NCBI GenBank assembly: GCA_018052455.1
Contig: JAGPNE010000006.1
Span: 2,389 to 37,420 of the forward strand
DNA: 35,032 bases
DNA from: Candidatus Fermentithermobacillaceae bacterium
GTDB lineage: Bacteria; Bacillota; Sulfobacillia; Fermentithermobacillales; Fermentithermobacillaceae
Direction of reading: 5' to 3'
Made by a program: the position numbers and the translations under genes. The first letter of the stretch is position 1; each line of letters begins with the position of its first letter. The notes under the pieces were generated by a model that searched no databases, was not told the origin of the DNA, and saw only the letters and a program-made list of their open reading frames with translations. This document shows, in pieces, positions 1 to 35,032 of the stretch.

Positions 1-527
1 TTGAAATCATACGGCCCTATTATGCCTGTAGGAAGAATTACCACCCCATCCAATCCTTTGGAGATAACTTCCATAATCTCAAGAGTACCTCTAGCCTTAC
101 TCTTACTATATGCCATATGTACACGTTCAGGGTCACATGGTGAAGATTCATCTATGGGCTCATGACCAGAACGTTCAACTAGAACGTGAATCGAACTGGT
201 GTAGACCAATCGTCTGACACCAGTCTTAAGGCAGGCTTCGGCTACGTTTCTAGCACCTTTTACGTTTACTTCTTCGAGTATCTCTGAATACCCTGGCAAA
301 AGGCTTATCACCGAAGCTAGATGGTACACTACCTCAGCACCTTCAAAAGCTCTATACAGAGAGTCGATATCGCGCACATCACCTTCTACAATGTCAGTCT
401 TCAGTCCGTTGAGAGAAACTAAGCTCTCTCCGGGCAAAACCAGACATCTCACTCTTTCACCCCTTTCAAGTAGAGCTCTAACCAGATTGTTCCCCAAGTG
501 TCCAGGAGCACCAGTTACCACTATCAT
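1..527 (-). CDS. NAD-dependent epimerase/dehydratase (extended SDR family), 3' end outside window
   Basis: The minus-strand reading frame runs off the left edge, giving about 175 N-terminal residues without a stop. It opens with MIVVTGAPGHLGNNLV, a Rossmann nucleotide-binding motif of the TGxxGHLG kind. About residue 110 it has YTSSIHVL, and later YSKSKARG, which carries the Tyr-x3-Lys catalytic pair of extended short-chain dehydrogenases; LPTGIIGPYD follows. These enzymes act on nucleotide sugars or on dihydroflavonol/3-beta-hydroxysteroid-like substrates; the substrate cannot be told from this part. The ATG at 527 has a strong ribosome site (GGGGAGAAG, about 6 nt upstream). Its promoter region at 563-614 contains two palindromes, so it is probably under its own repressor. 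The family is clear; the specific function is not. Confidence 0.85.
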   Translation of the reverse strand, partial: MIVVTGAPGHLGNNLVRALLERGERVRCLVLPGESLVSLNGLKTDIVEGDVRDIDSLYRAFEGAEVVYHLASVISLLPGYSEILEEVNVKGARNVAEACLKTGVRRLVYTSSIHVLVERSGHEPIDESSPCDPERVHMAYSKSKARGTLEIMEVISKGLDGVVILPTGIIGPYDF

Positions 528-562
528 CTGTGTCTTCTCCCCTTCATTTGACGCCCTTTTTG

Positions 563-614
563 TTAGTTAATATGTTAACTAAATCATAGTCGTCATATGG
601 TTAACTAGTCAACC
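563..614 (-). promoter_or_regulatory. SigA-type promoter of the epimerase with two overlapping operator palindromes
   Basis: Read on the minus strand there is TTGACT (612-607), an 18-nt spacer, and TATGAT (588-583), a good vegetative promoter. The -35 lies inside the near-perfect palindrome GGTTGACTAGTTAACC (599-614, one mismatched pair). A second palindrome, TTAGTTAACATATTAACTAA on the minus strand (563-582, perfect 8-bp arms, 4-nt centre), abuts the -10 on its downstream side. Both share the half-site AGTTAAC. Two like operators over a promoter suggest repression by a MarR- or TetR-type dimer, whose gene is not in the window. Confidence 0.65.
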
Positions 615-786
615 ACTTTCGCCACATACAAAAGACTCAAAGAAGATCAGCAGGTAGCTCCCAAGCCAACTTGCTTTCAATGTGAGTTTGAGATAACAAT
701 AAAACAAAGGATTTTCCGAGTACTAGATTGCGCATTGGCGAAAAGGATCGTGAACGATCCAAACTCCAGAGCCTGGTGATGTACAA

Positions 787-1551
787 GTGGAATCAGATAT
801 ATACAGGTTGGCAGAGCACCTCATATGTGCCGAGTACTCCATGGCGTTGACTGGGGCCGGCATCTCTACCGAAAGCGGAATACCCGACTTTCGGGGCCCT
901 GCCGGGCTGTGGCAGAATGTAGACCCCGCAGACATCCTGAGCCGGCATATGCTTTACCAGAGGCCACACTTCTTCTACCAGAAAGGGCTTGGTATGCTCC
1001 AAGACATGCGAAGCAAGAAGCCTAACCGAGGGCACAAAAGTCTTGCATGGCTCGAAGAGCATGGCTTCATAAAGAGCGTAGTGACCCAAAACATAGATGG
1101 GCTTCACTTGAAGGCAGGGTCCCAAAACGTGATAGAAGTGCATGGTAACCTCAGAACCGCCTATTGTGACTCGTGTCTGAGAGAATTCCCCTTTCAGATG
1201 CTCGTATCCAAGATAGAACAAGGTCTAGTGCCCCCAAGATGCGAGTGCGGTGGCATAATTAGACCTGACGTAGTGCTTTTCGGAGACCCAATGCCACCAT
1301 GCTTTGAAGATGCGATGAACGAGGCCCAAAAGGCCGATTTCATGCTGGTGATAGGCTCGAGCCTTCAGGTTGCCCCAGTTTCCTATCTCCCCTCTGTAGC
1401 CAAGAACATAGGAATCGTGAATCTCGAGCCCACACCTTATGACGAAGCAGCCACAGTCGTGATCCGCCAGAAAGCGGGAATCACTCTTGCAGCCCTTGCT
1501 AGACTCCTAGATAGGCTCTCTAGCAACGAGGAAAGCACATGTAGTACTTAG
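787..1551 (+). CDS. Sir2-family NAD-dependent protein deacylase
   Basis: The product is a 254-residue sirtuin that removes acetyl or other acyl groups from protein lysines using NAD. Visible motifs, in order: TGAGIST with SGIPDFRG (NAD binding, residues 22-37), TQNIDGLH (about 100-107), VHGN with the catalytic histidine (about 118), a four-cysteine zinc site (YCDSC and CECGG), and IGSSLQVAP. The length matches bacterial sirtuins. The only in-frame start after the upstream stop at 751 is GTG at 787, with a weak GGTGAT ribosome site. It is a lone plus-strand gene meeting the C-S lyase gene tail to tail with one base between the stops. A small hairpin (GGATCG-TGAA-CGATCC, 745-760) lies just upstream. 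The targets are unknown. Confidence 0.93.
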   Translation: MESDIYRLAEHLICAEYSMALTGAGISTESGIPDFRGPAGLWQNVDPADILSRHMLYQRPHFFYQKGLGMLQDMRSKKPNRGHKSLAWLEEHGFIKSVVTQNIDGLHLKAGSQNVIEVHGNLRTAYCDSCLREFPFQMLVSKIEQGLVPPRCECGGIIRPDVVLFGDPMPPCFEDAMNEAQKADFMLVIGSSLQVAPVSYLPSVAKNIGIVNLEPTPYDEAATVVIRQKAGITLAALARLLDRLSSNEESTCST

Positions 1552-1552
1552 T

Positions 1553-2728
1553 CTATTCGCGCCTTTTTTCCACCGCTCTTTCAATTCTGTCAAGGCCTTC
1601 TTGTAGAATTGACCTGGGACATGCCACATTCAGGCGCATGAAACCTTCTCCGCCTGGGCCAAAAGTTGCGCCGTCATTAAGCCCAACCTTGGCATCATGG
1701 ATGAAAAACTCTGTCAGCTCGTCGTGTTCAAGTCCAAGCCCGTTGCAGTCCAGCCAAACAAGATATGTGCCTTCAGGTCGCATGGGCACAATCTCCGGTA
1801 TCTTCGATTCGAAAAACGAAATTGCGAGGTCAACGTTTCTTTCTATATAGTTAAGAACTTGCTCAAGCCACTCATCACCGTATCTAAAAGCAGTCTCCAT
1901 AGATACCAACCCGAAAATACCAGGGGAACCCATCAGACCGCCTCTTGCCTTATTGAACTTCTCACGCAGTTTCTCATTAGGTATGATGGCAACAGATGTA
2001 TGAAACCCCGGAACGTTAAATGTCTTGCTTGGAGCAAAACAAGTTATGGAGTTCATCGCGAATTCTTCTTTTATCGAAGCAAAGGGTGTATGCTTGGAAC
2101 CTTTCAACAGAAGTTCACAATGAATCTCATCGCAAATCACTACTCCGCCGGCGCCTACGACAATGTGCCCGATTTCAAGAAGTTCATCCATGGACCATAC
2201 CCTGCCGCCTGGATTATGGGGACTGCACAGGATCATGGCCTTTGCACCATCCTCATCAAAACGTCGCCTGAGATCGTCAAAGTCAATCTCATATTGCTTG
2301 TCACGAAGCCTGAGCTGATTAACAGCTGGCTTGCGATCATTGTTCCTTATGGCCGCCCAAAAAGGCGGATAGACCGGACTCTGGAGTGCGACTGGATCGT
2401 TAGGCTCTGTGACTGCAAGTACCGATGCGTTAACTGCAGGCATAACTCCTGGTGTAACAATTATCCAGTCTTTTTCCACTTTCCACCCGAATTTTCGGTC
2501 AAGTCGGTTAATAATGGACTCATAGAGCCCAGGGTTGGTCATGGTATAGCCAAAAATCGGATGCTCCGCGCGTTCCTTTATCGCGCTGACAATGGGTTCG
2601 GCTACTGGAAAATCCATATCGGCAACCCACAAGGGAATAATGTCCTCTGTGCCAAATACTTGCTCTACCGCCCACTTGCTGCTTAGATACTTCTTTCTGT
2701 CATAAACCTTGTCGAAATCGTATATCAT
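1553..2728 (-). CDS. patB: PatB/MalY-type PLP-dependent C-S lyase (cystathionine beta-lyase-like aminotransferase)
   Basis: This is a 391-residue fold-type I PLP enzyme. It starts MIYDFDKVYDRKKYLSSKW, then LPLWVADMDF-like IIPLWVADMDF, typical of the MalY/PatB branch. SPHNPGGRVW and CDEIHCEL flank the cofactor pocket, and APSKTFNVPG holds the PLP lysine. Family members cleave cystathionine or cysteine conjugates to a thiol (or homocysteine), pyruvate and ammonia; some act as aminotransferases. The ATG at 2728 has AAAGGAG about 8 nt upstream. It stands alone, and its leader (2729-2919) contains an ACTCTTCC/GGAAGAG palindrome near 2774-2794 that could be an operator. No S-box or T-box could be recognised there. 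Substrate preference is inferred from the family only. Confidence 0.9.
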   Translation of the reverse strand: MIYDFDKVYDRKKYLSSKWAVEQVFGTEDIIPLWVADMDFPVAEPIVSAIKERAEHPIFGYTMTNPGLYESIINRLDRKFGWKVEKDWIIVTPGVMPAVNASVLAVTEPNDPVALQSPVYPPFWAAIRNNDRKPAVNQLRLRDKQYEIDFDDLRRRFDEDGAKAMILCSPHNPGGRVWSMDELLEIGHIVVGAGGVVICDEIHCELLLKGSKHTPFASIKEEFAMNSITCFAPSKTFNVPGFHTSVAIIPNEKLREKFNKARGGLMGSPGIFGLVSMETAFRYGDEWLEQVLNYIERNVDLAISFFESKIPEIVPMRPEGTYLVWLDCNGLGLEHDELTEFFIHDAKVGLNDGATFGPGGEGFMRLNVACPRSILQEGLDRIERAVEKRRE

Positions 2729-2919
2729 GCTTTGTGCTCCTTTTTCTCCTCCGGCATAGGAGGCTATTGTACGAACTCTTCCTGGAAGAGAGTATTGAAT
2801 ATATGGGGATTTCTACAAAGGGTGAGTCAAAGTCCTTCTTTTCGACTACCCAAGACTAAAGGACTATGGGAAACAACTGGAGGAAGATCACCTGACAGAA
2901 ATGATGAAGGTTTCACGTT

Positions 2920-3942
2920 TTACTTAAAGTAGGTTTCAGACTCGGGTTTTCCTTCTCGTCTCATGATTTCGCATACCCCATCGAAGACCGGCAGCCCTTC
3001 GTATAAGATCTTGTAGACAACGCATGTGATTGGCATCTGGACATCATGAACAGCCGAAAGTTCTTTTGCCGCCTTGACCGTTTCTAAGCCTTCGACAGTG
3101 TACCCCGTTTCTTCGATAAACTCAGCAATCGATTGACCTTTTCCAACAGCTATGCCTGCCTGACGGTTGCGAGAGAGATTCCCTGTGCTTGTGAGCACCA
3201 AATCGCCTAAGCCCGAAAGACCCGAAAAAGTGAGCGGTTCTGCCCCCATGCATACTCCTAACCTCACCATTTCCGCTATTCCTCTGGATACAAGAGCGGC
3301 TCTTGCATTGTCACCTAACCCCATGCCCTCAACCATGCCGCAAGCCAGAGCAATGACATTCTTAAGAGCGCCACCCATCTCTACCCCCGCTACATCGTCG
3401 TGAGTGTAGACTCTGAAGTAAGGCGTCATAAATGCACGCTGGACTCTGAGCCTCGGTGTCTCTTTTTCTGAAGCCACCACCGTAGCCGCAGGGAGCCTTC
3501 GACCTATCTCCGCTGCAAAGTTAGGACCTGATAAGACACACATTCTCTCTTTGAGATCAGGATTCGCTTCGACCCAAACCTCAGATGGCCTCTGTAAGGT
3601 ACTGTAATCAAAGCCCTTTGTAGCAGAGACCAACAAAGATTGCGCAGGTATACTAGTTGCAATTTCGTGTGCAAGAGAGGAGATTCCCGAAGAAGGGATT
3701 GCGGCAACCACCAAGCAAGCCTCAGAAAGAGCTTCATCAACGCGAGTAGTAACATTTACATTGGAGGGCAGAATAACCCCGGGCAGCCTAGGCAAGGTGC
3801 GAGTATGAACAAAACAGTCTACTGTGTAAGGATTGCGTGCCCAAAGTGAAACTTCAAAACCATTGTCTGTAAGAACAACAGACAGAGCTCCCGCCCATGA
3901 TCCCGAACCTAGAATGCAAGCCTTGTTATTCAATTGCCTCAA
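2920..3942 (-). CDS. gpsA: NAD(P)-dependent glycerol-3-phosphate dehydrogenase
   Basis: The enzyme reduces dihydroxyacetone phosphate to sn-glycerol 3-phosphate, the backbone used by PlsY next door. The 340 residues start with the nucleotide-binding loop CILGSGSWAGAL (usual form GxGxWGTAL, so WAG instead of WGT). They continue with SATKGFD, SGPNFAAEI, and the catalytic ALKNVIALACGMVEGMGLGDNARAAL with the RGIAEM substrate-binding stretch. The start is a TTG at 3942, one base after the plsY stop, so translation is likely coupled to plsY. A second TTG three codons later is possible. It is the last gene of the der-plsY-gpsA run. The length is normal for the family. Confidence 0.95.
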   Translation of the reverse strand: MRQLNNKACILGSGSWAGALSVVLTDNGFEVSLWARNPYTVDCFVHTRTLPRLPGVILPSNVNVTTRVDEALSEACLVVAAIPSSGISSLAHEIATSIPAQSLLVSATKGFDYSTLQRPSEVWVEANPDLKERMCVLSGPNFAAEIGRRLPAATVVASEKETPRLRVQRAFMTPYFRVYTHDDVAGVEMGGALKNVIALACGMVEGMGLGDNARAALVSRGIAEMVRLGVCMGAEPLTFSGLSGLGDLVLTSTGNLSRNRQAGIAVGKGQSIAEFIEETGYTVEGLETVKAAKELSAVHDVQMPITCVVYKILYEGLPVFDGVCEIMRREGKPESETYFK

Positions 3943-3943
3943 T

Positions 3944-4555
3944 TTACTCTTTTCTCTCCTTCTCGCCTAGTTTCAGCTCTTTACCCGAGATAAGTCTCTG
4001 GATGTTGCCTTTGTGTTTGTAGGTAACAATGAGTGCAAGAAAAAACACAACTAGTTTCTCTGTAGTAGTAATCCCCGCGAAAAGCGAATATGAAAAGCCG
4101 ACCCAAACCGCCAGAAGGCTCCCGAGAGACACATACCTAGATACAGCAACTGTTACTGCAAATACGCATATACTTACAGCCGCGACTTTGGGAAAAGCGA
4201 CAAGGGCGACTCCCGTAGTTGTAGCAATTCCCTTACCCCCTCTGAACCGCAGAAATATGGACCAGTTGTGCCCCAAAATGGCACAGATACCTACTACCAA
4301 CGCGCCAAGAGTTCCAAAATACCGGGAACCTATGTAGGCAGGAATAATACCCTTGAGCATATCTAAGACAAGGACAATTGCCCCATACTTGATTCCTAGA
4401 ACTCGCAGAACATTTGTGGCACCTATGTTCCCACTACCTCGAGACATTATGTCGTCGACACCTGCAGACTTAGAGATTATTACCCCTGACGGGATGGATC
4501 CTAGCAAGTACCCGAAAACACACAGACCTATTGGCAAACCCCACTCAGTTATCAT
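3944..4555 (-). CDS. plsY: Glycerol-3-phosphate acyltransferase PlsY (acyl-phosphate dependent)
   Basis: This is an integral membrane enzyme of 203 residues that transfers the acyl group from acyl-phosphate to position 1 of glycerol 3-phosphate, the first step of phospholipid synthesis. All three family motifs are visible: GYLLGSIPSG and SRGSGNIGATN near the N-terminus, GHNWSIFLRFRGGKGIATT in the middle, and YKHKGNIQRLISGKE near the C-terminus. At least five hydrophobic segments separate them. It lies between der and gpsA, and gpsA makes its substrate. The start is ATG at 4555, 14 nt after the der stop. Confidence 0.96.
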   Translation of the reverse strand: MITEWGLPIGLCVFGYLLGSIPSGVIISKSAGVDDIMSRGSGNIGATNVLRVLGIKYGAIVLVLDMLKGIIPAYIGSRYFGTLGALVVGICAILGHNWSIFLRFRGGKGIATTTGVALVAFPKVAAVSICVFAVTVAVSRYVSLGSLLAVWVGFSYSLFAGITTTEKLVVFFLALIVTYKHKGNIQRLISGKELKLGEKERKE

Positions 4556-4569
4556 GTTGACTCCCCTTT

Positions 4570-5895
4570 TTACCTTCGAGGACGGAATTCCATTATTATC
4601 GGTACTCCTCTAAATCCAAATCTCCTTCTAATCTCCGCCTCCAAGTATCTGGCGTATGACTGAGGAATGGCTGAAGGATCCTTCACAAAAAACACGATCT
4701 TGGGCGGCTCTTTCTCTACTTGAGAGCAGTAAAACAGTTTGCCGTCTCTTGGTGGTGGATTGAAATCAGTTATCTCGGATAACGCGCGGTTTAGCACAGA
4801 TGTCTCAATCCGCTTATGATATTCCTCATACGTCCAGATAACCTCAGGCAGAATCATATTGATTCCCTTGCCTGTAAGACACGAGACAAAAAAGACGTTT
4901 GAATATGCGATAGGTCTACACTCATGCAGAACAAGATCTCTATATTCTCTTTGGCTCATACCGTATGCAAGCCCTAAGTCGACTTTGTTAACTAATATCA
5001 CGGACGCCTTTGCGTTTCGCATTATGTAACCTGCGATTCTACGATCTTGCGAAGTAGGATAGTCTGTGCCGTCGATAAGAAGCAGAACAACATCGGCTCT
5101 CTTGATAGCCCTGAGCGCCCTTCCAACTGCCAGTTCTTCCAGTTTTTCATCGATCCTAGCGGGCCTTCTCAAACCGGCTGTATCAACAAGGACAAAGTCC
5201 TTACCGTCATATGAGAACTCTACGTCCACAGAATCTACAGTGGTTCCCGGAACGGACGATACAGTCATCCTCTCTTGGCCCAAAATCTGATTTACCAACG
5301 ACGATTTCCCTACGTTGGGTTTGCCCACGATTGCCACCCTTATAGGACCATTGCCCTCTTCGTCGGCCTCTTTGATCTCTTCTGGAGGCACGTTTTCTAG
5401 TCCTTCGGCCTGCTCCACTATTGCGTCAAGCAAATCGCCTGTTCCTAGCCCGTGTGCAGCTGATATAGGGAACACTGTAGGAAACCCAAGAGAGTAAAAC
5501 TCCACCGCTCGTTGCTCTTGCCCGAGTCCATCGCACTTGTTCGCCGCTACCAAAACCGGTTTCTGCGTTTTCCTCAGTATTTGCGCAACTTCCAAATCTT
5601 CGGGCATGATCCCTACTCGGGCGTCAACTACAAAAACAAGAATGTCCGCCTCTTTCATTGCTTGGTCAACCTGCGATATGATAGCCTTTACCATCTCGCC
5701 TGAAGACGACAGATCAAGCCCGCCAGTATCGATTAGAGTAAACTCCTGACCCTGCCATTCGCAGCGCGCGTAGAGCCTGTCTCTCGTGACACCGCTTTGC
5801 CTATGCACAATTGACGAGCTAGTTCCTGCTATTCTGTTAAAGAGAGCAGACTTTCCCACATTGGGTCTGCCAACAATCGCTACAGAAAAATCCAT
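4570..5895 (-). CDS. der: Ribosome-assembly GTPase Der (EngA), two G domains
   Basis: Der is an essential GTPase for maturation of the 50S ribosomal subunit. The 441-residue protein has two tandem G domains. The first carries GRPNVGKSALF at residues 8-18, DTGGL and NKCDG; the second carries GKPNVGKSSLV near 190, DTAGL and NKVD. A C-terminal KH-like domain ends in GFRGVPIIMEFRPRR. Length and order match the family. The ATG at 5895 is 4 nt after the stop of the radical SAM gene, so the two are probably cotranscribed. The neighbours plsY and gpsA are the usual Clostridial ones. Confidence 0.97.
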   Translation of the reverse strand: MDFSVAIVGRPNVGKSALFNRIAGTSSSIVHRQSGVTRDRLYARCEWQGQEFTLIDTGGLDLSSSGEMVKAIISQVDQAMKEADILVFVVDARVGIMPEDLEVAQILRKTQKPVLVAANKCDGLGQEQRAVEFYSLGFPTVFPISAAHGLGTGDLLDAIVEQAEGLENVPPEEIKEADEEGNGPIRVAIVGKPNVGKSSLVNQILGQERMTVSSVPGTTVDSVDVEFSYDGKDFVLVDTAGLRRPARIDEKLEELAVGRALRAIKRADVVLLLIDGTDYPTSQDRRIAGYIMRNAKASVILVNKVDLGLAYGMSQREYRDLVLHECRPIAYSNVFFVSCLTGKGINMILPEVIWTYEEYHKRIETSVLNRALSEITDFNPPPRDGKLFYCSQVEKEPPKIVFFVKDPSAIPQSYARYLEAEIRRRFGFRGVPIIMEFRPRR

Positions 5896-5899
5896 TTTT

Positions 5900-7291
5900 C
5901 TACTCCCTTTCAGAATTAACTACTGACTCAAGTAAGCTATATGGCAGAGGTGTGACAACTCTTACAACACTATTCACAACTTCAGACAGCTCTTTCACTG
6001 TCATGTCGTCCAAAAATCTATCTTCAAATACTGCATAAGACGGTATCAGCACTACTTCACATTCATGGTGTAAGCTTCTCCAGTCCAATATGGCCGACGA
6101 AATATCCATGCCTGTAAGCAAGCCCGAACAGGTAACCGAATCCCCAAAGAAACCGTTTTCTACCGCCAATACCGAAATCCTTTCCTCAAGCCCAAGAGCC
6201 TTTACAGCAGCACTTATCTCGGGATAAGCCATCGTACCAGTTACTGCAAGCAGCCTGTTTTCCCCTAACTCTCTTCCCCTAATCAGCTTGTCCATACGCA
6301 AAACACCAAGATCACAGGCGTTGCTGTGCATATTGGCTGCCGCTTCGTTAAGGCCTTGCCTAAAATCCGCAACAAGACCTATGCCGTTTTCAAATTGAGG
6401 AAAATCGTCGTAAAACTCGTACTCTGGAAAGTCTTTTCCCGACAAAAAGTAAAACTCGTCCGCCCCGTAGACCCAATGAGACCCACGTCTATCGTACACC
6501 TCTCGCGCGTACCCCTCGAGCATGGTCAAAGTATCGAAAGCCCACTTCTGATCTCCTCTAGGAGATGGTAACAGCTGTCTGTGCCTAGTGTAAACTGCAG
6601 GCACTACTCCGACTGAAACTATGGACTCACCTAACGAATCAAGATCATTTAGAGTTGACAATAACATTTCCCCATCGTTTATTCCCTTCAAGAGCACGAT
6701 CTGAATATGAATACAGATACCTATATCCCTTAGACGCTTTAGGTCGTCCATCCCGCGAGAAGCCTTGGGATTACCCATGAGGCTGGCCCTGGCCTCTGGA
6801 TTCGACGTGTGAAGCGACACTCTGAGTGGAGACAGTTTCTGTTCGTCCAAACGCTTCCAATCTTCTTGAGACAAATTTGTAAGCGATATGAAATTGCCAA
6901 AGAGAAATGAAAGCCTGTAGTCATCGTCCCTAAGATAGAGGCTTCTTCGCATACTTTGCGGAAGCTGAGATATGAAACAGAAACTACAATTGTTGACACA
7001 GGTCTTTATTCCGTCGAAAATGGGCGTATCAAAAGTTATCCCCATAAGGTCATCGGGCTCTTTCTCTATTTGAAAAGTCTGCATGCTAGAATCGCTTTTC
7101 AAAACTTCTAGGGTTACGTTATCTTCGGTGCCATAGAACTTGAAGTCAATTTCATCCCTCAAGACGTGCCCGTTAACCGATAGGACCCTGTCGCCGGGAC
7201 AGATGTTGATGTACTCAGCCAAGCTGCCCGGTTCAATATTGCTTACTAAACCACCGCCGTGCATCCAAACCAACGAGCAAGACCCCCACAT
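5900..7291 (-). CDS. PDZ-radical SAM-DUF512 protein
   Basis: The 463-residue product has the three-part layout of the family usually found upstream of der in Clostridia. An N-terminal PDZ-like domain (VSNIEPGSLAEYINICPGDRVLSVNGH) is followed by a radical SAM core with the cluster motif CVNNCSFCF (C-x3-C-x2-C). The C-terminal DUF512 domain carries TGTMAYPEI and a long Val/Leu-rich end. Members are predicted iron-sulfur enzymes of unknown reaction, with no established substrate that I know of. The start is uncertain. ATG at 7291 has only a weak GAAG ribosome site; an ATG ten codons downstream (MHGGGLVSNIEPG) fits the usual N-terminus of the family better. It appears cotranscribed with der. Confidence 0.88.
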   Translation of the reverse strand: MWGSCSLVWMHGGGLVSNIEPGSLAEYINICPGDRVLSVNGHVLRDEIDFKFYGTEDNVTLEVLKSDSSMQTFQIEKEPDDLMGITFDTPIFDGIKTCVNNCSFCFISQLPQSMRRSLYLRDDDYRLSFLFGNFISLTNLSQEDWKRLDEQKLSPLRVSLHTSNPEARASLMGNPKASRGMDDLKRLRDIGICIHIQIVLLKGINDGEMLLSTLNDLDSLGESIVSVGVVPAVYTRHRQLLPSPRGDQKWAFDTLTMLEGYAREVYDRRGSHWVYGADEFYFLSGKDFPEYEFYDDFPQFENGIGLVADFRQGLNEAAANMHSNACDLGVLRMDKLIRGRELGENRLLAVTGTMAYPEISAAVKALGLEERISVLAVENGFFGDSVTCSGLLTGMDISSAILDWRSLHHECEVVLIPSYAVFEDRFLDDMTVKELSEVVNSVVRVVTPLPYSLLESVVNSERE

Positions 7292-7345
7292 GTCGATGTG
7301 CTTCTAATTATCCTTCGCCCATACAATTAGGTCAAGAACAAGTAA

Positions 7346-7372
7346 ACTCGCAGGTGCCAAAAGTCTGCGAGT
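7346..7372 (-). terminator. Hairpin after ispH-S1, possible weak terminator
   Basis: ACTCGCAG (7346-7353) and CTGCGAGT (7365-7372) form a perfect 8-bp stem with an 11-nt loop. On the minus strand, downstream of the ispH-S1 stop, the stem is followed by TTTACTTGTTCTTG, a broken T-run. The position between two minus-strand genes suits a partial terminator or a processing hairpin that separates ispH-S1 from the radical SAM-der group. Confidence 0.45.
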
Positions 7373-7418
7373 CTACCGCTTGAAAACGCATGTCTTGATG
7401 TCTTCTCAGATAAAAAGA

Positions 7419-9818
7419 CTACCCCCGGTGAGAAGTCGTTTCTGTCTCCTCTTCATCGGGCTCAGAATCTATCTCACCACAAGGGTCTTCATGAACCTCA
7501 TTGCCGGCAACAGAAGGTTCCGGCAAACTTGTCTCTTCCTCCGGTTTCTCAGTGGATACTTCTTCTTTTGTTTCTTCTACTGGCTCCTCCATTGGTTCTT
7601 CCACTACGGCTTCTTCCACAGGTTCTTCTCCCTGTTCCGCAGGCTCTTCTACTACAGTTTCTTCCACCGGTGCTTCATTCGGTTCTACAGGCTCTTTGGG
7701 TTTCTCCTGCGGAAGTTCTTCAGTCGATTCTCTGGGTTGCGCTTCCATTGATTCTTTCTCGTGACTTTCCAAGAGAGTCTGGTCTGCTTGCTTAATGCTG
7801 AGGCTAATCTTCCTTTCGTCAGGTCTGGTTCTTAGCACTCTCACCATAACCTGGTCACCGGAGTTCACTACTTCCTCAGGTTTTGCAATGTGCTGTTGAG
7901 AAATCTCTGATATGTGAACAAGCCCTTCTACGCCAGGTTCAATCTGAACAAACGCTCCGAAAGGTGCGGTTCGCGTTACCTCACCTTTGATCTCGGCCCC
8001 TACAGGATACTTTGCCTCTACATCGTCCCACGGATCCGGAAGAACTTGCTTTCTTCCCAGTGAGATCCTGCCTCGCTCCTTGTCGACTTTCAAAACCTTG
8101 ACTTCTATCTCCTGACCTTCTCTGACTACTTCCGATGGATGGTTAACCCTTCCCCAAGAAAGCTCAGATATGTGCAAGAGACCGTCCACACCGCCTAGAT
8201 CGACGAATACTCCAAAGTCCGTTATACCTTTTACAGTACCCATCCTCACCTGACCCTCAGCAATGGTGTCCCACGTTTCCTTGCAAAGTCTTTCGTGGTC
8301 CTCTTCGAGAACGACCCTTTGCGATAAGATCACTCGATTTTTCGATCTATCCAATTCAAGGACCTTTAGTCTAAGAGTCTGCCCAACGTATTTAGAAAGG
8401 TCATTTACATATCCGCGCTCGACCTGCGATGCCGGGACAAAGGCCCTGACGCCTACGTCAACCACGAGCCCGCCTTTGACTTCTTGAACAACTGGAGCCT
8501 CAATGATGCTCTGCTCTCTATAGGCCTGTTCAAGGTCTTTCCAAGCCAACTCCTCATCAGCTTTTCTCTTAGAAAGTCGTAGGCTCCCATCGACTGAATC
8601 CACGTTTAGAACATAGACCATGATTTCGTCTCCAGGAGAGATATCGTAATCTCCAATCTCATCGCGGCGTTCGAGTTCCTGAGGCGAGATAATGCCTTCT
8701 GACTTGTACCCAACATCCACTAATGCTCCATTTTCATCCACAGACATGACTTTCCCTTCAACGATGTCGCCCTCACGTAGAGTCTTGAATGTCTCGTCGT
8801 ATAGTTCGGCAGTCGCTTTATCCTCCACTAATTCCGCAGTATCTTCTATGACAGCTTCGTCTGACGGAGCTTCGGGAGAAGTCTCAGGAGCTTGTGCGTC
8901 TGGTTGCTCAGTACCAGTCTCTTCTTGTCCATGTCCCTCATGTAGTTCCTCTGGCTTCGTTTCCAAGTTGGTTTTTTCTAGTTCTTCCACCTTGCCTACA
9001 ACCTCCTTTATAACCCAGTCGGGAGTAGACGCACCAGCAGTCACGCCTACAACATGTTTCCCTTCAAACCAAAGGGGTGACACATCTTTTGCCGACTCTG
9101 CTAAATAACATTCTACACCAAATTCCTGGACTATTCTAACTAGCTGCCCTGTATTGGCACTTGACTTGCCACCGATCACGAGAACAAGGTCGCAGTGCTG
9201 TGCCAATTCCTTGGCTGCTTCTTGCCGCAGCTCTGTAGCCGTACATACAGTATTCGATAGGTTTGCACATATACCCTTTTCCCGCAGGACGTCTAGAACC
9301 TTCTCAATATCTTCTCTCCTCGAGGTAGTCTGAGCAATAACTTCAAATGAGTCTTCCGTGCCTTCAAGCACAATTCGGTCCAAGTCAGACACTTCCCCAA
9401 TGCAAAGCGCTTCCTTTCCTGCGTATGACAGTATGGCTCTGACTTCGGGATGGTTCTCATCACCAAACACGATTATCCTTCTGCCTTCATTAGCAAATTG
9501 TCTGGCCTTATCCTGTGCTTTTTTGACAAACGGGCAGGTTGCATCCACGATTTTTTCTACGGCTGACGAGAGCATTGCTCTTTCGTCAGCTCCCGTACCA
9601 TGAGTCCTTAGGATCAATGTGCCCGATGACACTTGACATGGATCCGTTGCCACCTTAACACCCCGTTCGCAGAACAAATCCACCACGACGGGATTATGAA
9701 TGATGGGCCCTAGTGTCCATATTGGATAAGGGCCTTCCTCCAAGGCTCTTTCTATCATTTCTATTGCTCGTTTCACTCCGAAGCAATATCCCATATGTCT
9801 GGCTAATTCTATCTGCAT
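7419..9818 (-). CDS. ispH: IspH fused to four S1 RNA-binding domains
   Basis: The 799-residue product joins two proteins. Residues 1-280 are 4-hydroxy-3-methylbut-2-enyl diphosphate reductase (IspH/LytB), the last step of the non-mevalonate isoprenoid pathway. Cluster cysteines are at 12 (GYCFGVKRA), 95 (DATCPFVKK) and 192 (NTVCTAT), with conserved His41 and His123. An acidic linker (about 280-345) leads to four S1 domains at roughly 346-420, 430-505, 522-592 and 607-680, resembling ribosomal protein S1. The last 110 residues are a Glu/Pro/Val-rich low-complexity tail. The IspH-S1 fusion is known from Clostridia; the long acidic tail is less usual. The ATG at 9818 overlaps the plsC stop by one base (TAATG), indicating coupling. 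Confidence 0.95.
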
Positions 9819-10405
9819 TATACCGCCTCATCAGATCCTAGATTATCCCACAATTCAACTATGGCCTTCATTATTTCCTCTGAACCTTTCTGAAGGTCAG
9901 ATGATCTCTTCCCTGTAGTAGAGGCCACTTCAAATGGTTTGCCACAGGCCACACGAACTTTTCTCCTGAACCTATAAGTACCTCTTATGGCGATGGGAAC
10001 AACAGGAGCCTTGCCCTTCATAGCGAAAAGCGCAGCACCCGCATGGGCCTCGGTTATTTCAGGAGATGACTTCCTTGTTCCTTCTGGAAAAATCCCGAGG
10101 ACCTGCCCTTTTTCGAGGACTTCGAGCGACCGCCTAACAGTACCTATGTCGGCCTTTTCCCTGTTTACTGGAAATGCGTGTAGGTTTCTCAACACCCAAG
10201 CGAAAAACTTGTTATTAAATAGTTCTTCTTTTGCCATGAAATATACTGGCCTAGGAGCCAAACAGCCAATAACGCAAGGGTCCCACCATGATGTGTGATT
10301 ACTGCAGATTACTACAGGACCAAATTCGGGGAAATTCTCAAAGCCTTCGCTTTCTATGTCAAACAAAATCCTCAGCACTATGTTAACTACCCATCTTACG
10401 ATCAT
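9818..10405 (-). CDS. plsC: 1-acyl-sn-glycerol-3-phosphate acyltransferase
   Basis: PlsC adds the second acyl chain to lysophosphatidic acid at the membrane. Motif I is SNHTSWWDP (NHx4D catalytic), motif III is FPEGTRK, and [10 protein letters not shown] follows as in the family. The N-terminus [15 protein letters not shown] is a hydrophobic anchor. An upstream in-frame start at 10453 exists, but it would overlap cmk by 52 nt. I prefer ATG at 10405, which overlaps the cmk stop as ATGA, giving 195 residues. The cmk-plsC-ispH/S1 order is the standard Clostridial one. Confidence 0.92.
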
Positions 10406-11088
10406 GTAGAACACTCTTGTTTCTCCTTGCAAAGTCTGATTATCTGTTCGCATACTTCATCAATGCTCAGATTAGTGCTGTCGATTACCTCAGCGTCATC
10501 AACCTTTACGAGTTTTCCCCATTCCCGTTCGAGATCTTTCGCATCCCGCCATATGAGGTCCTCTAGGACCTCGTCAAAAGAAACGACTATTCCTTTGGAA
10601 ACTTGATCTTGCCATCTGCGTCTCGCCCTTTCATTCACGTCCGCAGTCAGGAAAACCTTTACTTCAGCATCTGGCATAACGACGCTGGTAATGTCTCTGC
10701 CCTCCATTACTACGCCACCAGCTTTGGCAATCTGCTGTTGCATCGAAACTAGGATCTTTCGCACGGGAGTAGCCATAGAAAGCATGGCAACCGCTCTGTC
10801 TGTTTCAGGCTCCCTAAGTTTGTCTGTGATCTCTTTCCCGCTGATCCATACACGGAATACCCCGTTGTCTTCATATCCGTTGATCTCCGCTTGGGACGCT
10901 AGAACCCCTAGAGACTCAAAATCGTCTAGCGGCAGATCTCGATCCAGGGCAAGGACTGCCAACGCTCGATACATTGCACCAGTGTCAAAATACGTATACC
11001 CAAGGGAATTGGCTACTAGCCTTGCTACAGTGCTTTTGCCTGCCCCGGCGGGACCATCAATAGCTACATTTAGCCTTTTGCATTCCAT
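10402..11088 (-). CDS. cmk: Cytidylate kinase
   Basis: Cmk phosphorylates CMP and dCMP with ATP. The protein starts ECKRLNVAIDGPAGAGKST with the P-loop, followed by YFDTGAMYRA (CMP binding), VMEGRDITSVVMPDAEVKVFLTAD, and the RRRWQD lid arginines. About 228 residues is normal. An in-frame GTG at 11100 would extend it by four codons. ATG at 11088 has AAGGTG about 9 nt upstream, and a -10-like TATAAT (minus strand, 11119-11114) lies so close that the GTG would have almost no leader. ATG at 11088 is therefore preferred. It is the first gene of the cmk-plsC-ispH/S1 run. Confidence 0.94.
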   Translation of the reverse strand: MECKRLNVAIDGPAGAGKSTVARLVANSLGYTYFDTGAMYRALAVLALDRDLPLDDFESLGVLASQAEINGYEDNGVFRVWISGKEITDKLREPETDRAVAMLSMATPVRKILVSMQQQIAKAGGVVMEGRDITSVVMPDAEVKVFLTADVNERARRRWQDQVSKGIVVSFDEVLEDLIWRDAKDLEREWGKLVKVDDAEVIDSTNLSIDEVCEQIIRLCKEKQECST

Positions 11089-11113
11089 GCCAGCAAACAC
11101 CTTCCGAAGTACG

Positions 11114-11119
11114 ATTATA
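11114..11119 (-). promoter_or_regulatory. Candidate -10 element for cmk-plsC-ispH/S1
   Basis: The minus strand reads TATAAT at 11119-11114, a perfect -10 hexamer 25 nt before the cmk ATG. No clear -35 hexamer is seen at 16-18 nt. It is supported mainly by its position in the divergent cmk/pxpA gap. Confidence 0.45.
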
Positions 11120-11230
11120 TCAACATTTGCAGACTTTTGCCTTGTACTGCAATGGTATTGCCATTTACATCTTGCAATAAAACAATCTTAGTTTAACACG
11201 TGCCCCCATCAATTGTCAGTTGGGTTGGGA

Positions 11231-11236
11231 TATAAT
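11231..11236 (+). promoter_or_regulatory. Candidate -10 element for the pxp operon
   Basis: TATAAT lies about 78 nt before pxpA in the divergent gap. TTGTCA occurs upstream but only 12 nt away, too close for a standard -35, so the -35 is poor or activator-dependent. A short palindrome CCCTTTAAGGG (11286-11296) sits just before the ribosome site and may take part in control. Confidence 0.4.
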
Positions 11237-11313
11237 TACGCTAACAGAAACAGACAGGTGCAAGGGCAATACTCGGGCGGAGATACCCTTTAAGGGCAGA
11301 AGGGGGTTACCGT

Positions 11314-12087
11314 ATGAACTTGATTGATATTAATAGCGATATTGGCGAAGGCTTCGGGCGCTGGACACTAGGCGATGATGACCAGATTCTCGCACACATA
11401 ACTTCAGCTAACATAGCGTGTGGTATTCACGCAGGGGATCCTCTCATAATGGACCATACTGTTGAGACATGCAAGCGAAGATCAGTTTCGGTCGGTGCCC
11501 ATCCCGGCTTCCCCGATATACAGGGGTTCGGACGCCGCAATATGAGCATGTCACCCAAAGAAATCGAGTCTTACGTTCTCTACCAAGTAGGCGCGCTAGA
11601 CGCTTTCGCTCAAAGCAAGGGAGTAAGCCTGACACACGTCAAACCCCATGGAGCGCTGTACAACATGGCTGCAGTAGATTTGGACGTAGCTCTTTCGATA
11701 GCACGGGGAATAGCCAGGGCAGGCCGAGATTTGATTATGGTGGGCCTAGCCGGATCGCTTATGCTAGACGCCGCCAAACAAGTCGGAATTCCAGGAGCAA
11801 GCGAGGGCTTTGCCGATCGTTCCTATAACCCAGACGGAACGCTAGCCCCAAGAGGTACACAGGGCGCAGTCATAGAGGATACAGATGAAATAGCAAGAAG
11901 GGCCGTGCAGATGGTGAAAGACAAAGTAGTTCTCACTCCTAATGGGCATTACATACAATTACAAGTCGATACTATATGCATACACGGAGACACGCCCGGG
12001 GCCGCATGTATCGCAAAAACTGTGATGGAGCGTCTGATTGAAAACGGCTGCAAAGTTGTTCCCCTTTGTCAGATGGTAGGGAGGTAA
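11314..12087 (+). CDS. pxpA: 5-oxoprolinase subunit A (LamB/YcsF family)
   Basis: PxpA works with PxpB and PxpC to hydrolyse 5-oxoproline (pyroglutamate) to glutamate with ATP. The 257 residues match the LamB/YcsF family: IDINSDIGEGFG at the start, SANIACGIHAGDP, VGAHPGFPD with GFGRR, HVKPHGALYN, EGFADRSYNPDGTL, and ICIHGDTPGA near the end. The ATG at 11314 follows AGAAGGGGG at 7 nt. It is the first gene of a two-gene plus-strand operon inserted between minus-strand housekeeping genes. The stop is 4 nt from the next start. No transporter gene accompanies it. Confidence 0.95.
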   Translation: MNLIDINSDIGEGFGRWTLGDDDQILAHITSANIACGIHAGDPLIMDHTVETCKRRSVSVGAHPGFPDIQGFGRRNMSMSPKEIESYVLYQVGALDAFAQSKGVSLTHVKPHGALYNMAAVDLDVALSIARGIARAGRDLIMVGLAGSLMLDAAKQVGIPGASEGFADRSYNPDGTLAPRGTQGAVIEDTDEIARRAVQMVKDKVVLTPNGHYIQLQVDTICIHGDTPGAACIAKTVMERLIENGCKVVPLCQMVGR

Positions 12088-12091
12088 CAGT

Positions 12092-13765
12092 ATGAGTATC
12101 GAGCCGCTCGAATTTGGTCTACTGGGAGATGGCGCACTATCTGTCAAATTAGGCAACACAATTTCTGAAGAGATAAACGATGCGGTCCTTTATCTCTGTG
12201 ACGAAATAGAACGACTCCAGTTGCCTGGAATCTCAGAAATTCAGCCTGCATATTCGTCTCTAGCGGTGCATTTTGATCCGACTATCATCTCCCACTCACA
12301 CATCAAGAAAGTGACCTCTTCTTTGTGGGATCATCCCAAGAAACGCGCATTGTCGCAGCTAAAGCCTAATGTGGTTGAAATACTGGGTCATTACGGAGGC
12401 AACCATGGACCGGATCTTGCCTGGGCGTCGGAGTATCTCGGGATGCCTGTAGAGGAGATAATTAAGAGGCACTCGTCCCGACTTTACAGAGTGTATATGA
12501 TAGGTTTCACGCCAGGTTTTCCATACCTCGGAGGAATGGACGAGAGCATCTCACTTCCAAGGCTTCCTGAACCAAGGAAACTAGTGCCAAAAGGTTCGGT
12601 CGGTATAGCGGGCAATCAAACAGGCATTTACCCGTGGGATACACCCGGCGGGTGGAGAATTGTTGGTCAGACAACCCATAACCTCTTTTCCCTTGAAATG
12701 GACCCACCCTCTCTACTAAGGCCAGGGGATTACGTCAAGTTTGTTCCCGCCCAAGGTTCGACTGAAGAGACAGGCTTCACGACAACTCAGCCAGGTGACC
12801 TCACTCAGCAGGCTGAAGGACCCTACGCTACTACGCAACCACACAGTCCAGAAATGCAAGCGAAATGGTCGGTAGACGGGCTTTTTGTTGATAGTCCGGG
12901 TATGCTCACTATTGTCGTAGATAAAGGCCGATTCGGTTACCGCAAGTTCGGTGTGCCAACCTCGGGGGCTGCGGACGTGCGATCCTACGCTCTAGCAAAC
13001 ACTCTATGCGGCAACAACTCAAACGAAGGGTGTCTTGAATTCACCATACAGGGACCTACTTTAGTTGCCCAGATGGATCTAACTGTAGCTGTAACAGGAG
13101 CTCCTGCCCCAGTCAGCGTAGATGGGCAGCAGGTACCTTCAGACGCTCCTATTTTCCTTAAAGAAGGACAGACTCTAGATATTGGCAGAACTGCCCTAGG
13201 ATTGCACGGGTATGTAGCAATTGCTGGAGGTATACAGGTTCCGGCAGTTCTCGGCTCAAAATCCACTTATCTAAAGAGTGGATTTGGTGGCTACTTGGGA
13301 AGACAACTGAGATATGGGGATACCTTGAGGATTGGGCCTGCTCCTTCCTACACCTCGATTCTACAGAGTCACAAAACCAACCAGAAGAAAGTTAGGCCTT
13401 TGGATTTTCGAATGCTCGGAGAACCGTGCGTTTTTCTGCGTATATCGCCGGGTCCTGAGAGTTCTGAACCTATATTGTCAATCTTGACAAGCGCAACGTA
13501 CCAGATTAGACAAGATTCTGATCGCATGGGCTTGCGATTGGAGGGGCCTAGACTACTAGAAAAAGGAGCAGACATAATATCTGCTCCTGTGGTTCCCGGA
13601 ACCGTACAAATAGCTTCTGATGGAAGACCTATGCTGCTCCTTTCAGATAGCCAAACAACAGGCGGCTACACAAGGGCAGCAACAGTGCTGACTACTGATC
13701 TACCTCTTGCATCACAGCTTAGGCCAGGCAGCAAGGTACGATTCAGGCTGACCTCTAACCCATAA
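12092..13765 (+). CDS. pxpBC: Fused 5-oxoprolinase subunits B and C (PxpB-PxpC)
   Basis: The 557-residue protein joins both remaining 5-oxoprolinase subunits in one frame. Residues 1-225 are PxpB/KipI-like (YMIGFTPGFPYLGGMDE, VPKGSVGIAGNQTGIYP, TPGGWRIVGQT). A roughly 40-residue Thr/Gln-rich linker follows. Residues 265-557 are PxpC/KipA-like (VDKGRFGYRKFGVPTSGAAD, GCLEFTIQGP, YVAIAGGI, QDSDRMGLRLEGP, TTGGYTRAATVL). KipI and KipA homologues also control sporulation kinase in Bacillus, but linkage to pxpA favours 5-oxoprolinase. The ATG at 12092 has a strong GGGAGGTAA site overlapping the pxpA stop. Confidence 0.93.
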   Translation: MSIEPLEFGLLGDGALSVKLGNTISEEINDAVLYLCDEIERLQLPGISEIQPAYSSLAVHFDPTIISHSHIKKVTSSLWDHPKKRALSQLKPNVVEILGHYGGNHGPDLAWASEYLGMPVEEIIKRHSSRLYRVYMIGFTPGFPYLGGMDESISLPRLPEPRKLVPKGSVGIAGNQTGIYPWDTPGGWRIVGQTTHNLFSLEMDPPSLLRPGDYVKFVPAQGSTEETGFTTTQPGDLTQQAEGPYATTQPHSPEMQAKWSVDGLFVDSPGMLTIVVDKGRFGYRKFGVPTSGAADVRSYALANTLCGNNSNEGCLEFTIQGPTLVAQMDLTVAVTGAPAPVSVDGQQVPSDAPIFLKEGQTLDIGRTALGLHGYVAIAGGIQVPAVLGSKSTYLKSGFGGYLGRQLRYGDTLRIGPAPSYTSILQSHKTNQKKVRPLDFRMLGEPCVFLRISPGPESSEPILSILTSATYQIRQDSDRMGLRLEGPRLLEKGADIISAPVVPGTVQIASDGRPMLLLSDSQTTGGYTRAATVLTTDLPLASQLRPGSKVRFRLTSNP

Positions 13766-13784
13766 AGCATGCTCAACTGCAGAT

Positions 13785-14831
13785 CTACAAGAAGCGTTTT
13801 AGCTTCGGGTTATCTATGATACCCGGGATACGACCACGTTTTGCAACGGGTTTGCCTTCAATCTCTTTTATGTCCATAGTCATATCAATAGGCCTGGCAG
13901 AAGAGATGTAGCTCCCCACGCCGAATGAATCGGCACCAACCTGGGACAATTTGGCTATCCGCTCAGGATCTAGTCCGCCTGAAACGAAGATCTGAACGTG
14001 CCCAAACCCCGCCAAATCCAAACGTGCTCTTGCTTCCTTTACAAGATCATCTGTTACTCCACCGCGTTCGGAAGGAGTATCCAATCGAATGGCACCCATG
14101 TCATCTCCAAGGACTTCTGCAACTCTAAGCGCTTCCTCACATTCGTCCTTGAAAGTATCTACGAGAATTGTCCGGGGCGCATCTTTTGGCATGTGCGTAT
14201 CGTACGCTACAGCAGCCCTAACGGTATCACCCATAATCAGGACAAGAGAATGGGGAATGGTGCCCACAGGTTCAAGGTCCAAAAACTTGGCCCCCAAAAT
14301 GCACGCGGCTCCATTGGCCCCGCCTATAACAGCAGCTCGTTCCATTACCGGGGCTACCGCTGGATGTATGTGCCTTGCGCCAAAGCAAAAGAACGGCTTG
14401 CCACCGGCTGCATCCTTGCACTCACTGGCTCTTGAGGCCCAGGCAGACGAACTGGCCAAAATCCCCAAAAGCGCAGTTTCATATGGACCGAAAACTGAAT
14501 AGGGGCCCTTGATCCTCAAGACCGGCTCTTTAGCTTGAAAAGTTTCGCCCTCTTCAATACCCCATGCTTCTACGGGCAACCCGTTGAGCAAATACAGACA
14601 CTCTTTCATACCAGCCAAAACCCCCGGTCTACTCGGGAATATTTCGGCAGTTACGTTAGTATCCGATTTGCCCTCTTTGCTTAGTATCTCATTGGTACGG
14701 ACAAAGTACACGTCCGCAGTTGCGCCTGATATGATCTCTTCGTGAGTAGCAGAAAACAACCTATTCTTCTCAGGGGCAAATTCCCTTACATCATCAACTG
14801 TGTGGAACTTGATCTTATGGTTTTCTGACAT
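13785..14831 (-). CDS. pncB: Nicotinate phosphoribosyltransferase
   Basis: The enzyme joins nicotinate to phosphoribosyl pyrophosphate in NAD salvage. The 348 residues include FSATHEEIISGATADVYF, EIFPSRPGVLAG, FGARHIHPAVAP, GTIPHSLVLIMGDT, VDTFKDECEEAL, IRLDTPSERGGV, and IFVSGGLDPERI with DSFGVGSY. This is the short NAPRTase form found in many Clostridia and archaea. An in-frame ATG at 14876 exists, but ATG at 14831 is preceded by GGAAGGAGAAG at 4-5 nt, so I chose it. It overlaps the rluB stop by 17 nt and is the last gene of the ridA-led run. Confidence 0.93.
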   Translation of the reverse strand: MSENHKIKFHTVDDVREFAPEKNRLFSATHEEIISGATADVYFVRTNEILSKEGKSDTNVTAEIFPSRPGVLAGMKECLYLLNGLPVEAWGIEEGETFQAKEPVLRIKGPYSVFGPYETALLGILASSSAWASRASECKDAAGGKPFFCFGARHIHPAVAPVMERAAVIGGANGAACILGAKFLDLEPVGTIPHSLVLIMGDTVRAAVAYDTHMPKDAPRTILVDTFKDECEEALRVAEVLGDDMGAIRLDTPSERGGVTDDLVKEARARLDLAGFGHVQIFVSGGLDPERIAKLSQVGADSFGVGSYISSARPIDMTMDIKEIEGKPVAKRGRIPGIIDNPKLKRFL

Positions 14832-15591
14832 GGTCTTCTCCTTCCTGCCCTGCTCGCGCCGTATTGTACAGATCATGAATTTCCTTAGGGTGCAGATAAC
14901 GCCACTTGCCCTGCTCTAGACCCGAGAGGCTCAGAGGCCCTATTCTAGTTCGTGTGAGCCGCTTGACATCGTAGCCTAAAGCTAAACACAGTTCCTTTAC
15001 TAGGTGTTTCTGCCCTTCGTGCACACCTATTAGGATTCGTTTGCTATTGCGTTTTGTCTCTAGAAACCTAGCATAATCAGGGTATACCTTTTTGCCTCCA
15101 ATAACCATACCCGATAACAAACGATCTAGATCATCCCTCTTCGCAGGCCCCGTGAATTCGACTACGTACTCCTTTACCACTTCGTATCGGGGGTGTGTGA
15201 GCAGCTGAGCCAAGGCACCGTCGTTTGTAAGCAGGACCAATCCCTCTGCGTCCTGGTCCAGACGACCGACGGGAAATACACGTTCCTTTACCTGAGAAAC
15301 CAGCGATACTACCGTTGGCCTGCCATGAGGATCTGAACAAGATGACAGGTAACCTCTTGGTTTGTTCAGCATTATGTAGACATAAGGCTCTCTCCCAGAG
15401 ACTTTTCGGCCACTAACGCAAACCTCGTCTTTACCGGGTAGAACCTTTTCCCCCAAAACAGCAACCCTGCCGTTTATGAGCACCTTTCCTTGTTCGATTA
15501 GTTCGTCTGCGTGACGCCGCGAACAGACTCCAGACTGAGCCAAGAATCTAGACAGCCGTATCGGAGTCGCCAAGCGTTCTGAGTCGTACAT
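14815..15591 (-). CDS. rluB: 23S/16S rRNA pseudouridine synthase (RluB/RsuA family)
   Basis: The product isomerises uridine to pseudouridine in rRNA. An N-terminal S4 RNA-binding domain (IRLSRFLAQSGVCSRRHADELIEQGKVLING) is followed by the catalytic domain with MLNKPRGYLSS and FPVGRLDQDAEGLVLLTNDG, which holds the catalytic Asp, then HEGQKHLVKELCLALGYDVKRLTRTRIG. The open frame begins at 15690 but would overlap the P-loop gene by 77 nt. ATG at 15591, just before the S4 domain, gives a normal 258 residues. Position between the P-loop gene and pncB suggests cotranscription. Confidence 0.93.
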   Translation of the reverse strand: MYDSERLATPIRLSRFLAQSGVCSRRHADELIEQGKVLINGRVAVLGEKVLPGKDEVCVSGRKVSGREPYVYIMLNKPRGYLSSCSDPHGRPTVVSLVSQVKERVFPVGRLDQDAEGLVLLTNDGALAQLLTHPRYEVVKEYVVEFTGPAKRDDLDRLLSGMVIGGKKVYPDYARFLETKRNSKRILIGVHEGQKHLVKELCLALGYDVKRLTRTRIGPLSLSGLEQGKWRYLHPKEIHDLYNTARAGQEGEDHVRKP

Positions 15592-15613
15592 AAGCACCAA
15601 CTCTTCAAGATCT

Positions 15614-16690
15614 TCACACGTACCGCTCCAACCATGAATATAAAATGCCCGGGCCCTCAAGGACAATGTCGGTGCACGGGGCCTTCGCATGATTTCTTAC
15701 TTCTCCAAGAAACATCCTAGGGTCAACCTTGCCAGCCACAAACTTGCCGTTATCTAGCTGAGAGAGTGTGTAAGGATTTAGGGTAACTCCCAACAATCGA
15801 GTGCTATCCTTGACAGCAACCCCACAGCCAACCTGAGAAAGACGGTCTAAGACCCGTTCCCACAATATGACTTCTCCCGACAATAATAGCATGATTGGGT
15901 GGTCAAAAACGAACAAGACGGGCATATGCCCATCCCCTGTATTGCTGCCAGAGCTACCTAATGCCTCAAGGATTTCAAGAAATACACCCGGGTTTACAAT
16001 CCCTCTTATGTACACAGTACGCTGCTTGCCATCGTCTGCCAGATGTGCTCCAACCTTGCGACCATGCCCTTGAAGAAAGAGGCCATTTGGTAGGGTTATA
16101 GCGTTTGCCCCCTCATATGAATCTCCAGTCCCAGGTCTGTCTATGGGCGTATCAGGTAACTTAGGCAAGCTCATTACCCTCCAGATTGCATTCATCTCCT
16201 TGGCGAGTTTTCTCGGATCGCTGCTTCGCGTAGCACCTGTGGCCAAGATCAACGAATCAGCTGCCACCATGGGTGAAAGCCTCGAGAACGCGCCGTCCAA
16301 TAATACTGCACAATCCAAAGGAGCAAACTCTATGACCGAAATCAGATCTTCCGTGTTGGTAGGGCCTGCCAAGACAACCTTACCGGTAGAACGAGATATT
16401 CCAACATATATAGGGCCCAGAGCACAATCCACACCAGTATACCTTAGGTTTTCAAAGTCTGCCGGCGAAGATTCTAGCAAGGATAAGGCACTTGCCACCG
16501 TCGCTCCCTTAGGCACAAAAATCCTAGGCTTGGGAAGACCCGTTATGTTGTCAAAATCCTCTCCGTCATAGCCTATACTAGTGAGAAAAACGTCTTTGCC
16601 ATTCGACTCAAAGAATTTCGTCGTCTCAAGAAGAGTAGTAGTCTTGCCCGTGTTCTTGGCGGTGCCTGCAACACCAATAACAATCCGCAT
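15614..16690 (-). CDS. P-loop NTPase, possible reactivase/chaperone of the B12 aminomutase-like protein
   Basis: The 358-residue product begins MRIVIGVAGTAKNTGKTTTL, a Walker A-like loop (residues 9-18, with Thr where Gly/Ala is usual before x4GKT). CAVLLDGAFSRLSP (about 131-144) is a candidate Walker B, and SLILATGATRSSDP follows. No other catalytic motif is recognised, and no transmembrane segment is obvious. B12-dependent aminomutases and mutases need partner ATPases or GTPases to exchange damaged cofactor. Some lysine 5,6-aminomutase clusters carry dedicated reactivase genes (KamB/KamC), and this protein could be of that sort, but I cannot confirm homology. The ATG at 16690 has GGAGGAAC at 5 nt. 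It follows the B12 gene by 90 nt in the same orientation. Confidence 0.6.
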   Translation of the reverse strand: MRIVIGVAGTAKNTGKTTTLLETTKFFESNGKDVFLTSIGYDGEDFDNITGLPKPRIFVPKGATVASALSLLESSPADFENLRYTGVDCALGPIYVGISRSTGKVVLAGPTNTEDLISVIEFAPLDCAVLLDGAFSRLSPMVAADSLILATGATRSSDPRKLAKEMNAIWRVMSLPKLPDTPIDRPGTGDSYEGANAITLPNGLFLQGHGRKVGAHLADDGKQRTVYIRGIVNPGVFLEILEALGSSGSNTGDGHMPVLFVFDHPIMLLLSGEVILWERVLDRLSQVGCGVAVKDSTRLLGVTLNPYTLSQLDNGKFVAGKVDPRMFLGEVRNHAKAPCTDIVLEGPGILYSWLERYV

Positions 16691-16780
16691 CTAGTTCCTC
16701 CACCGTTTCTTTGTATGGAATTTCTGGTTCAATTAGAAACTCTATCTAGTAAATGTCCTTTTTCAGTCAACTACAAGACT

Positions 16781-18628
16781 CTACATTATTTCGGTTACCG
16801 TATCTTTACCAGCTCGCCCTGGGTACGCTCCATCGTCTTTGTCTCCCAAGATCCCTTCGTACAGTGACGCGACAAAGTCATCGCGTTCGGACAGTCTTTT
16901 CAAGACATTTACGATATCATCTCTGAGCCTAGAAGCCATCTCGTCTGCCTCCGAAGTAGGGGATATACCCCCGTGTCCGAAAAACCTAAGAGCGGCTGCG
17001 GTAGCCTTAAGAGTGTCGATACGTGCAGGCACAGTAATGGGACCGCCAGCGTACGCCTCGTCAGAAGATGCTATCGTAACAGCCTTTGCGCCCGAGTTAA
17101 GAGCAAGAGCGGCGTGAAGGGCAGTCATCACTGATGACTGACACCGGTCCTGGGTCTGCGTAAGAAACCCTACAGGGGCACCAGGCCATATGGGTGCATC
17201 AATTATGGACGAAAGAGTCCTCATTTTGGCCACATTGAAATCAATGAAATTGTCATCCATTATGCCCGTAATAATGGCCTCTGGCGAATTAGCAAATAGT
17301 GGTTGAAGTAACGGTTTGCCCCCAAGTAGCACGCCGGCAGTAGCTACTACCAACATTCCTGCAAAAGCCTTCGCAGCGGGAACCCCACACAGTTCTTCAT
17401 TCGTGACAACGTCATATGGCAGATTGTATTTGGCCGCTAGCTTCATCGACTCTACGCCGTCTACCGCTAACCTTTCTGGATCGGTTCCTGCACCCAGACT
17501 CCCATAAACTATGTTTACTTTTGTAAGATCTGCACCCGAAAGATGTGCTAGCACCACTGTTTCCGGTGTGTTGAGCCCCCTATGGGCCCGAACCTGCCAG
17601 AGAGTCCCAGGAAGAAGAGCGCTCTTGATCAATCTCAGGTTATCTAGCGTAATGACAGTTCCATCGTGTTGGTGACTCCAGGCTTGTTCTAGGAAGCCTT
17701 CAGTCCTTGCTCCCCATGAAGGATCAAAATGGACCACGCCCCGGGCGCCCCATGCAACTGAAATGATACTGTGATATGCATCCATTTCTGGACAACCTGT
17801 GCCATACTGCACAAGCACGTTGTAGTTGTTGAGTATGTCTTGCGCTATTGGAAAAATCATGTCGTTCTTCTTGTCTCTCAACATGGCGATTTCTTTAATC
17901 TCTTTCTGCGTAAGAAGCCTGGTATGTGAAACAGGCTCTCCTGTTTCATACCAGCGCCTAACCTCTCCCGAGCACAGCCTTGCATATTGCCCCCGAAGAG
18001 TCTCCAATTCCCTCGTCTTGTTTTCGCGCCTTGCTTCTTCGATCTCCAACCTCAACTCAGCTCTTTTTATGCCCGGGCTTGTCCTTCTCGATGCCCAGTC
18101 AATTAGCTGTTGAGCCACTCGAACGCAAAGATCTCCGACTTCTTTGTCGAAGAACTCATAGGTAAATCCCTGTGTCAGATCGCTTTTCTCCTGTGGCCTG
18201 CTTCCTGCTAAAGATACAATTTCCTTTCCTTCTACGTAATCTACAGCTGCCTCCGCAGGAGCATCTGGTCCGAACCCCGCATCAAATCCCAACTCTTGTG
18301 CCATCTCAGGTCGCATGCTGAGTCCGCCCACAACAAGTTTGGTGGTATGCCTAAGGCCAGAAGCGTCACAGAGATCCACGAATTTCGCGAGTATTTCAGA
18401 TGTGCCATAGCTCAGAGCACGGCTTACCATCAAAAAATCAGGCCTTTCCTCAAGTGCTCTGGCCACGATTTCTTCAGGAGTAAGGTCTGGCGGTAGTAAC
18501 GTGACCTCATGCCCCCGATCGAGCAGTTTTCGTCTTATCAGTTTTAGACCGACATCATGAACAGGGTCTAGAGGTGCGAGTAGTACTCTTTTGGGGTGAG
18601 CTACATCTTTACTCGGTTGACCCAACAC
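16781..18628 (-). CDS. B12-binding aminomutase-like protein (N-terminal cobalamin domain + KamD/OraE-like barrel)
   Basis: Residues 13-135 of this 615-residue protein look like a cobalamin-binding Rossmann domain: VLLAPLDPVHDVGLKLI, FLMVSRALSYG, and VVGGLSMRP. The rest resembles the alpha subunit barrel of lysine 5,6-aminomutase or ornithine 4,5-aminomutase. WGARTEGF (305-312) with LDNLRLIKSAL (328-338) matches a TTEGF/NFRLMREAL stretch recalled from KamD, and EGILGDKDDG near the end matches its Gly-Lys-Asp-rich C-terminus. Those enzymes move an amino group using adenosylcobalamin and PLP. Here the B12 domain is at the N-terminus, and its histidine motif is D21-x2-H24-x2-G27, one residue longer than the usual DxHxxG. 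The GTG at 18628 has AGGAGGT at 5 nt and overlaps the 82-aa gene by 20 nt. Substrate unknown. Confidence 0.65.
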   Translation of the reverse strand: MLGQPSKDVAHPKRVLLAPLDPVHDVGLKLIRRKLLDRGHEVTLLPPDLTPEEIVARALEERPDFLMVSRALSYGTSEILAKFVDLCDASGLRHTTKLVVGGLSMRPEMAQELGFDAGFGPDAPAEAAVDYVEGKEIVSLAGSRPQEKSDLTQGFTYEFFDKEVGDLCVRVAQQLIDWASRRTSPGIKRAELRLEIEEARRENKTRELETLRGQYARLCSGEVRRWYETGEPVSHTRLLTQKEIKEIAMLRDKKNDMIFPIAQDILNNYNVLVQYGTGCPEMDAYHSIISVAWGARGVVHFDPSWGARTEGFLEQAWSHQHDGTVITLDNLRLIKSALLPGTLWQVRAHRGLNTPETVVLAHLSGADLTKVNIVYGSLGAGTDPERLAVDGVESMKLAAKYNLPYDVVTNEELCGVPAAKAFAGMLVVATAGVLLGGKPLLQPLFANSPEAIITGIMDDNFIDFNVAKMRTLSSIIDAPIWPGAPVGFLTQTQDRCQSSVMTALHAALALNSGAKAVTIASSDEAYAGGPITVPARIDTLKATAAALRFFGHGGISPTSEADEMASRLRDDIVNVLKRLSERDDFVASLYEGILGDKDDGAYPGRAGKDTVTEIM

Positions 18629-18857
18629 AATCTACCTCCTGACTGTACCATCTATAGTCCGCGGAGGGTCTATATACATAGCCCCTTAATCTTATCCTTA
18701 CGCCAGGTCCACCCATTTCACAGGATACGACGTCCGCATCTTCGAATCCCAGTTCGGCCATGAGTCTTAGTCCCAGGCTCTTTCCTTCTTCTAGATCATT
18801 GCAAACAATGAATGTCTCAAGGTCGCATCCGTCAAGAATCCGATCTCTGACTGACAT
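18609..18857 (-). CDS. Unknown 82-residue protein coupled to the aminomutase-like gene
   Basis: I do not recognise this protein. It is 82 residues, soluble, mildly acidic, with GKSLGLRLMAELGFEDADVV (helix-strand-like) in the middle and GPGVRIRLRGYVYRP toward the end. It has no obvious cofactor motif and does not resemble the ornithine aminomutase small subunit that I recall. It is probably real. ATG at 18857 has GAGGGGG about 8 nt upstream. It overlaps the regulator stop by 26 nt and the B12 gene start by 20 nt, a pattern expected for coupled genes. A small partner subunit of the B12 protein is a reasonable guess. Confidence 0.65.
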   Translation of the reverse strand: MSVRDRILDGCDLETFIVCNDLEEGKSLGLRLMAELGFEDADVVSCEMGGPGVRIRLRGYVYRPSADYRWYSQEVDCVGSTE

Positions 18858-19620
18858 TCTCGATTCCCCCTCGAGGGCCCATCATATCTGCCCAGTATGT
18901 ATTGACGTCTTTTATCACGTTGTCTATGTGAAAAGCCATCGCCTGTCTTGCTCCTTCATCGTCTCTTTCGAGGACTCTGGCAAATATCCGTTTGTGGTCT
19001 TCTACCATTCTCGAGCCGATTTTTGCTCTTATATACTCAAGCGCTCGTCCAACCTCAGGGTCGTGGTAGATCACGTCAAGCGCACTTAAGAGGACTTTGT
19101 TTTTTCCGGCTTCTGCCAATGCTCTGTGAAACTCTACGTCTTTTTCTACTCCAGAACTCCCTAAGGTCAGCAATTGCTCATGCTCCTTGATTATCGTCTC
19201 AATGTTCCTGAGGTCTTTGTCTGTTGCATTCTGCGCAGCCAGGTACGCTGTTTCTGTCTCGATAGCTCTACGGGCGACTAAGACGTCTATCAGTTCTTGT
19301 CTTTCACTAATCCTCAGACTCTCTACAAAAGCTGTATGGGTCCTGCTCTGAGCCTTCGCATTGAGCCACTCCGTGAGTGCTTTGTCGCCCAGAGGAGTGA
19401 TGACTCTTCCTACACGACCTTCGGCGCGCACGTACCCCTTGTCCTCAAGGTCCCTAAGAATTCGTCCCGCCGTAGCCTCTGACACAGATGTCCCCTCTTG
19501 CACCATCTGGCGACTGAGATTCCATGCGCCTATAGGCGTCGAAGATCCACTCAGAATCTTGAGGGCTGTATAATGGGTGTCATTACAATCGATGCTCAGA
19601 GTCATCCCTCCTACTGGCAT
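18832..19620 (-). CDS. Transcriptional regulator with winged helix (NrpR/RNase R-like) and FCD ligand domain
   Basis: The C-terminal half (about 100-240) is an FCD domain of the FadR type. Asp161, His165, His209 and His231 occupy the metal-ligand positions, with the typical 22-residue spacing between the last two. FCD domains bind carboxylic acids. The N-terminal half (about 16-80) is not the usual GntR helix-turn-helix. ALKILSGSSTPIGAWNLSRQ followed by GRILRDLEDKGYV and RVGRVITPLG looks like the winged helix of NrpR or RNase R regulators. It likely controls the operon it lies in, in response to a substrate or product of the B12 enzyme. The start is uncertain: ATG at 19620 or ATG at 19605, both poorly spaced from AGGA-type sites. 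Confidence 0.82.
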   Translation of the reverse strand: MPVGGMTLSIDCNDTHYTALKILSGSSTPIGAWNLSRQMVQEGTSVSEATAGRILRDLEDKGYVRAEGRVGRVITPLGDKALTEWLNAKAQSRTHTAFVESLRISERQELIDVLVARRAIETETAYLAAQNATDKDLRNIETIIKEHEQLLTLGSSGVEKDVEFHRALAEAGKNKVLLSALDVIYHDPEVGRALEYIRAKIGSRMVEDHKRIFARVLERDDEGARQAMAFHIDNVIKDVNTYWADMMGPRGGIENVSQRSDS

Positions 19621-19648
19621 TCCTACTATAATTCACAGGTGTTACAAC

Positions 19649-20110
19649 CTATTCCTTCAGCAAAACCACGGCCTCGACCTCAACGCAGCAGTCAAGAGGT
19701 AGTGAGGCAACTCCAACCGCCGACCTCGCATGCTTCCCTTTGTCGCCAAACACCTGTACGAAAAGTTCAGAAGCTCCGTTAACCACTTTTGGCGCGTCGG
19801 TAAAGTCTGGTGTTGATGCCACAAAACCTACCAACTTAACTATGCGTTCTACGTTATCCAATGAGCCTGCAACGCTCTTGACAGCTGCCATGATGTTGAG
19901 AGCACACTGTTTCGCTTCTTGGTACGCATCTTCAAGAGTAACGTCGCTGCCGACCTTACCTTTCACACGGAGTTTCCCGTCTCTGAATGGAGTCTGTCCC
20001 GAAACATAAACCCAATTGCCGGCTCGCACTGCGGGCACATAAGCAGCTACGGGCGCAGGAACCTCTGGAAGCGACAGGCCAAGTTCAGTCAGTCTTTCTT
20101 CAATCTTCAT
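19649..20110 (-). CDS. ridA: RidA family enamine/imine deaminase
   Basis: RidA proteins hydrolyse reactive enamines and imines released by PLP enzymes. The 153-residue product has YVPAVRAGNWVYVSGQTP near the start and HARSAVGVASLPLDCCVEVEAVV at the end. Arg129 and Glu144 keep the 15-residue spacing of the active-site pair in Escherichia coli RidA. The N-terminal lead of about 25 residues is longer than in E. coli RidA and fits the LPxxxxPVAxYVPAVR subgroup. ATG at 20110 follows GGAGGTAGG. It is the first gene of the run leading to the aminomutase-like gene, which fits a PLP-dependent enzyme nearby. Confidence 0.93.
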   Translation of the reverse strand: MKIEERLTELGLSLPEVPAPVAAYVPAVRAGNWVYVSGQTPFRDGKLRVKGKVGSDVTLEDAYQEAKQCALNIMAAVKSVAGSLDNVERIVKLVGFVASTPDFTDAPKVVNGASELFVQVFGDKGKHARSAVGVASLPLDCCVEVEAVVLLKE

Positions 20111-20162
20111 ATTTACCTACCTCCGATTAAGTTGTACAAAGACAGCCTATATTTGGATTGCT

Positions 20163-20194
20163 TCATCATTGATGAGCAGCCATCTATCATGATA
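20163..20194. promoter_or_regulatory. Two palindromes in the ridA/phosphoesterase divergent gap, possible operators
   Basis: TCATCATTGATGA (20163-20175, 6-bp arms around one base) and TATCATGATA (20185-20194, perfect) lie 9 nt apart in the 220-nt gap between the diverging ridA and metallophosphoesterase genes. The FCD regulator two genes downstream is a candidate binder. No clear -35/-10 pair could be assigned. Confidence 0.35.
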
Positions 20195-20331
20195 TCACTC
20201 ACCAGCATTGGATACAATCGCCAGGACGCCATAGCCCTAGCAGACACGTGACTGGGCCGCGCAAAGGCGTTACAATGTCACCATATGGTGCTCATCTCGT
20301 TTCGCAATATTTGCTTCGGAGGAATGACATC

Positions 20332-21195
20332 TTGCAGATGGCAACGCAACTTGAGTGTTGGATAGCCGTTGTAGGGCTTTTAGCCTTAATAGCATGGTTT
20401 TTGTATGTTGATAACACTTTTCTGCAAGTAACCAAGTACCAGATCCCGCTCGATGCACTTCCGAAAGAGTTTGATGGATTTCGCATAGCGCTTGTCTCCG
20501 ATCTCCATGGAAGCATATTTGGTATGAACCAGTCTCGCCTCGTGTCGGAAATAAGTGAGTTCCAGCCTGACATGATTGCAGTTGCCGGCGATCTTTTCGA
20601 CGAAAGACCGTTTACCCGTGGACCCGCTGAATCTTTCGTCAAAAATGCCAAGGATATAGCACCGATTTTCTACGTTACGGGTAATCACGAAGTATGTTCA
20701 GAGTCTCTAGATCTGTTCATAAGCGAAATGAATGACTATGGAGTGATCTTTCTGAGAAACGATGCAGTAGACATATCTAGAGGGTCTTCTCGGATCACAC
20801 TAATGGGAATTGACGATCCTCTGATATTTGACCAGCATACGAACGGACAGAAAGAATGGTGTAGACAGTCTTTGTCAGATATAGCAAGCAGCATCGACGA
20901 GGATGTCTTCACCGTTCTAATGTCTCATCGTCCTGACCTAATCGAACTATACGCATCTTCCGGAGTAGTAGACCTAGTTCTCTCAGGACACGCTCACGGT
21001 GGAATGATCCGAGTACCTGGAATAGGCGGTCTCATTTCCGCTGGTCAGGGGTTTTTGCCTAGATACACTGAGGGAATTTACCGAGAAAATAACACAACCA
21101 TGGTGGTCAGCAGGGGTCTGGGTAACAGTGGACGGTTTCAGGTGCGGATCTTTAACAGACCTGAAATCGTCCTAATAACCCTGACTAAGCAGTAA
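20332..21195 (+). CDS. Membrane-anchored metallophosphoesterase (YaeI/calcineurin-like)
   Basis: A single N-terminal hydrophobic helix (WIAVVGLLALIAWFLYV) anchors a calcineurin-like phosphoesterase domain that should face outward. The two-metal site is complete: SDLHG, AGDLFD, TGNHE, SHRPD, and SGHAHGG. Homologues include YaeI/YkuE-type enzymes that act on phospholipid headgroups or related phosphoesters; the substrate is unknown here. The open frame reaches back to a GTG at 20248. The GGAGG at 20318-20322 points to TTG at 20332 (9-nt spacing) or ATG at 20338 as the start, just before the helix. It converges with the MATE gene, 14 nt apart. Confidence 0.88.
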   Translation: MQMATQLECWIAVVGLLALIAWFLYVDNTFLQVTKYQIPLDALPKEFDGFRIALVSDLHGSIFGMNQSRLVSEISEFQPDMIAVAGDLFDERPFTRGPAESFVKNAKDIAPIFYVTGNHEVCSESLDLFISEMNDYGVIFLRNDAVDISRGSSRITLMGIDDPLIFDQHTNGQKEWCRQSLSDIASSIDEDVFTVLMSHRPDLIELYASSGVVDLVLSGHAHGGMIRVPGIGGLISAGQGFLPRYTEGIYRENNTTMVVSRGLGNSGRFQVRIFNRPEIVLITLTKQ

Positions 21196-21209
21196 AATAC
21201 CATTATGTC

Positions 21210-22724
21210 CTAAACTTTCACATACTTCCAGTGCCCTGACTTGAACCTCAGTCCTGCCAAAACACATCGTATCATCATATCCGAGGCCATACCGATCCAC
21301 GCACCTACCAAACCTAGCCCCAACTTTATAGCAAATACATAAGCAAAGAGCACTCGGACTCCCCAGAAGCCCGCCATAGTGATAAACAGAGTCCATTTCA
21401 CGTCTCCAGCTCCTCGCAACGCTCCCGTGAACACGAACTGCGAAATCATGAAAGGTTGAGAGATCGCGATTAGCCTTAGTGCTGTTTCGGAAAGGCGAAT
21501 GACACTAACATCATCTGTATACAAGTACGCAAAATACCCTCCGAAAAAGAAATATATCGTACCTACCAAAACTCCAACTAAAGCGCCTATTTTCGCGGTT
21601 TCCCACCCAATCCTTTCTGCTTTCCTTGAGTTCTTTGCGCCCAAACTCTGCCCTACCAACGTAGTAGACGATATCTGAAAAGCTGTCCCTGGAGCAAAAG
21701 ACAACCCCTCTATGTTCAGTGCAATCTGGTGCGCAGCATAAGTATTGGTCCCAAAACTCGACACTATTTTGGCAAACGCCATCTGCCCGCTCCTAAGAAC
21801 AAGCTGTTCGAGCGCAGCAGGTATGCCTATGTTGAGGATCCTTTTTACGATCTTTGGGTCGAACTTGAAAGAATCGTGAATAGTTATCTTTATCGCTTTG
21901 TCTCCTTTGAATACCCTGTTAAGCATAAATACACAGGCAACAAGGCGAGATAATGAAGTAGCGGCAGCCGCTCCTGCTACTTCCATCTTTGGGAAACCAA
22001 AGTGCCCAAAAATTAGAAAGTAGTTAAAGACTATATTGATCACATTGGCCGCTATATTAACTACCATAGGGGTCTTGGTATCACCTGCTCCCCTTAGTGC
22101 AGCCGTTAGACTTATGCTAGCGGCCCACATAGGGATGCTGAGACACACGATTCTAAGATATTGTGTGCCCGGACCTATAACATCTTCTTCCGCGCCCATG
22201 AAAAGCAAGATATCTTCGGCAAATACAAGACCTACCACCATGAGAACTACTCCCATTGATACGGCTATCATGAGAGCCTGTCTTGCTACATTTGATGCTT
22301 CACGAGGTTCGTTCGCACCCACAAAGCGGGCAACAAGAGCAGTTGCTCCTACATTTAGCGCTATGAAAACAGCCATAGCGACCATCATCGGTTGGTTCGA
22401 CAGTCCCACCGAAGTGATGGCCCAAGGTCCGAGTCTCCCCACCATAATCATGTCTGCCATCGATATTAGGGTCAAAAGGATCTGCTCTATTAGCGCCGGT
22501 ACTGCGAGTTCAAAAACGTGTTTCCGAATAGAGGTGCTGTCCATTCCTACATCCTCTAAGTCGCCTATCTGTACTTCGGAACGGTCAGAAACACTACTAG
22601 GTTCGCTTAGCTTAGAAGTACCTTTCGCAGGATGTGCTGTACCCTCTTCAAGTCCTTTAGAAAGAGGCGAGTTCTCCGTTACTTCAGCTTCATTAGTAGG
22701 GTCATCCATGCTTTGTGTCACCAT
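21210..22724 (-). CDS. MATE family efflux transporter
   Basis: The 504-residue membrane protein has about twelve hydrophobic segments in two related halves. Hallmarks are PALIEQILLTLISMADMIMVGRLGP, ALVARFVGA, AALRGAGDTKTPM in the first half, and LVGQSLGAKNSRKAER with GALRGAGDVKWTLF in the second. MATE proteins export drugs or metabolites using proton or sodium gradients. Unusually, about 60 polar, acidic residues precede the first helix; most MATE proteins start close to it. ATG at 22724 is used here; ATG five codons later has a better-spaced GGTG. A candidate promoter lies 45-73 nt upstream. Confidence 0.94.
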   Translation of the reverse strand: MVTQSMDDPTNEAEVTENSPLSKGLEEGTAHPAKGTSKLSEPSSVSDRSEVQIGDLEDVGMDSTSIRKHVFELAVPALIEQILLTLISMADMIMVGRLGPWAITSVGLSNQPMMVAMAVFIALNVGATALVARFVGANEPREASNVARQALMIAVSMGVVLMVVGLVFAEDILLFMGAEEDVIGPGTQYLRIVCLSIPMWAASISLTAALRGAGDTKTPMVVNIAANVINIVFNYFLIFGHFGFPKMEVAGAAAATSLSRLVACVFMLNRVFKGDKAIKITIHDSFKFDPKIVKRILNIGIPAALEQLVLRSGQMAFAKIVSSFGTNTYAAHQIALNIEGLSFAPGTAFQISSTTLVGQSLGAKNSRKAERIGWETAKIGALVGVLVGTIYFFFGGYFAYLYTDDVSVIRLSETALRLIAISQPFMISQFVFTGALRGAGDVKWTLFITMAGFWGVRVLFAYVFAIKLGLGLVGAWIGMASDMMIRCVLAGLRFKSGHWKYVKV

Positions 22725-22768
22725 CCGATTTCAAATGCTCCCGAAAACCTGGCCTGAGTCTTCTACAT

Positions 22769-22797
22769 ATTCTAGTTAATTTTATTTCTGTACACAA
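22769..22797 (-). promoter_or_regulatory. Candidate SigA promoter of the MATE gene
   Basis: On the minus strand TTGTGT (22797-22792), a 17-nt A-rich spacer, and TAGAAT (22774-22769) precede the transporter ATG by about 45 nt. The -10 has five of six consensus bases and the -35 keeps TTG. The rest of the gap to scpB (22798-22869) shows nothing recognisable. Confidence 0.5.
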
Positions 22798-22869
22798 AGC
22801 ATTTTACACTTATTCAGCAAACAAGGCAAATCACAAGAAGCGGACTCGTCTACTCTCTAGCAGCGGTTG

Positions 22870-23367
22870 TCAGTCGGGCTTCAAAGGGGGAAGGTCGCTT
22901 ATGGAGTTGAGCGATGTCTTTTTCAAAAACTCCTCTGTTGTACCGTAAAGCTTCGGCCTTCCAAGGGTCTTTTTCCGCCCTACCTCCTCAATCAGCCCCT
23001 TTTCCATGAGGGTATCTATGCTCGCCTCTGGATTTACTCCTCGAATTGCTTGAATATCTTGCCTGGTTACTGGTTGACAATATGCGATTATGGACAGGGT
23101 TTCTAAAGCTCCTCTGGACAAAGGCACTTGTACCTTTCTCTCAAAAGCCTGGGATATGATCTTGCCTACCTCGGGTCTTGTGGCTATCCGTAGACCGCCG
23201 GCTACTCTTTGTACATATATTCCTCGTGCTAAATAAGCTCTATCCAGAGTATCTATGGCTCGTTCTATTTCTTCTAGAGAAACGCCCAGACCAATAGACA
23301 GATTCTCCAACTTGACCGGCTCGTCGGAACTGAAAAGAACCGCTTCGACCAAGACGTCTAGATCCAC
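22870..23367 (-). CDS. scpB: Segregation and condensation protein B
   Basis: ScpB dimerises and binds the ScpA kleisin in the Smc condensin that compacts and separates chromosomes. The 165 residues form two winged helices. VEAVLFSSDEPV leads the first; RGALETLSIIAYCQPVTRQDIQAIRGV and GLIEEVGRKKTLGRPKLYGTTEEFL are the signature of the second. The length is slightly short, as is common in Clostridia. It starts with ATG at 23367, 5 nt after scpA, in the usual M50-scpA-scpB order. Confidence 0.95.
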   Translation of the reverse strand: MDLDVLVEAVLFSSDEPVKLENLSIGLGVSLEEIERAIDTLDRAYLARGIYVQRVAGGLRIATRPEVGKIISQAFERKVQVPLSRGALETLSIIAYCQPVTRQDIQAIRGVNPEASIDTLMEKGLIEEVGRKKTLGRPKLYGTTEEFLKKTSLNSISDLPPLKPD

Positions 23368-23372
23368 ATATC

Positions 23373-24035
23373 TCAGCTCCTGTCATCCTGACGTTTGGTT
23401 GTAAAAACTATGTCCCCGAATTCTTCTGGCTGTTTGGCAAACACTTTCCTTCTCTTGATGAGCTCCAAGAGAACGAGGAAATTGAGAATGCAAGCCTGCT
23501 TAGTTGTGTCTGCAAACAAAGAAAAACTCAATATGTTGTGCTGCGAGGCGAGTTTGGTCACTTCTTTCCAGAACCACCTAAGGTGTTCTGAGAAACTCCT
23601 CTTTAGCACTAGAACCGAATGCCTCGGTTGCTCTCGATCACTCAAAAGCCTCAGGGCAACCTCTGTCAGTTCAGAGACATCAATAGCAGCGGTTTCAATA
23701 CGGTGTGAGTCAGCAAGACATGAGACATATCCGCGATCATACATATACTCCGATGAGAGCATCAGATCGCTAATCTCTTCTATCGCCAGCATAAACTCTT
23801 CTTCATCCAGAAGGACTGGAACACTTTCTTCCTGAACTATGGAGTCTTCATCTATCTCTTGTAAGCAAGATTCGTGCTCCTGGACTTTCGACTGCGGCAA
23901 TAGCCATTTCACTTTGGCCAATACCAAAAACGACGCGTCAACCAGCAAATCCACGGAGTCATCCAACATGATCGCACCGTTTTCAACCTGTTCCCGGAGT
24001 GTTCTGCACAATGGAGCCAGTTGCAGCACTGACAT
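23373..24035 (-). CDS. scpA: Segregation and condensation protein A, N-terminally short
   Basis: ScpA is the kleisin that bridges Smc heads. The C-terminus is typical (FLVLLELIKRRKVFAKQPEEFGDIVF, the winged helix for the Smc cap). The region DSVDLLVDASFLVLAKVKWLLP matches the third N-terminal helix (usually EFLVMAATLLxIKSRMLLP). The usual opening FEGPLDLLLHLI, about 25-35 residues, is missing. The frame is closed by TAG 15 nt before the ATG at 24035, and AGGGTG sits about 8 nt upstream of that ATG, so the short start looks real. At 220 residues it is about 30 shorter than common ScpA. It could be a lineage trait or a sequence error; see findings. Confidence 0.85.
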   Translation of the reverse strand: MSVLQLAPLCRTLREQVENGAIMLDDSVDLLVDASFLVLAKVKWLLPQSKVQEHESCLQEIDEDSIVQEESVPVLLDEEEFMLAIEEISDLMLSSEYMYDRGYVSCLADSHRIETAAIDVSELTEVALRLLSDREQPRHSVLVLKRSFSEHLRWFWKEVTKLASQHNILSFSLFADTTKQACILNFLVLLELIKRRKVFAKQPEEFGDIVFTTKRQDDRS

Positions 24036-24051
24036 TCTTAATACACCCTAG

Positions 24052-24696
24052 CTATCTGATGAAGATCCGAGATATGGCCATCGCCATCCACTGGGCGAAA
24101 CCCATATATCCGGTCACCAGAGGTTGCATAACGGCGGAAACCACACCTAGGACCATTAGTGCTACCAAAATCACGAATCCGTACCGCTGTATCCAATCCC
24201 AAGAATGCCGCGCGCTATTGGGAATATAGTTAGCCAAAATGTTTGAACCATCAAGAGGAGGCACGGGAATGAGGTTAAAAAAGCCAAGCCCTGCATTTAT
24301 CCAAGCCCCAACCTCTAACACTGTAGGAATGTACCTAAGGGCACCTGGAAAACTGACAAAAACAAGAAGGATCACTGTTAGAACTTCCAAAACAAGCGCA
24401 GTTACCAAGTTTGCCACCGGGCCAGCCAAGGAAATCCTGGCCATATCTCTTTTCGGGTTCTGCAACCTGTACGTATTAACGGGAACCGGCTTGGCCCACC
24501 CAAAACCAAATATCAAGAGCATCAAGGCTCCGACTATATCGATATGGGGCCACGGTTCTACGGTCATCCTTCCCAGTAGCTGGGCAGTATCATCGCCAAG
24601 ATTGTAGGCCGTCCTGGCATGTGCATATTCATGTACGCTAATAGCTAGCAAAAAACCTGGCACGCGAAGGATCATACGCGCAAATTCACCTGCCAT
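24052..24696 (-). CDS. M50 family membrane metalloprotease (site-2 protease type)
   Basis: A predicted intramembrane zinc protease of 214 residues. ISVHEYAHA contains the HExxH zinc site in the first helix, and NLIPVPPLDG near residue 150 supplies the third ligand. Four to five hydrophobic segments are seen. This short form usually lies next to scpA in Clostridia and has no fixed substrate. The frame opens at 24741, but ATG at 24696 has GGGAGGTG at 6 nt and was chosen. An extended -10 (TGGTATGAT, minus strand 24735-24727) lies 31 nt upstream. Confidence 0.93.
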   Translation of the reverse strand: MAGEFARMILRVPGFLLAISVHEYAHARTAYNLGDDTAQLLGRMTVEPWPHIDIVGALMLLIFGFGWAKPVPVNTYRLQNPKRDMARISLAGPVANLVTALVLEVLTVILLVFVSFPGALRYIPTVLEVGAWINAGLGFFNLIPVPPLDGSNILANYIPNSARHSWDWIQRYGFVILVALMVLGVVSAVMQPLVTGYMGFAQWMAMAISRIFIR

Positions 24697-24726
24697 CAAG
24701 ACACCTCCCGGTCGCGCATTGCTTGA

Positions 24727-24735
24727 ATCATACCA
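24727..24735 (-). promoter_or_regulatory. Candidate extended -10 promoter for M50-scpA-scpB
   Basis: TGGTATGAT on the minus strand is an extended -10 (TG-n-TATGAT) 31 nt before the M50 ATG. The -35 hexamer at the normal distance is poor. The remainder of the 174-nt xerD/M50 gap shows no other signal. Confidence 0.4.
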
Positions 24736-24870
24736 TGACATGTCAAAAACAGTACTATCTTATCACAATATCTTTCTACGCAACGCTGCTTTACCCTCAA
24801 ACTATTCATTCTGGGAGTATCCTTGTCCTGCCTAAAGAGGGAAAGTTGCACATCTGGTGCATAGTCAGGG

Positions 24871-25758
24871 TCATGCGCGCGGATGGCTTTTTGCATAGAC
24901 GTCTTTAAGTCTATCCTTTGTAACATGGGTGTAGATTTGCGTAGTAGAAATATCGGCATGTCCAAGCATCTCCTGTACCGATCTTATATCGGCACCGTGT
25001 TCAAGCAGATGAGTAGCAAAAGAGTGTCTTATGGTGTGGGGAGTAACTTCCTTAGGAATGCGGGCCTCATCAGCGTACTTTTTCACCAGTTTCCATACAC
25101 TTTGCCTCGTCATTCGTATGCCGCTTTGGTTCACGAATAAAGAAAGTTCCTTCGGATTATTGACTAGATTAACGCGCCCATCTTCAATGTAAGACCTCAC
25201 TGCTGCTACGGCGATTTCCCCCATTGGGACGACTCTTTCTTTTGAACCTTTTCCCATGCAGCGGACGAAGCCTTCACGAAGATCCACATCACCCAAGTTG
25301 AGATTTGTCAACTCGGATACGCGCAGGCCTGTCGCATAGAGCACCTCAAGAATCGCTTTGTCGCGCAACCCAATAGGCGTAGACGGATCAGGTTGGTCCA
25401 AGAGTCTTTCGATCTCGGGCAAGGTCATGACTTTTGGGAGTCTGCGCTCAAGACTAGGTGACGAGAGGTTTTCGGAAGGGTCCTTCAATATGTGCCCCTC
25501 CTTGAGCAGGAACTGATAGAGAGACTTTATTGCGGCTAGACGTCTTGCCACCGTTGCGGTAGACTTTCCTCTCCTCCTGAGAAACATCAAGTAGCTAACT
25601 ATTGTAGAGGGCGTAACAGTCATTAGAGTCTCAGATGAATGGTCTTCGAGAAACACCTGGTAGTCTCTTAGATCTGCTCCATACGACTCCAACGTGTTTG
25701 GAGACAACCCCTTTTCGTGCTCCAAACTTTCAAGGAACTTCTTAGAAATCTCGTCCAT
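24871..25758 (-). CDS. xerD: Tyrosine recombinase XerD/XerC
   Basis: The 295-residue integrase-type recombinase resolves chromosome dimers at dif. The N-terminal SAM-like domain spans roughly 1-90. Catalytic residues are visible: Arg in ATGLRVSELTNL, Lys in GKGSKERVVPMG, the TPHTIRHSFATHLLEHG box (His-x2-Arg), GHADISTTQIYTH (second His), and the nucleophile Tyr in IYTHV. The length and position near scpAB and sporulation genes fit the host XerD rather than a phage integrase. ATG at 25758 has GAGAGGA about 10 nt upstream. A 34-nt palindrome lies just before it. Confidence 0.93.
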   Translation of the reverse strand: MDEISKKFLESLEHEKGLSPNTLESYGADLRDYQVFLEDHSSETLMTVTPSTIVSYLMFLRRRGKSTATVARRLAAIKSLYQFLLKEGHILKDPSENLSSPSLERRLPKVMTLPEIERLLDQPDPSTPIGLRDKAILEVLYATGLRVSELTNLNLGDVDLREGFVRCMGKGSKERVVPMGEIAVAAVRSYIEDGRVNLVNNPKELSLFVNQSGIRMTRQSVWKLVKKYADEARIPKEVTPHTIRHSFATHLLEHGADIRSVQEMLGHADISTTQIYTHVTKDRLKDVYAKSHPRA

Positions 25759-25780
25759 GACCCGGATATCCTCTCGTCAG

Positions 25781-25814
25781 AAGTGGCACTCTCAGATATC
25801 TGAAAGTGCCACTT
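25781..25814. repeat. 34-nt near-perfect palindrome between an unknown gene and xerD
   Basis: AAGTGGCACT (25781-25790) pairs with AGTGCCACTT (25805-25814). Between them CAGATATCTG (25793-25802) is itself a perfect palindrome, leaving one mismatched pair in 34 nt. On either strand the hairpin lacks a following T-run, so it is not a standard terminator. It could be a processing stem, a protein-binding site or a mobile palindromic repeat. Confidence 0.7.
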
Positions 25815-25832
25815 GCTCTCCTTGTACCCTAT

Positions 25833-26567
25833 TCACACCTCAGAATGCTCAGAAGGTTTCTCTTCAGCAACCTTCTGCTGTACGTTCCTATACTCGTTCG
25901 AGGAACTCATCTCATCTAAGAGTTCCAATCTTCTGTTTATTGCGTCTAACGTAGCACGGACACAGGCTTCGCCAACTTCCCTTCGTACCAAAGCCGCACC
26001 TAGAAGATATTCACAGTTCAGACCTGCTCCCGACAGCCCAACCAAGACGTTCACTGCATCTTTCTGCCCTACTTTCACCGATTGCACGTCGTCAACAAAT
26101 ATCTCGCTTGACGGTGGAATTGTAAGGTTGGCAGCCAGACACGTAGCGCGCGCAATTGCATAAAGAACTGACCTTGGGCTCAGATCTCCCTCGCTCCTGC
26201 CTGTGTAACTTACTATCTCATCTTCGTGATTCCGCTCGAGGGAAACGCATACCTCGCTAGTACCCTTCTTTGCGTCTGTCTTCACTTCCAGGCTAACGAA
26301 TCTCAAACGATCGTCAGCAGGCGGCATCTTTGTCTTCACTTGCGCCACAGATACTTTCCGGCGATCAACGTTTATGTTCCATTGAGCCTTGAGCGCGCTT
26401 TCAACATCCCTAACAATTTGCTTGGGACTGCGATCCAACCCGGTTAAAATATGGATTTCCTTGATGGCACCCCAATCATCAACAACAACCCGCGCCTTTT
26501 GAACACCCGGTAGACACGCAAGAAGAGCTTCGATATCTTTTGTACTTACAATTCGGTCGTTGCTCAA
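25833..26567 (-). CDS. Conserved protein of unknown function
   Basis: The 244-residue product is not assigned to a named family by me. GVQKARVVVDDWGAIKEIHILTG followed by RSPKQIVRDVESALKAQWNINVDRRKVSVAQV (about residues 20-80) is a stretch I recall from uncharacterised proteins in Clostridia and Actinobacteria. The second half is likely alpha/beta (FVDDVQSVKVGQKDAVNVLVGL). The C-terminus is charged and probably disordered. No signal peptide or membrane helix is seen. ATG at 26567 starts 34 nt after the oxidoreductase gamma gene, so it may be the distal gene of that operon. Confidence 0.7.
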   Translation of the reverse strand: MSNDRIVSTKDIEALLACLPGVQKARVVVDDWGAIKEIHILTGLDRSPKQIVRDVESALKAQWNINVDRRKVSVAQVKTKMPPADDRLRFVSLEVKTDAKKGTSEVCVSLERNHEDEIVSYTGRSEGDLSPRSVLYAIARATCLAANLTIPPSSEIFVDDVQSVKVGQKDAVNVLVGLSGAGLNCEYLLGAALVRREVGEACVRATLDAINRRLELLDEMSSSNEYRNVQQKVAEEKPSEHSEV

Positions 26568-26601
26568 TGCATTCCCTCGCAGACTAGCTTATGTTGGAAT
26601 C

Positions 26602-27147
26602 TTATCTTGCATTGTGAGTCAGTTCGTACCCGCGCCGTATTGCTTGTTCGTTAACTCCCAAAAGACTGTGATACCTCTCATGAATCACACTAGGCAAAAC
26701 GCCAATTACGGTCTCCAGCGAGACTATATCTTGTGCTCCTAAGAGGCTACCAAGGCACACCATGTTTGCAACACGTGGCGAACCCAGATTCTGAGCCTCT
26801 GTATTCGCCGGAATGCGGTAAAGTTTGACATCATCGCGAACATCGGCAACATCGATCAGATCCGAATTTATGATCACGCAACCGCCTGGTATCACGGTGT
26901 GAATGAATTTTTCAAACGAGGGAGAGTTCATAGCCAAAAGAGCAGTCGGCTCTGCAACCACAGGAGATGCTATAGTCTCATCTGCTATACATACTGCACA
27001 GTTTGCGGTGCCTCCGCGCATTTCAGGACCATAGGAAGGAAGCCACGATACAGCCTTGCCCTCTTCCATGCCAGCGTAAGCAAGAAGAGTACCTATCAGC
27101 ATGACTCCTTGTCCGCCAAATCCTGCAAAAACTATCTCGTGATTCAT
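26602..27147 (-). CDS. 2-oxoacid:ferredoxin oxidoreductase, gamma subunit
   Basis: The gamma subunit (KorC/VorC-like) of a four-subunit oxidoreductase binds CoA and helps couple 2-oxoacid decarboxylation to ferredoxin reduction. The 181 residues begin IVFAGFGGQGVMLIGTLLAYAG, the family signature, and contain SYGPEMRGGTANC and GVLPS. ATG at 27147 has GGAGGG upstream and is 1 nt after the beta subunit stop. The closest annotated relatives are likely 2-oxoglutarate or 3-methyl-2-oxobutanoate enzymes; the dehydrogenase upstream favours branched-chain oxoacids. Confidence 0.93.
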   Translation of the reverse strand: MNHEIVFAGFGGQGVMLIGTLLAYAGMEEGKAVSWLPSYGPEMRGGTANCAVCIADETIASPVVAEPTALLAMNSPSFEKFIHTVIPGGCVIINSDLIDVADVRDDVKLYRIPANTEAQNLGSPRVANMVCLGSLLGAQDIVSLETVIGVLPSVIHERYHSLLGVNEQAIRRGYELTHNAR

Positions 27148-27148
27148 T

Positions 27149-27892
27149 CTACTTCCCTCCCTCGCTTTTGAATTCGCCCAACGGATATTCCGCTATCATA
27201 TCAGTCTCAATCCACTTAAGGGCGTTAGCCGGGGTCATTCCCCAGTTGGTCGGACAACTAGACAGTAATTCCACCATAGAAAATCCTTTTCCTTCTATTT
27301 GATTCACAAAAGCCTTCTTGATGCCTTGCTTCGCCTTCATGATGTTAGGGTTATCATGAAGAGAAAACCTGGCAACGTAATAGGAACCTTCGACTTCGGC
27401 TAGGATCTCGGACATTCTGAGAGGAAAGCCCTGTGCAAGCGGGTCCCTGCCACCAGGCGAGGTGGTTGTTTTCTGCCCAACAAGCGTAGTAGGCGCCATT
27501 TGGCCACCGGTCATGCCATATATGGCATTGTTTATGAATATGACAGTTATGTTCTCTCTCCGCGCCGCAGCGTGCAAGATTTCGGCTGCTCCAATCGATG
27601 CAAGATCACCGTCACCTTGGTACGTGAAAACTATGCGGTTCGGTAGCACCCTCTTGATCCCGGTTGCCACCGCAGGCGCACGGCCATGAGCCGCTTGTTG
27701 GAAGTCAACGTCAAAATAGTTGTAAGCAAACACCGAGCACCCTACCGAAGCAACGCCTACGGTTTCCTCCTGAATTCCCAGCTCGTCTATTACTTCTGCC
27801 ACAAGCCGGTGCGCTATTCCGTGAGTGCATCCCGGGCAATAGTGAGTTACCGCGTCAGTAAGAGATCTGGGGCGCAAGTATACGGGCTTCAT
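27149..27892 (-). CDS. 2-oxoacid:ferredoxin oxidoreductase, beta (TPP) subunit
   Basis: The 247-residue subunit binds thiamine diphosphate: [19 protein letters not shown] followed by [12 protein letters not shown], the GDG-to-NN motif. [14 protein letters not shown] at the N-terminus carries the conserved Cys-Pro-x-Cys. It forms the active site with the alpha subunit. ATG at 27892 overlaps the alpha stop as ATGA, showing tight coupling. Substrate assignment rests on the neighbouring amino acid dehydrogenase. Confidence 0.95.
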
Positions 27893-29001
27893 ATCTCATC
27901 ACCTCCGTGTACTTTTTCGAAATAGTCTGTAATAACTGGTGTCTTGCCTGATATCATCTCGCGCACACGCTTTTCTATGGCCTTGGGCATTGGGATTGCA
28001 CCACCGGTCCTACCGTAGAAACAAACCGGCGCTCTGCCTTCGACCGCCAGTTTCACGTCTTCTACCATCTGGCCTGTAGACATCTCTACACATAAGAATC
28101 CTCTGGCACGCTCAGCAACTTGGTCAAAGGCCTCAAAGGGAAACGGCCAGAGAGTAATAGGACGGATGAGGCCGATTTTGATCCCTTCCTTACGTAGTTT
28201 CTCCACAACCGAGGTGCATATTCTAGCAATTGTTCCATATGCAACCAAAAACCACTCAGCATCCTCGGCATATTTTGTCTCATACATAACCTCATTGTCT
28301 TCCATGAGAGAATACTTTTGATATAGCTTCCAGTTATGGGCATCTAGCACTTCGGGATCTAGATATATCGATGTAATTAGGTTGGCAGGACGACCCTTTT
28401 TCCCCGTAGTAGCCCATGGCTTTTCGCTGATGGAAGATGCGTCCACTTCTTCAGGGAACACTACTGGTTCCATCATCTGGCCCATCATGCCATCACCTAG
28501 GATCATAACTGGATTACGGTATTTTTCGGCCACTTCAAAAGCCTTGGCCATTAGATCGCAAGCTTCTTGAATAGTAGATGGTCCATAGACAAGAAGTCTG
28601 TAGTCACCATGCCCTCCACCCTTTGTTGCCTGGAAATAGTCGGACTGCGAAGGTTGGATCCCGCCAAGACCAGGACCGCCTCTTGCCATGTTTACGATTA
28701 CGCACGGAAGCTCAGCGCCTGCTATGTACGAAATTCCTTCCTGCATCAACGATATTCCCGGACTGGAGGATGATATGAGTACCCTAGCCCCAGCTCCCGC
28801 TGCACCATACACCATGTTTATGGAGGCAACCTCACTTTCGGCCTGCACAAACGCTCCCCCGACTTCCTGAAGACGCCAAGACATATACTCTGGGATCTCA
28901 TTCTGTGGAGTTATGGGATATCCGAAGAAATATCGACAGCCTGCACGGATTGCAGCTTCTGCTATAGCCTCGTTTCCTTTCATGAGAATGGGTTTTGCCA
29001 A
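27889..29001 (-). CDS. vorB: 2-oxoacid:ferredoxin oxidoreductase, alpha subunit (VorB type)
   Basis: The 370-residue alpha subunit opens [21 protein letters not shown] with [16 protein letters not shown], and has [16 protein letters not shown] and [22 protein letters not shown]. These match subunits annotated as 3-methyl-2-oxobutanoate:ferredoxin oxidoreductase VorB. The enzyme turns branched-chain 2-oxoacids plus CoA into acyl-CoA, CO2 and reduced ferredoxin. A GTG at 29010 lies inside the AGGAGGTG ribosome site; TTG at 29001, 6-7 nt after that site, is the likely start. The 2-oxoglutarate enzyme is the main alternative. Confidence 0.93.
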
Positions 29002-29021
29002 AACGTTCACCTCCTGTTTGA

Positions 29022-29234
29022 TTAGCGAAAAACCTCTATGACCGCATCAGGACACATTCGAGCGCAAAGAGCACAGCTTATGCACTGCGCCTGCGCCTCA
29101 TCCTCTACTACCGCAGGACGGTATCCAAGTTTGTTGATTTCGTTTCCAAGTTTTATGATCTTCTTAGGGCATGCTTCAATGCACAATCCACAACCCTTGC
29201 AGTTGTCTTGCCTGAAAGTGACCCTTTTCTCCAA
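29022..29234 (-). CDS. 2-oxoacid:ferredoxin oxidoreductase, delta subunit (2[4Fe-4S] ferredoxin)
   Basis: About 70 residues with two cluster motifs, CKGCGLCIEACP and CISCALCARMCP, typical of the ferredoxin-like delta subunit that takes electrons from the TPP subunit. The open frame reaches 29282, but TTG at 29234 follows AGGAGGG at 6 nt and gives the usual length. It is 20 nt before the alpha subunit and 48 nt after the dehydrogenase stop. Confidence 0.93.
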   Translation of the reverse strand: MEKRVTFRQDNCKGCGLCIEACPKKIIKLGNEINKLGYRPAVVEDEAQAQCISCALCARMCPDAVIEVFR

Positions 29235-29282
29235 TGTCTTCCCTCCTCGTGTATCGTGATTGCCATGTACGCAATAGAACAA

Positions 29283-30350
29283 CTACTTAGGAAATACGAA
29301 TATTCTCTTTTGTGCAAGAGCTTTTTCTATTCTGTCCTCAGACAGTTTGTTCGCGGCTTCATTCGTTCCGATTCCGTGCTCCTTAGCTATCTGGAATATG
29401 GAAGCCAGCGTGTCATGTATCTTCGACACTTTGGCAAAAGCCCAATCCCTGTTGTACCCGCCTGGAGCCAATTCGCTCGCTACGTTTATGACTCCACCGC
29501 CATTGGCAACAAAATCGGGCGCATAAAGGATGTTCCTCTTGGCTAAGGCCAAGGCGTGTCTTTCTTCAAGTAGCTGGTTGTTAGCGCTTCCACATACGAT
29601 CTTTGCTTTGAGACGTTCTACGCTCTCATCATTAATTACTCCGCCAAGCGCGCAAGGTGCAAAAATATCACATTCAATGTCGAATACCTCTTCAACGGGT
29701 ATTGCCTCCGCTCCCAACTCCACGGCCTTTTGTACCTTGTCAGGGAAGATGTCAGCAGCGTATACTTTAGCTCCAGCCTTGAGGAGATCCTCGATGAGGT
29801 AATACCCTACATTCCCTACGCCCTGAACTACCACTTTCCTTCCAGACAGATTCTCATCTCCAAATACTTCGCCAACACATGCTTCCATTGCCCTGAAGAC
29901 TCCAAAGGCAGTGACTGGTGACGGGTTGCCGCTGGTACCTGCAAGCCCTACTACATGCTCTGTTGAGGTCCTTATGACTTCCATATCATCGGTGGTAGTG
30001 CCCACATCCTCTGCGGTAATGTATCTGCCGCCCAGCGTATCTATGAACTTGCCAAACGCACGAAACAGTTCCTCTGACTTATCCTTAGACGGATCCCCTA
30101 TTATTACCGACTTACCCCCTCCTAAGCCAAGACCCATCGCAGCACTCTTGTAGGTCATACCTCGAGCCAGCCGCAGAGCATCCGTAAGAGCTTCTTCTTC
30201 GGATTTGTAGGGCCACATCCTTGCTCCACCTAAGGCCGGTCCCAACGTTGTATTGTGGATTACAATTATGGATTTCAAACCGGAAACCTTGTCATAGTTG
30301 AAAACTACTTGCTCGTAATCCTTTGCCTCCATTGCTTTGAAAACTTCCAT
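29283..30350 (-). CDS. Leu/Val/Phe-type amino acid dehydrogenase
   Basis: The 355-residue enzyme oxidatively deaminates a branched-chain or aromatic amino acid to its 2-oxoacid with NAD. Signatures include GPALGGARMWPYKSEEEAL, MTYKSAAMGLGLGGGKSVI with two conserved Lys, and TAEDVGTTTDDME. The nucleotide-binding domain carries VVQGVGNVGYYLIEDLLKAGA, and CGSANNQL and VANGGGVINV follow. This short form is the leucine dehydrogenase class rather than glutamate dehydrogenase. It is the first gene downstream of the sigma-54 promoter at 30434-30449 and feeds the oxoacid oxidoreductase. ATG at 30350 has GGGGAT upstream. Confidence 0.93.
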   Translation of the reverse strand: MEVFKAMEAKDYEQVVFNYDKVSGLKSIIVIHNTTLGPALGGARMWPYKSEEEALTDALRLARGMTYKSAAMGLGLGGGKSVIIGDPSKDKSEELFRAFGKFIDTLGGRYITAEDVGTTTDDMEVIRTSTEHVVGLAGTSGNPSPVTAFGVFRAMEACVGEVFGDENLSGRKVVVQGVGNVGYYLIEDLLKAGAKVYAADIFPDKVQKAVELGAEAIPVEEVFDIECDIFAPCALGGVINDESVERLKAKIVCGSANNQLLEERHALALAKRNILYAPDFVANGGGVINVASELAPGGYNRDWAFAKVSKIHDTLASIFQIAKEHGIGTNEAANKLSEDRIEKALAQKRIFVFPK

Positions 30351-30433
30351 GTGAATCCCCCTTTTTGTTAATTATGATGCAGACAGATTTCTCTAGAAAC
30401 CGCCATTTCGCATAGACTATTAATAGGTTAAGA

Positions 30434-30449
30434 AGCAATAACCATGCCA
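30434..30449 (-). promoter_or_regulatory. Sigma-54 (-24/-12) promoter of the amino acid dehydrogenase operon
   Basis: The minus strand reads TGGCATGGTTATTGCT (30449-30434). It matches TGGCAYRNNNNTTGCW at every defined base, with GG and GC separated by the required 10 nt. Transcription should start near 30423, leaving a leader of about 73 nt before the dehydrogenase ATG. A matching sigma-54 activator gene lies immediately upstream. Confidence 0.85.
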
Positions 30450-30549
30450 GCTTCCGTTCATGAAAGGTATCAATCCCCTAACGGCATTTCAGACTATCTG
30501 AGACAAAATAGCGTGAACAAAGACTGCAATTTCGTGCACATTTTCATAC

Positions 30550-30571
30550 CGTGCATGCACATACATGCACG
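30550..30571. promoter_or_regulatory. Upstream activator site for the sigma-54 regulator
   Basis: CGTGCATG (30550-30557) and CATGCACG (30564-30571) form a perfect 8-bp inverted repeat with a 6-nt spacer. A related half-site, CGTGCAC, lies at 30533-30539. The repeat is 100-120 nt upstream of the -24 element, the normal distance for an enhancer-binding protein. The rest of the 248-nt gap shows nothing else. Confidence 0.65.
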
Positions 30572-30598
30572 CAATACTTTGTCTTTACTTTCACATAG

Positions 30599-32341
30599 TC
30601 AGGATTGAGATGTACATTTATCTGCGAAGTCGTATTTCTGCATCTTATAGTAAAGAGTTCTAATACTTATCCCTAGAACCTTTGCCGCCTCGGTCCTATT
30701 GTAGGAAGTGTGTTCTAGTGCCCTCCTTATAGCGCGTGTCTCGGCTTTTTGGACAGCACTTTGCAACGTTTCAGTGTCTTCGATAAGACCATCTCCCATT
30801 CCTTCAAGAGGACGACCTGTCCCCCATCCCAAGGGAGGGAGGTGCTCAATACGTATTGTTCTATCCCTATACTTCATGTTAATAATTGCTCTGCTAAGAA
30901 CATTTTCCAATTCGCGCACATTTCCCGGCCATCTGTATGACTCGAATACCCTTAGCACACCATCATCGACACTTTCTACGGACCTTCCGTAGCTTTGACT
31001 CAATCTGCGCAAAAGATGGTCGCACAGCACTTCAATGTCTTCTGGCCGTTGTCTAAGAGGTGGAACAAATATTGGGATCACGCTAAGCCTGTAGTACAGA
31101 TCTTCTCGGAACTTGCCCGATGCTACCATCTGCTCAAGTGGAGCATTTGTAGCAGCTATAACCCTCACATCTACGGGTGTCGGCGTAGACTCACCAATCC
31201 TGACAACCTCTTTTTCTTGGAGGACGCGGAGAAGGCTCGCCTGTACAGATACATCCATTGCACCAATCTCGTCAAAAAACAACGTGCCGCCGTCAGCTTC
31301 GTGAAATAGTCCCTTCTTACCACCTCTTCTAGCTCCTGTGAACGCTCCGTCCACATACCCGAAAAGTTCGGACTCTAAAAGGTTACGTGGCAAAGCAGCA
31401 CAATTAACACGAACGAAAGGTTTGTTGTGCCTTGAAGACGCATTATGGATCGCGTGAGCAAAAAGTTCCTTACCGGTGCCGCTTTCGCCTCTCAAAAGAA
31501 CTGTTACCGGCGTCGAAGATACTCGCTGCGCTTGTTCAACAGCCTGGAGCATCAAAGGACTATTTGTCACTATGTCGCTAAACGTGTACTTGGGCTCAAA
31601 TCCTTTAACGACGCTCTTGAGGTTTTCTAGTTCTTCTGTAAGCTGCATTACCTCAGAAACATCTCTAATGACCGCAACACTACCCTTTAGCTCTCCATCT
31701 ACCATAATAGGGGCTCCATTTACGACAACAGGACGCTTCATGGGGCCTACTTTGAGAGTTGCGTTGACTATAGGTTTTTTTGTCATCAGGACGTGAAGAT
31801 GGACACTCTCTCCTTCAGCTATATCTGTGGTAGCGGGGCGCCCGATTACCGCCTTTTCCGAGAACCCAGTGAGCTTAGTGTATGCTGGGTTGATGAGTAT
31901 CCCATTGCCGTGTTCGTCCACAACCGATATTGCGTCTTGTGTAGATTCTATTACAGCATACAAAAGAGACTGGATCTCTCTTAGGTTTGTTATTTCCTCG
32001 GCCAAGCACTTGATCTCAGTGATATCCCGAAATACTGCAACTGCCCCTATCAATTCACCACTAGAATTGATAACAGGCATCCTATTGGTTACTACAATAG
32101 CATTGTCCAACTCCTGCTTCTGGTTAATCTCGGGCACACCGCTGTGGAGAACCTTATCGAGTCGCGTGTTGGGAATCGCCTCTGAGACCAATTTGCCCAT
32201 AACATCAGCAGATTTCTTACCAGAAAGTCTTTCCGCAGCTTTATTGAAGACAAGAATTCTCTCATCGCTATCAATAGCCATAATGCCGTCGTGAGTCGAA
32301 TTCAATATGTATTCAACCAGGCCGCAACTAGAGCCTACCAC
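30599..32341 (-). CDS. Sigma-54-dependent transcriptional activator (PAS-PAS-AAA+-Fis), BkdR-like
   Basis: This 580-residue enhancer-binding protein has two PAS domains (about 8-105 and 125-235). A central AAA+ domain follows, with GESGTGKE (Walker A, near 285), the GAFTGA sigma-54 contact loop (in YVDGAFTGARRGG), GGTLFFDEIG (Walker B) and YRWPGNVRELENV. The C-terminal Fis-type helix-turn-helix is NRTEAAKVLGISIRTLYYKMQKY. It hydrolyses ATP to open sigma-54 complexes. The PAS domains suggest control by a small molecule or redox signal rather than phosphorylation. It almost certainly drives the dehydrogenase operon just downstream. GTG at 32341 is preceded by GGGGGTG at 7 nt. It follows spo0A by 22 nt, so the two could share a transcript. 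Confidence 0.95.
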   Translation of the reverse strand: MVGSSCGLVEYILNSTHDGIMAIDSDERILVFNKAAERLSGKKSADVMGKLVSEAIPNTRLDKVLHSGVPEINQKQELDNAIVVTNRMPVINSSGELIGAVAVFRDITEIKCLAEEITNLREIQSLLYAVIESTQDAISVVDEHGNGILINPAYTKLTGFSEKAVIGRPATTDIAEGESVHLHVLMTKKPIVNATLKVGPMKRPVVVNGAPIMVDGELKGSVAVIRDVSEVMQLTEELENLKSVVKGFEPKYTFSDIVTNSPLMLQAVEQAQRVSSTPVTVLLRGESGTGKELFAHAIHNASSRHNKPFVRVNCAALPRNLLESELFGYVDGAFTGARRGGKKGLFHEADGGTLFFDEIGAMDVSVQASLLRVLQEKEVVRIGESTPTPVDVRVIAATNAPLEQMVASGKFREDLYYRLSVIPIFVPPLRQRPEDIEVLCDHLLRRLSQSYGRSVESVDDGVLRVFESYRWPGNVRELENVLSRAIINMKYRDRTIRIEHLPPLGWGTGRPLEGMGDGLIEDTETLQSAVQKAETRAIRRALEHTSYNRTEAAKVLGISIRTLYYKMQKYDFADKCTSQS

Positions 32342-32363
32342 AGGCCCGCACCCCCATCTTTCC

Positions 32364-33164
32364 TCACAACAAACCAGGCATTATCTCGCTTACGCTGTAA
32401 GTGCCCGGACGAATCCTATCGGCCATAAAGGCAATGAATTCGGAATTGGTTGGCCGCCTTTTGCTTTTACCTGGGACTGATCCAAACAATTTCTCGATGA
32501 AACCAGTATTCCCTCTAGTCCAAGCTACTTGAATAGCATGGCGTATGGCCCGTTCAACCCTGCTTGAGGTAGTAGAATACTTCTTGGCAATCTCAGGGTA
32601 CAGTTCTTTTGTTACCGCAGACAAATACGCAGGACGATAATGCACCATTAGGATCGCATCTCTTAAGTATCTGAAGCCTTTTATGTTGGTTGGTATGCCT
32701 ATTTTCTGAAGAATTGATGTAACCAGTACATCAAGAGACTCTTCCTCTATCTGGATCCTACGCGATGGCGAATCGGGCGCATGCCAGTAGAACATTTGCC
32801 TAAGTCTTTCGGTGAAAGTCTCAAGGTCAAAAGGTTTGACAAGATAGTAATCGGCTCCAAGTTCAATGGCTCTTCGTGTGATAGAGTCTTGTCCGAAAGC
32901 CGACAACATGAGGATCTTGGGACGTTGCGCAAGCTGCCTCTCGGCAAGCTTCTCCAAAACGCCTATACCATCGAGATAGGGCATAACCACATCGAGGACA
33001 ACTATATCCGGCAGAAACTCTTGAATTAGAGTCAGCGCTTCAAGTCCGTTATATGCTACACCTACAACGGTCATATCTTCTTGCTTCTGCAAGTACTCTT
33101 TCAGGATACCGGCGAACTCCTTGTTGTCATCAGCGATCAAAACTCGCAGTTGCTCCACTAACAA
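32364..33164 (-). CDS. spo0A: Sporulation response regulator Spo0A
   Basis: Spo0A is the master regulator of endospore formation. The receiver domain has Asp12-Asp13 (LIADDN), phospho-acceptor Asp58 (VVLDVVMP) and Lys in YLVKPFD. The C-terminal effector domain shows KGFRYLRDAI, TTSSRVERAIRHAIQVAWTRGN (DNA recognition) and RPTNSEFIAFMADRIR, which are diagnostic. The 266 residues equal the family length. The start is TTG at 33164 or the GTG two codons later; GGGGG precedes both. spo0A follows recN by only 27 nt; the spoIVB gene usually found between them is absent. Confidence 0.97.
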   Translation of the reverse strand: MLVEQLRVLIADDNKEFAGILKEYLQKQEDMTVVGVAYNGLEALTLIQEFLPDIVVLDVVMPYLDGIGVLEKLAERQLAQRPKILMLSAFGQDSITRRAIELGADYYLVKPFDLETFTERLRQMFYWHAPDSPSRRIQIEEESLDVLVTSILQKIGIPTNIKGFRYLRDAILMVHYRPAYLSAVTKELYPEIAKKYSTTSSRVERAIRHAIQVAWTRGNTGFIEKLFGSVPGKSKRRPTNSEFIAFMADRIRPGTYSVSEIMPGLL

Positions 33165-33191
33165 TCAGCCCCCAACGCTTCCCATTCTCAC

Positions 33192-34934
33192 TTACTCGAA
33201 ATTCGCAAAGCTGCCTTTGTACGCGTCTGCAGCCGCAATCAGTTCGCGTCCATGTGCCAAAGACACTCCAACTTCTGTACCGCTAAGCATCCGCGCAATT
33301 TCTCTGGCCCTGCTTTCGCTATCTTTCAACTCGACTACCCGCCCGTACGTTCTCCCGCCCCCTTCGTTTTTCTCTACGACGAAGTGAAAATCGGCCGTAG
33401 CAGCAATCGAAGCGAGGTGGGTAACGCACAACACTTGGTGATTACGTCCTAGCTGCCAAAGTTTTTCGCCAATAGCCTGCCCGGCCTTGCCTCCTACCCC
33501 AGCATCAATTTCATCAAAAATAAGCGTAGGAACAGGGTCAACCTCTTCCGCACACGACTTTATGGCCAACATAAGCCTGGACAGTTCGCCTCCAGAAGCT
33601 ACCTTATGAAGATGCATTGGAGGCTCACCAGGATTTGCGCTGAAAAGAAAAGCCACCTTATCAAATCCGTCTTGAAAGGCCCTGACCGTAACCTCTCCGA
33701 TCAAAATGCCATTTTGCGCATCCTCTTGATGCTCTAACTCGACGATAAATCTCGCTCCCGGCATCCCTAGTTCGTGAAGCACCCCTGAGATGCTCTCTTC
33801 CATTTTGGAAGCTGCTTCTGCTCTCAACGCAGAGAGTTTCGTGCCCAACATCACCATGTGTCTTTCTACCTTGGCAAGTTCCTCATCTAGCTGTTCTAGT
33901 ATTTGCGCTGCATTCAGAAGATGCCTAAGCCTTGCTTCCGATTTTGTCCTATGCTCGAAAACACGTTCAATTGTGCCCCCGTATTTCACTTTGAGTCTCT
34001 CTATGAGGTCTAAACGTTCTTGAACCTCTCGAAGTCTTTCCGGTTCAAGCGACAACCCTTTTTGATATTCCCTTAGAGAATCTACTGACACCTCAAGACA
34101 GTACAGAACTTGCTCCAAGGTCTCTTGACTCTGCCCGACAGCAGGATCAATTCTTGCCGCTTCTCTAAGCATCTCAATTGCTTCAGTTATCTGATCATAG
34201 GCACTCAAGTTGCCGCCTACGCCATCGTAAATACGTAAGTACGCCTGCTGAGATAGGTCTATTAGTTTTCTTTGGGAGCTCAGTATCTTGTATTCTTGGC
34301 GCAATCTATCGTCTTCTCCAATGGTTAACGCTGCTTTGTCTATTTCTTCAATCTGAAAGGTTAGAAGATCTATCTCCCGTTTACGCGCAGATTGGTCTGT
34401 GCTGAGTTTTCCCTTTTCGTCAAGTATCTCCTGCCGCCTCAAAAAATAACGATAATATTGGGTTCTTAGAGGTTCTATGGATTGCCTATCCATGGTGTCT
34501 ACCATGCCGATGTAATTCTGGGACCTCATTAGTGCGTAGTGATCCTGCTGACCATGTATATCCACAAGCCTGTTCCCTATCAATTGGGCCATAGACATGG
34601 TAGCTATCCTGCCATTGATCCGCATATATGATCTTTCCGGTAGTATATCCCTCTGAATTGCCGCCTCTTTCTCTCCGTCTAGAATCTCCCTTAGTTCACT
34701 ATCAAAACCAGAAAAATCGGAACCCGGAGAAATGAAGAGTTCGAGTATCGCCCTTTCTTCCCCTGCCCTAATGACTTCGGGTGAAGTCCTGTAACCAAGA
34801 CAGGCCATAACCGCGTCAACAATCATAGATTTACCGGCCCCCGTCTCTCCTGTAAAAACAGTCAAACCGGGCCCAAGTTCTAGTTCAACATCCTGAAATA
34901 TGCCGAAATTCCGTATCCTTAGATAGGTGAGCAA
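33192..34934 (-). CDS. recN: DNA repair ATPase RecN
   Basis: RecN is an SMC-like ATPase that tethers DNA ends early in double-strand break repair. The 580 residues have GETGAGKSMIVDAV (Walker A, about 30), a long coiled-coil-rich middle with the DIHGQQDHYALM stretch, then ASGGELSRLMLAIK (ABC signature), PTLIFDEIDAGVGG (Walker B) and VTHLASIA. The start is TTG at 34934, 6 nt after the argR stop, with only a weak GGGA ribosome site, suggesting coupling to argR. Length and motif order are complete. Confidence 0.96.
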   Translation of the reverse strand: MLTYLRIRNFGIFQDVELELGPGLTVFTGETGAGKSMIVDAVMACLGYRTSPEVIRAGEERAILELFISPGSDFSGFDSELREILDGEKEAAIQRDILPERSYMRINGRIATMSMAQLIGNRLVDIHGQQDHYALMRSQNYIGMVDTMDRQSIEPLRTQYYRYFLRRQEILDEKGKLSTDQSARKREIDLLTFQIEEIDKAALTIGEDDRLRQEYKILSSQRKLIDLSQQAYLRIYDGVGGNLSAYDQITEAIEMLREAARIDPAVGQSQETLEQVLYCLEVSVDSLREYQKGLSLEPERLREVQERLDLIERLKVKYGGTIERVFEHRTKSEARLRHLLNAAQILEQLDEELAKVERHMVMLGTKLSALRAEAASKMEESISGVLHELGMPGARFIVELEHQEDAQNGILIGEVTVRAFQDGFDKVAFLFSANPGEPPMHLHKVASGGELSRLMLAIKSCAEEVDPVPTLIFDEIDAGVGGKAGQAIGEKLWQLGRNHQVLCVTHLASIAATADFHFVVEKNEGGGRTYGRVVELKDSESRAREIARMLSGTEVGVSLAHGRELIAAADAYKGSFANFE

Positions 34935-34940
34935 AGAATA

Positions 34941-35032
34941 TCACATTCCCGCTATGTTACGTAGACTGTCCAGAACGTCAGACGCGCTATGACCCTCGCG
35001 AACCACCACAAGTACCGCGTTATCGCCTGCTA
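34941..35032 (-). CDS. argR: Arginine repressor ArgR, 3' end only
   Basis: The last 29 codons before the stop at 34943-34941 are in the window. They encode AGDNAVLVVVREGHSASDVL followed by DSLRNIAGM, matching the ArgR C-terminal hexamerisation and arginine-binding domain (AGDDTILVI... and a final amphipathic helix). argR directly upstream of recN is the usual order in Clostridia and bacilli. The rest lies beyond the right edge. Confidence 0.8.
   Translation of the reverse strand, partial: AGDNAVLVVVREGHSASDVLDSLRNIAGM

Follow-up and report, generated by a model that had tools for sequence, protein, structure and literature searches.

Whether a five-gene cluster in DNA from a Candidatus Fermentithermobacillaceae bacterium encodes a PLP-dependent B12 aminomutase acting on a new substrate, as an earlier note had proposed, or a B12 enzyme of another kind, was considered by computational analysis of a 35,032-nucleotide stretch, referred to here as the window. 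The five consecutive minus-strand ORFs reported in that note were verified at positions 15614-20110. The first gene of the operon (19649..20110) encodes a RidA/YjgF-family imine-enamine deaminase of 153 residues (PF14588, 5.4e-24; PF01042, 2.8e-21). It is followed by a gene (18832..19620) encoding an FCD-domain transcription regulator of 262 residues (PF07729, 3.5e-21), the winged helix of which is of the HTH_12 type (PF08461, 1e-6) and not of the GntR type. Translation of the regulator probably begins at an inner ATG at position 19605, preceded by its own Shine-Dalgarno sequence, giving a protein of 257 residues. Genes encoding an 82-residue protein (18609..18857), a B12-binding protein of 615 residues with a GTG start (16781..18628) and a 358-residue P-loop NTPase (15614..16690) complete the cassette. 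The overlaps that had been noted between the middle three genes were measured as 26 nt (regulator and small gene) and 20 nt (small gene and B12 gene), with the Shine-Dalgarno sequence AGGAGGT lying 5 nt upstream of the GTG of the B12 gene, inside the small gene. The minus-strand run extends past the NTPase gene into an overlapping gene (14815..15690) for an RsuA/RluF-type pseudouridine synthase (TIGR00093, above cut-off), a housekeeping passenger, and ends with a nicotinate phosphoribosyltransferase gene (13785..14876; NF006415, 474 bits against a cut-off of 243), probably also a passenger. No Rfam elements or tRNAs were found in the window.

The 615-residue protein consists of an N-terminal B12-binding Rossmann domain (residues ~13-135; PF02310, 2.2e-13), containing the motif DPVHDxGLK, and a C-terminal TIM barrel (residues ~150-610) similar to that of the alpha subunit of D-lysine 5,6-aminomutase (LAM). 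The DxHxxG 'His-on' motif that characterizes the family formed by LAM and D-ornithine 4,5-aminomutase (OAM) is present as DPVHDxG, with His24, the predicted cobalt ligand, and Gly27 appearing in each of the 62 homologous copies compared. When the barrel was aligned by hhalign, the LAM protein KamD was matched with a probability of 87.6 across 415 columns and a score of 54.7. By contrast, the scores for glutamate mutase (glmE, 26.7) and methylmalonyl-CoA mutase (mcm, 16.3) fell below the background maximum of 31.6. The AF2 model of the protein (pLDDT 89.7, pTM 0.85) gave a similar picture in Foldseek searches, where the best match was 1xrs_A (E=3.9e-16), the next two were likewise LAM alpha subunits and ranks 1 to 6 were all taken by LAM or OAM. 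As such, the nearest relative of the 615-residue protein is the LAM alpha subunit and not glutamate mutase or methylmalonyl-CoA mutase, bearing out the resemblance to lysine 5,6- or ornithine 4,5-aminomutase that had been read from the barrel.

Assignment to the family of glutamate mutase (methylaspartate mutase E) or of methylmalonyl-CoA mutase could draw on two features. Glutamate mutase, itself an AdoCbl TIM-barrel mutase that works without PLP, comes directly after LAM and OAM in the fold ranking (6h9e_B, E=1.6e-9), and an invariant SxDEA sequence (D523-A525) by eye resembles the adenosyl-ribose Glu motif of these enzymes. Such an assignment is, however, very improbable, given the background-level profile scores, the failure of the protein to match PF06368 or PF01642 in a Pfam search and the lack of any PF06368 match in the same genome. 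Moreover, the window system, unlike glutamate mutase (methylaspartate mutase E+S), includes an OAM-type dimerisation domain. Glutamate mutase also relies on GlmL and not on a KamB-type NTPase.

That dimerisation domain (OAM_dimer), a further feature of the LAM/OAM family, is present as a free-standing subunit, namely the 82-residue protein, which the earlier note had grouped with the B12 gene as a protein of no known type. The Pfam model PF16554 gave only E=0.28 for the window protein and 0.022 for its counterpart in relative L126, and sequence comparison with PDB chains returned chance matches. Nonetheless, hhalign aligned the protein with KamE at a probability of 92 and a score of 44.5, as compared with 20.5 or less for 42 unrelated families. 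Its identity was settled by a fold search with the AF2 model (pLDDT 84), in which the top seven PDB matches were all OAM or LAM structures, the best with an rmsd of 1.5 A over 54 columns. In genome G265, an OraE query can be aligned continuously from the small gene into the beginning of the B12 gene, the two being separated by just two stops. The domains found are thus those of OAM and LAM, in a different order. In OAM (OraE; 3kow, 3kp0, 3kp1), a single chain carries barrel, dimerisation and B12 domains in that order, while in LAM (1xrs, 8t0v, 9q1a) KamE unites the dimerisation and B12 domains and KamD is the barrel. In the window system, by contrast, the dimerisation domain is a separate protein and the B12 domain is fused ahead of the barrel.

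The B12 domain is nearest to KamE in sequence, with a likeness also to corrinoid methyl carriers such as 1y80. On these grounds, the protein might be taken not for a radical isomerase but for a carrier or sensor of corrinoids, such as a methyltransfer protein or the partner of a B12-responsive regulator. A complete LAM-like barrel with many residues that are polar and invariant across the 62 copies, together with an OAM-type dimerisation subunit and a predicted reactivase, fits AdoCbl mutases and not methyl carriers, however, such that this view has little to recommend it.

As the genome also encodes complete LAM and OAM clusters elsewhere, with their own dehydrogenases and thiolase, the cassette in the window represents a third, paralogous system. 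The LAM and OAM proteins of this genome pass the curated subfamily models. Conversely, the 615-residue protein did not match the LAM alpha model (NF052384), while the LAM beta model (NF052385, 44 bits against a cut-off of 280) and the OraE model (NF040743, 26 bits against 800) recognized only its B12 domain, the barrel part going unmatched in the latter. An isozyme of LAM or OAM that acts on the same diamino acids would account for the similar fold and accessory parts, but is hardly to be expected in view of the unmatched barrel, the complete clusters found elsewhere and a PLP site that is not conserved. Nor were kamA, kdd, ortAB or ord seen among the cassette neighbors examined, in line with the earlier remark that the usual aminomutase partners are absent and that the substrate may be new. 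Indeed, because the lysine and ornithine pathways are found elsewhere with their own mutases, a different substrate is likely. Neighboring genes were also examined for clues to that substrate, but the speE/speB-like genes found downstream in a single clade and the dapF gene close to two loci gave no general pattern.

In LAM and OAM, PLP is bound by lysines of the Rossmann domain, Lys144 of the beta subunit and Lys629, respectively (PMC3958899). In KamE and OraE, this lysine lies 11 residues after the B12-binding histidine. In all 62 copies of the window protein, the insertion that includes the lysine is missing and the corresponding position in the register is Leu35. Likewise, residues G187-S189 (GQS) of the LAM loop that holds the PLP phosphate align to a gap, as does N299, and other LAM contacts are replaced (R184 by D302, S238 by R350 and R268 by A380). 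Confidence in this mapping ranged from 4 to 9 of 9 and was moderate at R184 and S238, where the assignment is uncertain since the alignment of the barrel to LAM is remote (19% identity). The sole LAM contact clearly kept is the stacking tyrosine, with Y263 corresponding to the invariant Y375. The invariant K29, examined as a possible new site for the PLP lysine, more probably belongs to the B12 motif, since methylmalonyl-CoA mutases bear a lysine at this place (HDRGAK).

The PLP dependence assumed for the B12 enzyme in the earlier note is thus not borne out, and with both the canonical lysine and the phosphate loop absent, the 'aminomutase' reaction lacks proof and is, all things considered, doubtful. 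For the same reason, the enzyme probably works without PLP, judging from these alignments, and, with the usual vitamin-B6 anchor missing, its reaction is probably new. To our knowledge, all known members of the LAM/OAM family are PLP-dependent, which counts against a PLP-free enzyme. Two barrel lysines could hold PLP in a new manner, namely K370, which is invariant (62/62) and lies at the end of a predicted strand of the barrel, five positions ahead of the stacking tyrosine, and K420, conserved in 61 copies. A true aminomutase that depends on PLP and AdoCbl and acts on a new substrate, with K370 or K420 in place of the Rossmann lysine and R347 and R350 taking the phosphate, would agree with LAM being the closest fold, with the invariance of K370 and Y375 and with the retention of a dimerisation subunit and a KamB-type reactivase. 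Set against this, both hallmarks of PLP binding are lost and the genome encodes a distinct PLP enzyme for this pathway; we consider such an aminomutase rather unlikely, if worth keeping in mind.

The NTPase had been proposed to reload the cofactor of the B12 enzyme. It probably belongs to the KamB family of aminomutase reactivases, in keeping with that proposal, and is predicted to exchange damaged cofactor. The window protein scored 160 bits (6.1e-47) over positions 1-301 of the reactivase_KamB model (NF052386), short of the cut-off of 210, while NTPases at the same position in the cassettes of relatives L126, L119 and L144 exceeded it (255, 250 and 226 bits). Its Walker A sequence is intact (P-loop GTAKNTGKTT), with at least 95% conservation at each position among 57 cassette sequences. 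Although the G-protein chaperones of CoA mutases (MeaB/IcmF) are also P-loop NTPases encoded beside a B12 enzyme, the window protein matched KamB only, with no MeaB model scoring. KamC, which accompanies KamB in the LAM system, is not found in the cassette, nor was a GlmL-type accessory or OraS seen beside it. KamC was tentatively rejected as an obligatory partner, since in eight KamD-less genomes with the cassette a KamC query matched ORFs in part at best, almost all of them of MutS/MutS2 size. The argument is a weak one, as full-length KamC was missed by this query in KamD-positive genomes as well.

Conservation of the grouping was addressed at the 62 loci. The B12 system was present in about 10% of the sampled genomes of the phylum, and the enzyme family is widespread among fermenting bacteria. 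Since the small gene immediately precedes the B12 gene at 61 loci and the NTPase gene is present at 57, the grouping is far beyond chance, and the neighbors are conserved in relatives. The usual operon partners are an unnamed fold-type-I PLP enzyme, c5 (42 loci), DUF6917 (36), a RidA homologue (32, within the flanks fetched), an FAD oxidoreductase (33), a permease and the FCD regulator (54, all ORFs counted). The RsuA-type and nicotinate phosphoribosyltransferase genes occur at 28 and 15 loci, respectively. In the genome that contains the window, c5 and DUF6917 form a pair ~53 kb from the cassette; neither the FAD enzyme nor the permease was found in this assembly, which is 92% complete. RidA, read in the earlier note as a scavenger of PLP-enzyme imines, is more readily accounted for by c5, a PLP enzyme of the same pathway distinct from the B12 enzyme, which adjoins the cassette in most relatives and lies ~53 kb away here.

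Taken together, these findings are best explained by an AdoCbl radical isomerase of permuted aminomutase architecture, most likely PLP-free, with its own KamB-like reactivase and a separate PLP enzyme acting downstream, to which we assign a probability of roughly 0.57. The 82- and 615-residue proteins would be the two subunits of one enzyme, descended from the LAM/OAM stock by re-ordering of domains. His24 would hold cobalt in the 'base-off' state as the barrel shuts on the cofactor, and homolysis of the Co-C bond would yield an adenosyl radical. This radical may then rearrange a carboxylated, probably amino-acid-derived substrate in a pocket rich in arginine and histidine (R347, H349, R350, H300, R308 and K370). 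Operating without PLP, the enzyme would be closer in its chemistry to glutamate mutase than to an aminomutase. Suicide-inactivated cobalamin would be swapped out by the KamB-like NTPase, while the product would pass to the fold-type-I PLP enzyme, with RidA hydrolyzing the resulting imine and the FCD protein presumably sensing substrate or product. The proposed pathway set would comprise DUF6917, RidA, PLP enzyme, FAD enzyme, permease, FCD regulator, small subunit, B12 subunit and reactivase. Of this picture, the fold, the paralogy, the pairing of the subunits, the conservation of the genes and the loss of the canonical PLP site rest on computational results, whereas the cobalt chemistry, the reactivation, the independence from PLP and the order of the pathway are inferred.

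No account of this system was found in the literature on DUF6917, on aminomutases with RidA and cobalamin or on aminomutases with a reactivase. There is perhaps an even chance that it represents a class of AdoCbl radical enzymes not reported before, in which the LAM/OAM scaffold was re-ordered, PLP was dropped and a different radical rearrangement, served by a KamB-type reactivase, feeds an undescribed but widespread anaerobic amino-acid pathway. The known families of AdoCbl enzymes are few in number and have been studied well; one that occurs in some one in ten of the sampled genomes of a phylum and yet has no reaction assigned to it marks a real gap. The KamB annotation model, for its part, takes in proteins that serve a different enzyme. 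Sharing barrel, dimerisation domain and reactivase with the aminomutases but lacking their PLP anchor, the system would offer a natural experiment on how the B12-radical and PLP parts of these enzymes may be separated. It also brings RidA and DUF6917 together with the unnamed PLP enzyme and the FAD enzyme in a single pathway that can be tested.

The five consecutive genes reported in the earlier note lie head to tail on the minus strand of the window. Pfam identified RidA (19649-20110), an FCD regulator with an HTH_12 winged helix (18832-19620) and the B12-binding domain of a 615-aa protein (16781-18628), outside of which this protein matched no Pfam family above cut-off; nor did an 82-aa ORF (18609-18857) or a 358-aa P-loop NTPase (15614-16690). 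The overlaps seen between the regulator and small genes and between the small and B12 genes were confirmed at 26 and 20 nt, respectively, and the B12 gene starts with GTG, with AGGAGGT five bases upstream. Elsewhere in the window are a 799-aa IspH (LytB)-ribosomal protein S1 fusion with several S1 repeats (7419-9818) and a 557-aa fusion of 5-oxoprolinase PxpB and PxpC (12092-13765) adjoining PxpA (11314-12087).

The barrel (residues 140-615; 62 sequences) was considered by profile-profile comparison, with 42 unrelated families (scores ≤31.6) as background. KamD, the alpha (barrel) subunit of lysine 5,6-aminomutase (LAM), scored 54.7 (probability 87.6 over 415 columns), followed by OraE of ornithine 4,5-aminomutase (OAM; 35.8), glutamate mutase E (26.7) and methylmalonyl-CoA mutase (16.3). 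The best fold matches of the AF2 model of the 615-aa protein (pLDDT 89.7, pTM 0.85) were likewise to LAM alpha (1xrs_A, 3.9e-16; 8t0v_A; 9q1a_C), then to OAM, and then to glutamate mutase and CoA mutases. As such, the resemblance to these two aminomutases proposed earlier holds by profile and by fold, whereas methylaspartate mutase E, at 26.7 versus 54.7 for KamD, falls below the background maximum. The 82-aa subunit aligned with the N-terminal part of KamE, the LAM beta subunit (44.5 versus background ≤20.5), and the seven best matches of its AF2 model (pLDDT 84) among 350,542 PDB chains were to OAM and LAM (best rmsd 1.5 Å; probability 0.99-1.00), with E-values of 0.012 and up that are modest because the domain is small. 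In a relative's genome (G265), a single tblastn match to an OraE query, broken by two stops, covers the small gene as well as the first part of the B12 gene. Together, these profile, fold and OraE matches place three aminomutase domains in the cassette in a new order, with the dimer domain on its own chain and a B12-barrel on a second, in contrast to the dimer-B12 and barrel chains of LAM and the barrel-dimer-B12 order of OAM.

Contigs related to the window belong to Candidatus Fermentithermobacillaceae MAGs. On contigs other than the window's, the same genome as the window (1.54 Mb, 92% complete) has a complete lysine cluster (KamA, KamB, KamC, KamD, KamE and Kdd, each exceeding its NCBIfam cut-off) together with an ornithine cluster, in which OraS-, OrtA- and Ord-like genes adjoin OraE, OrtB and a GlmL-type Or-4, the latter three above cut-offs. 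With these two clusters in place, the cassette represents a third system, paralogous to them. That it is the lysine or ornithine enzyme of a reduced genome was ruled out, both clusters being present elsewhere.

The window NTPase matched the NCBIfam model of KamB, the LAM reactivase (NF052386), at 160 bits, below its cut-off of 210. A place in the KamB family is supported by three cassette NTPases in the same position that exceed this cut-off, namely those of loci L126 (10559-11632; 255 bits), L119 (7392-8495; 250 bits) and L144 (9335-10411; 226 bits). These three adjoin the cassette B12 enzyme, and no KamD match was found in the genome of L144 (G176); their naming as lysine-aminomutase reactivases by the equivalog model is probably wrong.

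LAM holds PLP by Lys144-beta, with S238, Y263, N299, R184, R268 and G187-S189 of its barrel at the cofactor, while the OAM lysine is Lys629 (PMC3958899). In KamE and OraE of the genomes examined, this lysine lies eleven residues past the B12 histidine. All 62 sequences of the cassette family have Leu35 at the register position, and the lysine aligns into an insertion that the family lacks. The PLP dependence suggested in the earlier note is thus left without its canonical anchor. In the cassette barrel, G187-S189 and N299 align to gaps, R184, S238 and R268 align with D302, R350 and A380, and Y263 (Y375) is the only contact clearly retained. Given that single aligned pairs have confidences of 4 to 9 on hhalign's scale, the alignments make a strong case for loss of the lysine and a good but not final one for loss of the barrel contacts. 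Because the defining PLP anchor was sought and found absent, the enzyme is not placed in the LAM/OAM family. The pocket contains instead a set of highly conserved residues (H300, D302, R308, R347, H349, R350, K370, Y375, N410, E411, E412 and E524), of which K370, where a predicted strand ends, could be a relocated Schiff-base lysine. We put the odds at about two to one in favour of the enzyme working without PLP.

An initial survey of 40 relatives detected the 615-aa protein at full length in 21. The barrel alone occurred in 34/154 genomes of the class, two being fragments, and in 39/398 sampled across the phylum, with identities of 47-58% in orders other than that of the window. Of 62 loci fetched from 59 genomes, 61 have the 82-aa gene directly before the B12 gene, 57 have the NTPase (a contig end cuts at least one of those lacking it) and 54 have an FCD gene. 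Further partners are an unnamed 490-aa fold-type-I PLP enzyme (c5; 42/62), with only DgaE/SelA and sulfhydrylases as weak relatives, DUF6917 (identified by Pfam; 36/62) and an FAD oxidoreductase (c6; 33/62). In genomes less closely related to the window, the typical operon, its order varying slightly, reads permease (c9)-FCD-DUF6917-RidA-c5-c6-small gene-B12 gene-NTPase. The one locus without the small gene beside the B12 gene (L116:8343-12105, G230) has DUF6917 and c5 immediately before the latter and no NTPase nearby.

In other genera of the window's family, the DUF6917-c5 genes are oriented divergently from the cassette. In the window's genome, this pair, overlapping by 4 nt, lies on the same contig ~53 kb away (C15:74908-76862, equivalent to L216:12909-14863), and hence the pathway is split rather than lost; neither c6 nor c9 was found in this genome. 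The c9 product (L126:5977-7362; ~461 aa, apparently membrane-embedded), with homologues in 17 loci, gave no Pfam or NCBIfam match; this unnamed family of transporters could provide a clue to the substrate. In L126 (12425-14710), L118, L121 and L124, immediately downstream of the cassette, a second c6 copy follows c10, a sulfide/dihydroorotate-dehydrogenase-like FAD/NAD electron-transfer protein, suggesting a redox pair.

What the computation shows is the identity of the domains, the paralogy, the pairing of the subunits and the conservation of the operon; cofactor use, reaction, substrate and order of steps are what we infer. We read the cassette as encoding a two-subunit AdoCbl radical isomerase with its own reactivase. 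A pocket rich in Arg and His points to a substrate bearing a carboxylate, and the association with the PLP enzyme and RidA suggests processing of the product through an imine. No description of the system was found in the literature searched. Its parts are a variant of the aminomutase scaffold, and its chemistry may be new.
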